43,713 nt of DNA, from contig JAKSOW010000013.1 in the NCBI GenBank assembly GCA_024405395.1, positions 1 through 43,713 on the forward strand, written 5' to 3'. The notes beneath the pieces were generated by a model. The model saw only the letters and a list, made by a program, of their open reading frames with translations. It was not told where the DNA came from and made no database searches. A program made the translations under genes and the position numbers. Numbering within the stretch: position 1 is the stretch's first letter; each line of letters opens with the position of its first letter. Origin of the DNA: Kiritimatiellia bacterium. GTDB taxonomy: Bacteria; Verrucomicrobiota; Kiritimatiellia; RFP12; UBA1067. This document shows positions 1 through 43,713 of the stretch, piece by piece.

Positions 1-643
1 GCGAGGTGTAGGTCTTGCCGGTGCCGCAGGCCATGATCAGCTTGCCGCGGTCGGCAGCCTTGAAATGCGCATGGGCGGCGTCGATGGCCTCCTGCTGGTG
101 CTCGAGGGGTTTGCGCGCCTCCTGGGAGGTCTTCGCCTTCTCGCCGTGTGCCTTCGCCTCGAGCGCGTCCCAGTCGACGGGTGCCTGGGCAAGGTCGGCG
201 AGGCCGATCTTCATCACCGGCGGCACCTGGTTCTGCAGCGAGGCTTCGGCGTTTCCGGACCAGTTGTCCGTCGTCGAGATCCAAAGTCGACGGGAGAATT
301 GGCGGGATTCGAGGGAATCGTCGGAGAACCGTTTGCCCGACGTTGAGAGGAACGTATCGACGGATTCCTTGGAGATGTAGGCATCGGCGGCATAGCACTT
401 GCACTGCACGGCCCAGTACTCGCCATCCACGGTGAGAGCCACGAGATCAATGCCCAGATCGTGTCCGGTGCCGAAGTCCGTTCGATGCGGAAAATCGTGC
501 CATAGCCAGACCTTGGCGAACAGTCCCCGGAATTTGGGCAATGCCAGAAGATACGCCCGCATCAGCTGCTCGAACTTCGTGCCCTTCTGCGCTTCCGACA
601 GCGACTCGCGACGATACCGCGCCAGCAACTCGTGAAACTCCAT
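1..643 (-). CDS. Type ISP restriction-modification/helicase protein, N-terminal part (runs off window)
   Basis: The reading frame starts at the ATG at 643 and stays open to the left edge, giving 214 codons. Residues 1-150 resemble the Mrr-like nuclease domain of COG4889 'predicted helicases' and of the type ISP enzymes LlaGI/LlaBIII. A PD-(D/E)xK-like core is visible as GIDLVA (D66) followed by WAVQCK (Q80, K82). After a linker, LEHQQEAI and a Walker A motif ACGTGKT (205-211) begin a superfamily 2 helicase domain. Full family members run to about 1500 residues, with methyltransferase and target-recognition domains further on, outside this window. Known members cut and modify DNA as one polypeptide and act against phage. 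A GGAG lies about 14 nt before the ATG, which is far for a ribosome site. It could instead be a helicase-nuclease lacking the methyltransferase; only the rest of the gene can tell. Confidence 0.85.
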   Translation of the reverse strand, partial: MEFHELLARYRRESLSEAQKGTKFEQLMRAYLLALPKFRGLFAKVWLWHDFPHRTDFGTGHDLGIDLVALTVDGEYWAVQCKCYAADAYISKESVDTFLSTSGKRFSDDSLESRQFSRRLWISTTDNWSGNAEASLQNQVPPVMKIGLADLAQAPVDWDALEAKAHGEKAKTSQEARKPLEHQQEAIDAAHAHFKAADRGKLIMACGTGKTYTS

Positions 644-712
644 CCTGTCCAGCTCCCGTTTCCTGCCGCCCCAGGAGAATCGGCAACGCAGTTTCGGCGG
701 CATAAAAAGAGC

Positions 713-773
713 GTGCCTCGTTCGAGATATCTCTAGCGAGGCACTGGTATACCCATTCAGAAAATATCAAGAA
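713..773 (-). promoter_or_regulatory. Candidate promoter and overlapping palindrome upstream of the type ISP gene
   Basis: On the minus strand a TTCTTG (768-773) and TATACC (746-751) are 16 bp apart, a weak sigma70-like pair. Just downstream, covering the expected transcription start, is a 32-bp interrupted palindrome: arms GTGCCTCG (713-720) and CGAGGCAC (737-744) around a perfect GAGATATCTC (724-733). The position suggests an operator, since restriction systems are often autoregulated, but no C-protein gene is visible. The leader to the ATG at 643 would be about 95 nt. Confidence 0.4.
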
Positions 774-1230
774 CGGGGACACGCAAGACAGGTACACAAT
801 GAGGCATGGATACAAAGTACCCATGGTGTACAGCCCTGCGTAGCCACATTCCTCGCTTTCTGAATTGAAAATTACCAGTTTTCGCTAGAAGCAAAAAATG
901 CGCTTACGCACATTTGTTGTTGGCGGCAGAATTGCACAAAGCGCCCTGCCGCCGATATCAAAGAGCAATCGTCAACTGAGCCCCCGCCCAGCCAACACTG
1001 AAATTATAGCAAAAATCCGTTCTGAGTGAAACGATTTTTGCGGTGTCCGTCCTCTCGGTTCACTAGTCCTTGGGGTTCTCTTTCCCAACCGTATTCCGTG
1101 TCCGCGACAGCGGTTTCAGCTATTTCCGTGGCTCTTCACGGGGCATAACTCCTCCACAAATTCTTCAAAACATCCATCTACACATTCTTTTGCGATACTG
1201 CCGCCGAAATTTCAGTTACCAGCTTGTCAA
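752..1230. other. Gene-free stretch with one strong hairpin
   Basis: No convincing coding region was found on either strand; the short open frames here have no family resemblance and no ribosome site. The only clear structure is an inverted repeat at 1009-1041: GCAAAAATC(C)GTT pairs with AACGATTTTTGC around an 8-nt loop, with one bulged C. It could be a transcription terminator or a remnant, but it has no obvious gene to serve. The base composition is visibly more AT-rich than the flanking genes. Confidence 0.4.
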
Positions 1231-1340
1231 GTGTCGCATAAGTGCCGCAAAAGCGCCGCATTAGCGCCGCATAAGTGTCGCATTCGCGTCACATTCGCGT
1301 CACATTGGCGTCACATTCGCGTCACATTGATGTCGCACAT
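1231..1340. repeat. Ten 11-bp tandem repeats (GCGTCACATTC-like)
   Basis: Ten consecutive units of exactly 11 bp run from 1231 to 1340 with no indels. The first five are of the form GTGTCGCATAA or GCGCCGCATTA. The next four alternate GCGTCACATTC and GCGTCACATTG, and the last is ATGTCGCACAT. The shared core is (T/C)C(A/G)CA at a fixed place in each unit. The period is not a multiple of three, so this is not a coding repeat. It is close to one turn of B-DNA, so the core would sit on nearly the same face in every unit. Confidence 0.9.
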
Positions 1341-1354
1341 ACTCGCCTTGGGCA

Positions 1355-1442
1355 GGGAATTATGAGACCCTAGCGGGGGATTTCTGAGACCCATGAGAGG
1401 GAATTTTGAGACCCATTGATGGGAATTTTGAGACCCTAGGCA
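1355..1442. repeat. Four 22-bp direct repeats containing GGGAATTTTGAGACCC
   Basis: Four units of exactly 22 bp start at 1355, 1377, 1399 and 1421. Units 3 and 4 share GGGAATTTTGAGACCC exactly; unit 1 has ATTATGAGACCC and unit 2 has ATTTCTGAGACCC. The last six bases differ between units. The 22-bp period is twice that of the adjacent 11-bp array. Multiple short repeats near one end are a feature of some transposon families, for example IS21 and Tn7. Confidence 0.88.
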
Positions 1443-1521
1443 ACTGAAGCGCAGCGGCGAAAGATGTTCACCGCATCCAACAAGGCCAAGGCGGAAATGC
1501 GTAAACTGTCCCTAGGTCTCA
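1355..1521. mobile_element. Possible remnant of a transposon end (internally deleted or MITE-like)
   Basis: The last 22-bp repeat contains TGAGACCCTAGG (1429-1440). Seventy bases later an inverted copy, CCTAGGTCTCA (1511-1521), differs by a single missing C. The inner segment holds a short plus-strand frame starting at the ATG at 1464 (MFTASNKAKAEMRKLSLG...) that has no room for a transposase. Multiple repeats at one side and one inverted copy at the other would fit a deleted element of an IS21-like type. This is an inference from architecture; no transposase or target-site duplication was identified. Confidence 0.35.
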
Positions 1522-3045
1522 CTTCACGTTCACGAAATCCACATTCCGCCGCGATGTGAGGATGCACGGCGAATCATACACGGGCACCATCTTGTAGAGC
1601 ATGACGTCTTTCCACTGCATGGAAATCACGTACTTCTTCGGAAAGGCGTAAACCCGCCCCGTGAAGAGATCCACCCACACGGGATCCTCAAGCGGACGCG
1701 AAATGGTGAACGCAACCGGACGTGTCGTGAAGCTATCTGAAGGACACATCTTGTTCGACTTCTTGTTGAAGGTCCTCAGATCGCCATGGTCCCAGAACAC
1801 GTACAGCGAATCGCCGTTCTTCTTGCCGTTCCGGCGGTATTCGTAGATCGCCAGCGTCTGGTCATTTGTCGAAATGGAAAGCGGCCCCTGCCACCGCACC
1901 TGCGTATCGTCGAAAACGCTCGCCACGTTCTGCACGGCATAGTACGCAAGCTTGAGGTCGATGACCGTCTTGTCATGCGCACGGCGCGTGAGCGACTTGT
2001 TTTCGCCGCCGCCCATCATCGTGAAGACGCTCGACTCGACATCGTGCCCCAGATCGCCGAGCATGCGCCGCATGTCCCATTTCGCCTGCGAATATTCGCT
2101 CCAGGGATAGCCCGCCAACGCGCTCGTTGCCACCCAGCCGCTGGGACAGCCGTTCTCCCCCTGCCGCAGACGCGCCCGCGGATTATAGCGCGCCAACACC
2201 GCCTTCTGCTTTTCGACTTCATCATAGGAGGCGTCCGGATTCCAGAGGTAGCCGTGGTAGATGATCCAGTCGAACAGCTGCACATCATCGCCCATGGCCT
2301 TGAGACAGGCCTCCAGCAGTTCTGCGCTGTTGTTCGCCAACGACAACCCGCCGATGCGCGCATCCGGCACGTTGCGCCTGATGATTCGCGCCGTGCGCAC
2401 ATTCTGCGCGGCGATCTCGGCAGGCGTCTTGCACTCCTCCTTCTTCAGGATGCGGCGGCCGTTCGGCTCGTAGGTGAGGGCGATGTCGGGCTCATTCCAC
2501 ATGGCATAGTCCCGCACCTTGCCTTTATAGCGCGTTGTGATCGCGTCCACCCAATGGTCCCAGGCGGCCCAGGCCTCATCACTGGACGGAAAAGCCGCAC
2601 CCAGCAGACGGCCCCCGCCGGCCGGACCATAGGCACCCGGATTGCCATAGCCCAGCTCCAGCAGCACATTGATGCCATGCGCCACGGCGAAGTCGATGAT
2701 CTCGTCCAGCCAGGCGAAGTCCAGCTGGCCCTTCACCTTCTCCGTCTTGGCCCAGCCGGCCTGCAGGCGAATCGTCTTGATGCCGAGCGGCTCGATGTAG
2801 TCACGGAACTTCTCGAACTTGTCGAAATCGCGGTCAAGGCCCTCGCAGCCCAAGGTCCAGTTCGACGCCTTGATTTCGCTGGCCGCCCGAGGCCGGAGCG
2901 TGCCAATCCATTCAAAGGGGACGCGCAGCGGCGTCTCCACCCGACTCGGGGACGTGTCAATGAGAGCGGGAGCCGCCTGTCCGGCACACAGCAGGGCGCA
3001 ACATCCCAGCGAAAAACCAAATGCGAATAGCTTCATGGAGCTCAT
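1519..3045 (-). CDS. Secreted clan GH-A glycosidase (GH39-like)
   Basis: This is a 508-aa exported protein; a signal peptide covers about residues 4-25 (MKLFAFGFSLGCCALLCAG). The body is a TIM barrel of the GH-A type. AMWNEPD gives the acid/base Glu185 preceded by Asn184, and RQGENG gives a likely nucleophile Glu297. The order and spacing resemble GH39-type xylosidases, but the substrate cannot be read from the sequence. The start ATG at 3045 overlaps the stop of the upstream 1152-aa gene (ATGA), so the two are translationally coupled; an in-frame ATG at 3036 is an alternative start. The stop codon lies inside CCTAGGTCTCA, the inverted copy of the neighbouring repeat, so the last residues may have been changed by insertion of that element. 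Confidence 0.8.
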   Translation of the reverse strand: MSSMKLFAFGFSLGCCALLCAGQAAPALIDTSPSRVETPLRVPFEWIGTLRPRAASEIKASNWTLGCEGLDRDFDKFEKFRDYIEPLGIKTIRLQAGWAKTEKVKGQLDFAWLDEIIDFAVAHGINVLLELGYGNPGAYGPAGGGRLLGAAFPSSDEAWAAWDHWVDAITTRYKGKVRDYAMWNEPDIALTYEPNGRRILKKEECKTPAEIAAQNVRTARIIRRNVPDARIGGLSLANNSAELLEACLKAMGDDVQLFDWIIYHGYLWNPDASYDEVEKQKAVLARYNPRARLRQGENGCPSGWVATSALAGYPWSEYSQAKWDMRRMLGDLGHDVESSVFTMMGGGENKSLTRRAHDKTVIDLKLAYYAVQNVASVFDDTQVRWQGPLSISTNDQTLAIYEYRRNGKKNGDSLYVFWDHGDLRTFNKKSNKMCPSDSFTTRPVAFTISRPLEDPVWVDLFTGRVYAFPKKYVISMQWKDVMLYKMVPVYDSPCILTSRRNVDFVNVK

Positions 3046-6000
3046 TTTTCAGGTTCGACCAAAAAGAGCAGGCCATCGGACGGAATGGTGTACATGAACC
3101 CCACCCCCTTCTTGGTCTTGGGCATCAGCTTGCCGGTGTTCGTCCGCGCCACCGGGCGGAACTTGCCCCTGAACATCACCTGATGCGGCACAACCTTCTC
3201 CGCCTCGGGTGCGCCAGCAGCCGCCAGCAAGACGGCCTGACGCCCAGACCCATCACGCGCCAACAGATCAGCCACCACGAACTTGGCATCCTTCCCCACT
3301 TCGAAATTGGCGAACTTGACGGGCGTCTCCGCAGTCTCCTTGCCGCCGATCACCGCCAACTCCTCGGCCGTGAAGCCCAGATAGCGCGTGCCCACGCAGC
3401 GATACTGCATGTAGAGGTCATCAAAGCTGTGCAGTTCGGAGATGACGCGCTGCACGGCATAGTAGCGCGCCGTGGGCTCGCCAGTGGCCGTGAGGATGTT
3501 GTTTGTCCACCACGACGGCGTGTAGCAGGTGAACTTCAGCGAATCGGGACCATACGCCAAGTCGGTAAACGCCTGATAGCGCAGCTTCGACAGCGTCATC
3601 TCCGTTTCGGGGAAGAGCGAATTGGCCTGCACATAGAGTTCATAGCGCTTGCCGAAGTCGCGCGCCGCCTTGGCGCCGATGCCCAGCGTGCGGTAACGCC
3701 GCAGGAAATACGACGCCCGCGTCTCGGTCGGCGCCGAATAGGGATAGAAGTCGATCGAGAGCTGATCGGTCGCCTTCATCTTCTCGCACCAGGTGCGCAC
3801 GTACTGCTCGTAGTTCGTCGTTCCCAGCTGACGCTGCGCCTCTTCATCGCCTATGGAGATGAGGGAACCATAGTCCGGGAAAATCGGCGTGCGCGGCACG
3901 ATGCCGCCCGTCTTGGCGGCCACCAGATCCAGCACCTGCGCAAAATGGTCGAAGTCCAGGCTCGACGGCTCATCCCCCACCGTCACCTGCAGCATCGCCG
4001 GATGCGGACGGAAAGAAGCCAGCTTCTTCTCGAAAACGGCAAGCGGACGCTTCTGCGCCATCTGTCCGGCCCAGGCGGTCTTGCCGCCCCACCAGCCCGG
4101 CAGGCCGCTCACCGCCGCCCGCAGACCATACTTCTGGAAGAGATCCAACGTGGCCGTGTCGTCAAACTTGACGCCCGAGGCATAATCCGCGCCAATCGCC
4201 TTGAGCCGACGCACGCCCGCCTCGTTGCAGACGACCTTGGAGAAGCCGCTCATGCCGATCGTCAGACGCGGCACCGTCTTTGCGGCGACAGGCGCCAAAC
4301 GGGGGGCGGGTGCCGCAGCGGCCGCCAACGCCACACGTTCGCCCGTGGCGTAGTTCACGATGGCACACGCGCCAGGCGGCAGCGGACGCTCCCAGGCGCC
4401 GTTCCGGAGAATGCCGTTGACGACATCCTTGCCCTGGGCATCCATCACGCCAAAGGGCACCATCACGTCCGTGTCAGACGACGTCACGCGCAACTTGCCC
4501 CCAGCCACCGAGGCCACCAAAGGCGCGAGCGGCTTGGCCACCACCAGGAGCACCTTGCCGTCCGAAGTCTCAAAGGCCACGGGGATGCGGGTGACGCCAC
4601 CCTCAGAGGCAAACGGTACCGCCGTGTGCCGCACCAGATCATACACCGCGCCGGCCGTGCGGCGCACCACCACCTCGCCGGCGTTGGGCAGGCCCTTGTC
4701 CAGCATCGTCTGCCAGCCGCCCACATAGTCGCCAAAGCCCCGCTTGTCGTTGACCACGAAGACCACATCGGCCGAGCCCTGGCTGCGCGCATTCACGAGC
4801 AGGTGCGGATTCGTGCTGTCGGCATACAGCGGGAAGCCCAGCTGCGCCTTGATTTCGCCGATCTTGGCGCGCATCTCGGCGTCACGTTCAAGCGTCTCCT
4901 GCTGCGGCTTGAAGGCGCGGAAAACCAGAGGCAGAAGTTCTGGCAGCTGGCCATCTGCCTTCACGCCAGGCGCCAGTGTGGCTTCGCCGAACAGGCGGCC
5001 ACCGCGCGCCTGGAATTCACGCAACTTGGCGGCCGTGGTCTTGGTGAGCACGGTGCAGCCCGGCAGGAAGATCGCCTTCACCGAGGCGGGAATGCCGTCT
5101 CGCGCGATCTCCTCCTCGAAAAGCGCATACTGATCCAGATTGCCCAGGGCGAGAAGTTCGCCGAACTGGCGGCACACGGTCGTCCAGTCCCACGGCGCCG
5201 AGCCCGAGAAAATCGCAGAGGCATAGCTCTCCAGCACCGCAACCTCAGGCGCATGTTCGGGCATGTTCTTGAGCAACGGCCCCAGCGGCCGGGCGACCGT
5301 CGTCATGAATTCGCGCACGGCATCGCCCGTGTCGTCAATCGTCTTCGTGGCCCAGCTGGATTCGCCCACGTCGCCGCCGAACACGCCGGCATAGACGGAC
5401 TGCGCAATGCCGTCGCTCTGCTTCGACGCCATAAGCCAAAACGCCTCACGCGCCCAGTCGGGCGGAATCGTGACGTAGTCCTTGTCGGCATAGGCCGGAT
5501 ACCAAGCCGGAACCTGGGCGGGCTTGAACTTCTCCGGCAGCCACACCTTTGAACGGAAGATGCCGTCCACACCGGGGATGATCGCCGCACCCGTCCCACG
5601 CGCAGATGCCTGCATTTCGGCGATCTGGTAACGGATGAGGAACGGGAACGGCGTGAGGTACACCCATTCGGCCAGATGCGAATTGTTGCCGCCGATGCCC
5701 CAGAGATAGGGCATGCGCAGCACGGGGGCATACACGGAAACGGCCTTCTGTCCGAGACCTTCCGAAAAGCCTGCGCTCGCGGCGTCATTGGCGGGCGACC
5801 AGCCATCACCCTGCTGCCAGAACCAGCGATAGTACTTGAGCAGCGGATGATCCTCGTCCACGATGCGGTCGGCGGGGAAGTCCTTGATCTTCGACCAGGC
5901 GGGACACTCACGCCCCTTGACCTCCGCAGGAATGTCCACACCGGCATAGGCCTTGTAGGCGGCGTTGTTCGCTTCGGTGAATGAAGGCCGGGTGGACAGC

Positions 6001-6500
6001 CGCACCTCCTCCAGACCGCGGAAGCCCACAACAGCCTTCGAGCCGAGCGCCTTGTATTCGGAAGCCAGGGCCTTGGCGCCCTTGGCCAGTTCCGTCATGC
6101 AACCCGGCGCCGCGGGATCAACAAGCTTCTTTTGGCGACGGATGAAGGGCTTGCCCTTCTGGTCCATGCGCGGAAACTTTTCGGCGAGGGAATGCTTACC
6201 GCCCGAGTAGGCCACAATCACCTCACAGCCTTCCTGCTCCAGACGCTTCAACACGGCCTGTTCGTAGGCGGCATCCGGGATGCCCACCGTCCCCTGCCGA
6301 AAGTCATACGCGCCACGTCCCCAGGAGAAGAAGTTGAACCCCATCTCCATCAGCATGTCATGATGCCCCGGCATATAGTTCGTGTAGCGAATCTGATCAT
6401 CCACATCACGTGCCGAAGCGGGAAGTGCGAAAAACAGGGCGAGCAACAGCGGGCCAACCCCATCAAACAACCTGCGGTGAACTTTGTCCAACTGAATCAT
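3042..6500 (-). CDS. Large secreted glycosidase-like protein with two barrel-like domains
   Basis: This protein is 1152 aa if translation begins at the ATG at 6500, which follows GGAGG by 4 nt. The longer open frame to 6572 contains the promoter and is rejected. Residues 1-31 form a signal peptide ending ALPASA. The N-terminal ~480 residues look like a catalytic TIM-barrel domain. They are followed by a segment (VAVLESY...LPGCTVL...GGRLFGE) like the glutamine-amidotransferase-like domain of GH42-type enzymes, then a beta-rich region. A second barrel-like unit starts near LTIGMSGFSKVV and carries TVGDEPSSLDFDHF. I cannot name the substrate. It is probably exported to the periplasm or outside and acts with the downstream GH39-like enzyme. 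Confidence 0.72.
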   Translation of the reverse strand: MIQLDKVHRRLFDGVGPLLLALFFALPASARDVDDQIRYTNYMPGHHDMLMEMGFNFFSWGRGAYDFRQGTVGIPDAAYEQAVLKRLEQEGCEVIVAYSGGKHSLAEKFPRMDQKGKPFIRRQKKLVDPAAPGCMTELAKGAKALASEYKALGSKAVVGFRGLEEVRLSTRPSFTEANNAAYKAYAGVDIPAEVKGRECPAWSKIKDFPADRIVDEDHPLLKYYRWFWQQGDGWSPANDAASAGFSEGLGQKAVSVYAPVLRMPYLWGIGGNNSHLAEWVYLTPFPFLIRYQIAEMQASARGTGAAIIPGVDGIFRSKVWLPEKFKPAQVPAWYPAYADKDYVTIPPDWAREAFWLMASKQSDGIAQSVYAGVFGGDVGESSWATKTIDDTGDAVREFMTTVARPLGPLLKNMPEHAPEVAVLESYASAIFSGSAPWDWTTVCRQFGELLALGNLDQYALFEEEIARDGIPASVKAIFLPGCTVLTKTTAAKLREFQARGGRLFGEATLAPGVKADGQLPELLPLVFRAFKPQQETLERDAEMRAKIGEIKAQLGFPLYADSTNPHLLVNARSQGSADVVFVVNDKRGFGDYVGGWQTMLDKGLPNAGEVVVRRTAGAVYDLVRHTAVPFASEGGVTRIPVAFETSDGKVLLVVAKPLAPLVASVAGGKLRVTSSDTDVMVPFGVMDAQGKDVVNGILRNGAWERPLPPGACAIVNYATGERVALAAAAAPAPRLAPVAAKTVPRLTIGMSGFSKVVCNEAGVRRLKAIGADYASGVKFDDTATLDLFQKYGLRAAVSGLPGWWGGKTAWAGQMAQKRPLAVFEKKLASFRPHPAMLQVTVGDEPSSLDFDHFAQVLDLVAAKTGGIVPRTPIFPDYGSLISIGDEEAQRQLGTTNYEQYVRTWCEKMKATDQLSIDFYPYSAPTETRASYFLRRYRTLGIGAKAARDFGKRYELYVQANSLFPETEMTLSKLRYQAFTDLAYGPDSLKFTCYTPSWWTNNILTATGEPTARYYAVQRVISELHSFDDLYMQYRCVGTRYLGFTAEELAVIGGKETAETPVKFANFEVGKDAKFVVADLLARDGSGRQAVLLAAAGAPEAEKVVPHQVMFRGKFRPVARTNTGKLMPKTKKGVGFMYTIPSDGLLFLVEPEK

Positions 6501-6519
6501 AATGCCTCCAAATGCGGAT

Positions 6520-6525
6520 ATTATA
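6520..6525 (-). promoter_or_regulatory. Extended -10 promoter of the two-gene glycosidase operon
   Basis: The minus strand reads TGGTATAAT, a perfect -10 hexamer at 6520-6525 with an extended TG. The best -35 candidate at 17 bp is ATGAAA (6543-6548), which is weak. The leader before the ATG at 6500 would be only about 12 nt but includes the GGAGG ribosome site. Confidence 0.65.
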
Positions 6526-6600
6526 CCACAACAAACCGCGATTTTCATCGGTTCTCTTGTTCGTGATCTCACCTGCCTTCACCATCGTGCTCGGCAGGCA

Positions 6601-6635
6601 AGAAAAAACCACCGCATCTTTGTGAATGCGGTGGT
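6601..6635 (-). terminator. Rho-independent terminator after the DUF1080 gene
   Basis: A perfect 10-bp stem, ACCACCGCAT with ATGCGGTGGT and an 8-nt loop (6608-6635), is followed on the minus strand by six T residues (6603-6608). It ends the tolB - PNP - DUF1080 operon. A second small hairpin (GGATGCC with GGCATCC, near 6647-6671) lies between it and the stop codon. Confidence 0.9.
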
Positions 6636-6695
6636 CTTGATCCAACGGATGCCGCGTGCACGGGGCATCCGGATCCACATTGGCGGAAACGCCTA

Positions 6696-7547
6696 TTAGC
6701 GGATGGGCTCGATGGTGATGTTGCGGTACTCGATACCGTGGCATTCGCTCTGGAGCTGAATGCGGCCCGCCGCCGGAACAAGATCAAAGAGCTTCATCAC
6801 GGTCTTGCCGTTGAAGATGTACTCAGCCGTGTCACCCTTGCAGATGAGCTCCAGGTCGTTCCATTCGCCATAGGGGCGCTCAGGCGCCACAACTGGCTGA
6901 TCCTTGTCGCCCTTCCACGTACCATCGTAGGAGAGGTTGTTCACCCGACCACAGCCCACCAAAGAACGGACCGCCGTCTTCCCGTTGGGGCGCGGTTCCC
7001 AGCGGTCCTTGTCGTTCACGAAGGCCTTGGCGCGCAGCAACGTGGGGTAGTCCTGCATGTTGCCCACCAAAATCAGATCGCCCGTGCGGCCCTGGATGAT
7101 GTTGCACTCAAAGGAAAGGTGCCAGATCCCACCATAAAGACCCTCGGGTCCGACGCAGTGGAACAGGAGACCGCCATCGGCAGCCTTTTCCGCACGATTG
7201 GCAAACCCCTGGCCCACATAGCGGAACTGCATCTTGAGATGGTAGTCCTTGTAGGCCTGCTTCGTGGTGCAGCCGCCGTAGCCTTCACCCGTGACGTGCA
7301 TGGCGCCGTCCTTGACGGTGAAGACCTCCTGCGCCGACTTGGCATAGGGCGCTTCCTTCATCCAAAGGTCCCACCCGTCGTAGTCCTTGCCGTTGAAAAG
7401 CGCAATCTTCTCCGTGGGGGCAATCGGCGTGGGGTCACCGGGGAAGAATTTCCGGTCCTGCGCACATGTGCATGTGCACAGACAGCCACCCGTCACAACC
7501 GCGGCCATCAGCACGCCGCCCAGAATCATCGTCGTCTTGTTCATCAT
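6696..7547 (-). CDS. DUF1080 (3-keto-disaccharide hydrolase-like) lipoprotein
   Basis: This 283-aa protein has an N-terminal hydrophobic segment ending VVTGGC, a plausible lipobox, so it is probably a lipoprotein. Mature-protein motifs include IALFNGKDYDGWDLW, the characteristic opening of DUF1080 (PF06439), and a closing IEYRNITIEPI. The fold is a concanavalin-like jelly roll. Some relatives hydrolyse 3-keto-glycosides, but many members are uncharacterised. The sequence right after the lipobox is unusually cysteine-rich (GCLCTCTCAQ). The start at 7547 is preceded by GAAAGG; a second ATG directly follows and could also be used. It is the last gene of an operon, 18 nt after the nucleoside phosphorylase stop. 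Confidence 0.85.
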   Translation of the reverse strand: MMNKTTMILGGVLMAAVVTGGCLCTCTCAQDRKFFPGDPTPIAPTEKIALFNGKDYDGWDLWMKEAPYAKSAQEVFTVKDGAMHVTGEGYGGCTTKQAYKDYHLKMQFRYVGQGFANRAEKAADGGLLFHCVGPEGLYGGIWHLSFECNIIQGRTGDLILVGNMQDYPTLLRAKAFVNDKDRWEPRPNGKTAVRSLVGCGRVNNLSYDGTWKGDKDQPVVAPERPYGEWNDLELICKGDTAEYIFNGKTVMKLFDLVPAAGRIQLQSECHGIEYRNITIEPIR

Positions 7548-7565
7548 ATTGCCTTTCGTAAATCG

Positions 7566-8390
7566 TCACACCTGATCAATGAACGCATCGCAGATGGCCG
7601 CCATCAGGGGCTTCGCCTGCGCGGAGGCCTGCATGACGTCCTGATGCGACAGCGGGACCGGCGAAATGCCGGCCGCAAGGTTGGACACAAGCGCAAGCCC
7701 TGCCACCTGAAGGCCGCACGCATGGGCGAAGACGGCTTCCGGGACCGTGCTCATGCCCACGACGTCCGCCCCCATGTGCGAATAGGCGCGTACTTCGGCC
7801 GGCGTCTCGAAGACAGGGCCCGCCGTGAAGGCGTAGACGCCCTCCATGACGCGGAGTTCCAATTTCTTGGCCGCCGCATGCAGCAGGTCGCGAAGATGTT
7901 TCGTGTAGACCTCCGTCATGTCGGGAAAGCGCGGGCCCCATTCGCCGCTGGCATTATGTGCGCCGAAAAGCGGATTGGCGCCCACGGTGTTGATGTGATC
8001 CTTGAGCACCACGAAGTCGCCGGCCTTGAGCGCCGGATTGATGCCCCCCACCGCATTGGTGAGCAGCATCTTCCCGCACCCCATCCGACGGCAGAGTTCA
8101 ACCGGCGCCACCACCGTCTCCCAGCCGACGCCCTCATACCAGTGACGACGGCCGCAGAAAGCGGCAATGCGCTTGCCCAGACGCTCGTAGAGCACGAACT
8201 CGCCCGCATGCCCCGGCACCGTGGAGGCGCCTATGCCGGGCAAATCGGCGTAGGACAGACGCAGAAGCACACGATCCTTGACGAGCGCCTCGCCCCAGCC
8301 GCTGCCAAGCACAACCCCCAAGTCCGGCGGCTGCTCAAAGCAGACATCCGGGAAAACGGCCGCCACACGGTCAAAGAAACCGACATCCAT
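7566..8390 (-). CDS. punA: Purine nucleoside phosphorylase, trimeric class
   Basis: This 274-aa cytoplasmic enzyme cleaves inosine and guanosine with phosphate into a base and ribose-1-phosphate in purine salvage. Family motifs are clear: VVLGSGWG, STVPGHAGEF, NAVGGINPALKAGDFV followed by LKDHIN, and AGPVFETPAEVRAYSHMGAD followed by VVGMSTVPE. These match the human-type trimeric PNP family rather than hexameric DeoD. The ATG at 8390 was chosen because GAGAGGGG precedes it by 6-7 nt and the length matches the family; the open frame continues to 8675 only as the antisense of tolB. It sits 38 nt after tolB. Confidence 0.92.
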   Translation of the reverse strand: MDVGFFDRVAAVFPDVCFEQPPDLGVVLGSGWGEALVKDRVLLRLSYADLPGIGASTVPGHAGEFVLYERLGKRIAAFCGRRHWYEGVGWETVVAPVELCRRMGCGKMLLTNAVGGINPALKAGDFVVLKDHINTVGANPLFGAHNASGEWGPRFPDMTEVYTKHLRDLLHAAAKKLELRVMEGVYAFTAGPVFETPAEVRAYSHMGADVVGMSTVPEAVFAHACGLQVAGLALVSNLAAGISPVPLSHQDVMQASAQAKPLMAAICDAFIDQV

Positions 8391-8428
8391 GGACTGCCCC
8401 TCTCTCACATGCGCCTGACGGGAAGCAA

Positions 8429-9589
8429 TCAACGGCTGAAGGCCGGATTCATCCAATTGCCCTTGTTGCGGAAGATCTGCACGGGCGGATCGGCTTCGGG
8501 GTCGGTATCGACCAGGAAGATGGCCTGATCGCGCGAGGCGACCACATGACGGTTGTCCGCCGCCCAAGACGGATGCTCCCAGCTGCCGGGCTTGGAGACT
8601 TCGCGCGCCGAACCTTCGCCCTTGGCGGGATCGGCCACCATCAGCACGGTCTGGCCCTGACGCTTGGACGCCCACACGAGCTGCCCATCCGCGCTCCAGT
8701 CCGGATTCGTGTTCTCGGTGCCCTTGTTGGTGAAGCGCTGCGTCTTCTGCGTGGCCACGTCCAGAATGTAGATCTGCGGGTGGCGGCTCTGGTCGGAGAC
8801 GTAGGCGATCTTCGTGCCGTCAGGGCTCCAGCACGGCGAAGCCTCGGCCGCATTGACGGTGGCCGTCATGCGCTTGACCATCTTCGTGCCGAAGTCCAAC
8901 ACATAGAGCTCAGGATTGCCCTGATAGGAGAGGATACAGGCGCAGCGGCGGCCATCCGGCGCCACGGCCGCACCCGTGGCCGTTCCCTTGAACGGCGCCA
9001 GGGGCCCGCGCTGACCCGTGGTGGCGTTGATGCGGAAGATGTTGCCGAACTTCTGCAGGAAGCTCGTGTAGTAGATGTCTTCGCCATTGGGCGCCCAGCG
9101 CGGCCCCACGGCCGCGCAGCGGTCGGACGTCAGCTGGCGGATGTCATAGCCGTCAGGATAGCAGGTGTAGAGCTCGGCGTTGTCCTTGCCCTTGCGGTCG
9201 ATGAACGCCACACGGGTGGTGGCGAAGCCCTTGCCGCCCTCGGTGAACGTCTTCACCATGGCGTCGACAAGACGACGCGCCGCCATGCGCGCGCCATAGT
9301 CATCGGCAAACGCCGTCGTCGCGTTGATCGTCTTGCCGCGGCCCGTGGCCGTCACGGCGGCGCCGGGCGTGCCCGACACCTGGATCGAGCCCTCGTTGGC
9401 GACCGTGAACCAGCCGGAAATGGAGAGGTTGCGCTTGAGGGCCGTCGTGTAGGCGCCGGCCGGCGTCGTCACCGCCACCGTAATGCGCTCGGCACCGGCC
9501 TTTTCGACCACGGCATTCGGCACGGGCGCGGCGATGCCGGACACCGCCATGAGAAGAAGCGAAGAAAGGGAAATCACGTTATTGGACAT
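8429..9589 (-). CDS. tolB: TolB-like periplasmic beta-propeller protein
   Basis: This 386-aa protein has a signal peptide (MSNNVISLSSLLLMAVSGIA). It follows the TolB plan: an N-terminal alpha/beta domain to about residue 140, then a six-bladed propeller with repeated PD40 signatures (WAPNGEDIYY, VAPDGRR, WSPDGTKIAYVSD, WSADGQ). In proteobacteria TolB works with Pal, TolA, TolQ and TolR in outer-membrane constriction and integrity. None of those partners is in this window, so the role is by homology only. The ATG at 9589 follows AGGAG by 6 nt. It heads an operon with the PNP and DUF1080 genes. Confidence 0.85.
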   Translation of the reverse strand: MSNNVISLSSLLLMAVSGIAAPVPNAVVEKAGAERITVAVTTPAGAYTTALKRNLSISGWFTVANEGSIQVSGTPGAAVTATGRGKTINATTAFADDYGARMAARRLVDAMVKTFTEGGKGFATTRVAFIDRKGKDNAELYTCYPDGYDIRQLTSDRCAAVGPRWAPNGEDIYYTSFLQKFGNIFRINATTGQRGPLAPFKGTATGAAVAPDGRRCACILSYQGNPELYVLDFGTKMVKRMTATVNAAEASPCWSPDGTKIAYVSDQSRHPQIYILDVATQKTQRFTNKGTENTNPDWSADGQLVWASKRQGQTVLMVADPAKGEGSAREVSKPGSWEHPSWAADNRHVVASRDQAIFLVDTDPEADPPVQIFRNKGNWMNPAFSR

Positions 9590-9620
9590 GTCAGACTCCT
9601 AGGTGTGTTTTGTTGGGAAT

Positions 9621-9649
9621 AGTATACCTTACCTCTTGCATAAAAGCAA
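9621..9649 (-). promoter_or_regulatory. Promoter of the tolB operon
   Basis: On the minus strand TTGCTT (9644-9649) and TATACT (9621-9626) are exactly 17 bp apart. The transcript would start near 9614 and carry a leader of about 25 nt with an AGGAG ribosome site. It overlaps the divergent pssA promoter. Confidence 0.75.
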
Positions 9650-9664
9650 ACGAAATGAGATAAT
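9636..9664 (+). promoter_or_regulatory. Promoter of pssA, abutting the start codon
   Basis: TTGCAT (9636-9641) and GATAAT (9659-9664) are 17 bp apart. Only 7 nt separate the -10 box from the ATG at 9672, so transcription is expected to start at or next to the A of the start codon. No Shine-Dalgarno sequence is present. Confidence 0.7.
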
Positions 9665-9671
9665 ATGCCCC

Positions 9672-10535
9672 ATGAAAAAATTCCGTCTACGTGGGCGTCG
9701 CCGCAAGAATCGCGTTGAGAAGCGCGAGCGGATCCCCTTGCGCGCGATTGTGCCGAATCTCATCACTTCGCTGGCCGCCTGCGCAGGCATCACGTCGATT
9801 TCGCTCTCCTCGGAAGGTCGGTGGACGGAGGCGCTGGTGGCCCTCTTGGTGGCCTGCCTCTGCGACGGCATTGACGGTCGTGTGGCCCGCCTGCTCAAGT
9901 GCAGCTCGAAGCTGGGCGCCGAGCTCGATTCGTTGGCGGATTTCGTGAACTTCGGCGTGGCGCCGGCGATGTTCATGTACTACTGGCTCACGGGCGGTCC
10001 GGACCATATCGGCGTCTCCCCCCAGCTCACGCGTCTGGTGCTGGGATGTGCCCTTTTCTACGCCATGTGCGACTGCTTCCGCCTCGCGCGCTTCAACACG
10101 ATGCTGGAACAGCCCACCCTTCCCTATTGGCTCAACTACTTCCTCGGCGTGCCCGCGCCGGGTGGTTGCTGGATGGTGCTCTCGCCGGCGATCGTCTCGT
10201 TGGCGCTGGATGCGAAAGGCAAGAACCCCGTGTGCGCGGAGTTCTTCCAGAACCCCTACTTCGGCATGTTCATGCTGCTTTTCGTGGGCGCGCTGATGGC
10301 CAGCCGTCTCCCCACCATCTCCCTCAAGCACCTGCACATCTCCAAGCGGGCGCAGCTGCCGCTGATGGCCGCGTTGCTGCTGCTGGTGGCCTTGCTGGTC
10401 TCCAACTTCTGGCTTACCTTGGGCGTCATCGGCATCGGCTACATCTTCACCGTGCCGGTCACCTGTTTCTGCTTCACGCAAGCTCGGGCCAAATATGAGC
10501 GGATGCAGCCTCTGCCCCAGACAGTGCAAAGCTAA
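9672..10535 (+). CDS. pssA: CDP-diacylglycerol-serine O-phosphatidyltransferase
   Basis: This 287-aa membrane enzyme transfers phosphatidyl from CDP-diacylglycerol to serine, the first step to phosphatidylethanolamine. The CDP-alcohol phosphotransferase signature is complete: D65-xx-D68-G69-xx-A72-R73-x8-G82-xxx-D86-xxx-D90 (from CDGIDGRVAR through ELDSLAD). Several hydrophobic segments follow. The N-terminus is strongly basic (KKFRLRGRRRKNRVEKRER), as in other members of this enzyme class. The ATG at 9672 has no ribosome site, and the promoter lies directly before it. Its 3' end overlaps the next gene by 41 nt in another frame. Confidence 0.92.
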   Translation: MKKFRLRGRRRKNRVEKRERIPLRAIVPNLITSLAACAGITSISLSSEGRWTEALVALLVACLCDGIDGRVARLLKCSSKLGAELDSLADFVNFGVAPAMFMYYWLTGGPDHIGVSPQLTRLVLGCALFYAMCDCFRLARFNTMLEQPTLPYWLNYFLGVPAPGGCWMVLSPAIVSLALDAKGKNPVCAEFFQNPYFGMFMLLFVGALMASRLPTISLKHLHISKRAQLPLMAALLLLVALLVSNFWLTLGVIGIGYIFTVPVTCFCFTQARAKYERMQPLPQTVQS

Positions 10536-11388
10536 GCCCGGCTTCTGCGGCGCGGGTGACGCCGTGCGCGTCTTCCGCTGGGGCCCCCATTTCGGCGAGG
10601 AGCCGCCCATCTGCGGTCCGCAAGGGTCGGGCGCGGTCTTTTTTTCGCGTTGCACGATGAAATGCCTCTATTGCCAGAACTCGCCCTGGAGCTGGCAAGG
10701 CGAAGGCGAAGACATTTCGGCGGCTCGGCTTACGGAGATCTTCCGCGAGCTGGCGCTCAAGGACAAGTGCCACAACTTCAACCTCGTCTCGCCCACTCCC
10801 TATCTGCCCTTCATCCGGGAGGCCGCCCGTCCTCTCGCCGCCGAAGGCATTCATCTGCCGTTCGTGTGGAACTCGAGCGGCTTCGAGTCGGTGACGACGC
10901 TCCGGGAATACCGCAGCCTCTGCGACGTGGCGCTCGTCGATCTGCGCTATGCCTCCGACCAGACTGCACGCACAGCCTCCGCCGCGCCCGGATATGTGGC
11001 CGCCAGCCGCGCCGCCGTGAAGTATCTGTGGGAAACGCTTGGGCCACTGGATTCCGAAGAACCGGGGAAAGCCACCCGTGGCGTCATCGTGAGGTTGCTG
11101 GTGCTGCCCGGCCACGCGGATGAGGCCATCGAGAACCTGGCTTGGCTCGCGACCAACTGCTCCAGCGATGTCCACATCTCCGTGATGAGCCAGTACACCC
11201 CCGTCTACAAGGCCTGCCACACGCCCCCCTTCGACCGCGTGGTCACCGAAGAGGAATACGCCGCCGTGACCGAGGCGGCCGCCGACTTCGGTTTTGGGAA
11301 TGGCTGGATTCAGGGCTTTGAGTCGCGTGCCGCCGATTTGGATCTGCTGGGCGAATCAATGCCTGCGGGACATGGCCGCGTGGGCTGA
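10495..11388 (+). CDS. PflX-like radical SAM protein (COG1313)
   Basis: This 297-aa protein has the radical SAM motif SRCTMKCLYCQN (C53, C57, C60), which binds the 4Fe-4S cluster that cleaves S-adenosylmethionine. An N-terminal cysteine cluster, CSLCPRQC...GFC (C4, C7, C11, C18), is typical of the COG1313/PflX group, whose substrates are not established. Similarity to pyruvate formate-lyase activating enzymes is general, and no glycyl-radical partner gene is nearby. The ATG at 10495 lies inside the pssA end, so translation is probably coupled. Its last 33 nt overlap the convergent flavoprotein gene, with no terminator visible between them. Confidence 0.82.
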   Translation: MSGCSLCPRQCKAKPGFCGAGDAVRVFRWGPHFGEEPPICGPQGSGAVFFSRCTMKCLYCQNSPWSWQGEGEDISAARLTEIFRELALKDKCHNFNLVSPTPYLPFIREAARPLAAEGIHLPFVWNSSGFESVTTLREYRSLCDVALVDLRYASDQTARTASAAPGYVAASRAAVKYLWETLGPLDSEEPGKATRGVIVRLLVLPGHADEAIENLAWLATNCSSDVHISVMSQYTPVYKACHTPPFDRVVTEEEYAAVTEAAADFGFGNGWIQGFESRAADLDLLGESMPAGHGRVG

Positions 11389-12429
11389 AGCCACGGCCAG
11401 GCGCGCGGTCGCAAAGGCGAGCGTCAGATTGTAGCCGCCTGTTGGGCCATCAATGTCCAGCACTTCGCCGGCGAAGTAGAGGCCCGGCACGTGACGCGCC
11501 TCCATGGTCTCCGGATTGACGGCATCAAGGTCAATGCCGCCCATCGTCACAATTGCTTCCTTGATCGGACGCACCTGGGGCCGCACCACCACATGCCGCC
11601 CTTCCGGCGTATCCAGGGCCAGATCCCACCCCGTCAGATGGTGTCGCGCCGCATAGCGTGTGCAGTTGTAGACGGCCGCGCCCGAGAGCCCTGTGGACTC
11701 GAAATCTATTTCGCCCTCGGCACGGAAAACCTCTTCGCCCTTCACCAGCACGGCCGCCGCCGCCGTCTCGCAGACAAGACCCGCGCGCTGCAGCACCGCC
11801 CGGTCATTCGTGTTCACCCCCACCAGACCTGCCGAAAGCGGCGTCACGCGCACCCCCAGCTGCGCGGCGAATTTCTGACCGTCACCAACGCTGCCCGTCT
11901 TGGGGAAGGAGACGCCGCCCGTCGCCACCAGGACTTTTTCGGCCCACACGGTGAAATGGCGCGTCGCCACGATGAAGCCGTTCTTCATCGGCTGCACGCC
12001 CGTCACGGGACAGTTCGTCAGCAGCGGCACTTCGGCATCACGCAGGAGATCGCCGAAGACATGCACCACATCGGCGGCCTTCTCGCTGGCCGGGAACATG
12101 CGCCCGTCCTGCATGCGCTTCACGCGCAGTCCCTGCGCCTTGAAGCCTCCCAGCACATTGGCCGGCGGACACTGCATCAGCGCCGGACGCACAAATGACG
12201 CCACAGGTTCGCCGATGTCCGCCAGCATGCGCTCGGCGGAGATGTCCTTGGTGAAATTGCAGCGGCCGTTGGCCGTCATGAGCATCTTTGCGCCGATGCG
12301 CGCCTTCCGTTCGAAGACGAGGCAGCCAAGGCCGCGATTCGCCGCGGCAGACGCGGCGAAGAGTCCAGCCGCGCCACCTCCGATGATGGCCAACGGCACA
12401 GGCGTATGCTTGAGCGAAATATTCGACAT
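11356..12429 (-). CDS. HI0933/YhiN-family FAD-dependent oxidoreductase
   Basis: This 357-aa flavoprotein opens with a dinucleotide-binding motif (AIIGGGAAGLFAASAAA) and the family signature KMLMTANGRCNFT. It closes with FAGEVLDIDGPTGGYNL, the FAD-contacting end of the HI0933 (COG2081) group. The biochemical role of this family is unknown; it is usually annotated as an NAD(P)/FAD-dependent oxidoreductase. It begins 8 nt after the sialidase-like gene and ends in a 33-nt convergent overlap with the radical SAM gene. It is slightly shorter than many relatives (about 390-420 aa), but both ends look intact. Confidence 0.88.
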   Translation of the reverse strand: MSNISLKHTPVPLAIIGGGAAGLFAASAAANRGLGCLVFERKARIGAKMLMTANGRCNFTKDISAERMLADIGEPVASFVRPALMQCPPANVLGGFKAQGLRVKRMQDGRMFPASEKAADVVHVFGDLLRDAEVPLLTNCPVTGVQPMKNGFIVATRHFTVWAEKVLVATGGVSFPKTGSVGDGQKFAAQLGVRVTPLSAGLVGVNTNDRAVLQRAGLVCETAAAAVLVKGEEVFRAEGEIDFESTGLSGAAVYNCTRYAARHHLTGWDLALDTPEGRHVVVRPQVRPIKEAIVTMGGIDLDAVNPETMEARHVPGLYFAGEVLDIDGPTGGYNLTLAFATARLAVASAHAAMSRRH

Positions 12430-12437
12430 GGTCTGCC

Positions 12438-13466
12438 CTATTTACCCACGCGTGTCACCACAACGCTCGTATTGGTGGGATCACCCGTATACCAGGCCGC
12501 GTAATGTGCGTCCTTCAGCGCCACGGCATTCACATTTCCCGAATCGTAGGGCCTGAACCGACCGCCCTTTGCCAGAACTTCCGGCTCTGGCCAGGCCTCG
12601 GGATGCGAGAAGATGTCCTCCAGACGCGCCACGCGCCGCTTCAGCAGGCCTGGCCCGCGCTGATAGTAGTAGTTGGACACCAGCCCCGTCGTCGCGTCGA
12701 AGATCAGCGACGGCGTGGATTCGGCCACGTCACGGATGTTCGTGTAGGATTTCCTCCAGGTTTCGCCGCCATCTTCCGAGACGAGCTGAAACTGGCCACG
12801 CCCGCTGCCGGATTCCGAACGCGCCACCACGAGAATGCGCCGCCCGCCGTCCAGCGCCAATGCCGCCTGTTCGGTGGGCCATTCCGCCGCGGGCAAATCC
12901 TTCTCCACCGTGCGTTGTGTCCACGTGCGGCCTTCGTCGACGCTGACCACCGTGCCCCAGCATTTCGGTGCGTCTGCCGGACGGTATTTTCCCTGGAACC
13001 AAAGCGCCATCAGCCCCTTGGGCGTGCGGAAGATGTCCGTGATCTGCATGGGGGCCGGATCTAGCTGCAAGGCGGCAATCTGCTTGAAGGCAATGCCGTC
13101 TTCCGAGCGGTAGAGGTCGTGTCGCGGCTTGCCGCCGCCCCAGCTGCGCACCCAGAAAAGGACAGCGCCGGTGTTGTCGCGCCCGGCCCCTTCCGTGACC
13201 TCACCGCGCTTGGGGTCATTCACGACCAACGTCTCAGGCGTCCAGGTCTTGCCGCCGTCCGACGAGGTCCGTGCCCAGACCCCGCGCTTGCCCTCGCTGA
13301 TCGTATGCGCCGAACCGCGGCTGTAGACGCAGACCAGCTTGTCGCCCAGGGTTTCGATCATGGGCCAGGAATTGTATCCGGGCACGTCCTGCACAACATA
13401 GGTTTCGGCCGCCCGTCCCGCGGCGAACAGTCCCGCGCAGGCAACAAACAGAGTCAAACTTTTCAT
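12438..13466 (-). CDS. Secreted BNR-repeat / sialidase-like protein
   Basis: This 342-aa protein has a signal peptide (MKSLTLFVACAGLFAAGRA). At least three Asp-box (BNR) motifs mark a six-bladed sialidase-type propeller: SSDGGKTWTP, SVDEGRTWTQ and SEDGGETWRK. GH33 exo-sialidases share this fold, but the arginine triad and catalytic Glu/Tyr pair could not be assigned with confidence, so it may act on another sugar or only bind one. Its ATG overlaps the stop codon of the upstream 119-aa gene (ATGA). It would be exported, whereas its operon partner the flavoprotein is cytoplasmic. Confidence 0.75.
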   Translation of the reverse strand: MKSLTLFVACAGLFAAGRAAETYVVQDVPGYNSWPMIETLGDKLVCVYSRGSAHTISEGKRGVWARTSSDGGKTWTPETLVVNDPKRGEVTEGAGRDNTGAVLFWVRSWGGGKPRHDLYRSEDGIAFKQIAALQLDPAPMQITDIFRTPKGLMALWFQGKYRPADAPKCWGTVVSVDEGRTWTQRTVEKDLPAAEWPTEQAALALDGGRRILVVARSESGSGRGQFQLVSEDGGETWRKSYTNIRDVAESTPSLIFDATTGLVSNYYYQRGPGLLKRRVARLEDIFSHPEAWPEPEVLAKGGRFRPYDSGNVNAVALKDAHYAAWYTGDPTNTSVVVTRVGK

Positions 13467-13822
13467 GTTCGCACCGTCAGTTTCTGAAGTTCCCTGTGAC
13501 GCGCCAAGACGTCCTTGAGCGCACGCAGGGCCTTGCGTTTTCCGTATTTGAAAGTTGTCTCCAGGGCGGCGTGCAATTGCGCCTTTTCGTCTGGCTGGGC
13601 CGATCCGGCAATGCCGTGCAGGGCAACTTCCAGGGGGACCTCCAGCTGCAGGCTCACCACCCAGGCATCGCGCTCATCAGGCGAGAGCGCCGCGAATCCC
13701 TCTTCCGCCAATTTCGCGTCAACCGCATCGCGACGTTCCCACACGCGCTTGCGCAAGGCGTTTTCATCGCTTGCCACAGATGCATTCGCACCATCGTCAC
13801 TCATGATCGGATCTTTTTCCAT
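13463..13822 (-). CDS. Conserved-looking hypothetical protein, 119 aa
   Basis: I do not recognise this protein. From the ATG at 13822 it has 119 residues, is charged and alpha-helical in character, with no signal peptide or membrane segment. The C-terminal part is basic (FKYGKRKALRALKDVLARHR). The open frame extends upstream to 14128, but that part is antisense to the neighbouring glycosidase and is rejected. A perfect TATAAT lies 7 nt before the chosen ATG with no ribosome site, suggesting leaderless translation. The next in-frame ATG (MSDDGANAS, at 13804) is an alternative start. It is coupled to the sialidase-like gene by an ATGA overlap. Confidence 0.65.
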   Translation of the reverse strand: MEKDPIMSDDGANASVASDENALRKRVWERRDAVDAKLAEEGFAALSPDERDAWVVSLQLEVPLEVALHGIAGSAQPDEKAQLHAALETTFKYGKRKALRALKDVLARHRELQKLTVRT

Positions 13823-13829
13823 GGCGTTC

Positions 13830-13860
13830 ATTATACCAAACCTAGGACGCGTTGCGTCAA
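13830..13860 (-). promoter_or_regulatory. Promoter of the 119-aa / sialidase-like / flavoprotein operon
   Basis: The minus strand carries a perfect TATAAT (13830-13835). The best -35 is TTGACG (13855-13860), 19 bp upstream, a long spacer. The -10 box is 7 nt from the ATG at 13822, so the transcript would begin at the start codon. It lies downstream of the stop codon of the preceding glycosidase gene and gives this operon its own start. Confidence 0.65.
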
Positions 13861-13880
13861 ATGCTCTTTCGAATTCCGTT

Positions 13881-16115
13881 TCAGCGATCCTGAAGCACGG
13901 GCAGGACGGAAGTGATCTGGAAGCTATGCGCGCGATCAAGCGACGTGGGGTTGAGCCAACGGCCGGTGCAGAGGTTGATCTCGACGAGACGGCGCAGATC
14001 AGGCCGCATCCCCTTCTGACGCGGCGGCACCTGCGGCCAGTGGCTGAAGTAGCGCAGCTTGTCGAAGTCGAGCCGTATCGGCGTACCCTCGGGCGTAAAT
14101 GTGACATCCGTGCCCCACACCTGGCCATCCTCGAACTTGAACGCCACTTCCACGGGTTCGGGATAGGCGGTGGCGGAACGGCCGGATAGGATCACGGCAA
14201 CGGCTTCAGGCGCGTCCGGGAACAAGGCGGCCCAGAGCTTGCCCTTTGACGAAACGCGCGACGAGATGGTGTTGCGGTCGACGAAATTGTCCACTCGGTA
14301 ACGGCAGGCCTCGACGCCGTCCTTCTCCTTGACCAGCCAGCCGCCGGCACAGGCCGCGACCGTGCGGTCGAAGAAATTCCATTGGTCCGCCGTGGTGGCG
14401 CGCGTGCGGGCCTCGGCCACGATATCCTCCCATGTGGGCGGCCAACGCCGCCAGGACGGATCGGGCTTGTCCGCAGCCGGCGCCCAATAGGTCGGCAGGT
14501 CATAGGCCTGTCCCTTGGCGACGTCAGCACCCGAAAGGCCCTCGCGCGTCAGAACATAATCGCCCGGCATCACACGAAACCGCCCCGCAACGGCCGTCCC
14601 CGCCAAGCTCGCATCGCCCTGACGCCGCACGTCAAAACGTTCGCCCAGATCCGGCAGCGCCACCGTGAACGCGACCTCATCCGGCAGTATCGCCACTTTC
14701 GGACAGGGCAAGCCCGTGTGCGGATCGGCAATCGGCAGCACGCTTGGGAAAACCTGCAGCCGCCACACGCCGGCAGACACCTTATCCAGGAAGTAGGCTC
14801 CCGTTCCTTCGGAGGCCACCACGGACGACTTGCCGCAGCCCCACACGCGCTGCAGCTTCGTCGGATCTGGCGGCGGCGTCAGGGGACGCGCCGAATAGAG
14901 GTAATCCGTTTCCGTGGCCATCTCCGAGAGATCGGCGGCCACGTTGACGCGGAACGGCGGGAACAGGATTTCCGCATCATTGGGCGTAAAGGTCCCGCCA
15001 CGTGGCAGGCGGCGAAACGCCTCGGCGGCAATCGCCAGCGAAATGGCCTTGGCCGGGGTGTAGATCAAATGCATATAATGCGTCTTGTAGCACGGATTGT
15101 CGGGGGCGACCGGCGTGCTCTCGTACTGGAACTGAGTTGCGCTCTGCACGCCGCAGCTGCGGAACATCTTGGCCATGGCGGGATACATGTAGGCACCCGT
15201 CATGTCTGCGGCGTCAAATTCGTAGACGATTTTCGCCAGGCGCGCCAGATGGGGATCGGCCGTGTCGATGTGGCAGGTCTTCACCTTCCCCAGCTGCGGA
15301 CCTTCCAGCGCATGGCCGGCACGCAGGCCCGTGCAGTAGCATACGGCCGAGACGCCGTCCGTCTTGAGGAACGGCACACAGGCGGCGCCGCTTTTCTGGT
15401 TCCACAAGGCGCTGTAGAACACGGGCTTGGTGGTGCCGCTGCGGCGAATGCCCTCCAGGAGGGCGTTCGCATAGGCCGCAATCTGCTCCCCGGTGTAGCC
15501 TTCGGGATAGGCCGGCTCATTTATCAGCTCAAAGCAGAGAACCGCCGGATCATCGGCGTAACGAAGCCCCGTGAAGCGGTTCACATGGCGCGCAAAGGCC
15601 TCCTCGTAACGCTGTTGAATCGCGATCAACTGAGGTTCAGACGCCAAACGGGCGCGATTGGCGGCAGAACTGAAGCCATTTGTGGCGACATCCCGCTGCA
15701 GACCCCATCCGGCAATGGGCGTCAAAACCGTCCACATGCCGTTGGACGCGCACTCGGCAATGAGGTAGTCCAGGAGCTCCAGCCGATGATTGTCGATGAG
15801 ATTGCCCTGCCGATCCGAGATTTCCCGGTCAAAGCAGTGCAGACGCACCGCGTTGAAGCCCAAACGGCGCAAATGTGCCACATCGCGGCGGATGACGTCC
15901 TTGTGGTCGAAACCGCGCTTGGCGGTTTCCTCGTACTCGACATGGAACGGCGTGTAGTAGTTCACGCCGAACACCGCCACTTCGCTGCCGTCGTCAGCCC
16001 AGCGCAGCACGCCATCACCACGATGCACTGCCGTGCGATTCGCCACTGGCGCGGCCTGCAGTCCCAAGGAGAGCCCGGCAACCCCAATCGCCAAAAGTCT
16101 CAACACACCTGTCAT
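13881..16115 (-). CDS. Secreted GH5-like glycosidase
   Basis: This 744-aa exported protein has a signal peptide (MTGVLRLLAIGVAGLSLGL). The TIM barrel begins at VFGVNYYTPFH and contains LRRLGFNAVRLHCF, a typical GH5 strand. CFELINEPAYP gives acid/base Glu200 after Asn199, and KIVYEFDAAD gives a likely nucleophile Glu299. After about residue 400 a C-terminal beta-rich region follows and is not identified. The ATG at 16115 follows AAAGGA; the upstream in-frame ATG at 16148 overlaps the previous gene and lacks a ribosome site. It lies 29 nt behind the GH42-like gene, so both are one operon. The substrate is unknown; a beta-mannan or beta-glucan would be typical for the fold. Confidence 0.8.
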   Translation of the reverse strand: MTGVLRLLAIGVAGLSLGLQAAPVANRTAVHRGDGVLRWADDGSEVAVFGVNYYTPFHVEYEETAKRGFDHKDVIRRDVAHLRRLGFNAVRLHCFDREISDRQGNLIDNHRLELLDYLIAECASNGMWTVLTPIAGWGLQRDVATNGFSSAANRARLASEPQLIAIQQRYEEAFARHVNRFTGLRYADDPAVLCFELINEPAYPEGYTGEQIAAYANALLEGIRRSGTTKPVFYSALWNQKSGAACVPFLKTDGVSAVCYCTGLRAGHALEGPQLGKVKTCHIDTADPHLARLAKIVYEFDAADMTGAYMYPAMAKMFRSCGVQSATQFQYESTPVAPDNPCYKTHYMHLIYTPAKAISLAIAAEAFRRLPRGGTFTPNDAEILFPPFRVNVAADLSEMATETDYLYSARPLTPPPDPTKLQRVWGCGKSSVVASEGTGAYFLDKVSAGVWRLQVFPSVLPIADPHTGLPCPKVAILPDEVAFTVALPDLGERFDVRRQGDASLAGTAVAGRFRVMPGDYVLTREGLSGADVAKGQAYDLPTYWAPAADKPDPSWRRWPPTWEDIVAEARTRATTADQWNFFDRTVAACAGGWLVKEKDGVEACRYRVDNFVDRNTISSRVSSKGKLWAALFPDAPEAVAVILSGRSATAYPEPVEVAFKFEDGQVWGTDVTFTPEGTPIRLDFDKLRYFSHWPQVPPRQKGMRPDLRRLVEINLCTGRWLNPTSLDRAHSFQITSVLPVLQDR

Positions 16116-16144
16116 GATCCGTTCCTTTCGCACAGTCCTGTGCC

Positions 16145-19100
16145 TCAATAGCCCTCATAATCCAAACGCAGCAAGCGCGTCTGCGGAGATTCCAGCGTCA
16201 ACTCAAACGAAGCGCCCTTCGCCACGGGCGCCCCCGTGAACAGATCCGTCACCCGTGCCGGCTTCGGCAGCCGGATGGTCTCGGTACGCCGCCCGTCATA
16301 TCCATTGTGCACCATCAGCAGACGATTGTCCGCGGCCAGCACGATCGGCGCGGACGCGTACAGGTGCACACCGGCGAAACGCGCCAAGTTGACAAGGGCG
16401 GCCAGACTGTAATTGGGCACGCCGCACCACACCGACCTCCAGTCGCCCATGTCTTTGGCGCAATAGGCCACCTTGCCGTCCGCATAGTGCCCACTGGGCT
16501 GTGCGGACGCGTCATCGGCGTAGAACACCGGCGACATCTCGCGTGGCGCAAAGGTCTTATCAAGTCCGCCCCAGGTGGTCGTCGTCAGGAGCTGGCCGCC
16601 CAATCCCCGTCCCAGCGGCGTCTCGGGCACATCGAAGGTGAACTCGGGGATCTCGCATACGCCCTTCTTGATCTTCAGGTCAATGCCGCAGAGTCTGGAC
16701 GCGGCCTCGACGCTCAGCCCCTGATCGGTGGCATAGCCGGGCGCATGGAACCAGGCCAAGGTGCGGCCCCTCCCCTTCAGACGCGCGATCGCCTCGCGTT
16801 CGGCCGTCGTGAAATAGGTGGGGTTCACAAAGATGTAGAGCTTGTAGTCCGGCAGATTGGGGCGGCAGAGGTCGCCGGAAAGGAGTTCGTCATAGGGTGC
16901 GCCAAGCAACGGCAGGCCCTCACGCAGCATCAACTCGGTGACAAGGCCCTTGTAGTGCGGATTCATCCGGTTGACGTCTTCGTAGCGCGGGCTGTTGAGG
17001 CTCGTCACCACGGCGATTTCCGCGACGTTCTGCCGCTTCGTCTGTAGTGTCTGCAGCGCACGCAACGTGTCGCGGATGGGCGTGACGACCTCGGGCATGG
17101 TGTACCAGGGCAGCCGCTCCTGTTCGAAACTGCTCCACGGCGAAATGGACATGTCGGAAATCCACGCCCCCGCATTGCGAATCCACTGGTGCGCAAAATC
17201 CCGTGCGTACACGGCCGCGCTTTCATGTTGGCTGCGGTGCCGCCCATGGCGCAGATAGCCGCTGCCGAGCGTGCGGTGGTCGTGATCGAAGAGGAACAGC
17301 TTGCCATGGAGCTCAACGTCCTTCAGCGGCTGATAGACCTGCATCGAACAGCCGGCTTCACGCGTATTGTAGGGCTGCGCCTGCACAAAGGCATCGATGT
17401 TCGGATCGTCCAGCACCGACTCGAAGTCGCTGTTGCTGCTGTGCAGCTGTTCCCCCCACGAGGCGGAAAGATAAGACTTCACGGCGCCATAATGCGCCAA
17501 CACGAGGGCCTTGTTGCCGCTCTCGCGCTTGAAGACGGCCCCCGTTCGGCTCAACCAGCGGCTGAGCATCGAGGGGAAGAACTCGAGATAGTCGCGTACC
17601 GACTGCGTCCGCGCAGGATCACGGAAAGCGCCCTTGGGGAAATCCTCGCGCAGGATTTCGGCAGGCTCCACGCGCGCCGTGTCAAAGTCCACCAGCCCAT
17701 TCTGCCAGGCGGCGCGCAGTTTGGCCACGTCGTTCGCGTACTTTCGCCTCAGAAACGCACGAAACAGCTGCAATGCCCCCGGATGGTAGTCGCCGAAGAC
17801 GAAATCCTCACGCCGCGTGATTTTTCGGTTGCCGCGCGTGCCGCCGATGAAGCCGTCGTTCTTGGTGCAGGTCCAGTAGTGATAGCCGATGACGCGTCCG
17901 GCATAGGGCTGCCGGGCGACAAAGCGGACCAGGCGGGCGGCAAAAGCCTCGGCCTGCCGCAGGTAAAGCTCGGATCCGAACGAGACCAGCTTCTCGGGAT
18001 TCACCTGGCCGTTCGCCAGACGCATCAGCTCCTCCGGATGCCGATCACACCATTGCGGCGAAGCCTTGGCCCGTTGACTGAGGATGAAATAGTTGCGGGG
18101 ATTGACGCGCAGCGCCATGCGGATGCGCCGATCAAACCATCTGATGCGCCTGTCCATCTCCTCTTCCGTCTCAAGCGGAAAGACATCCCGATTCTGCCAA
18201 TAGAGAATCTTGAGCCCATTCTCGCCAAAGGCCGCGATCCGTTCGGGGTCGGGATGCCCGTAGAAGCGGTTGAAGAAGGCCGGGTGCCAATTGCCGTTGA
18301 TGATGAATCCCCGCTGACCGGCGGCATTGTCGCCAATCTTCACCTCGTGTACGGGCGGCAGCATCTCGGGAAAGTCCGGACGCTCCACGTCGACGCTTCC
18401 CAGCACACGCTTGGGCATGGCAATGATCTGATTGGAACCGTCGGCAAGGGCCGTGATCAACAGATCGCTGCGGCCATGCGGCGTCCAGGGCGGCAGCTCC
18501 ATCTCCACCGACACGCGCCCCTGCGCATCCGGGCGAGCGTCCCAGCGCCCTGAGGCATAATCCGAACCTCCGCCCAGAATCGATCCGTACGGAACATTCT
18601 CATCCTCCAGGGCGTCCCGGTCGCTCAGTTCGATCATCAGTCCGTAGGGCACCGTATTCGGGGCGGCGGCAACGGAAAAGGACACCGTCACCCGATCACC
18701 CGGATGAAGCGGGGCGTCAGGCAGCTGCACACGCGAAAAGGTCACCTCGCCCCGTCCGCGCCCCCGCCCGATCTTCTGCGGCAGCAGATACTGTTCGGGG
18801 CCCAGCATCTCCAGCTCGAAGATCTTGGGCACCCCCACGGCCTCCGTAAGATCCAGACGCCACCGCGCGCTTTCGGCCTCAGGGAAAGTCGACTCTCCAC
18901 GTGCCCCCACAACCGGGACAACGGGCTGCCAGGTTCCCTTGGTCCAACGCGACAGCTTGGCCTGCTTCACCCCTTCGGTCTGCCACTTCGCCGTGTGGAT
19001 GCGTACCGGCTGCTGCCAGATCATCTCAAGAAAATGCGGGCCCTTCTCCTCCAACGGCTCCCAATGGGTGGAAGGCTTGCCATCCGCCACCATTGTGTAG

Positions 19101-19291
19101 TAGTTGGTCGTAACAGTGGCGACATATTTGGGGGTAGCGCGAAAACTTGACCCACGAAAACAGACAGGCGCCTGCAGCAGATTCACGGCCTCAGCCGCCC
19201 AGAGCCCCCAGGAAAGCCCCACCGCGACAAGGCCAACCAGCGAATGACGCACGCAACGGCCGATTGCGAATCTGAATGATTCCATGTACAT
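16145..19291 (-). CDS. Large secreted GH42-like beta-galactosidase-fold protein
   Basis: This 1048-aa protein starts at the ATG at 19291 (or the ATG at 19285). A signal peptide ends near WGLWAAEA. An N-terminal beta-sandwich with MVADGKPSTHWEP resembles F5/8-type carbohydrate-binding modules. The central region (NGNWHPAFFNRFYGHPDPE onward) follows the GH42 barrel plan, and the later part (IAEIAVVTSLNSP...YKLYIFVNPTYFT) resembles the GH42 amidotransferase-like trimerisation domain. The usual Asn-Glu acid/base is not obvious where expected (GYHYWTCTKNDG) and the nucleophile position reads FLFDHDH, so the chemistry may differ. Two AraR-like palindromes lie upstream. It heads the operon with the GH5-like gene. 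Confidence 0.72.
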   Translation of the reverse strand: MYMESFRFAIGRCVRHSLVGLVAVGLSWGLWAAEAVNLLQAPVCFRGSSFRATPKYVATVTTNYYTMVADGKPSTHWEPLEEKGPHFLEMIWQQPVRIHTAKWQTEGVKQAKLSRWTKGTWQPVVPVVGARGESTFPEAESARWRLDLTEAVGVPKIFELEMLGPEQYLLPQKIGRGRGRGEVTFSRVQLPDAPLHPGDRVTVSFSVAAAPNTVPYGLMIELSDRDALEDENVPYGSILGGGSDYASGRWDARPDAQGRVSVEMELPPWTPHGRSDLLITALADGSNQIIAMPKRVLGSVDVERPDFPEMLPPVHEVKIGDNAAGQRGFIINGNWHPAFFNRFYGHPDPERIAAFGENGLKILYWQNRDVFPLETEEEMDRRIRWFDRRIRMALRVNPRNYFILSQRAKASPQWCDRHPEELMRLANGQVNPEKLVSFGSELYLRQAEAFAARLVRFVARQPYAGRVIGYHYWTCTKNDGFIGGTRGNRKITRREDFVFGDYHPGALQLFRAFLRRKYANDVAKLRAAWQNGLVDFDTARVEPAEILREDFPKGAFRDPARTQSVRDYLEFFPSMLSRWLSRTGAVFKRESGNKALVLAHYGAVKSYLSASWGEQLHSSNSDFESVLDDPNIDAFVQAQPYNTREAGCSMQVYQPLKDVELHGKLFLFDHDHRTLGSGYLRHGRHRSQHESAAVYARDFAHQWIRNAGAWISDMSISPWSSFEQERLPWYTMPEVVTPIRDTLRALQTLQTKRQNVAEIAVVTSLNSPRYEDVNRMNPHYKGLVTELMLREGLPLLGAPYDELLSGDLCRPNLPDYKLYIFVNPTYFTTAEREAIARLKGRGRTLAWFHAPGYATDQGLSVEAASRLCGIDLKIKKGVCEIPEFTFDVPETPLGRGLGGQLLTTTTWGGLDKTFAPREMSPVFYADDASAQPSGHYADGKVAYCAKDMGDWRSVWCGVPNYSLAALVNLARFAGVHLYASAPIVLAADNRLLMVHNGYDGRRTETIRLPKPARVTDLFTGAPVAKGASFELTLESPQTRLLRLDYEGY

Positions 19292-19298
19292 GGGCCCT

Positions 19299-19327
19299 AT
19301 TATACCTTTGTTTGAGACCCAATACAA
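19299..19327 (-). promoter_or_regulatory. Promoter of the GH42-like/GH5-like operon, abutting the start codon
   Basis: On the minus strand TTGTAT (19322-19327) and a perfect TATAAT (19299-19304) are exactly 17 bp apart. The ATG at 19291 follows after 7 nt, so the predicted transcript starts at or beside it. No Shine-Dalgarno sequence exists before either candidate ATG. Confidence 0.75.
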
Positions 19328-19344
19328 CCCAAGGCCATAAAATT

Positions 19345-19363
19345 ATCCGTTGTGCACACGGAT
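19345..19363. promoter_or_regulatory. Imperfect palindrome upstream of the -35 box
   Basis: ATCCGT (19345-19350) and ACGGAT (19358-19363) are inverted around TGTGCAC. It lies 18 bp upstream of the -35 box of the glycosidase operon. It resembles the two stronger palindromes further up but has a longer spacer, so it may be a separate or degenerate operator. Confidence 0.4.
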
Positions 19364-19388
19364 TTCTTCCTCAGTTATAGGACCTGAA

Positions 19389-19404
19389 ATTCGTGCGCAC
19401 GAAT
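19389..19404. promoter_or_regulatory. Operator-like perfect palindrome, copy 1
   Basis: ATTCGTGCGCACGAAT is a perfect 16-bp palindrome. It matches the plan of the Bacillus AraR operator (ATTTGTACGTACAAAT), differing only at symmetric positions. AraR binds through a GntR-type winged helix. The centre is 66 bp from copy 2. No regulator gene is present in the window. Confidence 0.65.
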
Positions 19405-19453
19405 CGATTTGCCGACTGGGGGGACTTCGCGAATCGACTGTAGGGGGAATGCA

Positions 19454-19471
19454 AATTCGTGCGCACGAATT
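19454..19471. promoter_or_regulatory. Operator-like perfect palindrome, copy 2
   Basis: AATTCGTGCGCACGAATT is an 18-bp perfect palindrome containing the same 16-bp core as copy 1. The two sites could bind dimers cooperatively or allow looping upstream of the glycosidase promoter. Confidence 0.65.
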
Positions 19472-19484
19472 ACCGAATTGGTCG

Positions 19485-19650
19485 TAGCAACTTACTGGAT
19501 ATCGGGAAGGCCTCAGTGCACTCGTCCTTGGCGGCAAATGCCTTCCTCCGTTGGCGTATGTGACGCCTCCTGGCATAAAACGCCACGCAGATCAAGCTAT
19601 CTTAGATTTCATACACTTGCATGGAGATTTTCAGCATTACAGCATCTTGA
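19485..19650. other. Part of a gene-free stretch between operators and repeat array
   Basis: Together with the features around it, this belongs to a 590-bp gene-free region (19328-19917). No coding sequence was supported on either strand here, and apart from a weak 6-bp inverted repeat (TGGCGT with ACGCCA) nothing stands out. The piece at 19785-19894, between the repeat array and the murJ terminator, also shows nothing. Confidence 0.5.
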
Positions 19651-19784
19651 CGATTCACCGAAAGTTCACCGGGAATTCACATTCGATTCACCTCCGATTC
19701 ACCGGGGATTCACAAAAAACAGACGATTCTTGTGAATCGCTGGTGAATCGAATGTGAATTCCCGGTGAACTTTCGGTGAATCTA
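19651..19784. repeat. Array of 11-bp TTCACC units forming a 41-bp perfect inverted repeat
   Basis: Six 11-bp units of the form CGATTCACCGA occupy 19651-19716. Five complementary units such as TGGTGAATCGA occupy 19730-19784. The arms 19652-19692 and 19742-19782 are perfect 41-bp inverted copies. A nested 9-bp pair (GATTCACAA at 19707, TTGTGAATC at 19730) lies within the 49-nt spacer. TTCAC occurs once per 11 bp throughout the left half. It could form a cruciform in DNA or a very long hairpin in RNA. It is not followed by a T tract and is not near enough to a stop codon to be a plain terminator. Confidence 0.93.
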
Positions 19785-19894
19785 CAAAACGGCCTAACGA
19801 CCATTTCCGAACAACATAGACACAAAGTGGGAGATATGAATGTTCCTCCGCAAACTTTCCTCATTCACCTCGCGCACGCAGATCAGAACACGGC

Positions 19895-19937
19895 AAAAGC
19901 GCTCTTCCCGCCAGTGTTTATCGTCTGGCAAGAGCGC
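19895..19937 (-). terminator. Terminator overlapping the end of murJ
   Basis: On the minus strand GCGCTCTT and GCCAG pair with CTGGC and AAGAGCGC (19899-19937) around a 10-nt loop, with a 3-nt bulge in one arm. Four T residues follow (19895-19898). The murJ stop codon (19918-19920) falls in the loop, so the coding end and the terminator share sequence. Confidence 0.7.
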
Positions 19938-21498
19938 CACGGCGGCGCAGGCGGAAGCCGCGCATCTCAGGGAGCAGCAGCCACGTGAGCACGAAATACA
20001 CGAGACCGCCTGTTGGTATAAGCACCAGAAGCGCCAAGATGGAATTCGCCCCCAACCAGGGACGCACCACCGCGAGGCAGCCGCCCATCATAAGCGCCGA
20101 AGAGAGAATCAGCGCAACCGGTCTGGTCAGGCTGCGGAAACCCAGTTCACCATTCTTGCGCACGGCCGCCAGACCCAACCAGAGGCAACTGGCGCCGGCA
20201 CAGAGCACCGTTGACGCAGCCAGGCCCACATGGCGCCACTCGATGGGCAGGCAGACAACGGCGAGAATGTTGAGCGTGGCGTTGAGGAAAACGGCGCACG
20301 TGGACACCTTGAGCGGCGTCTTCATGTCGTTCTGAGCCTGGAACCACGGCACCAGGGACTTTTGCAGTCCGAAAAAGCCCAGTCCCAGCGCATAGCACGC
20401 CACCGCACGCGCAACACGTGTGGTGGCCATGGCGTCAAAGGCGCCCCCCTTGTAGATGGCGGCGGTCACATCGGGTGCCAAGACCCCCAATCCGACGGCT
20501 GCCGGCAACATCACGAAAAGCATATTGCGCGTGGAACCGGAAAAGGCCTCGCGCGCCCCCGCCAGATCGTCTTTGGCGAACAGCCCCGCGAAAGTCGGCA
20601 GGAGCACGGTGCCAAAAGCGACGCCAACCACGCCGAGCGGCAGGTCCATCAGCCGTTCCGCATACCCCACCACGCCGGCCGCCCAGGGGGCCGCGCACTG
20701 CGCCAGCACCTGGTCCAGCGCATAGTTGATCTGCACGGCGCCGGCGCCCAGCGCCGCCAGAAGCGTGTTGCGCCAAACCCGTCTGGTATTCTCGTCAAAC
20801 CAGCCGGTGAAGGTGAACCCGGGGCGAATGCCCTGGCGACGCATGCAGAAGAACATGAACCCCATCTGCAGACCGCCCGCCGCCAGGATGGCCGCGGCCA
20901 CACGCTGCACGCGGGTGGCCAAATCAAGATCCGCGCCGAAAAACGCCAGATAGCCCAACGCGAGGATCCACCCCACATTGAGCAGGCATGGCATCAGCGA
21001 CGGGGCCGCAAACCTGCCCATCGCATTGAGCACGCCCATGCCAAAGGCCGCGCCGCAGATGAAGAGCATGTAGGGCAGCAGAATCTGCGTTGTCTTCAGG
21101 GTGAGGACAAAGCGTTGTCCCGAGACGTCGGGAGCCCCGCCCCCCTCGGATGCGGCCAACCAGGCTGAAAGTCCCACAAGCCCCAGGCAGATGATCGTCC
21201 CCACCATCAGCAGCATCATGCTGAGCACGGCCCGCGCCAGACGTTCAGCCTTTTCGCGTCCGACCGTCTCGAGTTCGCCCTTGAACACGGGAACAAATGC
21301 GGCGGTGAGCGCCCCTTCTCCAAACAGCTTCCGCGCCATGTTGGGGATCGCAAAGGCCAGCGCAAAGGCGCTCTGCTCCCAGCCAGCGCCAATCAGACGT
21401 GACTGCAGCATCTCGCGCCCAAGGCCCAGCACGCGCGAAAGCGCCGTGGCCGCCCCCACGACGGCCGTGGAACGCAGAATGGAACCCGCCTTGGCCAT
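19918..21498 (-). CDS. murJ: Lipid II flippase MurJ (MviN)
   Basis: This 526-aa polytopic inner-membrane protein moves lipid II across the membrane for peptidoglycan synthesis. The family N-terminus is clear (ILRSTAVVGAATALSRVLGLGREM), with FAIPNMARKLFGEGALTAAFVPVF next (the FxxPNxxRRLFxEGAxxxAFVPV signature), and about fourteen hydrophobic segments. The ATG at 21498 follows AAGGTG and lies 1 nt after the lpxK stop. The longer frame to 21675 only antisenses lpxK. It is the last gene of the tetR-led operon. Confidence 0.94.
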   Translation of the reverse strand: MAKAGSILRSTAVVGAATALSRVLGLGREMLQSRLIGAGWEQSAFALAFAIPNMARKLFGEGALTAAFVPVFKGELETVGREKAERLARAVLSMMLLMVGTIICLGLVGLSAWLAASEGGGAPDVSGQRFVLTLKTTQILLPYMLFICGAAFGMGVLNAMGRFAAPSLMPCLLNVGWILALGYLAFFGADLDLATRVQRVAAAILAAGGLQMGFMFFCMRRQGIRPGFTFTGWFDENTRRVWRNTLLAALGAGAVQINYALDQVLAQCAAPWAAGVVGYAERLMDLPLGVVGVAFGTVLLPTFAGLFAKDDLAGAREAFSGSTRNMLFVMLPAAVGLGVLAPDVTAAIYKGGAFDAMATTRVARAVACYALGLGFFGLQKSLVPWFQAQNDMKTPLKVSTCAVFLNATLNILAVVCLPIEWRHVGLAASTVLCAGASCLWLGLAAVRKNGELGFRSLTRPVALILSSALMMGGCLAVVRPWLGANSILALLVLIPTGGLVYFVLTWLLLPEMRGFRLRRRGALARR

Positions 21499-21499
21499 A

Positions 21500-22690
21500 T
21501 CACCTTCTTGCCCTGGAATGGCCTGCGTAGTTGCAGATGTGGTTGACGGCTTCCGTGAAGTTGCCGGAGCCCTTGAGGATCTCGATGTCCACGCGCAGGT
21601 AGTAGCACGGCACGGCCGTCGACTCCAGGCGCGGAAAACGCACGGCGTCCTTTTCGGTGGTGATGAGCGCGTCACACTTGAGGTTGGCGGACCGGTTCAG
21701 GGCGTAGATGATCTCGGAGGCGTCATAGCGGTGGTGGTCGGCATAGCGTTCGCACCAGATCACCTTCGCGCCCAGACGGCGCAGGGAATCCTCGAATCCC
21801 TGCGGCACGGCAATGCCCGAAAGCGTGGCCAACGTCTTGCCCTTGAGCCAGGACAGCGGGAGCTCTTCGCGGCTCCACACGTCCTTGAGCACACGCGGCG
21901 CATGGCGGCATTCGATGATCTCGGCCTTGGTGTTGTACTCGCGCACTTCCTTGACGACTTCCGAGTTGTCCTCTCCGCATTTGGTGAGGAAAATCACGTC
22001 CGCGCGCGCCAGATGCTTTGCCGGCTCGCGCAGCACGCCGCGCGGCAGCATGTGGCCGTTGCCCACGGGATTCGTGCGGTCGACCAGCACAACCTCAAGC
22101 GAATGCTTGAGCCGCTGATACTGGAAGCCGTCATCGAGAATGAGCGTATCGCATCCGAAATGCGAAATGGCGTAGCGGCCGGACTTGACGCGATTGCGGT
22201 CCACCAGCACGCAGACGCCCGGCAGATTGGAGGCGAGCATGTAGGGTTCGTCGCCGCCCACGGCGGAGTCCACCAGAATCTGGCGTCCATTCGAGACGAT
22301 CACGGGCTTCTCGATCACCTGCTTGAAGGCACGCTCCCACCAGGGCGCTTCCTTTCGGCGATAACCGCGCGAGAGGATGGCCACTTTGCGTCCGGCCTTG
22401 GTGAGCTCGCGCGCGAAGATCTCGGTAACGGGCGTCTTGCCCGTGCCGCCCGCCGTGACGTTGCCGATGGAGATGACCTGGCACCCCAGCGGGAAGCGGC
22501 GCAGCACGCCGATGTCGTAGAGGAAATAGCGCACCTTGACGACGGCGCGGAATATCTGCGAGACGCCCCACAGGAATCCCAGCAGCAGCCGCATCGGCAG
22601 GGGCTGATTCTGGTCCGCCCCCTTTTGCTGGATCACCTTCACGAGCGCGTGTTCCAGGCGCTCCACGTATTTGACTTTTTCCTTGCGCAA
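21500..22690 (-). CDS. lpxK: Tetraacyldisaccharide 4'-kinase
   Basis: This 396-aa enzyme adds the 4' phosphate to the lipid A precursor at the inner membrane. The P-loop GNVTAGGTGKTPV is the LpxK form, followed by LSRGYRRK, GDEPYMLA, LDDGFQYQRL and LTTEKDAVRFP-like TTEKDAVRFP. No ATG fits the N-terminus: a TTG at 22690, 9 nt after AGGA and just past the ricT stop, is preferred, with a GTG at 22666 as the alternative. The open frame to 22876 overlaps ricT and is rejected. A single hydrophobic stretch near the N-terminus (LPMRLLLGFLWGVSQIF) fits membrane anchoring. Confidence 0.9.
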   Translation of the reverse strand: MRKEKVKYVERLEHALVKVIQQKGADQNQPLPMRLLLGFLWGVSQIFRAVVKVRYFLYDIGVLRRFPLGCQVISIGNVTAGGTGKTPVTEIFARELTKAGRKVAILSRGYRRKEAPWWERAFKQVIEKPVIVSNGRQILVDSAVGGDEPYMLASNLPGVCVLVDRNRVKSGRYAISHFGCDTLILDDGFQYQRLKHSLEVVLVDRTNPVGNGHMLPRGVLREPAKHLARADVIFLTKCGEDNSEVVKEVREYNTKAEIIECRHAPRVLKDVWSREELPLSWLKGKTLATLSGIAVPQGFEDSLRRLGAKVIWCERYADHHRYDASEIIYALNRSANLKCDALITTEKDAVRFPRLESTAVPCYYLRVDIEILKGSGNFTEAVNHICNYAGHSRARR

Positions 22691-22694
22691 ATCT

Positions 22695-23372
22695 TCAGTT
22701 CCTGTTTTGGCAGTTCTGCTCGCACGTTTTCGGATCCTCAAACGCCAGACAGCACTTGAAACGTCCGCAAATGCCATTCTGGCTCCCGGGTGAGACGCCA
22801 AGGCCCCGCACCCGTTCGGCCGTAAGTCCCTGGGGATAGCGCGTCTGCCAGCAGGTGCAGCAACAGGCTCTGCCACAGGGCCCCAAGGCTCCAGTCAGGG
22901 CGACCTCATCGCGCGGCCCCAGCTGCCAGGCATTCACCGTAACGCCGAACAGGCGCCGCAATTCCGCGCACGGACGCGAAAGATCCGGCCGCAAGACGGG
23001 TGAGGTGAATCGGATGAAAAGGCGTTCGCGGCCAAACGAGAGGCGCTTGTGCAGAATCTCCAGCTGAGCGCCCTCCGCCGTGGCCAGCTTCAGGAATGTC
23101 ACGCACATGGACTCCGCCAACTCCGCATTGGCCTGCAGACGGGCCTCGTCTGCCGCCATCAGCGGCCGGATGAGGCGAAAACCCGGAATGCGCTCGCCAT
23201 GCAGGCTCGGGTCATAGGCCTGCGCCATCTTCACTTCCGCGACATCTTCGCCGTAGTCGAGCTTGACCAGGCACTTGGTGCCAGCCGGCGAGTCATAGCC
23301 TTCGGGAAGTCCCACCAGAAAGACACCCTTCTCGGGCATCATCACGCGGGCCACTTCGGGGATATCGCTCAT
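22695..23372 (-). CDS. PSP1-domain protein, RicT/YaaT-like
   Basis: This 225-aa protein carries the PSP1 domain with its cysteine clusters: GPCGRACCCTC (C166, C170-172, C174) and NGICGRFKCCLAFE (C202, C207, C208), plus C217 and C221 at the end. In Bacillus subtilis, YaaT (RicT) joins YmcA and YlbF in an Fe-S complex affecting RNase Y and sporulation. Partner genes are not seen here. Pairing with holB is a known neighbourhood in Firmicutes and is kept here: its ATG overlaps the holB stop (ATGA). Confidence 0.88.
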   Translation of the reverse strand: MSDIPEVARVMMPEKGVFLVGLPEGYDSPAGTKCLVKLDYGEDVAEVKMAQAYDPSLHGERIPGFRLIRPLMAADEARLQANAELAESMCVTFLKLATAEGAQLEILHKRLSFGRERLFIRFTSPVLRPDLSRPCAELRRLFGVTVNAWQLGPRDEVALTGALGPCGRACCCTCWQTRYPQGLTAERVRGLGVSPGSQNGICGRFKCCLAFEDPKTCEQNCQNRN

Positions 23373-24325
23373 TTCGCCTCCGTGCCGAATTCCACACGGT
23401 CAGTGAAGGCGAAAAGCACGGCGGCCTCGTTCATGTTTCGCTCAAATGAAGCCGCCAGGGCCTCAACGGCCTCGACATTGCGCAGAGCCTGGGCGCGCGA
23501 AAGCCGGGCCGCGCGTGCCGCCAACAGGGTTTTGTAGGGCGCATTGGCAAGGGGCGCCTCTTCTCCGGCACACCGAATCACAGCCAGATCGCGAAACCAG
23601 CTCAGCACCGACAGGCAGAAATCGGCGCGGAATTCGCGATAACGTGCGGCGACAAGCGCCTGGAACTGGTCCTTGGTCGTCTCCTCGCCGGCCGTCTCCT
23701 CCTCCGCGGCCCCCACTTCCTCCTTGACGAGCTCTTCGGCCTTTTCGCCAAGTTCCTTGAGCAGCTCCGCCAGCCGCATGGCCGCAGCGGCCTTCGCGGT
23801 AACGCCATTGAGACGCTCCGCCGAAAGAATCTTCAGCACGCGCGACTGCCAGGGGTCACGCAGACGGCGCCCGCCCATACGGGCCAGGTCAATCCGCTGG
23901 CAGCGGGAGACGATGGTCGGCAGAAGCTGTTCGCAGGAATCCGTGAGCAGCAGGAAGATGGTGTTGGGGGTGGGCTCCTCCAGCGTCTTCAGAAAGGCAT
24001 TGGCCCCTTCCTTCTTCAGACGATCCGCGCCCACGATCACGCCCGCCTTCCAGCCCCCGGCAAAGGCCGTCTGCGTCATGGGGTCGACAATGCGGGTACG
24101 CATCGCCTCCACGGAAATCACGCGGCTTTTGAGTTCGGGCAACAGCCAATGGATGTCCGGATGCGCACGATCCCGCACCCGTTCTTCGCCGAAGAGCTTC
24201 TCAAGAACCCGATAGGCGAATTCCAGCGCCTCGCCGCGAATGTCGCCCACGACCAAATAGCCATGGGCGGCACGCCCTTCATCCAGGGCGCGTGAAACAA
24301 GCGTATAGGCCTCTTCGAGCTCCAT
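23369..24325 (-). CDS. holB: DNA polymerase III delta' subunit
   Basis: This 318-aa protein is a clamp-loader component. Recognisable parts are HPDIHWLLPE, a stretch like RTRIVDPMTQTAFAGGWKAG, the conserved ANAFLKTLEEPTPNTIFLL, and TIVSRCQRIDLAR (the SRC motif). As in other delta' subunits the Walker A is degenerate. The C-terminal half (from ~200) is helical and less conserved. The start at 24325 is 6 nt from the preceding isomerase stop. Confidence 0.88.
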   Translation of the reverse strand: MELEEAYTLVSRALDEGRAAHGYLVVGDIRGEALEFAYRVLEKLFGEERVRDRAHPDIHWLLPELKSRVISVEAMRTRIVDPMTQTAFAGGWKAGVIVGADRLKKEGANAFLKTLEEPTPNTIFLLLTDSCEQLLPTIVSRCQRIDLARMGGRRLRDPWQSRVLKILSAERLNGVTAKAAAAMRLAELLKELGEKAEELVKEEVGAAEEETAGEETTKDQFQALVAARYREFRADFCLSVLSWFRDLAVIRCAGEEAPLANAPYKTLLAARAARLSRAQALRNVEAVEALAASFERNMNEAAVLFAFTDRVEFGTEAK

Positions 24326-24331
24326 CTTCCC

Positions 24332-25198
24332 TTAACCGATGGCACGGATGCGCTGTACGGCCAATGCGATGTCGCCGGCGCGGTCGTTGCCGGCTTCGCG
24401 CTCGACGGCGCCATAGCCCGTGAAGCCGATCTCGTCCAGCGCCTTCAGGAAGGCAGGCGCATTCACCTGGCCTTCGCCCCAGGGCACTTCCGCGCCCCAC
24501 TCCCCGGGCTTGGCGGCATAATTGCCGTCCTTGTAGTGAAGATGCTTGATCCACGGCGCCAGCGTCTTGACGGCGGAGACAGGTTCGCCCATGCCGTAGA
24601 GGATGATGTTGGCGGGGTCCAGGTTGACGTAGATGCCCTCATGCTTGGAGAGGAACTCGGCAAGATGCTCGGGCTTCTCCTGTCCGGTCTCGAGGATGAG
24701 CTGCACGCCATTCTCGCCGCAGGTGTCGCGGATGAACGACACGCGATCGACGAACTTCGCCAGCAGCGCGGGGTCGCTCTCGTCCAGGAAGCCCGCATGC
24801 AGCATGAAATACGGCGCCTTCCATTCGGCGGAGAGCCTGATGGCCTTCACGATGAGGCCCTTGTTCTCCTCCCAGTGCGCATCCGGCATGATGCCGCCCG
24901 TCTGGCGGATGGTCTCGAGCGTCGTGTAGTCCTCATAGCGCGAGTTGAACATGGACGAGCAGAGCGTCCATTCGCCCGAGGCGAGCAGCGCCTCAACCTG
25001 CGCGCGCTGCACGTCAATGGGGTCAACGGCCTCGGAGCCGCCAGAAGTCTCGCCGGCCGCGCCCGGCACCACGGCGTTGGGGTCGATGAACGGCGTGAGG
25101 GCCAGCTGAATGTGGTCCACGCCGATCTTCTTCATCTCCGCCGCCACGTCCTTGACGGACTTGCGATAGCTCCAACTGCAAACCGAAACGTTCTTCAT
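24332..25198 (-). CDS. Sugar phosphate isomerase/epimerase-like TIM-barrel protein
   Basis: This 288-aa protein belongs to the xylose isomerase-like/AP endonuclease 2 barrel family (PF01261). Motifs that place the metal site are LILETGQE, YVNLDPANII, HLHYKDG and GYGAVEREAG. Members interconvert keto and aldo sugars or epimerise them, often together with Gfo/Idh/MocA dehydrogenases. The gene directly upstream is such a dehydrogenase and overlaps it by 4 nt (ATGA), which supports a shared pathway. The substrate, for example inositol or a 3-keto sugar, cannot be read from the sequence. Confidence 0.83.
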   Translation of the reverse strand: MKNVSVCSWSYRKSVKDVAAEMKKIGVDHIQLALTPFIDPNAVVPGAAGETSGGSEAVDPIDVQRAQVEALLASGEWTLCSSMFNSRYEDYTTLETIRQTGGIMPDAHWEENKGLIVKAIRLSAEWKAPYFMLHAGFLDESDPALLAKFVDRVSFIRDTCGENGVQLILETGQEKPEHLAEFLSKHEGIYVNLDPANIILYGMGEPVSAVKTLAPWIKHLHYKDGNYAAKPGEWGAEVPWGEGQVNAPAFLKALDEIGFTGYGAVEREAGNDRAGDIALAVQRIRAIG

Positions 25199-26211
25199 GC
25201 CTTCACCGCCTTTCCATTCTGCTTGGCGCTCTTCTTCTCCGCGTCGACAATCGCCACGGAATCACGTGCCTCCTTGGCGCAGAAAGGAGCTTCGCCCTTT
25301 CCGTTTGTCCAGGCCAGGAAAGCCTTGAGCTCGCGCATATAGCCATCTTCAGCCGAGAACTTCGGCGTAAAGGGCTTGCCCTTCTCGGGATAGACCAGGA
25401 ACGCGTCCTTGCGGCGCGTGTCCAGCACAATGGTGGCCTTCTCGAAGACAAGACGCATATTGGCCTCGAAGACGAACGTGGGCGAGCATCCCCAATCGCC
25501 GATGCCCGTGACCACCTTGTCGTCGTAGAGGTAAGTCGTGGAGATGTGGTCCATCACCCCATCCGCCATCAGGTGCGCACGGCTGCAGACGGCCTTGGGC
25601 ATGCCAAACCACCAATGGACGAGATCCGTGTCATGGATGTGGAGATCAAGCGCAACGCCGCCCGACTTGGATTCGTCGAGGAACCAGGACTTCCCGCCGC
25701 CCGCGCTCCAGCCCGGCGTCATCGAATAGCGGCCGAATTCCGCGGCCTTGACTTTCCCGTACTTGCCGGAGTCGATGACGTCCTTCACCCAGACGTGCTC
25801 GTTCTGGAAGCGGAGGCACTGGGCGATCATGAGCTTGCGCCCCGCCTTCTTCGCGGCGGTGAGCATCATGTCGCAGGTCTTGGCGTCAACGGCCATGGGC
25901 TTCTCGCAGAGGACGTCCTTGCCGGCCTTGAGCGCGGCGGCCGTCATGGTGGGGTGGAGCGGCGTAGGCAGCGTGATGTCCACGATGTCGACATCCGCCT
26001 CGGCCAGCATCTTGTCGAAGCTGTCGTAGATGGCGATGCCCGTGAAGTCCGTGGACTGGTCGGCGCACTTGCCGTTGCCCTGGACCTTGTTCGTCAGCTG
26101 GGCCAGGTTGGAATCGCAGATCGCCGCGACCTTCGCCCCCTTGATCTTCTTCCAATTCCCATAATGGGTGCGGCCCATGAAGCCAAACCCGACAATCGCG
26201 ACTTTTTTCAT
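25195..26211 (-). CDS. Gfo/Idh/MocA family oxidoreductase
   Basis: This 338-aa NAD(P)-dependent dehydrogenase has the Rossmann motif VAIVGFGFMGRTH at the N-terminus, DIVDITLPTPLH and CEKPMAV (the family EKP motif), and SGGVALDLHIHDTDLVHW (catalytic His region). Members oxidise or reduce sugars and cyclitols. AAGGAG stands 7 nt before the ATG, and the start also overlaps the rlmN stop (ATGA). A partnership with the next gene, the isomerase, is likely. Confidence 0.9.
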   Translation of the reverse strand: MKKVAIVGFGFMGRTHYGNWKKIKGAKVAAICDSNLAQLTNKVQGNGKCADQSTDFTGIAIYDSFDKMLAEADVDIVDITLPTPLHPTMTAAALKAGKDVLCEKPMAVDAKTCDMMLTAAKKAGRKLMIAQCLRFQNEHVWVKDVIDSGKYGKVKAAEFGRYSMTPGWSAGGGKSWFLDESKSGGVALDLHIHDTDLVHWWFGMPKAVCSRAHLMADGVMDHISTTYLYDDKVVTGIGDWGCSPTFVFEANMRLVFEKATIVLDTRRKDAFLVYPEKGKPFTPKFSAEDGYMRELKAFLAWTNGKGEAPFCAKEARDSVAIVDAEKKSAKQNGKAVKA

Positions 26212-27329
26212 TGCGGAGCTCCTTGTTGAGAGGATGTCTTATCGTTGAGATTGCGCAGACGCAGCTGCCCGCAGGCGGCATTGGCGTCCTTGCCGCGGCT
26301 ACGGCGCAGCATCGTCTGGATATGCGCCTTCATAAGCACGTCGAGGAACGCAAGCTGGGTGGCTTCGGACGGCGTCTTCATGTCCGGCCGATGATCAACC
26401 GGAGAGAGAGGGATGAGGTTCACCTTGCACGACGGCAGACGCTTGAGGCGGCGCACCAGCTCCTCAGCGCAGGCGCGCGAATCGTTGAAGTCCTTGACCA
26501 TCGTGTATTCAAAGGTGATCACCCGTCCGGTTTGGCGCGTGTAGGCGGCACAGGCATCCAGCAGCTCGTCGATGGGCCAGCGTTTGTTTACCGGCATCAG
26601 CTGCGAACGCAGCTCGTCGTTCGGCGCATGAAGCGAGACGGAAAGCTCGAACTGCAGCCCCTCGGCCGCGAGCTTTGCGAAGCCCGGCACGATGCCGCAG
26701 GTGGAAAGCGTGATGTGGCGCGCGCCCAGATTGGGGCCTTTCCCCGCATTGAGGATCTTGAGCGCCTTCAGCGTCTCGTCGTAGTTGGCGAACGGCTCGC
26801 CCATGCCCATCACCACCAGGTTGGTGAGGCAAAGCCCCGATCCCTGGCGCTTATTCTCCGGCGTGGCGAAGAGATGCTGCGCCGTCATCACCTCGCCGAC
26901 GATTTCGTCTGCCGTGAGCGAACGCACGAGCCCCCGACTGCCGCTCGCGCAGAACGCACACCCCATGGCGCAGCCCACCTGCGAGGAGACGCACTGCGTG
27001 AGGCGCGTCAAGGCATTCTCGCCGGAGGCGGCCCTGCCATACGCGGGAATGACCACGGTCTCTATGCTGTTGCCGTCCTGAAGGCCCAGAAGCAGCTTCT
27101 CGGTGCCGTCCTCAGCCTTGGCGCGCTCCAGCACGGTGGGCGGCACAAGCGGAAACTCCGCCTTCAGCGTTTCGCGGAAATCCTTCGGCAGCGTGGTCGC
27201 TTGATCCCAGTCCCAGATGTAGTCGCGATAGAGCGCCTGCACAATCTGATCGCCGCGAAACGCGCGCAGACCACGGTCCTTGAGCAGCGGCTTCCACTCA
27301 TCGGGATGGACACTCCAGGCGGGAATCAT
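26208..27329 (-). CDS. rlmN: 23S rRNA/tRNA adenine-C2 methyltransferase RlmN
   Basis: This 373-aa radical SAM enzyme methylates A2503 of 23S rRNA and A37 of some tRNAs. The cluster cysteines are C120, C124, C127 in VGCAMGCAFCASG. The two reaction cysteines correspond to C113 (TQCVSSQ) and C353 (ACGQLR). MGMGEPFANYDE and STCGIVPG are further family motifs. Its start overlaps the TetR stop (ATGA). The C-terminus after ACGQLR is 20 residues long. Confidence 0.95.
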   Translation of the reverse strand: MIPAWSVHPDEWKPLLKDRGLRAFRGDQIVQALYRDYIWDWDQATTLPKDFRETLKAEFPLVPPTVLERAKAEDGTEKLLLGLQDGNSIETVVIPAYGRAASGENALTRLTQCVSSQVGCAMGCAFCASGSRGLVRSLTADEIVGEVMTAQHLFATPENKRQGSGLCLTNLVVMGMGEPFANYDETLKALKILNAGKGPNLGARHITLSTCGIVPGFAKLAAEGLQFELSVSLHAPNDELRSQLMPVNKRWPIDELLDACAAYTRQTGRVITFEYTMVKDFNDSRACAEELVRRLKRLPSCKVNLIPLSPVDHRPDMKTPSEATQLAFLDVLMKAHIQTMLRRSRGKDANAACGQLRLRNLNDKTSSQQGAPQ

Positions 27330-27922
27330 CGACGCAGCCCCCTCAAAATGAGATCAATGCGGTCCAGCACTTCCGTCTGCACCGCGTCGTCGGAAAGCGT
27401 CAGACGCATGACAGCCGATTCGAAGATGGCGTAGATGGTCTCGGTGACAACGTCCGCATTGACGTCCGCACGGAACTCGCCGCGATGCACACCCCACACG
27501 ACGAGCGTGTGCAGCGTGCGCTTGAGGCCCATCGTGAAGCGCAGAATGCGGCGCGTCATGTCATAGCCGGCTCGGCGCTGCGTCATCACAAAGTCAATGA
27601 TCACGCTCATGAACTCGCGGTTGTCGAACAGCATGGCGGTAACGGCACCGCAGATGCGCATCAGCCGCATGTAGGCCGTCGTCTCGCTTCGGACGATCTC
27701 GGAATGCTTGGCGGCGATGCGCCCGATGAGCTCGGAAATGGCGTTGGCGAAGATCTGCCGCTTGTCGCGGAAATAGCGATACAGCACGGTGCGGGAGACA
27801 CCGCAGTTGGCCGCCAACATCTGAAACGTGACGTCCTGATACCCAACACGCGCGAAGAGCCTGATGGCCTTCGCGATGACGGCTTGCTTGCGGGCGCGAT
27901 GGTCTACCGAGAAGTTTGCCAT
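27326..27922 (-). CDS. TetR-family transcriptional regulator
   Basis: This 198-aa protein has a canonical N-terminal TetR helix-turn-helix: VIAKAIRLFARVGYQDVTF then MLAANCGVSRTVLYRYFRDK. The rest is an all-helical ligand domain of unknown specificity. It heads an eight-gene operon and is the only regulator coded in the window. Autoregulation is likely for the family but no clear operator palindrome was found in its leader. The ATG at 27922 is preceded by GGCGGGGATGAT. Confidence 0.9.
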   Translation of the reverse strand: MANFSVDHRARKQAVIAKAIRLFARVGYQDVTFQMLAANCGVSRTVLYRYFRDKRQIFANAISELIGRIAAKHSEIVRSETTAYMRLMRICGAVTAMLFDNREFMSVIIDFVMTQRRAGYDMTRRILRFTMGLKRTLHTLVVWGVHRGEFRADVNADVVTETIYAIFESAVMRLTLSDDAVQTEVLDRIDLILRGLRR

Positions 27923-27936
27923 ATCATCCCCGCCTG

Positions 27937-27995
27937 GTCTGTAAATTACGTCTGTTCACTGCCGACATTATACCAAAAGCGCCCCATCAGGTAAA
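27937..27995 (-). promoter_or_regulatory. Promoter of the tetR-rlmN-...-murJ operon
   Basis: On the minus strand TTTACC (27990-27995) and a perfect TATAAT (27967-27972) are 17 bp apart. The leader is about 38 nt and includes two direct GTCTGT copies (27937 and 27950, plus-strand reading) that could mark a regulator site. The promoter lies just after the GH2 stop codon. Confidence 0.7.
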
Positions 27996-28021
27996 GCGGC
28001 ACGCAGTTCCAAGCGAGGCGC

Positions 28022-30334
28022 TCAGTATTCGTCCTGCAGCAGCTGTCGCACAGAGCTGAAGTCAAATGGCGGCAGGCCATAGAGATAGTGGTTTTCCATT
28101 TTATCCCCCGCCAGTTCGCTTTCCAGACGAAAGACGCCTTGCCCTTCCCACGGCAGCTCCCCCAGCTCCGCCACGCCATTGGCGGGTACGGTGAAGGTCT
28201 TTTCGAAGACGACACGGCCCGAAGCCTTGTCGGTAATGCGTGTGGTGCCAGCGATGGGCTGGCGCCTGTCATTGACGGCAAAAACTTTGTGATCGTCACG
28301 CACAATCACCACCGCATCGTGCGAACACTTGCGAATGGCGCCATAGGCGCGTTTGCGTCCGAAATAGTAGTCGACAACGCCATCCGAGAGAATGGGCCAG
28401 CCATCGCGCAGATTCCACCAGAGCAAGCCCCATGTGCGGCCTTTGCGTGTACGCGAAAGCTCGATCCAGGTCTTGAGTGCCTCGGCCTGCACAATCTGCG
28501 AGGCTTCGGCGAAATCCTCAAGTCCCTCCGGGCAGACGCCAAACAGGTTGGCCGTCTGGCGTGACATGAGCGCATTGCGTCCATGGGCCATGGGAAGCTG
28601 CTCGGGCCAGGAGATGGTGGATTTGCACGACCATTCGTCGTTGAAGTGGTTCTTGTCCGATTTATCGGGCCAGGGATAGAGTCCCCCGGGGGTCATCATA
28701 CGGCGCAGGGACTCGGGATTCGTGCAGCCATGGTATCCCGTTTCGCTGACGAACGTAGGCGCCGCCTTCATCCAGAAGTCACCCTTGTAGTACATGGCGC
28801 GCGGCCCCCAAAGATGATCCTGCGAAAGCGGGTCACCAGTACGCGTCTGCGCATTCCAGAGCGGCGACGAGGGCAGATAGGACGTGAGCGGGTCGAAATC
28901 GCGCAATACGCGCGGCAGAACTTCGCGGCTGATGCGATCCCTGGCCGGATCCGGCGCGCGTTCCCGCCACAAGGCCCCCACGGAGCGGTCCTGTTCGTTG
29001 TTGCCGCACCACAACGCCAGACACGGATGCGAACGAAGACGCAGAACGATGGCCCGGGCCTCTTCACTGATGGCCGCCGCAAAGCGGTCATTCTGCTCCG
29101 GCTCGACATTCCCCATCATGAAGTCCTGCCAAACGCAAATGCCGTTGGCGTCGCAGAAATCGTAGAAGGACTCGGTCTCGTAGACACCGCCGCCCCACAC
29201 GCGCACCATGTTGCAGTTGAGGTCCTTCAGCATCTCCAGGCATTTGGGCAAGAACTGCGCGTCACGTCCGTGGAGTGCGCTCATGGGCGACCAATCCGTG
29301 CCATGCATGTAAATGGGTTCGCCATTGACCACAAACCGGAACGTGCCCGGATGGGCCTCGTCGATGTAGTCCGCGCGCTCGAGTATGATGCTGCGCAACC
29401 CGATGCGGCGCGCATTGCGCGCAAGAACCTGCCCCTTCTCGTCCACCAGTTCGGCCACCGCATCGTAGAGCGGCTGTGCGCCCGCCGAACGCGGCCACCA
29501 GAGTTCGGCGTCATTCACGGTGAAGGAGTCGCGCGTCTGAAGATAACGAAGCGTATATTCCTTGGCGAAGGCCGTCTGCCCCTTGCGCGACAGGGAAAGG
29601 CGAAGTCGGGCCGAATGAAGGCGCGACCAGGGGACCAGAACCTGGCAGTCGACGCGCACGAACGCCGTCCTGGCCTTGGGGTCCGTCCGCACCACCATCC
29701 AGTGGACATCCCCAAAGCGCTCGGGCGACACCACGTCCAGGCACACATCCCGCCAGATGCCGGAAGAGACCAGACGCGGCATGATATCCCAGCCAAACAT
29801 GTGCTGGGCCTTTCGGATACCCTCCACATCCGTACCGCCTACCCGACTGCGTCCCAGCACCGGCAGCAGATCGCGGCCCAGCGGGCTGGCGATGTGCACG
29901 ACCAGCTCATTCTCCGGCTGCAGCTGATCGGTGACATCGAACACATGGGGAATGTACATGTTGGCGCTCGTGCCGATCACTTTGCCGTTGAGGCTGTAGG
30001 TGGCACGCGTGTCGACGCCCTCAAAGCGCAGCTGGGCCCTTTCACCCATCGCCAGTTCAGGCGCCTTAAATGTGCGGCTATAGCGCCATTCATACGCCTC
30101 ATAGCGAAAGACGGTGAACACGTTGGTACCGACTTCCAGGTTGGGGATGAGCCCTGCGGCGTACAGGGCGTCATGCGTATCACCGGGGACCTGAGCCGGA
30201 ATCTGCCGCCAGTCCCCGCCTTCCTGCTGGGGGCGGAACTCGAGTTTCCACGTTCCGTTTAGGGAGGCGGCAAAGGCAAGGAACGGCGTTGCCGCCAAGA
30301 ATATGCCAACCCGCCAACATCTAGGTATACGCAT
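28022..30334 (-). CDS. GH2 beta-mannosidase, secreted
   Basis: This 770-aa enzyme from the ATG at 30334 (AAGG 6 nt before) has a signal peptide (residues 1-22). The GH2 plan is clear: an N-terminal jelly roll (SLNGTWKLEFRP, WRYSRTFKAPE, LRFEGVDTRA), an immunoglobulin-like domain, then a TIM barrel from FRFVVNGEPIYMHGTDW. WCGNNEQDR carries the acid/base Glu447 in the form typical of beta-mannosidases, and FVSETGYHG gives the nucleophile Glu531. It would release mannose from mannan oligosaccharides. It is the last gene of the long kdsA-led cluster, 13 nt after the DUF362 gene, an unexpected partner for envelope genes. Confidence 0.87.
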   Translation of the reverse strand: MRIPRCWRVGIFLAATPFLAFAASLNGTWKLEFRPQQEGGDWRQIPAQVPGDTHDALYAAGLIPNLEVGTNVFTVFRYEAYEWRYSRTFKAPELAMGERAQLRFEGVDTRATYSLNGKVIGTSANMYIPHVFDVTDQLQPENELVVHIASPLGRDLLPVLGRSRVGGTDVEGIRKAQHMFGWDIMPRLVSSGIWRDVCLDVVSPERFGDVHWMVVRTDPKARTAFVRVDCQVLVPWSRLHSARLRLSLSRKGQTAFAKEYTLRYLQTRDSFTVNDAELWWPRSAGAQPLYDAVAELVDEKGQVLARNARRIGLRSIILERADYIDEAHPGTFRFVVNGEPIYMHGTDWSPMSALHGRDAQFLPKCLEMLKDLNCNMVRVWGGGVYETESFYDFCDANGICVWQDFMMGNVEPEQNDRFAAAISEEARAIVLRLRSHPCLALWCGNNEQDRSVGALWRERAPDPARDRISREVLPRVLRDFDPLTSYLPSSPLWNAQTRTGDPLSQDHLWGPRAMYYKGDFWMKAAPTFVSETGYHGCTNPESLRRMMTPGGLYPWPDKSDKNHFNDEWSCKSTISWPEQLPMAHGRNALMSRQTANLFGVCPEGLEDFAEASQIVQAEALKTWIELSRTRKGRTWGLLWWNLRDGWPILSDGVVDYYFGRKRAYGAIRKCSHDAVVIVRDDHKVFAVNDRRQPIAGTTRITDKASGRVVFEKTFTVPANGVAELGELPWEGQGVFRLESELAGDKMENHYLYGLPPFDFSSVRQLLQDEY

Positions 30335-30347
30335 GATGAGCCTTGTC

Positions 30348-31454
30348 TTAGCCGATTTTGACGAGATCGTAGGCGCTGGTGCCCAGGCCGATGCGTTCGC
30401 CTTCGGCAATGGCGTCGTGCCAGTTCGTGCCGGGGTGCATGGCGCTGAATATGTCCCCCTTCACGTCCTTGCCCGCCAGACAGCAGCCGGGCATGAGCGG
30501 TGCGGCGTTGCAGAGGTCGGCGGCGGCCTGGTCCAGCGCGACCGGATCCGAAGAGGCGGCGATGCCGATATCCGGCACAAGCGGCACATCGTTCATGGCA
30601 TGGCAGTCGCAATGCGGCGACACGTCACAGATGAAATTGATGTGGAAGGTCGGCTTGCCGAGGCAGGCTGCGGCGGCGTATTCGGCGATGCGGCCGTGCA
30701 TGGCCCGACAAGGCTCGCCATAATCGCTCAGAATGGCGTCCTTGACGCAGGCCCCGAGACAGCGCCCGCACCCCACGCATTTCGCCGGATCGATGTTGAC
30801 CTTCCCCTTCACCAGCGTGCAGGCGCCATGCGCGCATTCGCGCGTGCATTTGCCGCAGCCCACGCAACGGGAGATGTCCGTTTCAGGATGCACGGATGAG
30901 TGCATCGCCTTCTTGCCCGCACGCGACCCGCACCCCATGCCAAGATTCTTCAGTGCACCGCCGATGCCCGCCATTTCATGGCACTTGAAATGCGACAGTG
31001 AAATCAGGATATCGGCGTCGACGATGGCGCGCGCAATGTAGGCCTCCTTGGCGTATTTGGCGTTCGGCACCGTAATCGCGACATCGTCCGTGCCCTTGAG
31101 GCCATCCGCGATAATGACAGGCGCACCAACCGTAAGCGGCGTGAAGCCGTTCTCCCACGCCGTCTCAAGATGCTCCAGCGCATGTTTGCGCCTGCCCACA
31201 TAGAGCGTGTTGGCGTCCGTGAGGAACGGATGGCCGCCACGATCCTTGATGAAGTCCACCAGCGTGCGCGCCCAATTGGGACGCAGATAGGCCAGGCACC
31301 CCGGTTCGCCGAAATGCAGCTTGATGGCCACAAACTTGTCGGCGAAATCCAGTTTCCCCAGTCCAGCGGTTTTCAGCAGTCTGGCGAACTTGGCCTGCAG
31401 ATTCTCCTCGTCGGTGCAGCGGAAGGATGCGAAATGGACTTTTGATCTTTTCAT
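30348..31454 (-). CDS. DUF362 domain protein with two 4Fe-4S ferredoxin motifs
   Basis: This 368-aa protein has a DUF362 domain (FVAIKLHFGEPG, LTDANTLYVGRR, SLSHFKCHEMAGIGGALKN). The ferredoxin segment has two complete CxxCxxCxxxC motifs, CVGCGKCTREC and CVGCGRCLGAC, which should bind two 4Fe-4S clusters. The function of the family is not established. The ATG at 31454 follows GAGGAAC. It is 15 nt behind pncC. Confidence 0.85.
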   Translation of the reverse strand: MKRSKVHFASFRCTDEENLQAKFARLLKTAGLGKLDFADKFVAIKLHFGEPGCLAYLRPNWARTLVDFIKDRGGHPFLTDANTLYVGRRKHALEHLETAWENGFTPLTVGAPVIIADGLKGTDDVAITVPNAKYAKEAYIARAIVDADILISLSHFKCHEMAGIGGALKNLGMGCGSRAGKKAMHSSVHPETDISRCVGCGKCTRECAHGACTLVKGKVNIDPAKCVGCGRCLGACVKDAILSDYGEPCRAMHGRIAEYAAAACLGKPTFHINFICDVSPHCDCHAMNDVPLVPDIGIAASSDPVALDQAAADLCNAAPLMPGCCLAGKDVKGDIFSAMHPGTNWHDAIAEGERIGLGTSAYDLVKIG

Positions 31455-31469
31455 GGTATGTTCCTCGAT

Positions 31470-31937
31470 TCAGATCGCAGCCGCCATCAGCATGCCCAAG
31501 GCATGCACAACGGCCTGTTCGCGCACGCGGGCGCGATCCCCCTGGAAAATGGCCTTTTCGGTGCGCACACCATCTGGGGTGGCCAAGCCAAACCAGACAA
31601 GGCCAACAGGCTTCTCGTCACTGCCGCCATCCGGTCCGGCAATTCCAGTGAGGGCCACGGCCAGATCCACCTGCAGCAGTCGTCGGGCCCCTTCCGCCAT
31701 CTGCGCCGCCGTTTCCGATGAGACGGCGCCAACCGTGGCCAGGGTTTCCCGCGAGACGCCAAGCACCTTCTCCTTGACCTCATTGGCATAGCTGATTACG
31801 CCCCCGGCAAAGACGGCGCTGGATCCGGGTATGGCGGTGATCGCGCTGCCCACGCCGCCGCCCGTGCAGCTTTCGGCCGTGGCGCAGGTGAGGCCCTTGG
31901 CCGACAGAAGTTCGACGAGATTCTGGGCGATGGACAT
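31470..31937 (-). CDS. pncC: Nicotinamide-nucleotide amidohydrolase (CinA C-terminal domain)
   Basis: This 155-aa enzyme is the stand-alone CinA C-terminal domain (PncC, YgaD-like). It deamidates nicotinamide mononucleotide back to nicotinic acid mononucleotide, recycling NAD breakdown products. Motifs: [17 protein letters not shown] (catalytic Ser in AESCTGG), [27 protein letters not shown]. The ATG at 31937 follows GGGAGG; the frame upstream of it is antisense to the recJ end and is rejected. Confidence 0.92.
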
Positions 31938-31947
31938 GAAGCCTCCC

Positions 31948-33714
31948 TTAAACTGATGTGCGAATGGCGACAATGCGCAGCTCGACATGCGGCAGTTCCG
32001 TTCCGTAATCGGAAGAGGTCAGCGTGAAAAGCACATCATATCGCATGGCGGCGTGAGCCCGTATGATCTCGGCATCAGCCCCATGGCCCCACCATACGGC
32101 ACGCGGAACATTGCGTCCCGCGAATGAAAACGAGGCGTGGCGGCCATCCATGCCCATGGGACGCGCATCGGAGAAATAAACCCCCTTGAGTCCAAACACC
32201 GGCTCGGGGTTCGCCTCGCCAAAAGGCTCCAGGCGCTTGATGTCCTCAACGAGGGCCATCGTGAGCTCATTGCGCTCAATCCAGCCATCAAATGAGATGG
32301 CGGCCGCATCCTGCGCAACGGCCTTGTGGGCGGCACAAGCAGCCGTGAACAAGCGCTGAAAGTCATCCAGCCTCCCGTCCTTGACGGTGAAGCCACCCGC
32401 CGCAGCATGTCCGCCATAGCGCACAAGGGTTTCGGAGGCCGCGTCCAGCGCCTCCCGCACATTGTACCCCTCTGGCGCACGGCAGCTGCCGTGATCGCCA
32501 ACCACGACGGCCACGGGCATGTGCGCATCCTCCAGAAGACGAGACGCCACAATGCCGGCAATGCCCGAATGCCAGGGCGGCGCACCTTCAGGCCTGCGCG
32601 ATTCGGCGACAACCACCGCCTCAAGGCCCTCAAAGGACGGCACCTGAGCACGCGCCTCCTTGTCCATGCGCGCTTCCTCGGTCTTGCGCTCGGCATTCTT
32701 GGCATCGATCTCAACCGCCAGTAGCCGCGCCGCTTCGCGATCACCCGTCATCAGCAGATCATACGCCAGACGGGCGGAGGCCATGCGACCGGCGGCATTC
32801 AGGCGGGGAGCAAGCTGAAACGCGAAGTCACGCGCGACAAGCGTATCCGCCTTGCGGGCCGCATGATCCAGAAGTTCCCTCAGGCCAATCGGGGCGCACG
32901 CGCGGAACGAAGCCACCGCCGCCGCGACCAGAATGCGGTTCTGCCCACGCAGGGGCATAAGGTCCGCAACGGTCGCCAAGCCGGCCAGGACGATCAGCGG
33001 CCCCGCAAGCCGCTCGTTCTTCTCCAGCAGTCCCTTCTCTTCGGCTTCATGCCGCAGGACGCCGACCAGCGCATTCGCGAGGAAGAACGCCACACCGGCA
33101 CCACACAAATCCTCATACCCAGGCGCCGTCTGGACCTTGGGGTCGATCAGGGCATCTGCCTGCGGAATGGGCGGCGCCCCATCGGGCGTCAGCGGTGCAG
33201 GCGGCAAGTGATGGTCCGTCACCACGACCGCGATGCCTTCCGCGCGCAGCTGCGCCACTTCATCGGCCGCGGTGATGCCATTGTCCACCGTGATGACAAG
33301 CGCCAGGTCTGGATGCTCGCGATGCAGACGCTCCAGCGACGCGCCTGTCATGCCATAGCCTTCACCAAAGCGTTCCGGGATGAAGGCATCGGCGTTCCCG
33401 CCGAGTTTCTTCAAGGTGGAGACCAAGATGGCCGAAGCGCATACGCCATCCGCGTCATAGTCGCCGAACACCACGATCTTTCGTCCCGTGCGGACGAATG
33501 GCGCAATGACGGCAACGGCTTCTGCGACACCCGGCAGACAGTCCGCAGAAGCCAGATTCCTCAACGAAGGCTCAAAGAAGAAATCGAGACCTTCGGGAAA
33601 GATTCCGCGGGAGGCCAATAGCCGAGCAAGAGTAGGCGAAACGCCAGCCCGCTCCAACGCCGCCACCGCGGCGGGATCAAAGGGGCGTTCACGCCAGGCT
33701 ACTGTACCTCCCAC
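31948..33714 (-). CDS. recJ: Single-stranded-DNA-specific exonuclease RecJ
   Basis: This 588-aa DHH-family exonuclease acts 5' to 3' in recombination and repair. Catalytic motifs are in order: DYDADG (85-90), TVDNG (142-146), VTDHH (165-169), and LNAAGRM with a distal [11 protein letters not shown]. The start is a GTG at 33714, 6 nt after GAGGA, 9 nt after fabZ. No ATG fits the N-terminus. Confidence 0.93.
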
Positions 33715-33723
33715 GCGGATTCC

Positions 33724-34218
33724 TCAGATGCCCAGCTTGTCCTTCGTGCTGATCACGCACTTGACTTCCGCCTCAACCGCCAAGGTGTCGCCAACATAGC
33801 CCTTGAGGCCGAAGATGCCGAGCTTGGACATGATGCGGAGATTGGTCGCCACGGTATAGAGCGTATCGCCAGGGCGCACAGGACGACGGAACCGCACCTT
33901 GTCCACGGCGGCGAGGAGAAACGCGGCGTTACCGGCCGGGGCGATATTGCGTTCCACAACCGCACACCCGGCCACCTGGGCCATCGCCTCGATGAGCACC
34001 ACGCCCGGCACGACGGGGAAGAACGGGAAATGGCCTTCGAAGAAGGCATTGACCGTCTTGCCCTCGATGGCCGTGTCCTTGTCCGTGAACGTATAGCGCC
34101 CAAGGCAGCCCGTCTCGTCGCACGAGATCAGCTCATCCACGAAAAGGAACGGATCGCGATGCGGCAGAAGCTCAAGCCCGGTCTTGTGGACTTCCTGTTT
34201 GAACTGCGGAAACTCCAT
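33724..34218 (-). CDS. fabZ: 3-hydroxyacyl-ACP dehydratase FabZ
   Basis: This 164-aa hot-dog-fold enzyme dehydrates beta-hydroxyacyl-ACP in fatty acid elongation. The active-site His is in FFEGHFPFFPVVPG and the Glu in LIEAMAQVAG. LLPHRDPFLFVDEL is the usual N-terminal motif. It follows fabF by 18 nt in the order fabH-fabF-fabZ. No acpP or fabD/fabG was found in the window. Confidence 0.93.
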   Translation of the reverse strand: MEFPQFKQEVHKTGLELLPHRDPFLFVDELISCDETGCLGRYTFTDKDTAIEGKTVNAFFEGHFPFFPVVPGVVLIEAMAQVAGCAVVERNIAPAGNAAFLLAAVDKVRFRRPVRPGDTLYTVATNLRIMSKLGIFGLKGYVGDTLAVEAEVKCVISTKDKLGI

Positions 34219-34236
34219 GATTATCTCCTTCTGGAC

Positions 34237-35526
34237 TTAGGCCTTCTTGAAGACGAGCACACCATTGTGGCCGCCAAAGCCAAGCGAGGTGGAAAGCGCC
34301 ACCTTGATGTCGCGCGCCACACCCTGGTTGGGGGTGTAGTTGAGATCAAGAGGAACTTCACCCTTCTCGACATCCACGTTGAGGTCGGGATTCTCGTAGT
34401 TGATGGTGGGCGGGCAGAAGCCCTCCTTGATGGCCAGCGCGCAGAAAGCAGCCTCGACGGCGCCAGTGCCGCCGAGCAGATGGCCCGTCATGGACTTGGT
34501 GGAGGACACGTTGATCTTCTTGGCCTGTTCGTCGCCGAAGATGACCTTGAAGGCCTTGGTCTCCATCTGGTCGTTCAGGTGCGTGGAAGTGCCATGCGCA
34601 TTGATGTAGTCAACCGTGGTGAGATCCGAGACGTCGGCATCGGCCAAGGCAATCTTGATCGCCTTGATGGCGCCTTCGGCCGAAGGATCGGGAGCGGTGA
34701 TGTGGTAGGCGTCACAGGTGGCGCCATATCCGGCCAGCTCGCAGTAGATGTTGGCATTGCGCGCCTTGGCATGCTCCTCGGATTCGAGGATGAGCACCGC
34801 CGAGCCCTCGCCCATGACAAAACCGTCGCGATCCGCATTGAACGGGCGGCAGGCCTTCTCGGGCGTCTCGTTGAACTTGGTCGAGAGCGCCTTCATCTTC
34901 ATGAAGCCACCCACGCAGAACTCAAGGATGGCCGCCTCAGTGCCGCCGGCGATCATGACGTCGGCGCGACCGGCGCGGATCATGTCCAGCGCAAAACCGA
35001 GGGAGTCCGTGGAGGAGGCGCACGCCGTCACCACCACCTGCGACGGGCCCTTGGCGCCCAGCGCAATGGCGACGTTGCCGGCCGCCTCGTTCGGAATGAG
35101 CTCCGGCACCGCAAGCGGAGACAGGCGGTCGGGGCCGCGGTCGAAAAGCGTCTTGTAGGCGTCGCCCGTGACGTCAAGGCCACCCACGCCATTGCCGATC
35201 AAGGTGCCGACGCGGTCCATGTCCGGCTTGTTCTCTTCGGTGTAGCCAGCATCACGCCAGGCCTCAACCGCCGCTGCCACGGCGTAGCGGGTGAACTGGG
35301 CCATGTGACGCGCGGCCTTGCGGTCCAGGAGTCCGTTGGCTTCGGCGTAGGCATCGAAGTCCTTCACTTCGCCGGCGACCTGGCTGGTGCACCGCGAGCA
35401 GTCGAACTTCGTGATGCGGCCAATGCCGGTCTTGCCGGCCTTAACGGCGGCCCAGGAGGCCTCTTTGCCATTTCCGCATGCGGTGACCATACCGATGCCC
35501 GTGACGACTACTTTTGTCTTGCTCAT
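34237..35526 (-). CDS. fabF: 3-oxoacyl-ACP synthase II (KAS II)
   Basis: This 429-aa condensing enzyme elongates acyl-ACP with malonyl-ACP. The Cys-His-His triad is in place: C169 in VTACASSTDS, H311 in NAHGTSTHLND, H349 in KSMTGHLLGGTGA. AAGGAG precedes the ATG at 35526. Length and order are normal for FabF. Confidence 0.95.
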   Translation of the reverse strand: MSKTKVVVTGIGMVTACGNGKEASWAAVKAGKTGIGRITKFDCSRCTSQVAGEVKDFDAYAEANGLLDRKAARHMAQFTRYAVAAAVEAWRDAGYTEENKPDMDRVGTLIGNGVGGLDVTGDAYKTLFDRGPDRLSPLAVPELIPNEAAGNVAIALGAKGPSQVVVTACASSTDSLGFALDMIRAGRADVMIAGGTEAAILEFCVGGFMKMKALSTKFNETPEKACRPFNADRDGFVMGEGSAVLILESEEHAKARNANIYCELAGYGATCDAYHITAPDPSAEGAIKAIKIALADADVSDLTTVDYINAHGTSTHLNDQMETKAFKVIFGDEQAKKINVSSTKSMTGHLLGGTGAVEAAFCALAIKEGFCPPTINYENPDLNVDVEKGEVPLDLNYTPNQGVARDIKVALSTSLGFGGHNGVLVFKKA

Positions 35527-35571
35527 TGGTTTTCTCCTTAAATTAAATTTGCTTAAGTGTGGAACGGAAAG

Positions 35572-36558
35572 TTACAGGTAGGGCCACTGCAGATAGGTAC
35601 CGGCGTAGGTCAGGCCTGAGCCGAAACCACAAAGCACGATCTTCATGCCGTCCGAAAGCACGCCCTTGCGAACGGCCTCGTCCAGGGCGATGGGGATGGA
35701 TGCCGCCGACGTGTTGCCGGTGGTGTCCAGATTGAGATAGAACTTCTCCAGCGGCAACTTCATGCGGCGTGCCACGGCCTCGATGATGCGCCCGTTCGCC
35801 TGATGCGCGAAGACGCGGTCGAGGTCAGCCGGCGTCGTGCCGAGCTTATCGCACAGCTGATTGGTGACTTGCGACAGCGAACGGACGGCAAAGGCAAAGA
35901 CGTCATGCCCCTGCAGCACCAGATAGGGAATCGGAATGGTTCCGGCCGGCGCGGGGAGGCGCGTGCCGCCATCGCGGTAGATGAAGCCGGCGCCCTTGCC
36001 GTCAGCCCAAAGCACCGTATGTGCCTCGGGCGCGTCAGTGGCCGCCGGGTCATCGCCAAGCACCACGGCGCCAGCGCCGTCGCCAAAGAGGATGCAGCTG
36101 GCGCGGTCACGCCAGTCCACAACGCGCGACAGCGTCTCCGCGCCAATCACCAGGGCCTTGCGGTCGGGATTCATCTTCACCCAGCCGCGCGCCTGATCAA
36201 GCGCATAGACAAATCCCGCACAGGCGGCCTGCAGATCGTAGGCACCAGTCGCAGGGCACTCGAGAAGCGCCTGCACCAAACAGGCCGTGGAGGGAAACGT
36301 ATTGTAGTCGGGCGAGGACGTCGCGACGACGATCAGACCGATCTCCTCGGGCGTCACGCCCGCGGCGTCCATCGCCGCACGCCCAGCCTTCGCCGCCATC
36401 GTCGACGTGCACTCGCCCTCTTCGGCCACATGACGGGAATGGATGCCCGTATGGGAATAGATCCACTCGTCGGAAGTGTCCAACGTCTTGGCGAGATCGT
36501 CATTGGTGACGACCTTGGGCGGAAGATAGCTTCCTGTTCCGAGTATTTTTACTGCCAT
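35572..36558 (-). CDS. fabH: 3-oxoacyl-ACP synthase III (KAS III)
   Basis: This 328-aa enzyme starts fatty acid synthesis by condensing acetyl-CoA with malonyl-ACP. The Cys-His-Asn triad is visible: C113 in DLQAACAGFVYAL, H252 in VFAHQANGRI, N282 in GNTSAASIPIALDEA. It starts at 36558, 24 nt after ptsI, and ends 45 nt before fabF. Confidence 0.95.
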   Translation of the reverse strand: MAVKILGTGSYLPPKVVTNDDLAKTLDTSDEWIYSHTGIHSRHVAEEGECTSTMAAKAGRAAMDAAGVTPEEIGLIVVATSSPDYNTFPSTACLVQALLECPATGAYDLQAACAGFVYALDQARGWVKMNPDRKALVIGAETLSRVVDWRDRASCILFGDGAGAVVLGDDPAATDAPEAHTVLWADGKGAGFIYRDGGTRLPAPAGTIPIPYLVLQGHDVFAFAVRSLSQVTNQLCDKLGTTPADLDRVFAHQANGRIIEAVARRMKLPLEKFYLNLDTTGNTSAASIPIALDEAVRKGVLSDGMKIVLCGFGSGLTYAGTYLQWPYL

Positions 36559-36582
36559 TGCTTTTCCTTGAAGATCAATCGG

Positions 36583-38400
36583 TCAATTGGCCGTGAAGAA
36601 GGTCTGTATGGTCTCGAAGTCAGGCACCTTTTCCAGGAGGAATCGTCTGCAGCGGTCATACAGCTCAAGCGCCGTGTCGGTCGAACACGCCGCAAGGACC
36701 TCTGCCGCCAGGATTTTCGCCTCCGCCAAAGTGACGCCCCGCAGCACCTTCTTGATGACCGGCACGCAACTTGGGCTCATGGAGAGCACCTTGACGCCCA
36801 AGCCCACCCAAAGGACAGCCAAAACGGGATCCGAGGCCGACTCGCCGCAGACGCAGGTGTAGATGCCCCCTTCGCGCGAGAGGCGACAGGTCATCTCCAC
36901 GAGCCGGATGACCGAAGGATCCGAGGCATGGGAGAGATAGGCCACCTGCTCATTGCCGCGGTCTGCGGCCAGCGTGTACTGCACGAGGTCATTCGTGCCC
37001 ATCGAGAAGAAGTCGACTTCGCGCGCCAGCTGATCGGCGCAGAGCGCGGCGGCAGGCGTCTCCACCATCGCCCCGCGCATGATGTGCTCGTCGAAAGCAA
37101 GGCCCTCGGCACGCAGCGCGGTCTTGACCTGCTCCAGCTCGCGGTTGCACTCGCGAAGCTCGGCGAGCGTGGCGATCATGGGGAACATGATCGCGGCTTT
37201 CCCGAACGCGCTGGCACGGAGAATGGCCCTAAGCTGCGTGCGGAAGACGCTGCGATGACTCAGCAACCAACGAACCGATCTGTTGCCTAGAAATGGATTG
37301 GCCTCAATGGTCTTGACGCCACGCATCAGTTTGTCGCCGCCAAGATCCAGACAGCGGAACGTGATACGGGCTTCAGGCCCCATCACGGGCAGCGCCGCCT
37401 TGACGGCCTCGGCATAAGCCTCGAACTGTTCCTCCTCCGTGGGTTCATGATCGGATCCCAGCCAGAGGTATTCTGTGCGGTAGAGCCCGACGCCTTGTGC
37501 GCCAAACGCCGCGAGCGAGGCAAACGGTACGCCAGGCTGAATGTTTGCAACAATCTTCAGCGGCGTGCCATCCTTCATGGCGCCGGGCTTCTGCTTGTCT
37601 TCGTCAACAAGGGCCTGAAGCTCTTTTTCGCGTCGCGTCAGACGCTCAAAGTCGGCAATGGTCTCGGCATCGGGATTGACGGTTATCGATCCATTAGACC
37701 CGTCCAGCAACACCATGTCGCCGGGCCGCACACGTCGGGTGACGTCACCCAGCCCCACAACAGCAGGAATGCCGAGTGCGCGCGCCAACAGCGCCACATG
37801 CGATGTGGCCGAGCCACGATCGGTGGCAATGCCCAACACGAGCTCGCGTGGCAGCATTACCGTTTCCGACGGTGTGAGATCGTCAGCCACAATCACCACA
37901 GGCGAGGTGATGGCGGAGAGTGCCGTTTCTTCGCACCCCAACAGAATACGCAGGATGCGACGTTCGATGTCATCCAGGTCGCGAATGCGCTCCCGCAGAT
38001 ATGGATCGTCCATCTGACCAAACATCTCACGAAAACGCCCAACCACCCGGTGAATGGCTGCCTCGGCATTGATGTGATCCTCGCGGATGGCCTTGATGAC
38101 CTGGTCGACGATCAGAGCATCATCCAGAATGGCCAGATGATTGTCGAAGATGTTGGCTTCTGTGGAGATCTCCCCCACATGTTCCGCAAGCGCCTTGATC
38201 TGGCGACGCGTTTCATCTCTTGCGACATGATAGCGGTTGAACTCGGCCGCAGCCTTCTCGGCCGGCACTTCGTATTCGGGAACGGCCAAGTCCCTGTCTC
38301 CCACATTCAGGAAGACAGGACCCGACACGAACCCGCGCGAAGTCGCGAGTCCCGCCAATGTCGCCATGCGATGGTCTTTTATGGACGCGTCACTGCTCAT
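36583..38400 (-). CDS. ptsI: Phosphoenolpyruvate-protein phosphotransferase (Enzyme I)
   Basis: This is about 605 aa from the ATG at 38400 (alternatives: TTG at 38412, ATG at 38367). It transfers phosphate from PEP to HPr. The phospho-His lies in TDRGSATSHVALLAR (H201 in this numbering). The PEP-binding domain has VGLYRTEYLW, FRCLDLGGDK, FFSMGTNDLVQYTLA and the catalytic Cys in CVCGESASDP. The swivel motif is GSATSH instead of the usual GGRTSH, keeping Ser-His. Its start overlaps the end of ptsH. No EIIA, EIIB or EIIC gene is present, so the chain may serve regulation rather than sugar uptake. Confidence 0.93.
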   Translation of the reverse strand: MSSDASIKDHRMATLAGLATSRGFVSGPVFLNVGDRDLAVPEYEVPAEKAAAEFNRYHVARDETRRQIKALAEHVGEISTEANIFDNHLAILDDALIVDQVIKAIREDHINAEAAIHRVVGRFREMFGQMDDPYLRERIRDLDDIERRILRILLGCEETALSAITSPVVIVADDLTPSETVMLPRELVLGIATDRGSATSHVALLARALGIPAVVGLGDVTRRVRPGDMVLLDGSNGSITVNPDAETIADFERLTRREKELQALVDEDKQKPGAMKDGTPLKIVANIQPGVPFASLAAFGAQGVGLYRTEYLWLGSDHEPTEEEQFEAYAEAVKAALPVMGPEARITFRCLDLGGDKLMRGVKTIEANPFLGNRSVRWLLSHRSVFRTQLRAILRASAFGKAAIMFPMIATLAELRECNRELEQVKTALRAEGLAFDEHIMRGAMVETPAAALCADQLAREVDFFSMGTNDLVQYTLAADRGNEQVAYLSHASDPSVIRLVEMTCRLSREGGIYTCVCGESASDPVLAVLWVGLGVKVLSMSPSCVPVIKKVLRGVTLAEAKILAAEVLAACSTDTALELYDRCRRFLLEKVPDFETIQTFFTAN

Positions 38401-38677
38401 CCGGAATGTCAAACTTCCTCGCGGCCAGCGCCTCGAGTTCGTCCAGCACTTCCTTGGCTTCGGGGCCGGTGGCGCTCACCTTCAGCACCGTGCCGTGCAC
38501 GGCCTCGAGCGTCATAAGCGCCATGATGGACTTTCCGCTGACGACATTGCCGTCCTTCTCCACCTCGACGTCCGCGTCATAGCGCGAGGCGATCTTGGCG
38601 AAGAGACCAGCCGGCCTGACGTGCAGACCGTATTTGTTGACCAGCGTAATTTCGCGTGTTTCCTTCTGTTCGGGCAT
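38390..38677 (-). CDS. ptsH: Phosphocarrier protein HPr
   Basis: This 95-aa protein has both phosphorylation sites: His19 in KYGLHVRPAG (the His15 equivalent, phosphorylated by Enzyme I) and Ser50 in VSGKSIMALM (the Ser46 equivalent, phosphorylated by HPr kinase). The ATG at 38677 follows GGGAG; the open frame to 38734 overlaps hprK and is rejected. It is 13 nt after hprK. Confidence 0.95.
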   Translation of the reverse strand: MPEQKETREITLVNKYGLHVRPAGLFAKIASRYDADVEVEKDGNVVSGKSIMALMTLEAVHGTVLKVSATGPEAKEVLDELEALAARKFDIPDEQ

Positions 38678-38690
38678 TTGTTTGTTCTCC

Positions 38691-39665
38691 CTAGTTGCCG
38701 CGGGCAGTCGCGTGCGCGCACAGGCGCGCATCAAGATCCCTTACGGCGTCGTGGCCGGAGGCCCGCAGTTTCTGCTGCTGTGCCGCCGTCTCCACAAGAT
38801 TCACGAGGTCCCGTCCCGCAGAGACGGGGATGACGACCTGGGGCACCTCAACGCCGAGGATCGTGCGCATGTTGCGATCCTCCCCCACACGGTCGATTTC
38901 TCCCGACACGTCCTCGATTCTGCGGAACGTGATGACCAAATCAAGCTTCTTCTCTCCGCGCACGGCCGTAACGCCGAAGATGCTGGGCACATGAATGATG
39001 CCAATGCCGCGGATTTCCATGTAGTTGCGCGTAACCTCGGAAGCGGAGGCATAGAGCACATTCTCCGCCATGTCACGGCGCAGGCAGGTGAGGTCGTCTG
39101 CCACAAGCGCGTTTCCGTGCTTGATGAGACCCAATGCGGTCTCGCTCTTGCCAAGCCCCGGCGCCCCTTCCATCATGACGCCAAGTCCGGCCACCTCCAC
39201 CGTGGTGGCGTAGAGCTTTGCCTTGGGGGCCAACAGCGTCTCAAGGACGAAAGTTGCCAGGTGGAAGAAAATGCGCGTCTCAAGATCGGTGGCGATCACC
39301 GCGGCGCCCGCGCTGCGGGCGATGTCGAGCACCTCCTCGGGGAGGTCGAATCCGCAGGTGAAGATCAGGCAATAGGCCTGCCGGTCGAACAGCGCCTTCA
39401 CGCGCGCGCGCCTTTCGCCCACCGACAGACTCTCGAGATACGAACGTTCGGCCATGCCCATCACCTGCAGCCGCGGCCACGCAAAATGGCCGTAGAAGCC
39501 TGTGAGGGCAAGGCCTGGTCGATTGCACATGGGCTCGACCACCTCATGCTCAAGGCCAACATCCACCACGACCTTCATGTGAAGGCGTTCGGACCCTGCC
39601 GCGACGAAGTCGCGCACGGTGAACCGACTTGGCTTGGCGGTCTCGTTGGCGATGATCTCACCCAT
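38691..39665 (-). CDS. hprK: HPr kinase/phosphorylase
   Basis: This 324-aa bifunctional enzyme phosphorylates and dephosphorylates HPr at its serine. The P-loop is GAPGLGKSETAL (167-178) followed by ADDLT, and the signature EIRGIGIIHVPSIFG (family EIRGLGIINV...) is clear. The N-terminal regulatory domain has LTGFYGHFAWPRLQVMG. It starts 12 nt after hpf. Its target HPr is the next gene. Confidence 0.95.
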   Translation of the reverse strand: MGEIIANETAKPSRFTVRDFVAAGSERLHMKVVVDVGLEHEVVEPMCNRPGLALTGFYGHFAWPRLQVMGMAERSYLESLSVGERRARVKALFDRQAYCLIFTCGFDLPEEVLDIARSAGAAVIATDLETRIFFHLATFVLETLLAPKAKLYATTVEVAGLGVMMEGAPGLGKSETALGLIKHGNALVADDLTCLRRDMAENVLYASASEVTRNYMEIRGIGIIHVPSIFGVTAVRGEKKLDLVITFRRIEDVSGEIDRVGEDRNMRTILGVEVPQVVIPVSAGRDLVNLVETAAQQQKLRASGHDAVRDLDARLCAHATARGN

Positions 39666-39677
39666 GTTCGGCTACCC

Positions 39678-40013
39678 TTAGTTGCGGGGCGAACCGGCGC
39701 GCGCCGCGCGCACATTGCCCTTGCGGGCCTTCACGCGCATCTTGAGCAGCTGGCGCTCGGCGCGTGCAGCCGCGGCGTCAATCACGCTCTTGGCGGACTC
39801 GCTGAACTCCTTCGCGCCCACGGCGACTTCGCCGAGACGGTTGGCGACGACTTCCGCCATGTACATGTGCTTCTTGACGTCGATGTCGATCACGATGTTG
39901 ATCTTCGTGACCTTCGGGAAAGCGGCCTGGAGCTTCTCCATTCTCTGCTGCGCATATTCCTTCATCGACTCAATTTTCACGTCGCTGTGGCGCATGGTGA
40001 CTTCAATGGACAT
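39678..40013 (-). CDS. hpf: Ribosome hibernation promoting factor (short form)
   Basis: This 111-aa protein has the HPF/RaiA fold: VTMRHSDVKI, YAQQRMEKLQAAFPKVTKIN, HMYMAEVVA. It lacks the C-terminal dimerisation domain of long HPF, so it belongs to the short class. In stationary cells short HPF binds the 30S subunit. The C-terminus (KMRVKARKGNVRAARA) is strongly basic. A strong AAGGAGG precedes the ATG. It follows lptB by 35 nt. Confidence 0.9.
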   Translation of the reverse strand: MSIEVTMRHSDVKIESMKEYAQQRMEKLQAAFPKVTKINIVIDIDVKKHMYMAEVVANRLGEVAVGAKEFSESAKSVIDAAAARAERQLLKMRVKARKGNVRAARAGSPRN

Positions 40014-40048
40014 GTTATGCCTCCTTGTTTTTGCTTGTTTGTTTCTGA

Positions 40049-40837
40049 CTACATTCTGAAATCTTCGCCGAGGTAGAGCCGTCTGGCCTCTTCGTCGTTC
40101 ACCAGATGCTCGCTCGTGCCTTCCGACAGCAGGCGACCGTTGTACACGAGATAGGCGCGGTCCACAACCGACAGCGTCTCGCGCACGTTGTGGTCGGTGA
40201 TGATCACACCAAGGCCCTGCCCCGCCAGTTTGCGGACGATATCCTGGATCTCGTTGACCGAAAGCGGGTCGACGCCAGCGAAGGGCTCGTCCAGCATGAG
40301 AATCGACGGCTTGCGCACGAGCGCACGGGCGATCTCCAGCTTACGGCGCTCGCCGCCGGACAACGTGTAGGCCGGCTGCTTGGCCACCTTCATGAGATCA
40401 AACGTCGCCAGCAGTTCCTCGCAGCGCGCCTTCCGCTGACGCCGCGGCAGGTCGATCGTCTCGAGAATCGCCATCACGTTGTTCCACACGCTCAGCTTGC
40501 GGAAGATCGAGGCCTCCTGCGCCAGATAGCCCAGGCCATGACGCGCCCGCATGAACACCGGCAGATGGGTGAGATCGTGCCCGCGGAACGTCACAGAGCC
40601 CTCATTCGGCTTCACCAGACCGACGATCATGTAGAACGTGGTTGTCTTGCCTGCGCCATTGGGCCCCAGCAGGCCTACGATCTCGCCGCAGCGCACCTCC
40701 ATGTTCATGCCGTTGACGACCGTACGGTCACCATATACCTTGACCAGATTTTTGGCCACAAGGTCAGCGGGCCGCGCGGCTGCGGCCTGCTTCTCGGCCG
40801 CCAGAGCGGCCATCTCCTTCATCACCAGATCGTCCAT
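40049..40837 (-). CDS. lptB: LPS export ATP-binding protein LptB
   Basis: This 262-aa ABC ATPase drives LPS extraction by LptFG. Walker A GPNGAGKTT, Q-loop region YLAQEASIFRKLSVWNN (an LptB hallmark), signature LSGGERRKLEIARAL, Walker B ILMLDEPFAGVDP and switch DHNVRET are all present. The ATG at 40837 (GAGG 6 nt before) was chosen; a GTG at 40852 overlapping the lptA stop is an alternative. An extra 25 residues precede the ABC domain. Confidence 0.95.
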   Translation of the reverse strand: MDDLVMKEMAALAAEKQAAAARPADLVAKNLVKVYGDRTVVNGMNMEVRCGEIVGLLGPNGAGKTTTFYMIVGLVKPNEGSVTFRGHDLTHLPVFMRARHGLGYLAQEASIFRKLSVWNNVMAILETIDLPRRQRKARCEELLATFDLMKVAKQPAYTLSGGERRKLEIARALVRKPSILMLDEPFAGVDPLSVNEIQDIVRKLAGQGLGVIITDHNVRETLSVVDRAYLVYNGRLLSEGTSEHLVNDEEARRLYLGEDFRM

Positions 40838-40848
40838 GGTTTGCCTCG

Positions 40849-42333
40849 TCACTTCTTCAGGGCATCCAACGGGCTGCCGCCTTTTCCCTTGCCCAGGGCC
40901 GCGCCGGAAAGCACGGGCTTTTCAATCTCAATCTGCTGCGAGATGGTCCAGAAGGTAATCTTCTCGCCATACTGCGGCGTCTTGCTTTGCTGAGGATCGA
41001 GAATCCACGGCGTGATCGCGTCACTGCCGTACATCACGATCTTGCCCGTGCTCTTGGCGTACGTCGCACGCGCGCAGAAGGCCGAGCGCTGGTCGTTCGT
41101 GATGGAGACGTTGCCGATTGCGACCAGACGCTTGAGTGCCGTGCTGCCGCCGCCCAGCCCGGCGATGCCGCTCTTCTCGGCCTTGCCGACCTTTTCGGCT
41201 TTCTTGGACTTCTTCTCGCCCTCGGCCTTGGTGACGGCATTCGTCTCCAGGAACACGAAGAGGCGATCCGCATGCATCTGGTACTGCTCATCGTCCACGT
41301 ACACATTTCGGTCGAAGAGGATGACACCTTCCTTGCGGTCAAAGTCCATCCGATCGGCGGTAATCACCGCGTCGCGTCCCGTAAGCTCCTTCTTGGGCGC
41401 CTGTGCGGCATCCTTGCCGGCCTTGGCGTCCTTGCTGGCCTTCTTCGTCACCGTGGCGGCGGGCTGGCGGTCTGGCGCATAGTCCGGCGTCTCGATCGTG
41501 GGCGGCGGCACGTTGGTGATGGCATCCAGCTTCTGCGCGACCGCCAACGCTGCAGCGCGCTCATTCTCCGCGCGCCTTTCGGCGGCGCGCATCTCGGCCT
41601 CGGCCCGTTCGCGGGCCTTGCGCTCATCCAGTGCCTGACGCGCCACGCCATCCACCTGTGAAGCCACTTCCTCGCGCGCCGTCTCCGCCGCTGCCGCTTT
41701 CTTCTCCGCCACTGCAGCCTTCGTTTCGGCGGCCTTGAGCTTGGCCTCGGCCAGACGACGCGCCTCCTCCGCCTTGGCCAGCTCGGCCTTCATGCGCTGC
41801 ATTTCGGCTTCCGCCTGCGCACGCGCGGCCTTTTCCTCAACGGCCTTCTTCTCTGCGGCGCCACGCGCCTCCTCCGCCGTCACGCGCGCCGAACGCTCCA
41901 CCACCGCATCACGTACGGCCTGGTTACGCTGCTCCTCAAGAGCCTTCTTCTCGCTGTCGTCGAGGCGCGTGTCCGTCACCACGTTCGTCAAGACGACGAT
42001 GTCCGTCTGCGTGACGACATTCGTCTGCACCACGATGTCGGTCTGCGTCACCACATTCGTCTGGGTGACAACGTCAGTCACGACGTTCGTCTGAACCACG
42101 ATGTCGGTCACGACATTCGTCTCGACCACGACAACGCGCGACGGTTCGGCGACAGCCTTCGGTACAGGTGCAGATGCTGGCACAGACGCAGATGCGGGCG
42201 TAGCCGCCTTTGCGGCCGCCGGGCGGCGCAGCATCACGCTGTCGGGATTCATCAGATCCGACAAATCGACCGCCGGCACCGCCAGCGACGAGAGCGCGAC
42301 AACAAGCAAGAGATGGAACTTCGGCATGCTCAC
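40849..42333 (-). CDS. LptA/OstA-like protein with Thr-Asn-Val-Val repeats and coiled coil
   Basis: This 494-aa protein starts at a GTG at 42333 (AGGAG 6 nt before, overlapping the lptC-like stop as GTGA); an ATG two codons on is the alternative. A signal peptide covers residues 1-21. Residues ~66-122 are repeats such as TNVVTQTDIVVQTNVVTQTD. About 127-290 is a highly charged, Ala/Glu/Lys-rich coiled coil. The OstA/LptA beta domain is C-terminal (from GRDAVITADRMDFDRKEG, with NVYVDDEQYQMHADRL and GNVSITND). LptA of E. coli is ~185 aa, so two long regions are added. Gene order supports a role in LPS transport across the periplasm. Confidence 0.78.
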   Translation of the reverse strand: MSMPKFHLLLVVALSSLAVPAVDLSDLMNPDSVMLRRPAAAKAATPASASVPASAPVPKAVAEPSRVVVVETNVVTDIVVQTNVVTDVVTQTNVVTQTDIVVQTNVVTQTDIVVLTNVVTDTRLDDSEKKALEEQRNQAVRDAVVERSARVTAEEARGAAEKKAVEEKAARAQAEAEMQRMKAELAKAEEARRLAEAKLKAAETKAAVAEKKAAAAETAREEVASQVDGVARQALDERKARERAEAEMRAAERRAENERAAALAVAQKLDAITNVPPPTIETPDYAPDRQPAATVTKKASKDAKAGKDAAQAPKKELTGRDAVITADRMDFDRKEGVILFDRNVYVDDEQYQMHADRLFVFLETNAVTKAEGEKKSKKAEKVGKAEKSGIAGLGGGSTALKRLVAIGNVSITNDQRSAFCARATYAKSTGKIVMYGSDAITPWILDPQQSKTPQYGEKITFWTISQQIEIEKPVLSGAALGKGKGGSPLDALKK

Positions 42334-42839
42334 AAGATGCTCCTGGGATCGGTCTTCAGGCCCTTGGACCTGATTGTGGACTGCGAAAAGATTTTGATGA
42401 ACTCACGGTTGAAGGAAAAATAGATGCCGCGTCCGGACACCGTGGTGTCGCCGTAGCACAGCTTCGCGCTGCCTTGCACCCAGCCAGTTCTCGCATTGCG
42501 GTCGACCACACAATTGTCGGCCTCCAGCGTATTCTTGACGGCGCCCTTGCGGTCATATTCCTCCACGCGCACACCCTCGCCCCAGATGAGGCCGGTGTCC
42601 AGGAAAAGCTGTGCGCGCCTGGCTTTCAGGCGGCTCTTCACGGTGCCATCGGGATGGTTCTCCAGCGGAAACGTGACATTCTCGGCAGGCTGCAGCAGAT
42701 GGGCCAGGCAGTTGGTGTAGGCGCTCTGGAGGCGCAGAGCGTCGGAGTCGTCATTGCGTTCCTCCAGCCATAACTGACTGGAGAACGCCCACGCGTTCAC
42801 GCCTGCGATTGCCGCACCTATGGCCACCAACAACCTCAA
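42330..42839 (-). CDS. lptC: LptC-like LPS export protein
   Basis: This 169-aa protein has an N-terminal hydrophobic segment (LLVAIGAAIAGVNAWAF), either an anchor or signal. The C-terminal part (TLEADNCVVDRN, GSAKLCYGDTTVSGRGIYF) has the alternating pattern of the LptC/OstA beta fold. The name is mainly supported by position between kdsA and the lptA-like and lptB genes. The start is a TTG at 42839, 6 nt after GGGGAG; no ATG fits. It ends in a GTGA overlap with lptA. Confidence 0.6.
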   Translation of the reverse strand: MRLLVAIGAAIAGVNAWAFSSQLWLEERNDDSDALRLQSAYTNCLAHLLQPAENVTFPLENHPDGTVKSRLKARRAQLFLDTGLIWGEGVRVEEYDRKGAVKNTLEADNCVVDRNARTGWVQGSAKLCYGDTTVSGRGIYFSFNREFIKIFSQSTIRSKGLKTDPRSIL

Positions 42840-42850
42840 AAGAAACTCCC

Positions 42851-43672
42851 CTATTTCACCAGACCGTCAATCGCAACGAGCTTCTGCCAAAGCCCCTTGA
42901 CTTCTTTGAAGGCCAGCGCATTCGCCCCGTCCGACAGTGCCTTGGCAGGATTGCGGTGCGTCTCCATGAAGACGCCGTCCACCCCCGTGGCCACAGCCGC
43001 CCGCGCCAACGCCGGCGCATACTTGCCATCGCCGCCAGATCCTTTGCCCAATCCGCCGGGGCGCTGGACGGAATGCGTGGCGTCGAATACGACAGGATAG
43101 CCCAACTCGCGCATGATGAGCAGCGAGCGCATGTCAGCCACCAGATTCCGATACCCGAAGCTTGCGCCACGTTCGCACAACACGATACGTCTGTTCCCGG
43201 TGGACTCGATCTTCTTGATCACGTTGACCATGTCCTCCGGCGCCATGAACTGGCCCTTTTTGACGTTGATCACGGCCCCCGTCTCACCCGCGGCCACAAC
43301 CAAGTCGGTCTGGCGTGCCAGGAAAGCCGGAATCTGCAGCACATCACACACTTCGGCGACGCGCGCGCACTGCCAGGGTTCATGCACGTCCGTCAACACG
43401 GGCACGTTGAACGTCTCACGGATTTCGGCCAGGATATCCAAGCCCTTCTCAAGCCCCGGACCGCGGAAGGAATCGACGCTCGTGCGATTGGCCTTGTCGA
43501 AGCTGGCCTTGAAGATGTACGGTACCTTAAGCTCGGCGGCTACGGCCACCAGCCTCTTGGCCAAATCAAGTGCCATCGCGCGTGATTCGATCACGCACGG
43601 TCCGGCGATGAAGACAAGCTGGCCATCGCCAAAGGCGATGCCCTTATCAACTTCAACTTTCCGCACTTTCAT
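42851..43672 (-). CDS. kdsA: 3-deoxy-8-phosphooctulonate synthase (KDO-8-P synthase)
   Basis: This 273-aa enzyme condenses PEP with arabinose-5-phosphate in KDO synthesis for the LPS core. Motifs: FIAGPCVIES, FKASFDKANRTS, SFGYRNLV, DATHSVQRPGG and FMETHRNPAKALSDG. The Cys in AGPCVIES marks the metal-dependent class (E. coli has Asn there). The ATG at 43672 was chosen; an in-frame GTG at 43691-43693 is an alternative. The 41 nt to the window edge show AGGAG near 43682 but no full promoter, so the operon probably begins further right. Confidence 0.94.
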   Translation of the reverse strand: MKVRKVEVDKGIAFGDGQLVFIAGPCVIESRAMALDLAKRLVAVAAELKVPYIFKASFDKANRTSVDSFRGPGLEKGLDILAEIRETFNVPVLTDVHEPWQCARVAEVCDVLQIPAFLARQTDLVVAAGETGAVINVKKGQFMAPEDMVNVIKKIESTGNRRIVLCERGASFGYRNLVADMRSLLIMRELGYPVVFDATHSVQRPGGLGKGSGGDGKYAPALARAAVATGVDGVFMETHRNPAKALSDGANALAFKEVKGLWQKLVAIDGLVK

Positions 43673-43713
43673 TCCGATACATCTCTCCTGCACAAATTGG
43701 TGGACCCGCCGGG

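Follow-up and report, generated by a model that had tools for sequence, protein, structure and literature searches.

The 134-bp palindromic array of 11-bp units in the window, the 43,713-nt stretch analyzed here, is probably the hairpin part of a composite, non-coding dispersed repeat of ~490 bp (19389–19878). Jointly with this assignment, our favored reading is that the repeat is a recently amplified non-coding foldback element, similar to MITEs and BIMEs, in which the phased arrays would be the binding sites of a mobilizing protein.

Anatomy of the element in the window

The array consists of six TTCAC units on the + strand (starts 19654, 19665, 19676, 19687, 19698 and 19709) facing five inverted units, read as GTGAA (starts 19732, 19743, 19754, 19765 and 19776), and the spacing is 11 bp throughout except across the loop. 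These coordinates bear out the six plus five units at exactly 11 bp described in an initial annotation, as well as its perfect 41-bp arms, the longest perfect arm running from 19652–19692 against 19742–19782. When mismatches are allowed the arms extend to 56 bp at 93%. The left arm can be written as six 11-bp units of the form RTTCAC(C/A)NNNN (19652–19714, + strand), followed by the loop (19715–19731, no strand) and by a right arm of five inverted 11-bp units (19732–19782, − strand) whose outer 41 bp are perfectly complementary to the left arm. The motif TTCACN6TTCAC occurs nine times in the window versus 0.04 times expected from shuffles.

Upstream of the hairpin lies a second module, referred to herein as the P module, whose left boundary is a 16-bp palindrome, ATTCGTGCGCACGAAT (19389–19404, no strand). 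An identical palindrome (19455–19470, no strand) follows at a distance of exactly 66 bp, and between the two are two GACTGTAGGG-type repeats (19411–19454, + strand), each opening a 22-bp register (19411 and 19433) that is common to 16 copies. The ATTCGTGCGCACGAAT pair is present at 17 loci of the genome, exact at 16 of them and with one mismatch at the 17th (contig C267); in the 16 exact copies the palindromes and their 66-bp spacing are invariant and the sequence between them varies. Since GACTGTAGGG-like repeats recur at +22 and +44 in 16 copies aligned in register, the palindrome module as a whole follows a 22-bp register. The initial annotation had placed the operator region of a glycosidase operon beside the array, but these palindromes belong to the same dispersed composite repeat, and their recurrence at 17 unrelated loci rules out an operon-specific operator. 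Just before the element there is also a small palindrome, ATCCGTTGTGCACACGGAT (19345–19363), that is terminator-like on both strands.

In most full copies the hairpin module is framed by ~10-bp inverted CGTGTGCGAG-like ends, which lie 277–336 bp apart from motif start to motif start (+167/+492 in C3, +167/+484 in C33, +165/+483 in C264 and +271/+580 in C244). In the window the right end, CTCGCGCACG, is clear (19869–19878, − strand, on which it reads CGTGCGCGAG; 9/10). The probable left end, CGTATGTGAC (19555–19564, + strand), is weak, with 7/10 matches to CGTGTGCGAG, and its position agrees with the +165 to +167 found in C3, C33, C110 and C264. Matches to CGTGTGCGAG of at least 9/10 occur at ~0.19 per kb on both strands over the surrounding loci as a whole. 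Two copies, C33 and C110, can be aligned from the first palindrome through the right inverted end, and the element has a G+C content of 49% versus 62% for the window. Inspection by eye found that left, inverted right and one-armed half-modules all share the end motif and an A+T-rich stretch with GATAA/TTATC motifs, and we therefore read the full hairpin as two inverted half-modules. In half-modules of the TTCAC type, GATTCACCGAAAGTTC leads into the array after the A+T-rich stretch, again as judged by eye.

The array belongs to a genome-wide family

Using pattern and DNA searches, the counts from which may be low, we located ~24 related 11-bp arrays, distributed over 20 contigs of the 4.04-Mb genome to which the window belongs (G000, whose contigs carry C-numbers; the window is contig C35). 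C113 has three arrays, C3 and C218 have two each, and one array is found on each of C33, C35, C110, C130, C201, C207, C208, C228, C237, C238, C244, C246, C249, C264, C267, C69 and C135. A pattern of three phased TTCAC units matched this genome 15 times, on five contigs, and the reversed pattern matched twice. By unit the arrays are of TTCAC, TTCCCC or TTCGC type, and by shape they are two-armed hairpins or single arms, the latter in C113, C130, C201, C237 and C246. The unit sequences vary (RTTCACCNNNN, RTTCCCCNNNN, ATTTCATTCGC-like and GACGCGAATGT) while the 11-bp period is constant, and the 11/22-bp register is kept across TTCAC, TTCGC, GGTACCCGA and GGGTCTCAAAATTCCC arrays despite the change of unit. 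Other 22-bp arrays lie beside the hairpin: GTCGGGTACCCGAGA in C244, C135, C208, C238 and C267, and GGGTCTCAAAATTCCC in C69; in C113 the neighboring array is TTCGGTTAGTTG at 22–23 bp. At the C69 locus (L269 1905–2142), beside a hairpin half-module, GGGTCTCAAAATTCCC is repeated four times at 22 bp, and 11-bp arrays of GACGCGAATGT and GGCGCTTATGC come next.

Many copies are mosaic, with hairpin type, 22-bp array type and half-hairpins in differing combinations, and the copies may therefore not represent a single defined mobile unit. C130 and C246 are alike up to the second palindrome and different beyond it, which indicates that modules have been exchanged. Some copies are nearly identical or closely alike although they occupy different loci (C201/C237, C130/C246 and C208/C238/C267), which points to recent copying. 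The genome-wide arrays and palindrome pairs strongly support the earlier suggestion of a repeat family with its own spread. Of the two circumstances that the initial annotation had tied to a one-off duplication, absence from the relatives searched was indeed found, whereas a lack of similar arrays elsewhere in the genome was not. Template switching can produce perfect inverted arms, but a dispersed family whose independent sequence variants occupy at least 20 contigs leaves virtually no room for a one-off local inverted duplication or an assembly artefact, which we regard as ruled out by the genome-wide family.

The base changes in one arm had been described as mirrored in the other. This holds for the window copy and for the TTCAC/TTCCC type, in which the arms of eight copies match their own partners better than the arms of other copies (permutation p = 5e-5), suggesting that arms are homogenized within copies of this type. 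The TTCGC type is an exception: no preference for the own arm was detected (permutation p = 0.76), and several of its copies are recent duplicates. Homogenization by template correction and selection for pairing both fit the data.

The window array folds far more stably than shuffled sequences in both directions (z ~ −17 for the folded strand and −16 for the other), and a strong fold was obtained for most copies of either unit type. As 11 bp is also close to one turn of A-form RNA, a transcribed hairpin could be envisaged that acts as a terminator, an attenuator or a long double-stranded RNA for RNase III. Such an RNA function is nevertheless highly improbable: the two strands are equally structured, the array matches no Rfam family or tRNA, no promoter-like site was found in its region, the adjoining palindromic module resembles DNA recognition, and the one-armed arrays alone are unable to form a hairpin. 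A terminator was excluded, as just one stem inside the palindrome has a T-rich tail, and this stem, at the loop, is small, with 7 pairs.

Genomic settings and distribution

The copies are intergenic and lie among unrelated genes, including murJ, rpoB, sigma-70, priA, fumarase, a ROK kinase and GH123, and the orientation of the element relative to its neighbors is not fixed. Other genes adjoining copies include, in C267 (L114 6030–8039), a defence-like gene with MTES_1575 nuclease, AAA_12 and DUF3320 domains; in C113 (L094 7805–10923), two AAA_14/DUF4143 ATPase genes interleaved with half-modules, three of which fall within ~6 kb; and in C3 (L097 18–2312), a gene for a protein with a caspase-fold (Peptidase_C14) domain.

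Comparison of orthologous gaps, as had been proposed earlier, was informative at one locus, fumarase. In G000, where the element is present, 607 bp separate this gene from the next, compared with 32 bp in the congener G001, where the neighboring gene is the best match to the G000 neighbor (112/290 residues identical). The murJ gap itself is not syntenic in G001, as synteny breaks after murJ. Searches of related genomes for the phased 11-mer did not extend the family beyond its own genome with its ~24 arrays: neither the 40 relatives covered by pattern searches, one of them a congener, nor 388 genomes of the phylum yielded anything comparable; tandem 11-bp repeats with other units do occur there.

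Plasmid and phage collections gave no DNA match to the element, and plasmids gave none to a 22-bp array. The family was likewise not found in IMG/VR, in which 81 records have four TTCAC units at 11 bp; the four of these viral contigs that were inspected, L205 (7100–7400), L171 (1150–1300), L197 (both ends) and L223 (1–120), have plain 11-bp TTCAC arrays, arranged as inverted pairs in two of the contigs, and no paired-palindrome module. Outside this genome the exact palindrome pair turned up only in Rubrivivax pictus (NZ_BJCL01000038; L098 2914–3410), where AGTTCGTGCGCACGAACT palindromes stand in tandem ~60 bp apart with alternating spacers. This array shares the 14-bp core palindrome and a similar spacing with our family but is otherwise unrelated, being tandem with unrelated spacers and no hairpin, and the likeness could be coincidence.

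A foldback mobile repeat as the favored explanation

Lineage restriction, unrelated neighbors, the 32/607-bp gap and similar copies at separate loci together form the pattern of a recently amplified non-coding repeat. Features by which MITEs and foldback elements are recognized were found, namely dispersed non-coding copies, terminal inverted repeats (weak in the window copy) and one empty site. We infer from these observations that the element is mobile and that a mover exists. It would behave as a foldback miniature transposable element with short inverted-repeat ends and two inverted half-modules, each with a tandem 11-bp array, and an adjoining module of paired palindromes in a 22-bp register. 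Since the register is constant while the units change, and the palindromes are exactly six 11-bp steps apart, the arrangement suggests proteins aligned on one face of the helix. The phased protein-binding array put forward in the initial annotation is to this extent plausible, judging by the 11/22-bp phasing of the DNA. The mover would most likely be a DNA-binding protein acting in trans (a transposase, a recombinase or a replication protein) that occupies one helix face along the 11/22-bp arrays and moves or copies the element; we favor a trans-acting mobilizing or replicating protein in view of the lineage-specific, intergenic and mosaic character of the family. To judge from the flanking genes checked, none of the copies examined has a transposase gene attached to it, and family motifs are lacking within ~1.3 kb of the only Y1_Tnp gene that was found. 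Visual inspection of aligned boundaries revealed no clear target-site duplications.

The same constancy bears on a possible, though unlikely, alternative, a functional BIME-like binding array of the chromosome whose sites are kept for a nucleoid-associated, HU-like or regulatory protein that organizes DNA or regulates neighbors. In that case dispersal would have come first and the present role would be a host function. The exact palindromes and 66-bp spacing in 16 copies around variable intervening sequence, the 11/22-bp register kept while unit sequence changes, and the HU-DNA_bdg genes adjoining two copies are consistent with such a role, but the unrelated neighbors, the lack of a fixed orientation to them, and the failure to find the element in the single congener or in the rest of the taxonomic family sampled argue against it.

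These two copies also raise a replicative alternative. The composites of C207 and C135 lie between a DUF3987-type gene directly beside the copy (L090 3634–4887 and L268 2591–3847) and an HU-DNA_bdg gene on the other side. The DUF3987 proteins at these two loci share 68% identity. They resemble replicative primase/helicases of phages, having distant relatives in 129 phage records, some of which are annotated as such. The element could accordingly act in cis for the replication or mobilization of a small integrating replicon that has genes for a DUF3987-type primase/helicase and an HU-like protein, with most copies being orphaned origins made up of iteron-like 22-bp arrays and a hairpin; iterons of ~22 bp are usual in plasmid origins. 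We consider this decidedly unlikely, as the DUF3987/HU setting is seen in only two of the ~24 copies, the C135 DUF3987-like protein has no Pfam match at E 0.01, the C207 HU match falls short of the curated threshold, the genes scanned yielded no integrase, and plasmid and phage collections do not contain the element. With two loci and domain matches that are partly sub-threshold, the DUF3987/HU link is a lead only. An equally slim chance attaches to a broader proposal, that the family represents a new class of bacterial mobile or satellite DNA with helically phased 11- and 22-bp arrays, free in sequence and fixed in register, which would rely on a DUF3987 primase/helicase together with an HU-like protein in place of a classical transposase.

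Comparison with known systems

By analogy, a mobile repeat of the kind we favor would work most like the foldback transposons of eukaryotes and the MITE/BIME repeats of bacteria. FB, Galileo and Tetris likewise have inverted repeats of short tandem subunits around a loop, a variable number of subunits and non-coding copies, whereas the family described here is bacterial and ~300 bp long, with units of exactly 11 bp, an adjoining palindrome-pair module and no transposase gene attached to the copies examined. Bacterial MITEs and the RAYT-mobilized REP, REPIN and BIME repeats are also short, intergenic, non-coding and palindromic, with mosaic combinations and lineage-specific distributions; our elements differ from REP/REPIN/BIME repeats in being hundreds of bp long with phased 11/22-bp arrays. 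The iterons of R6K-type plasmids are 22-bp direct repeats in helical phase, but the present copies are dispersed in the chromosome with no Rep gene at most of them. Only two copies have a replication-like (DUF3987-type) neighbor, and this is not a Rep initiator.

REP/REPIN sequences are 20–40-bp palindromes with a GTAG or CGTC tag (PMC3733652). A REP/RAYT system was ruled out, as the ATTCGTGCGCACGAAT palindromes have no such tag and no copies flank the single Y1_Tnp gene. The ends of IS21-family elements have direct repeats, each with two conserved contact blocks ~10 bp apart (PMC10122671), and are comparable to our 22-bp arrays; the 66-bp palindrome pair and the 11-bp foldback array are not IS21 features, and no IstA/IstB genes were found among the flanking proteins scanned. 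A CRISPR array was also ruled out because the 'spacers' are homologous among copies, and there were no cas matches among the neighbors.

Significance

The dispersed phased foldback repeats described here form an apparently undescribed family, probably of parasitic mobile DNA, and we found no description of such a family in the open-licence literature. Most non-coding repeats of bacteria are simple MITEs or short REP palindromes. A foldback element in which 11-bp subunits stand in tandem, the register is constant across sequence-unrelated units and modules are swapped would broaden what is known of the anatomy of mobile DNA in bacteria. If it is the register rather than the sequence that is conserved, the binding logic of the partner protein would be directly testable.
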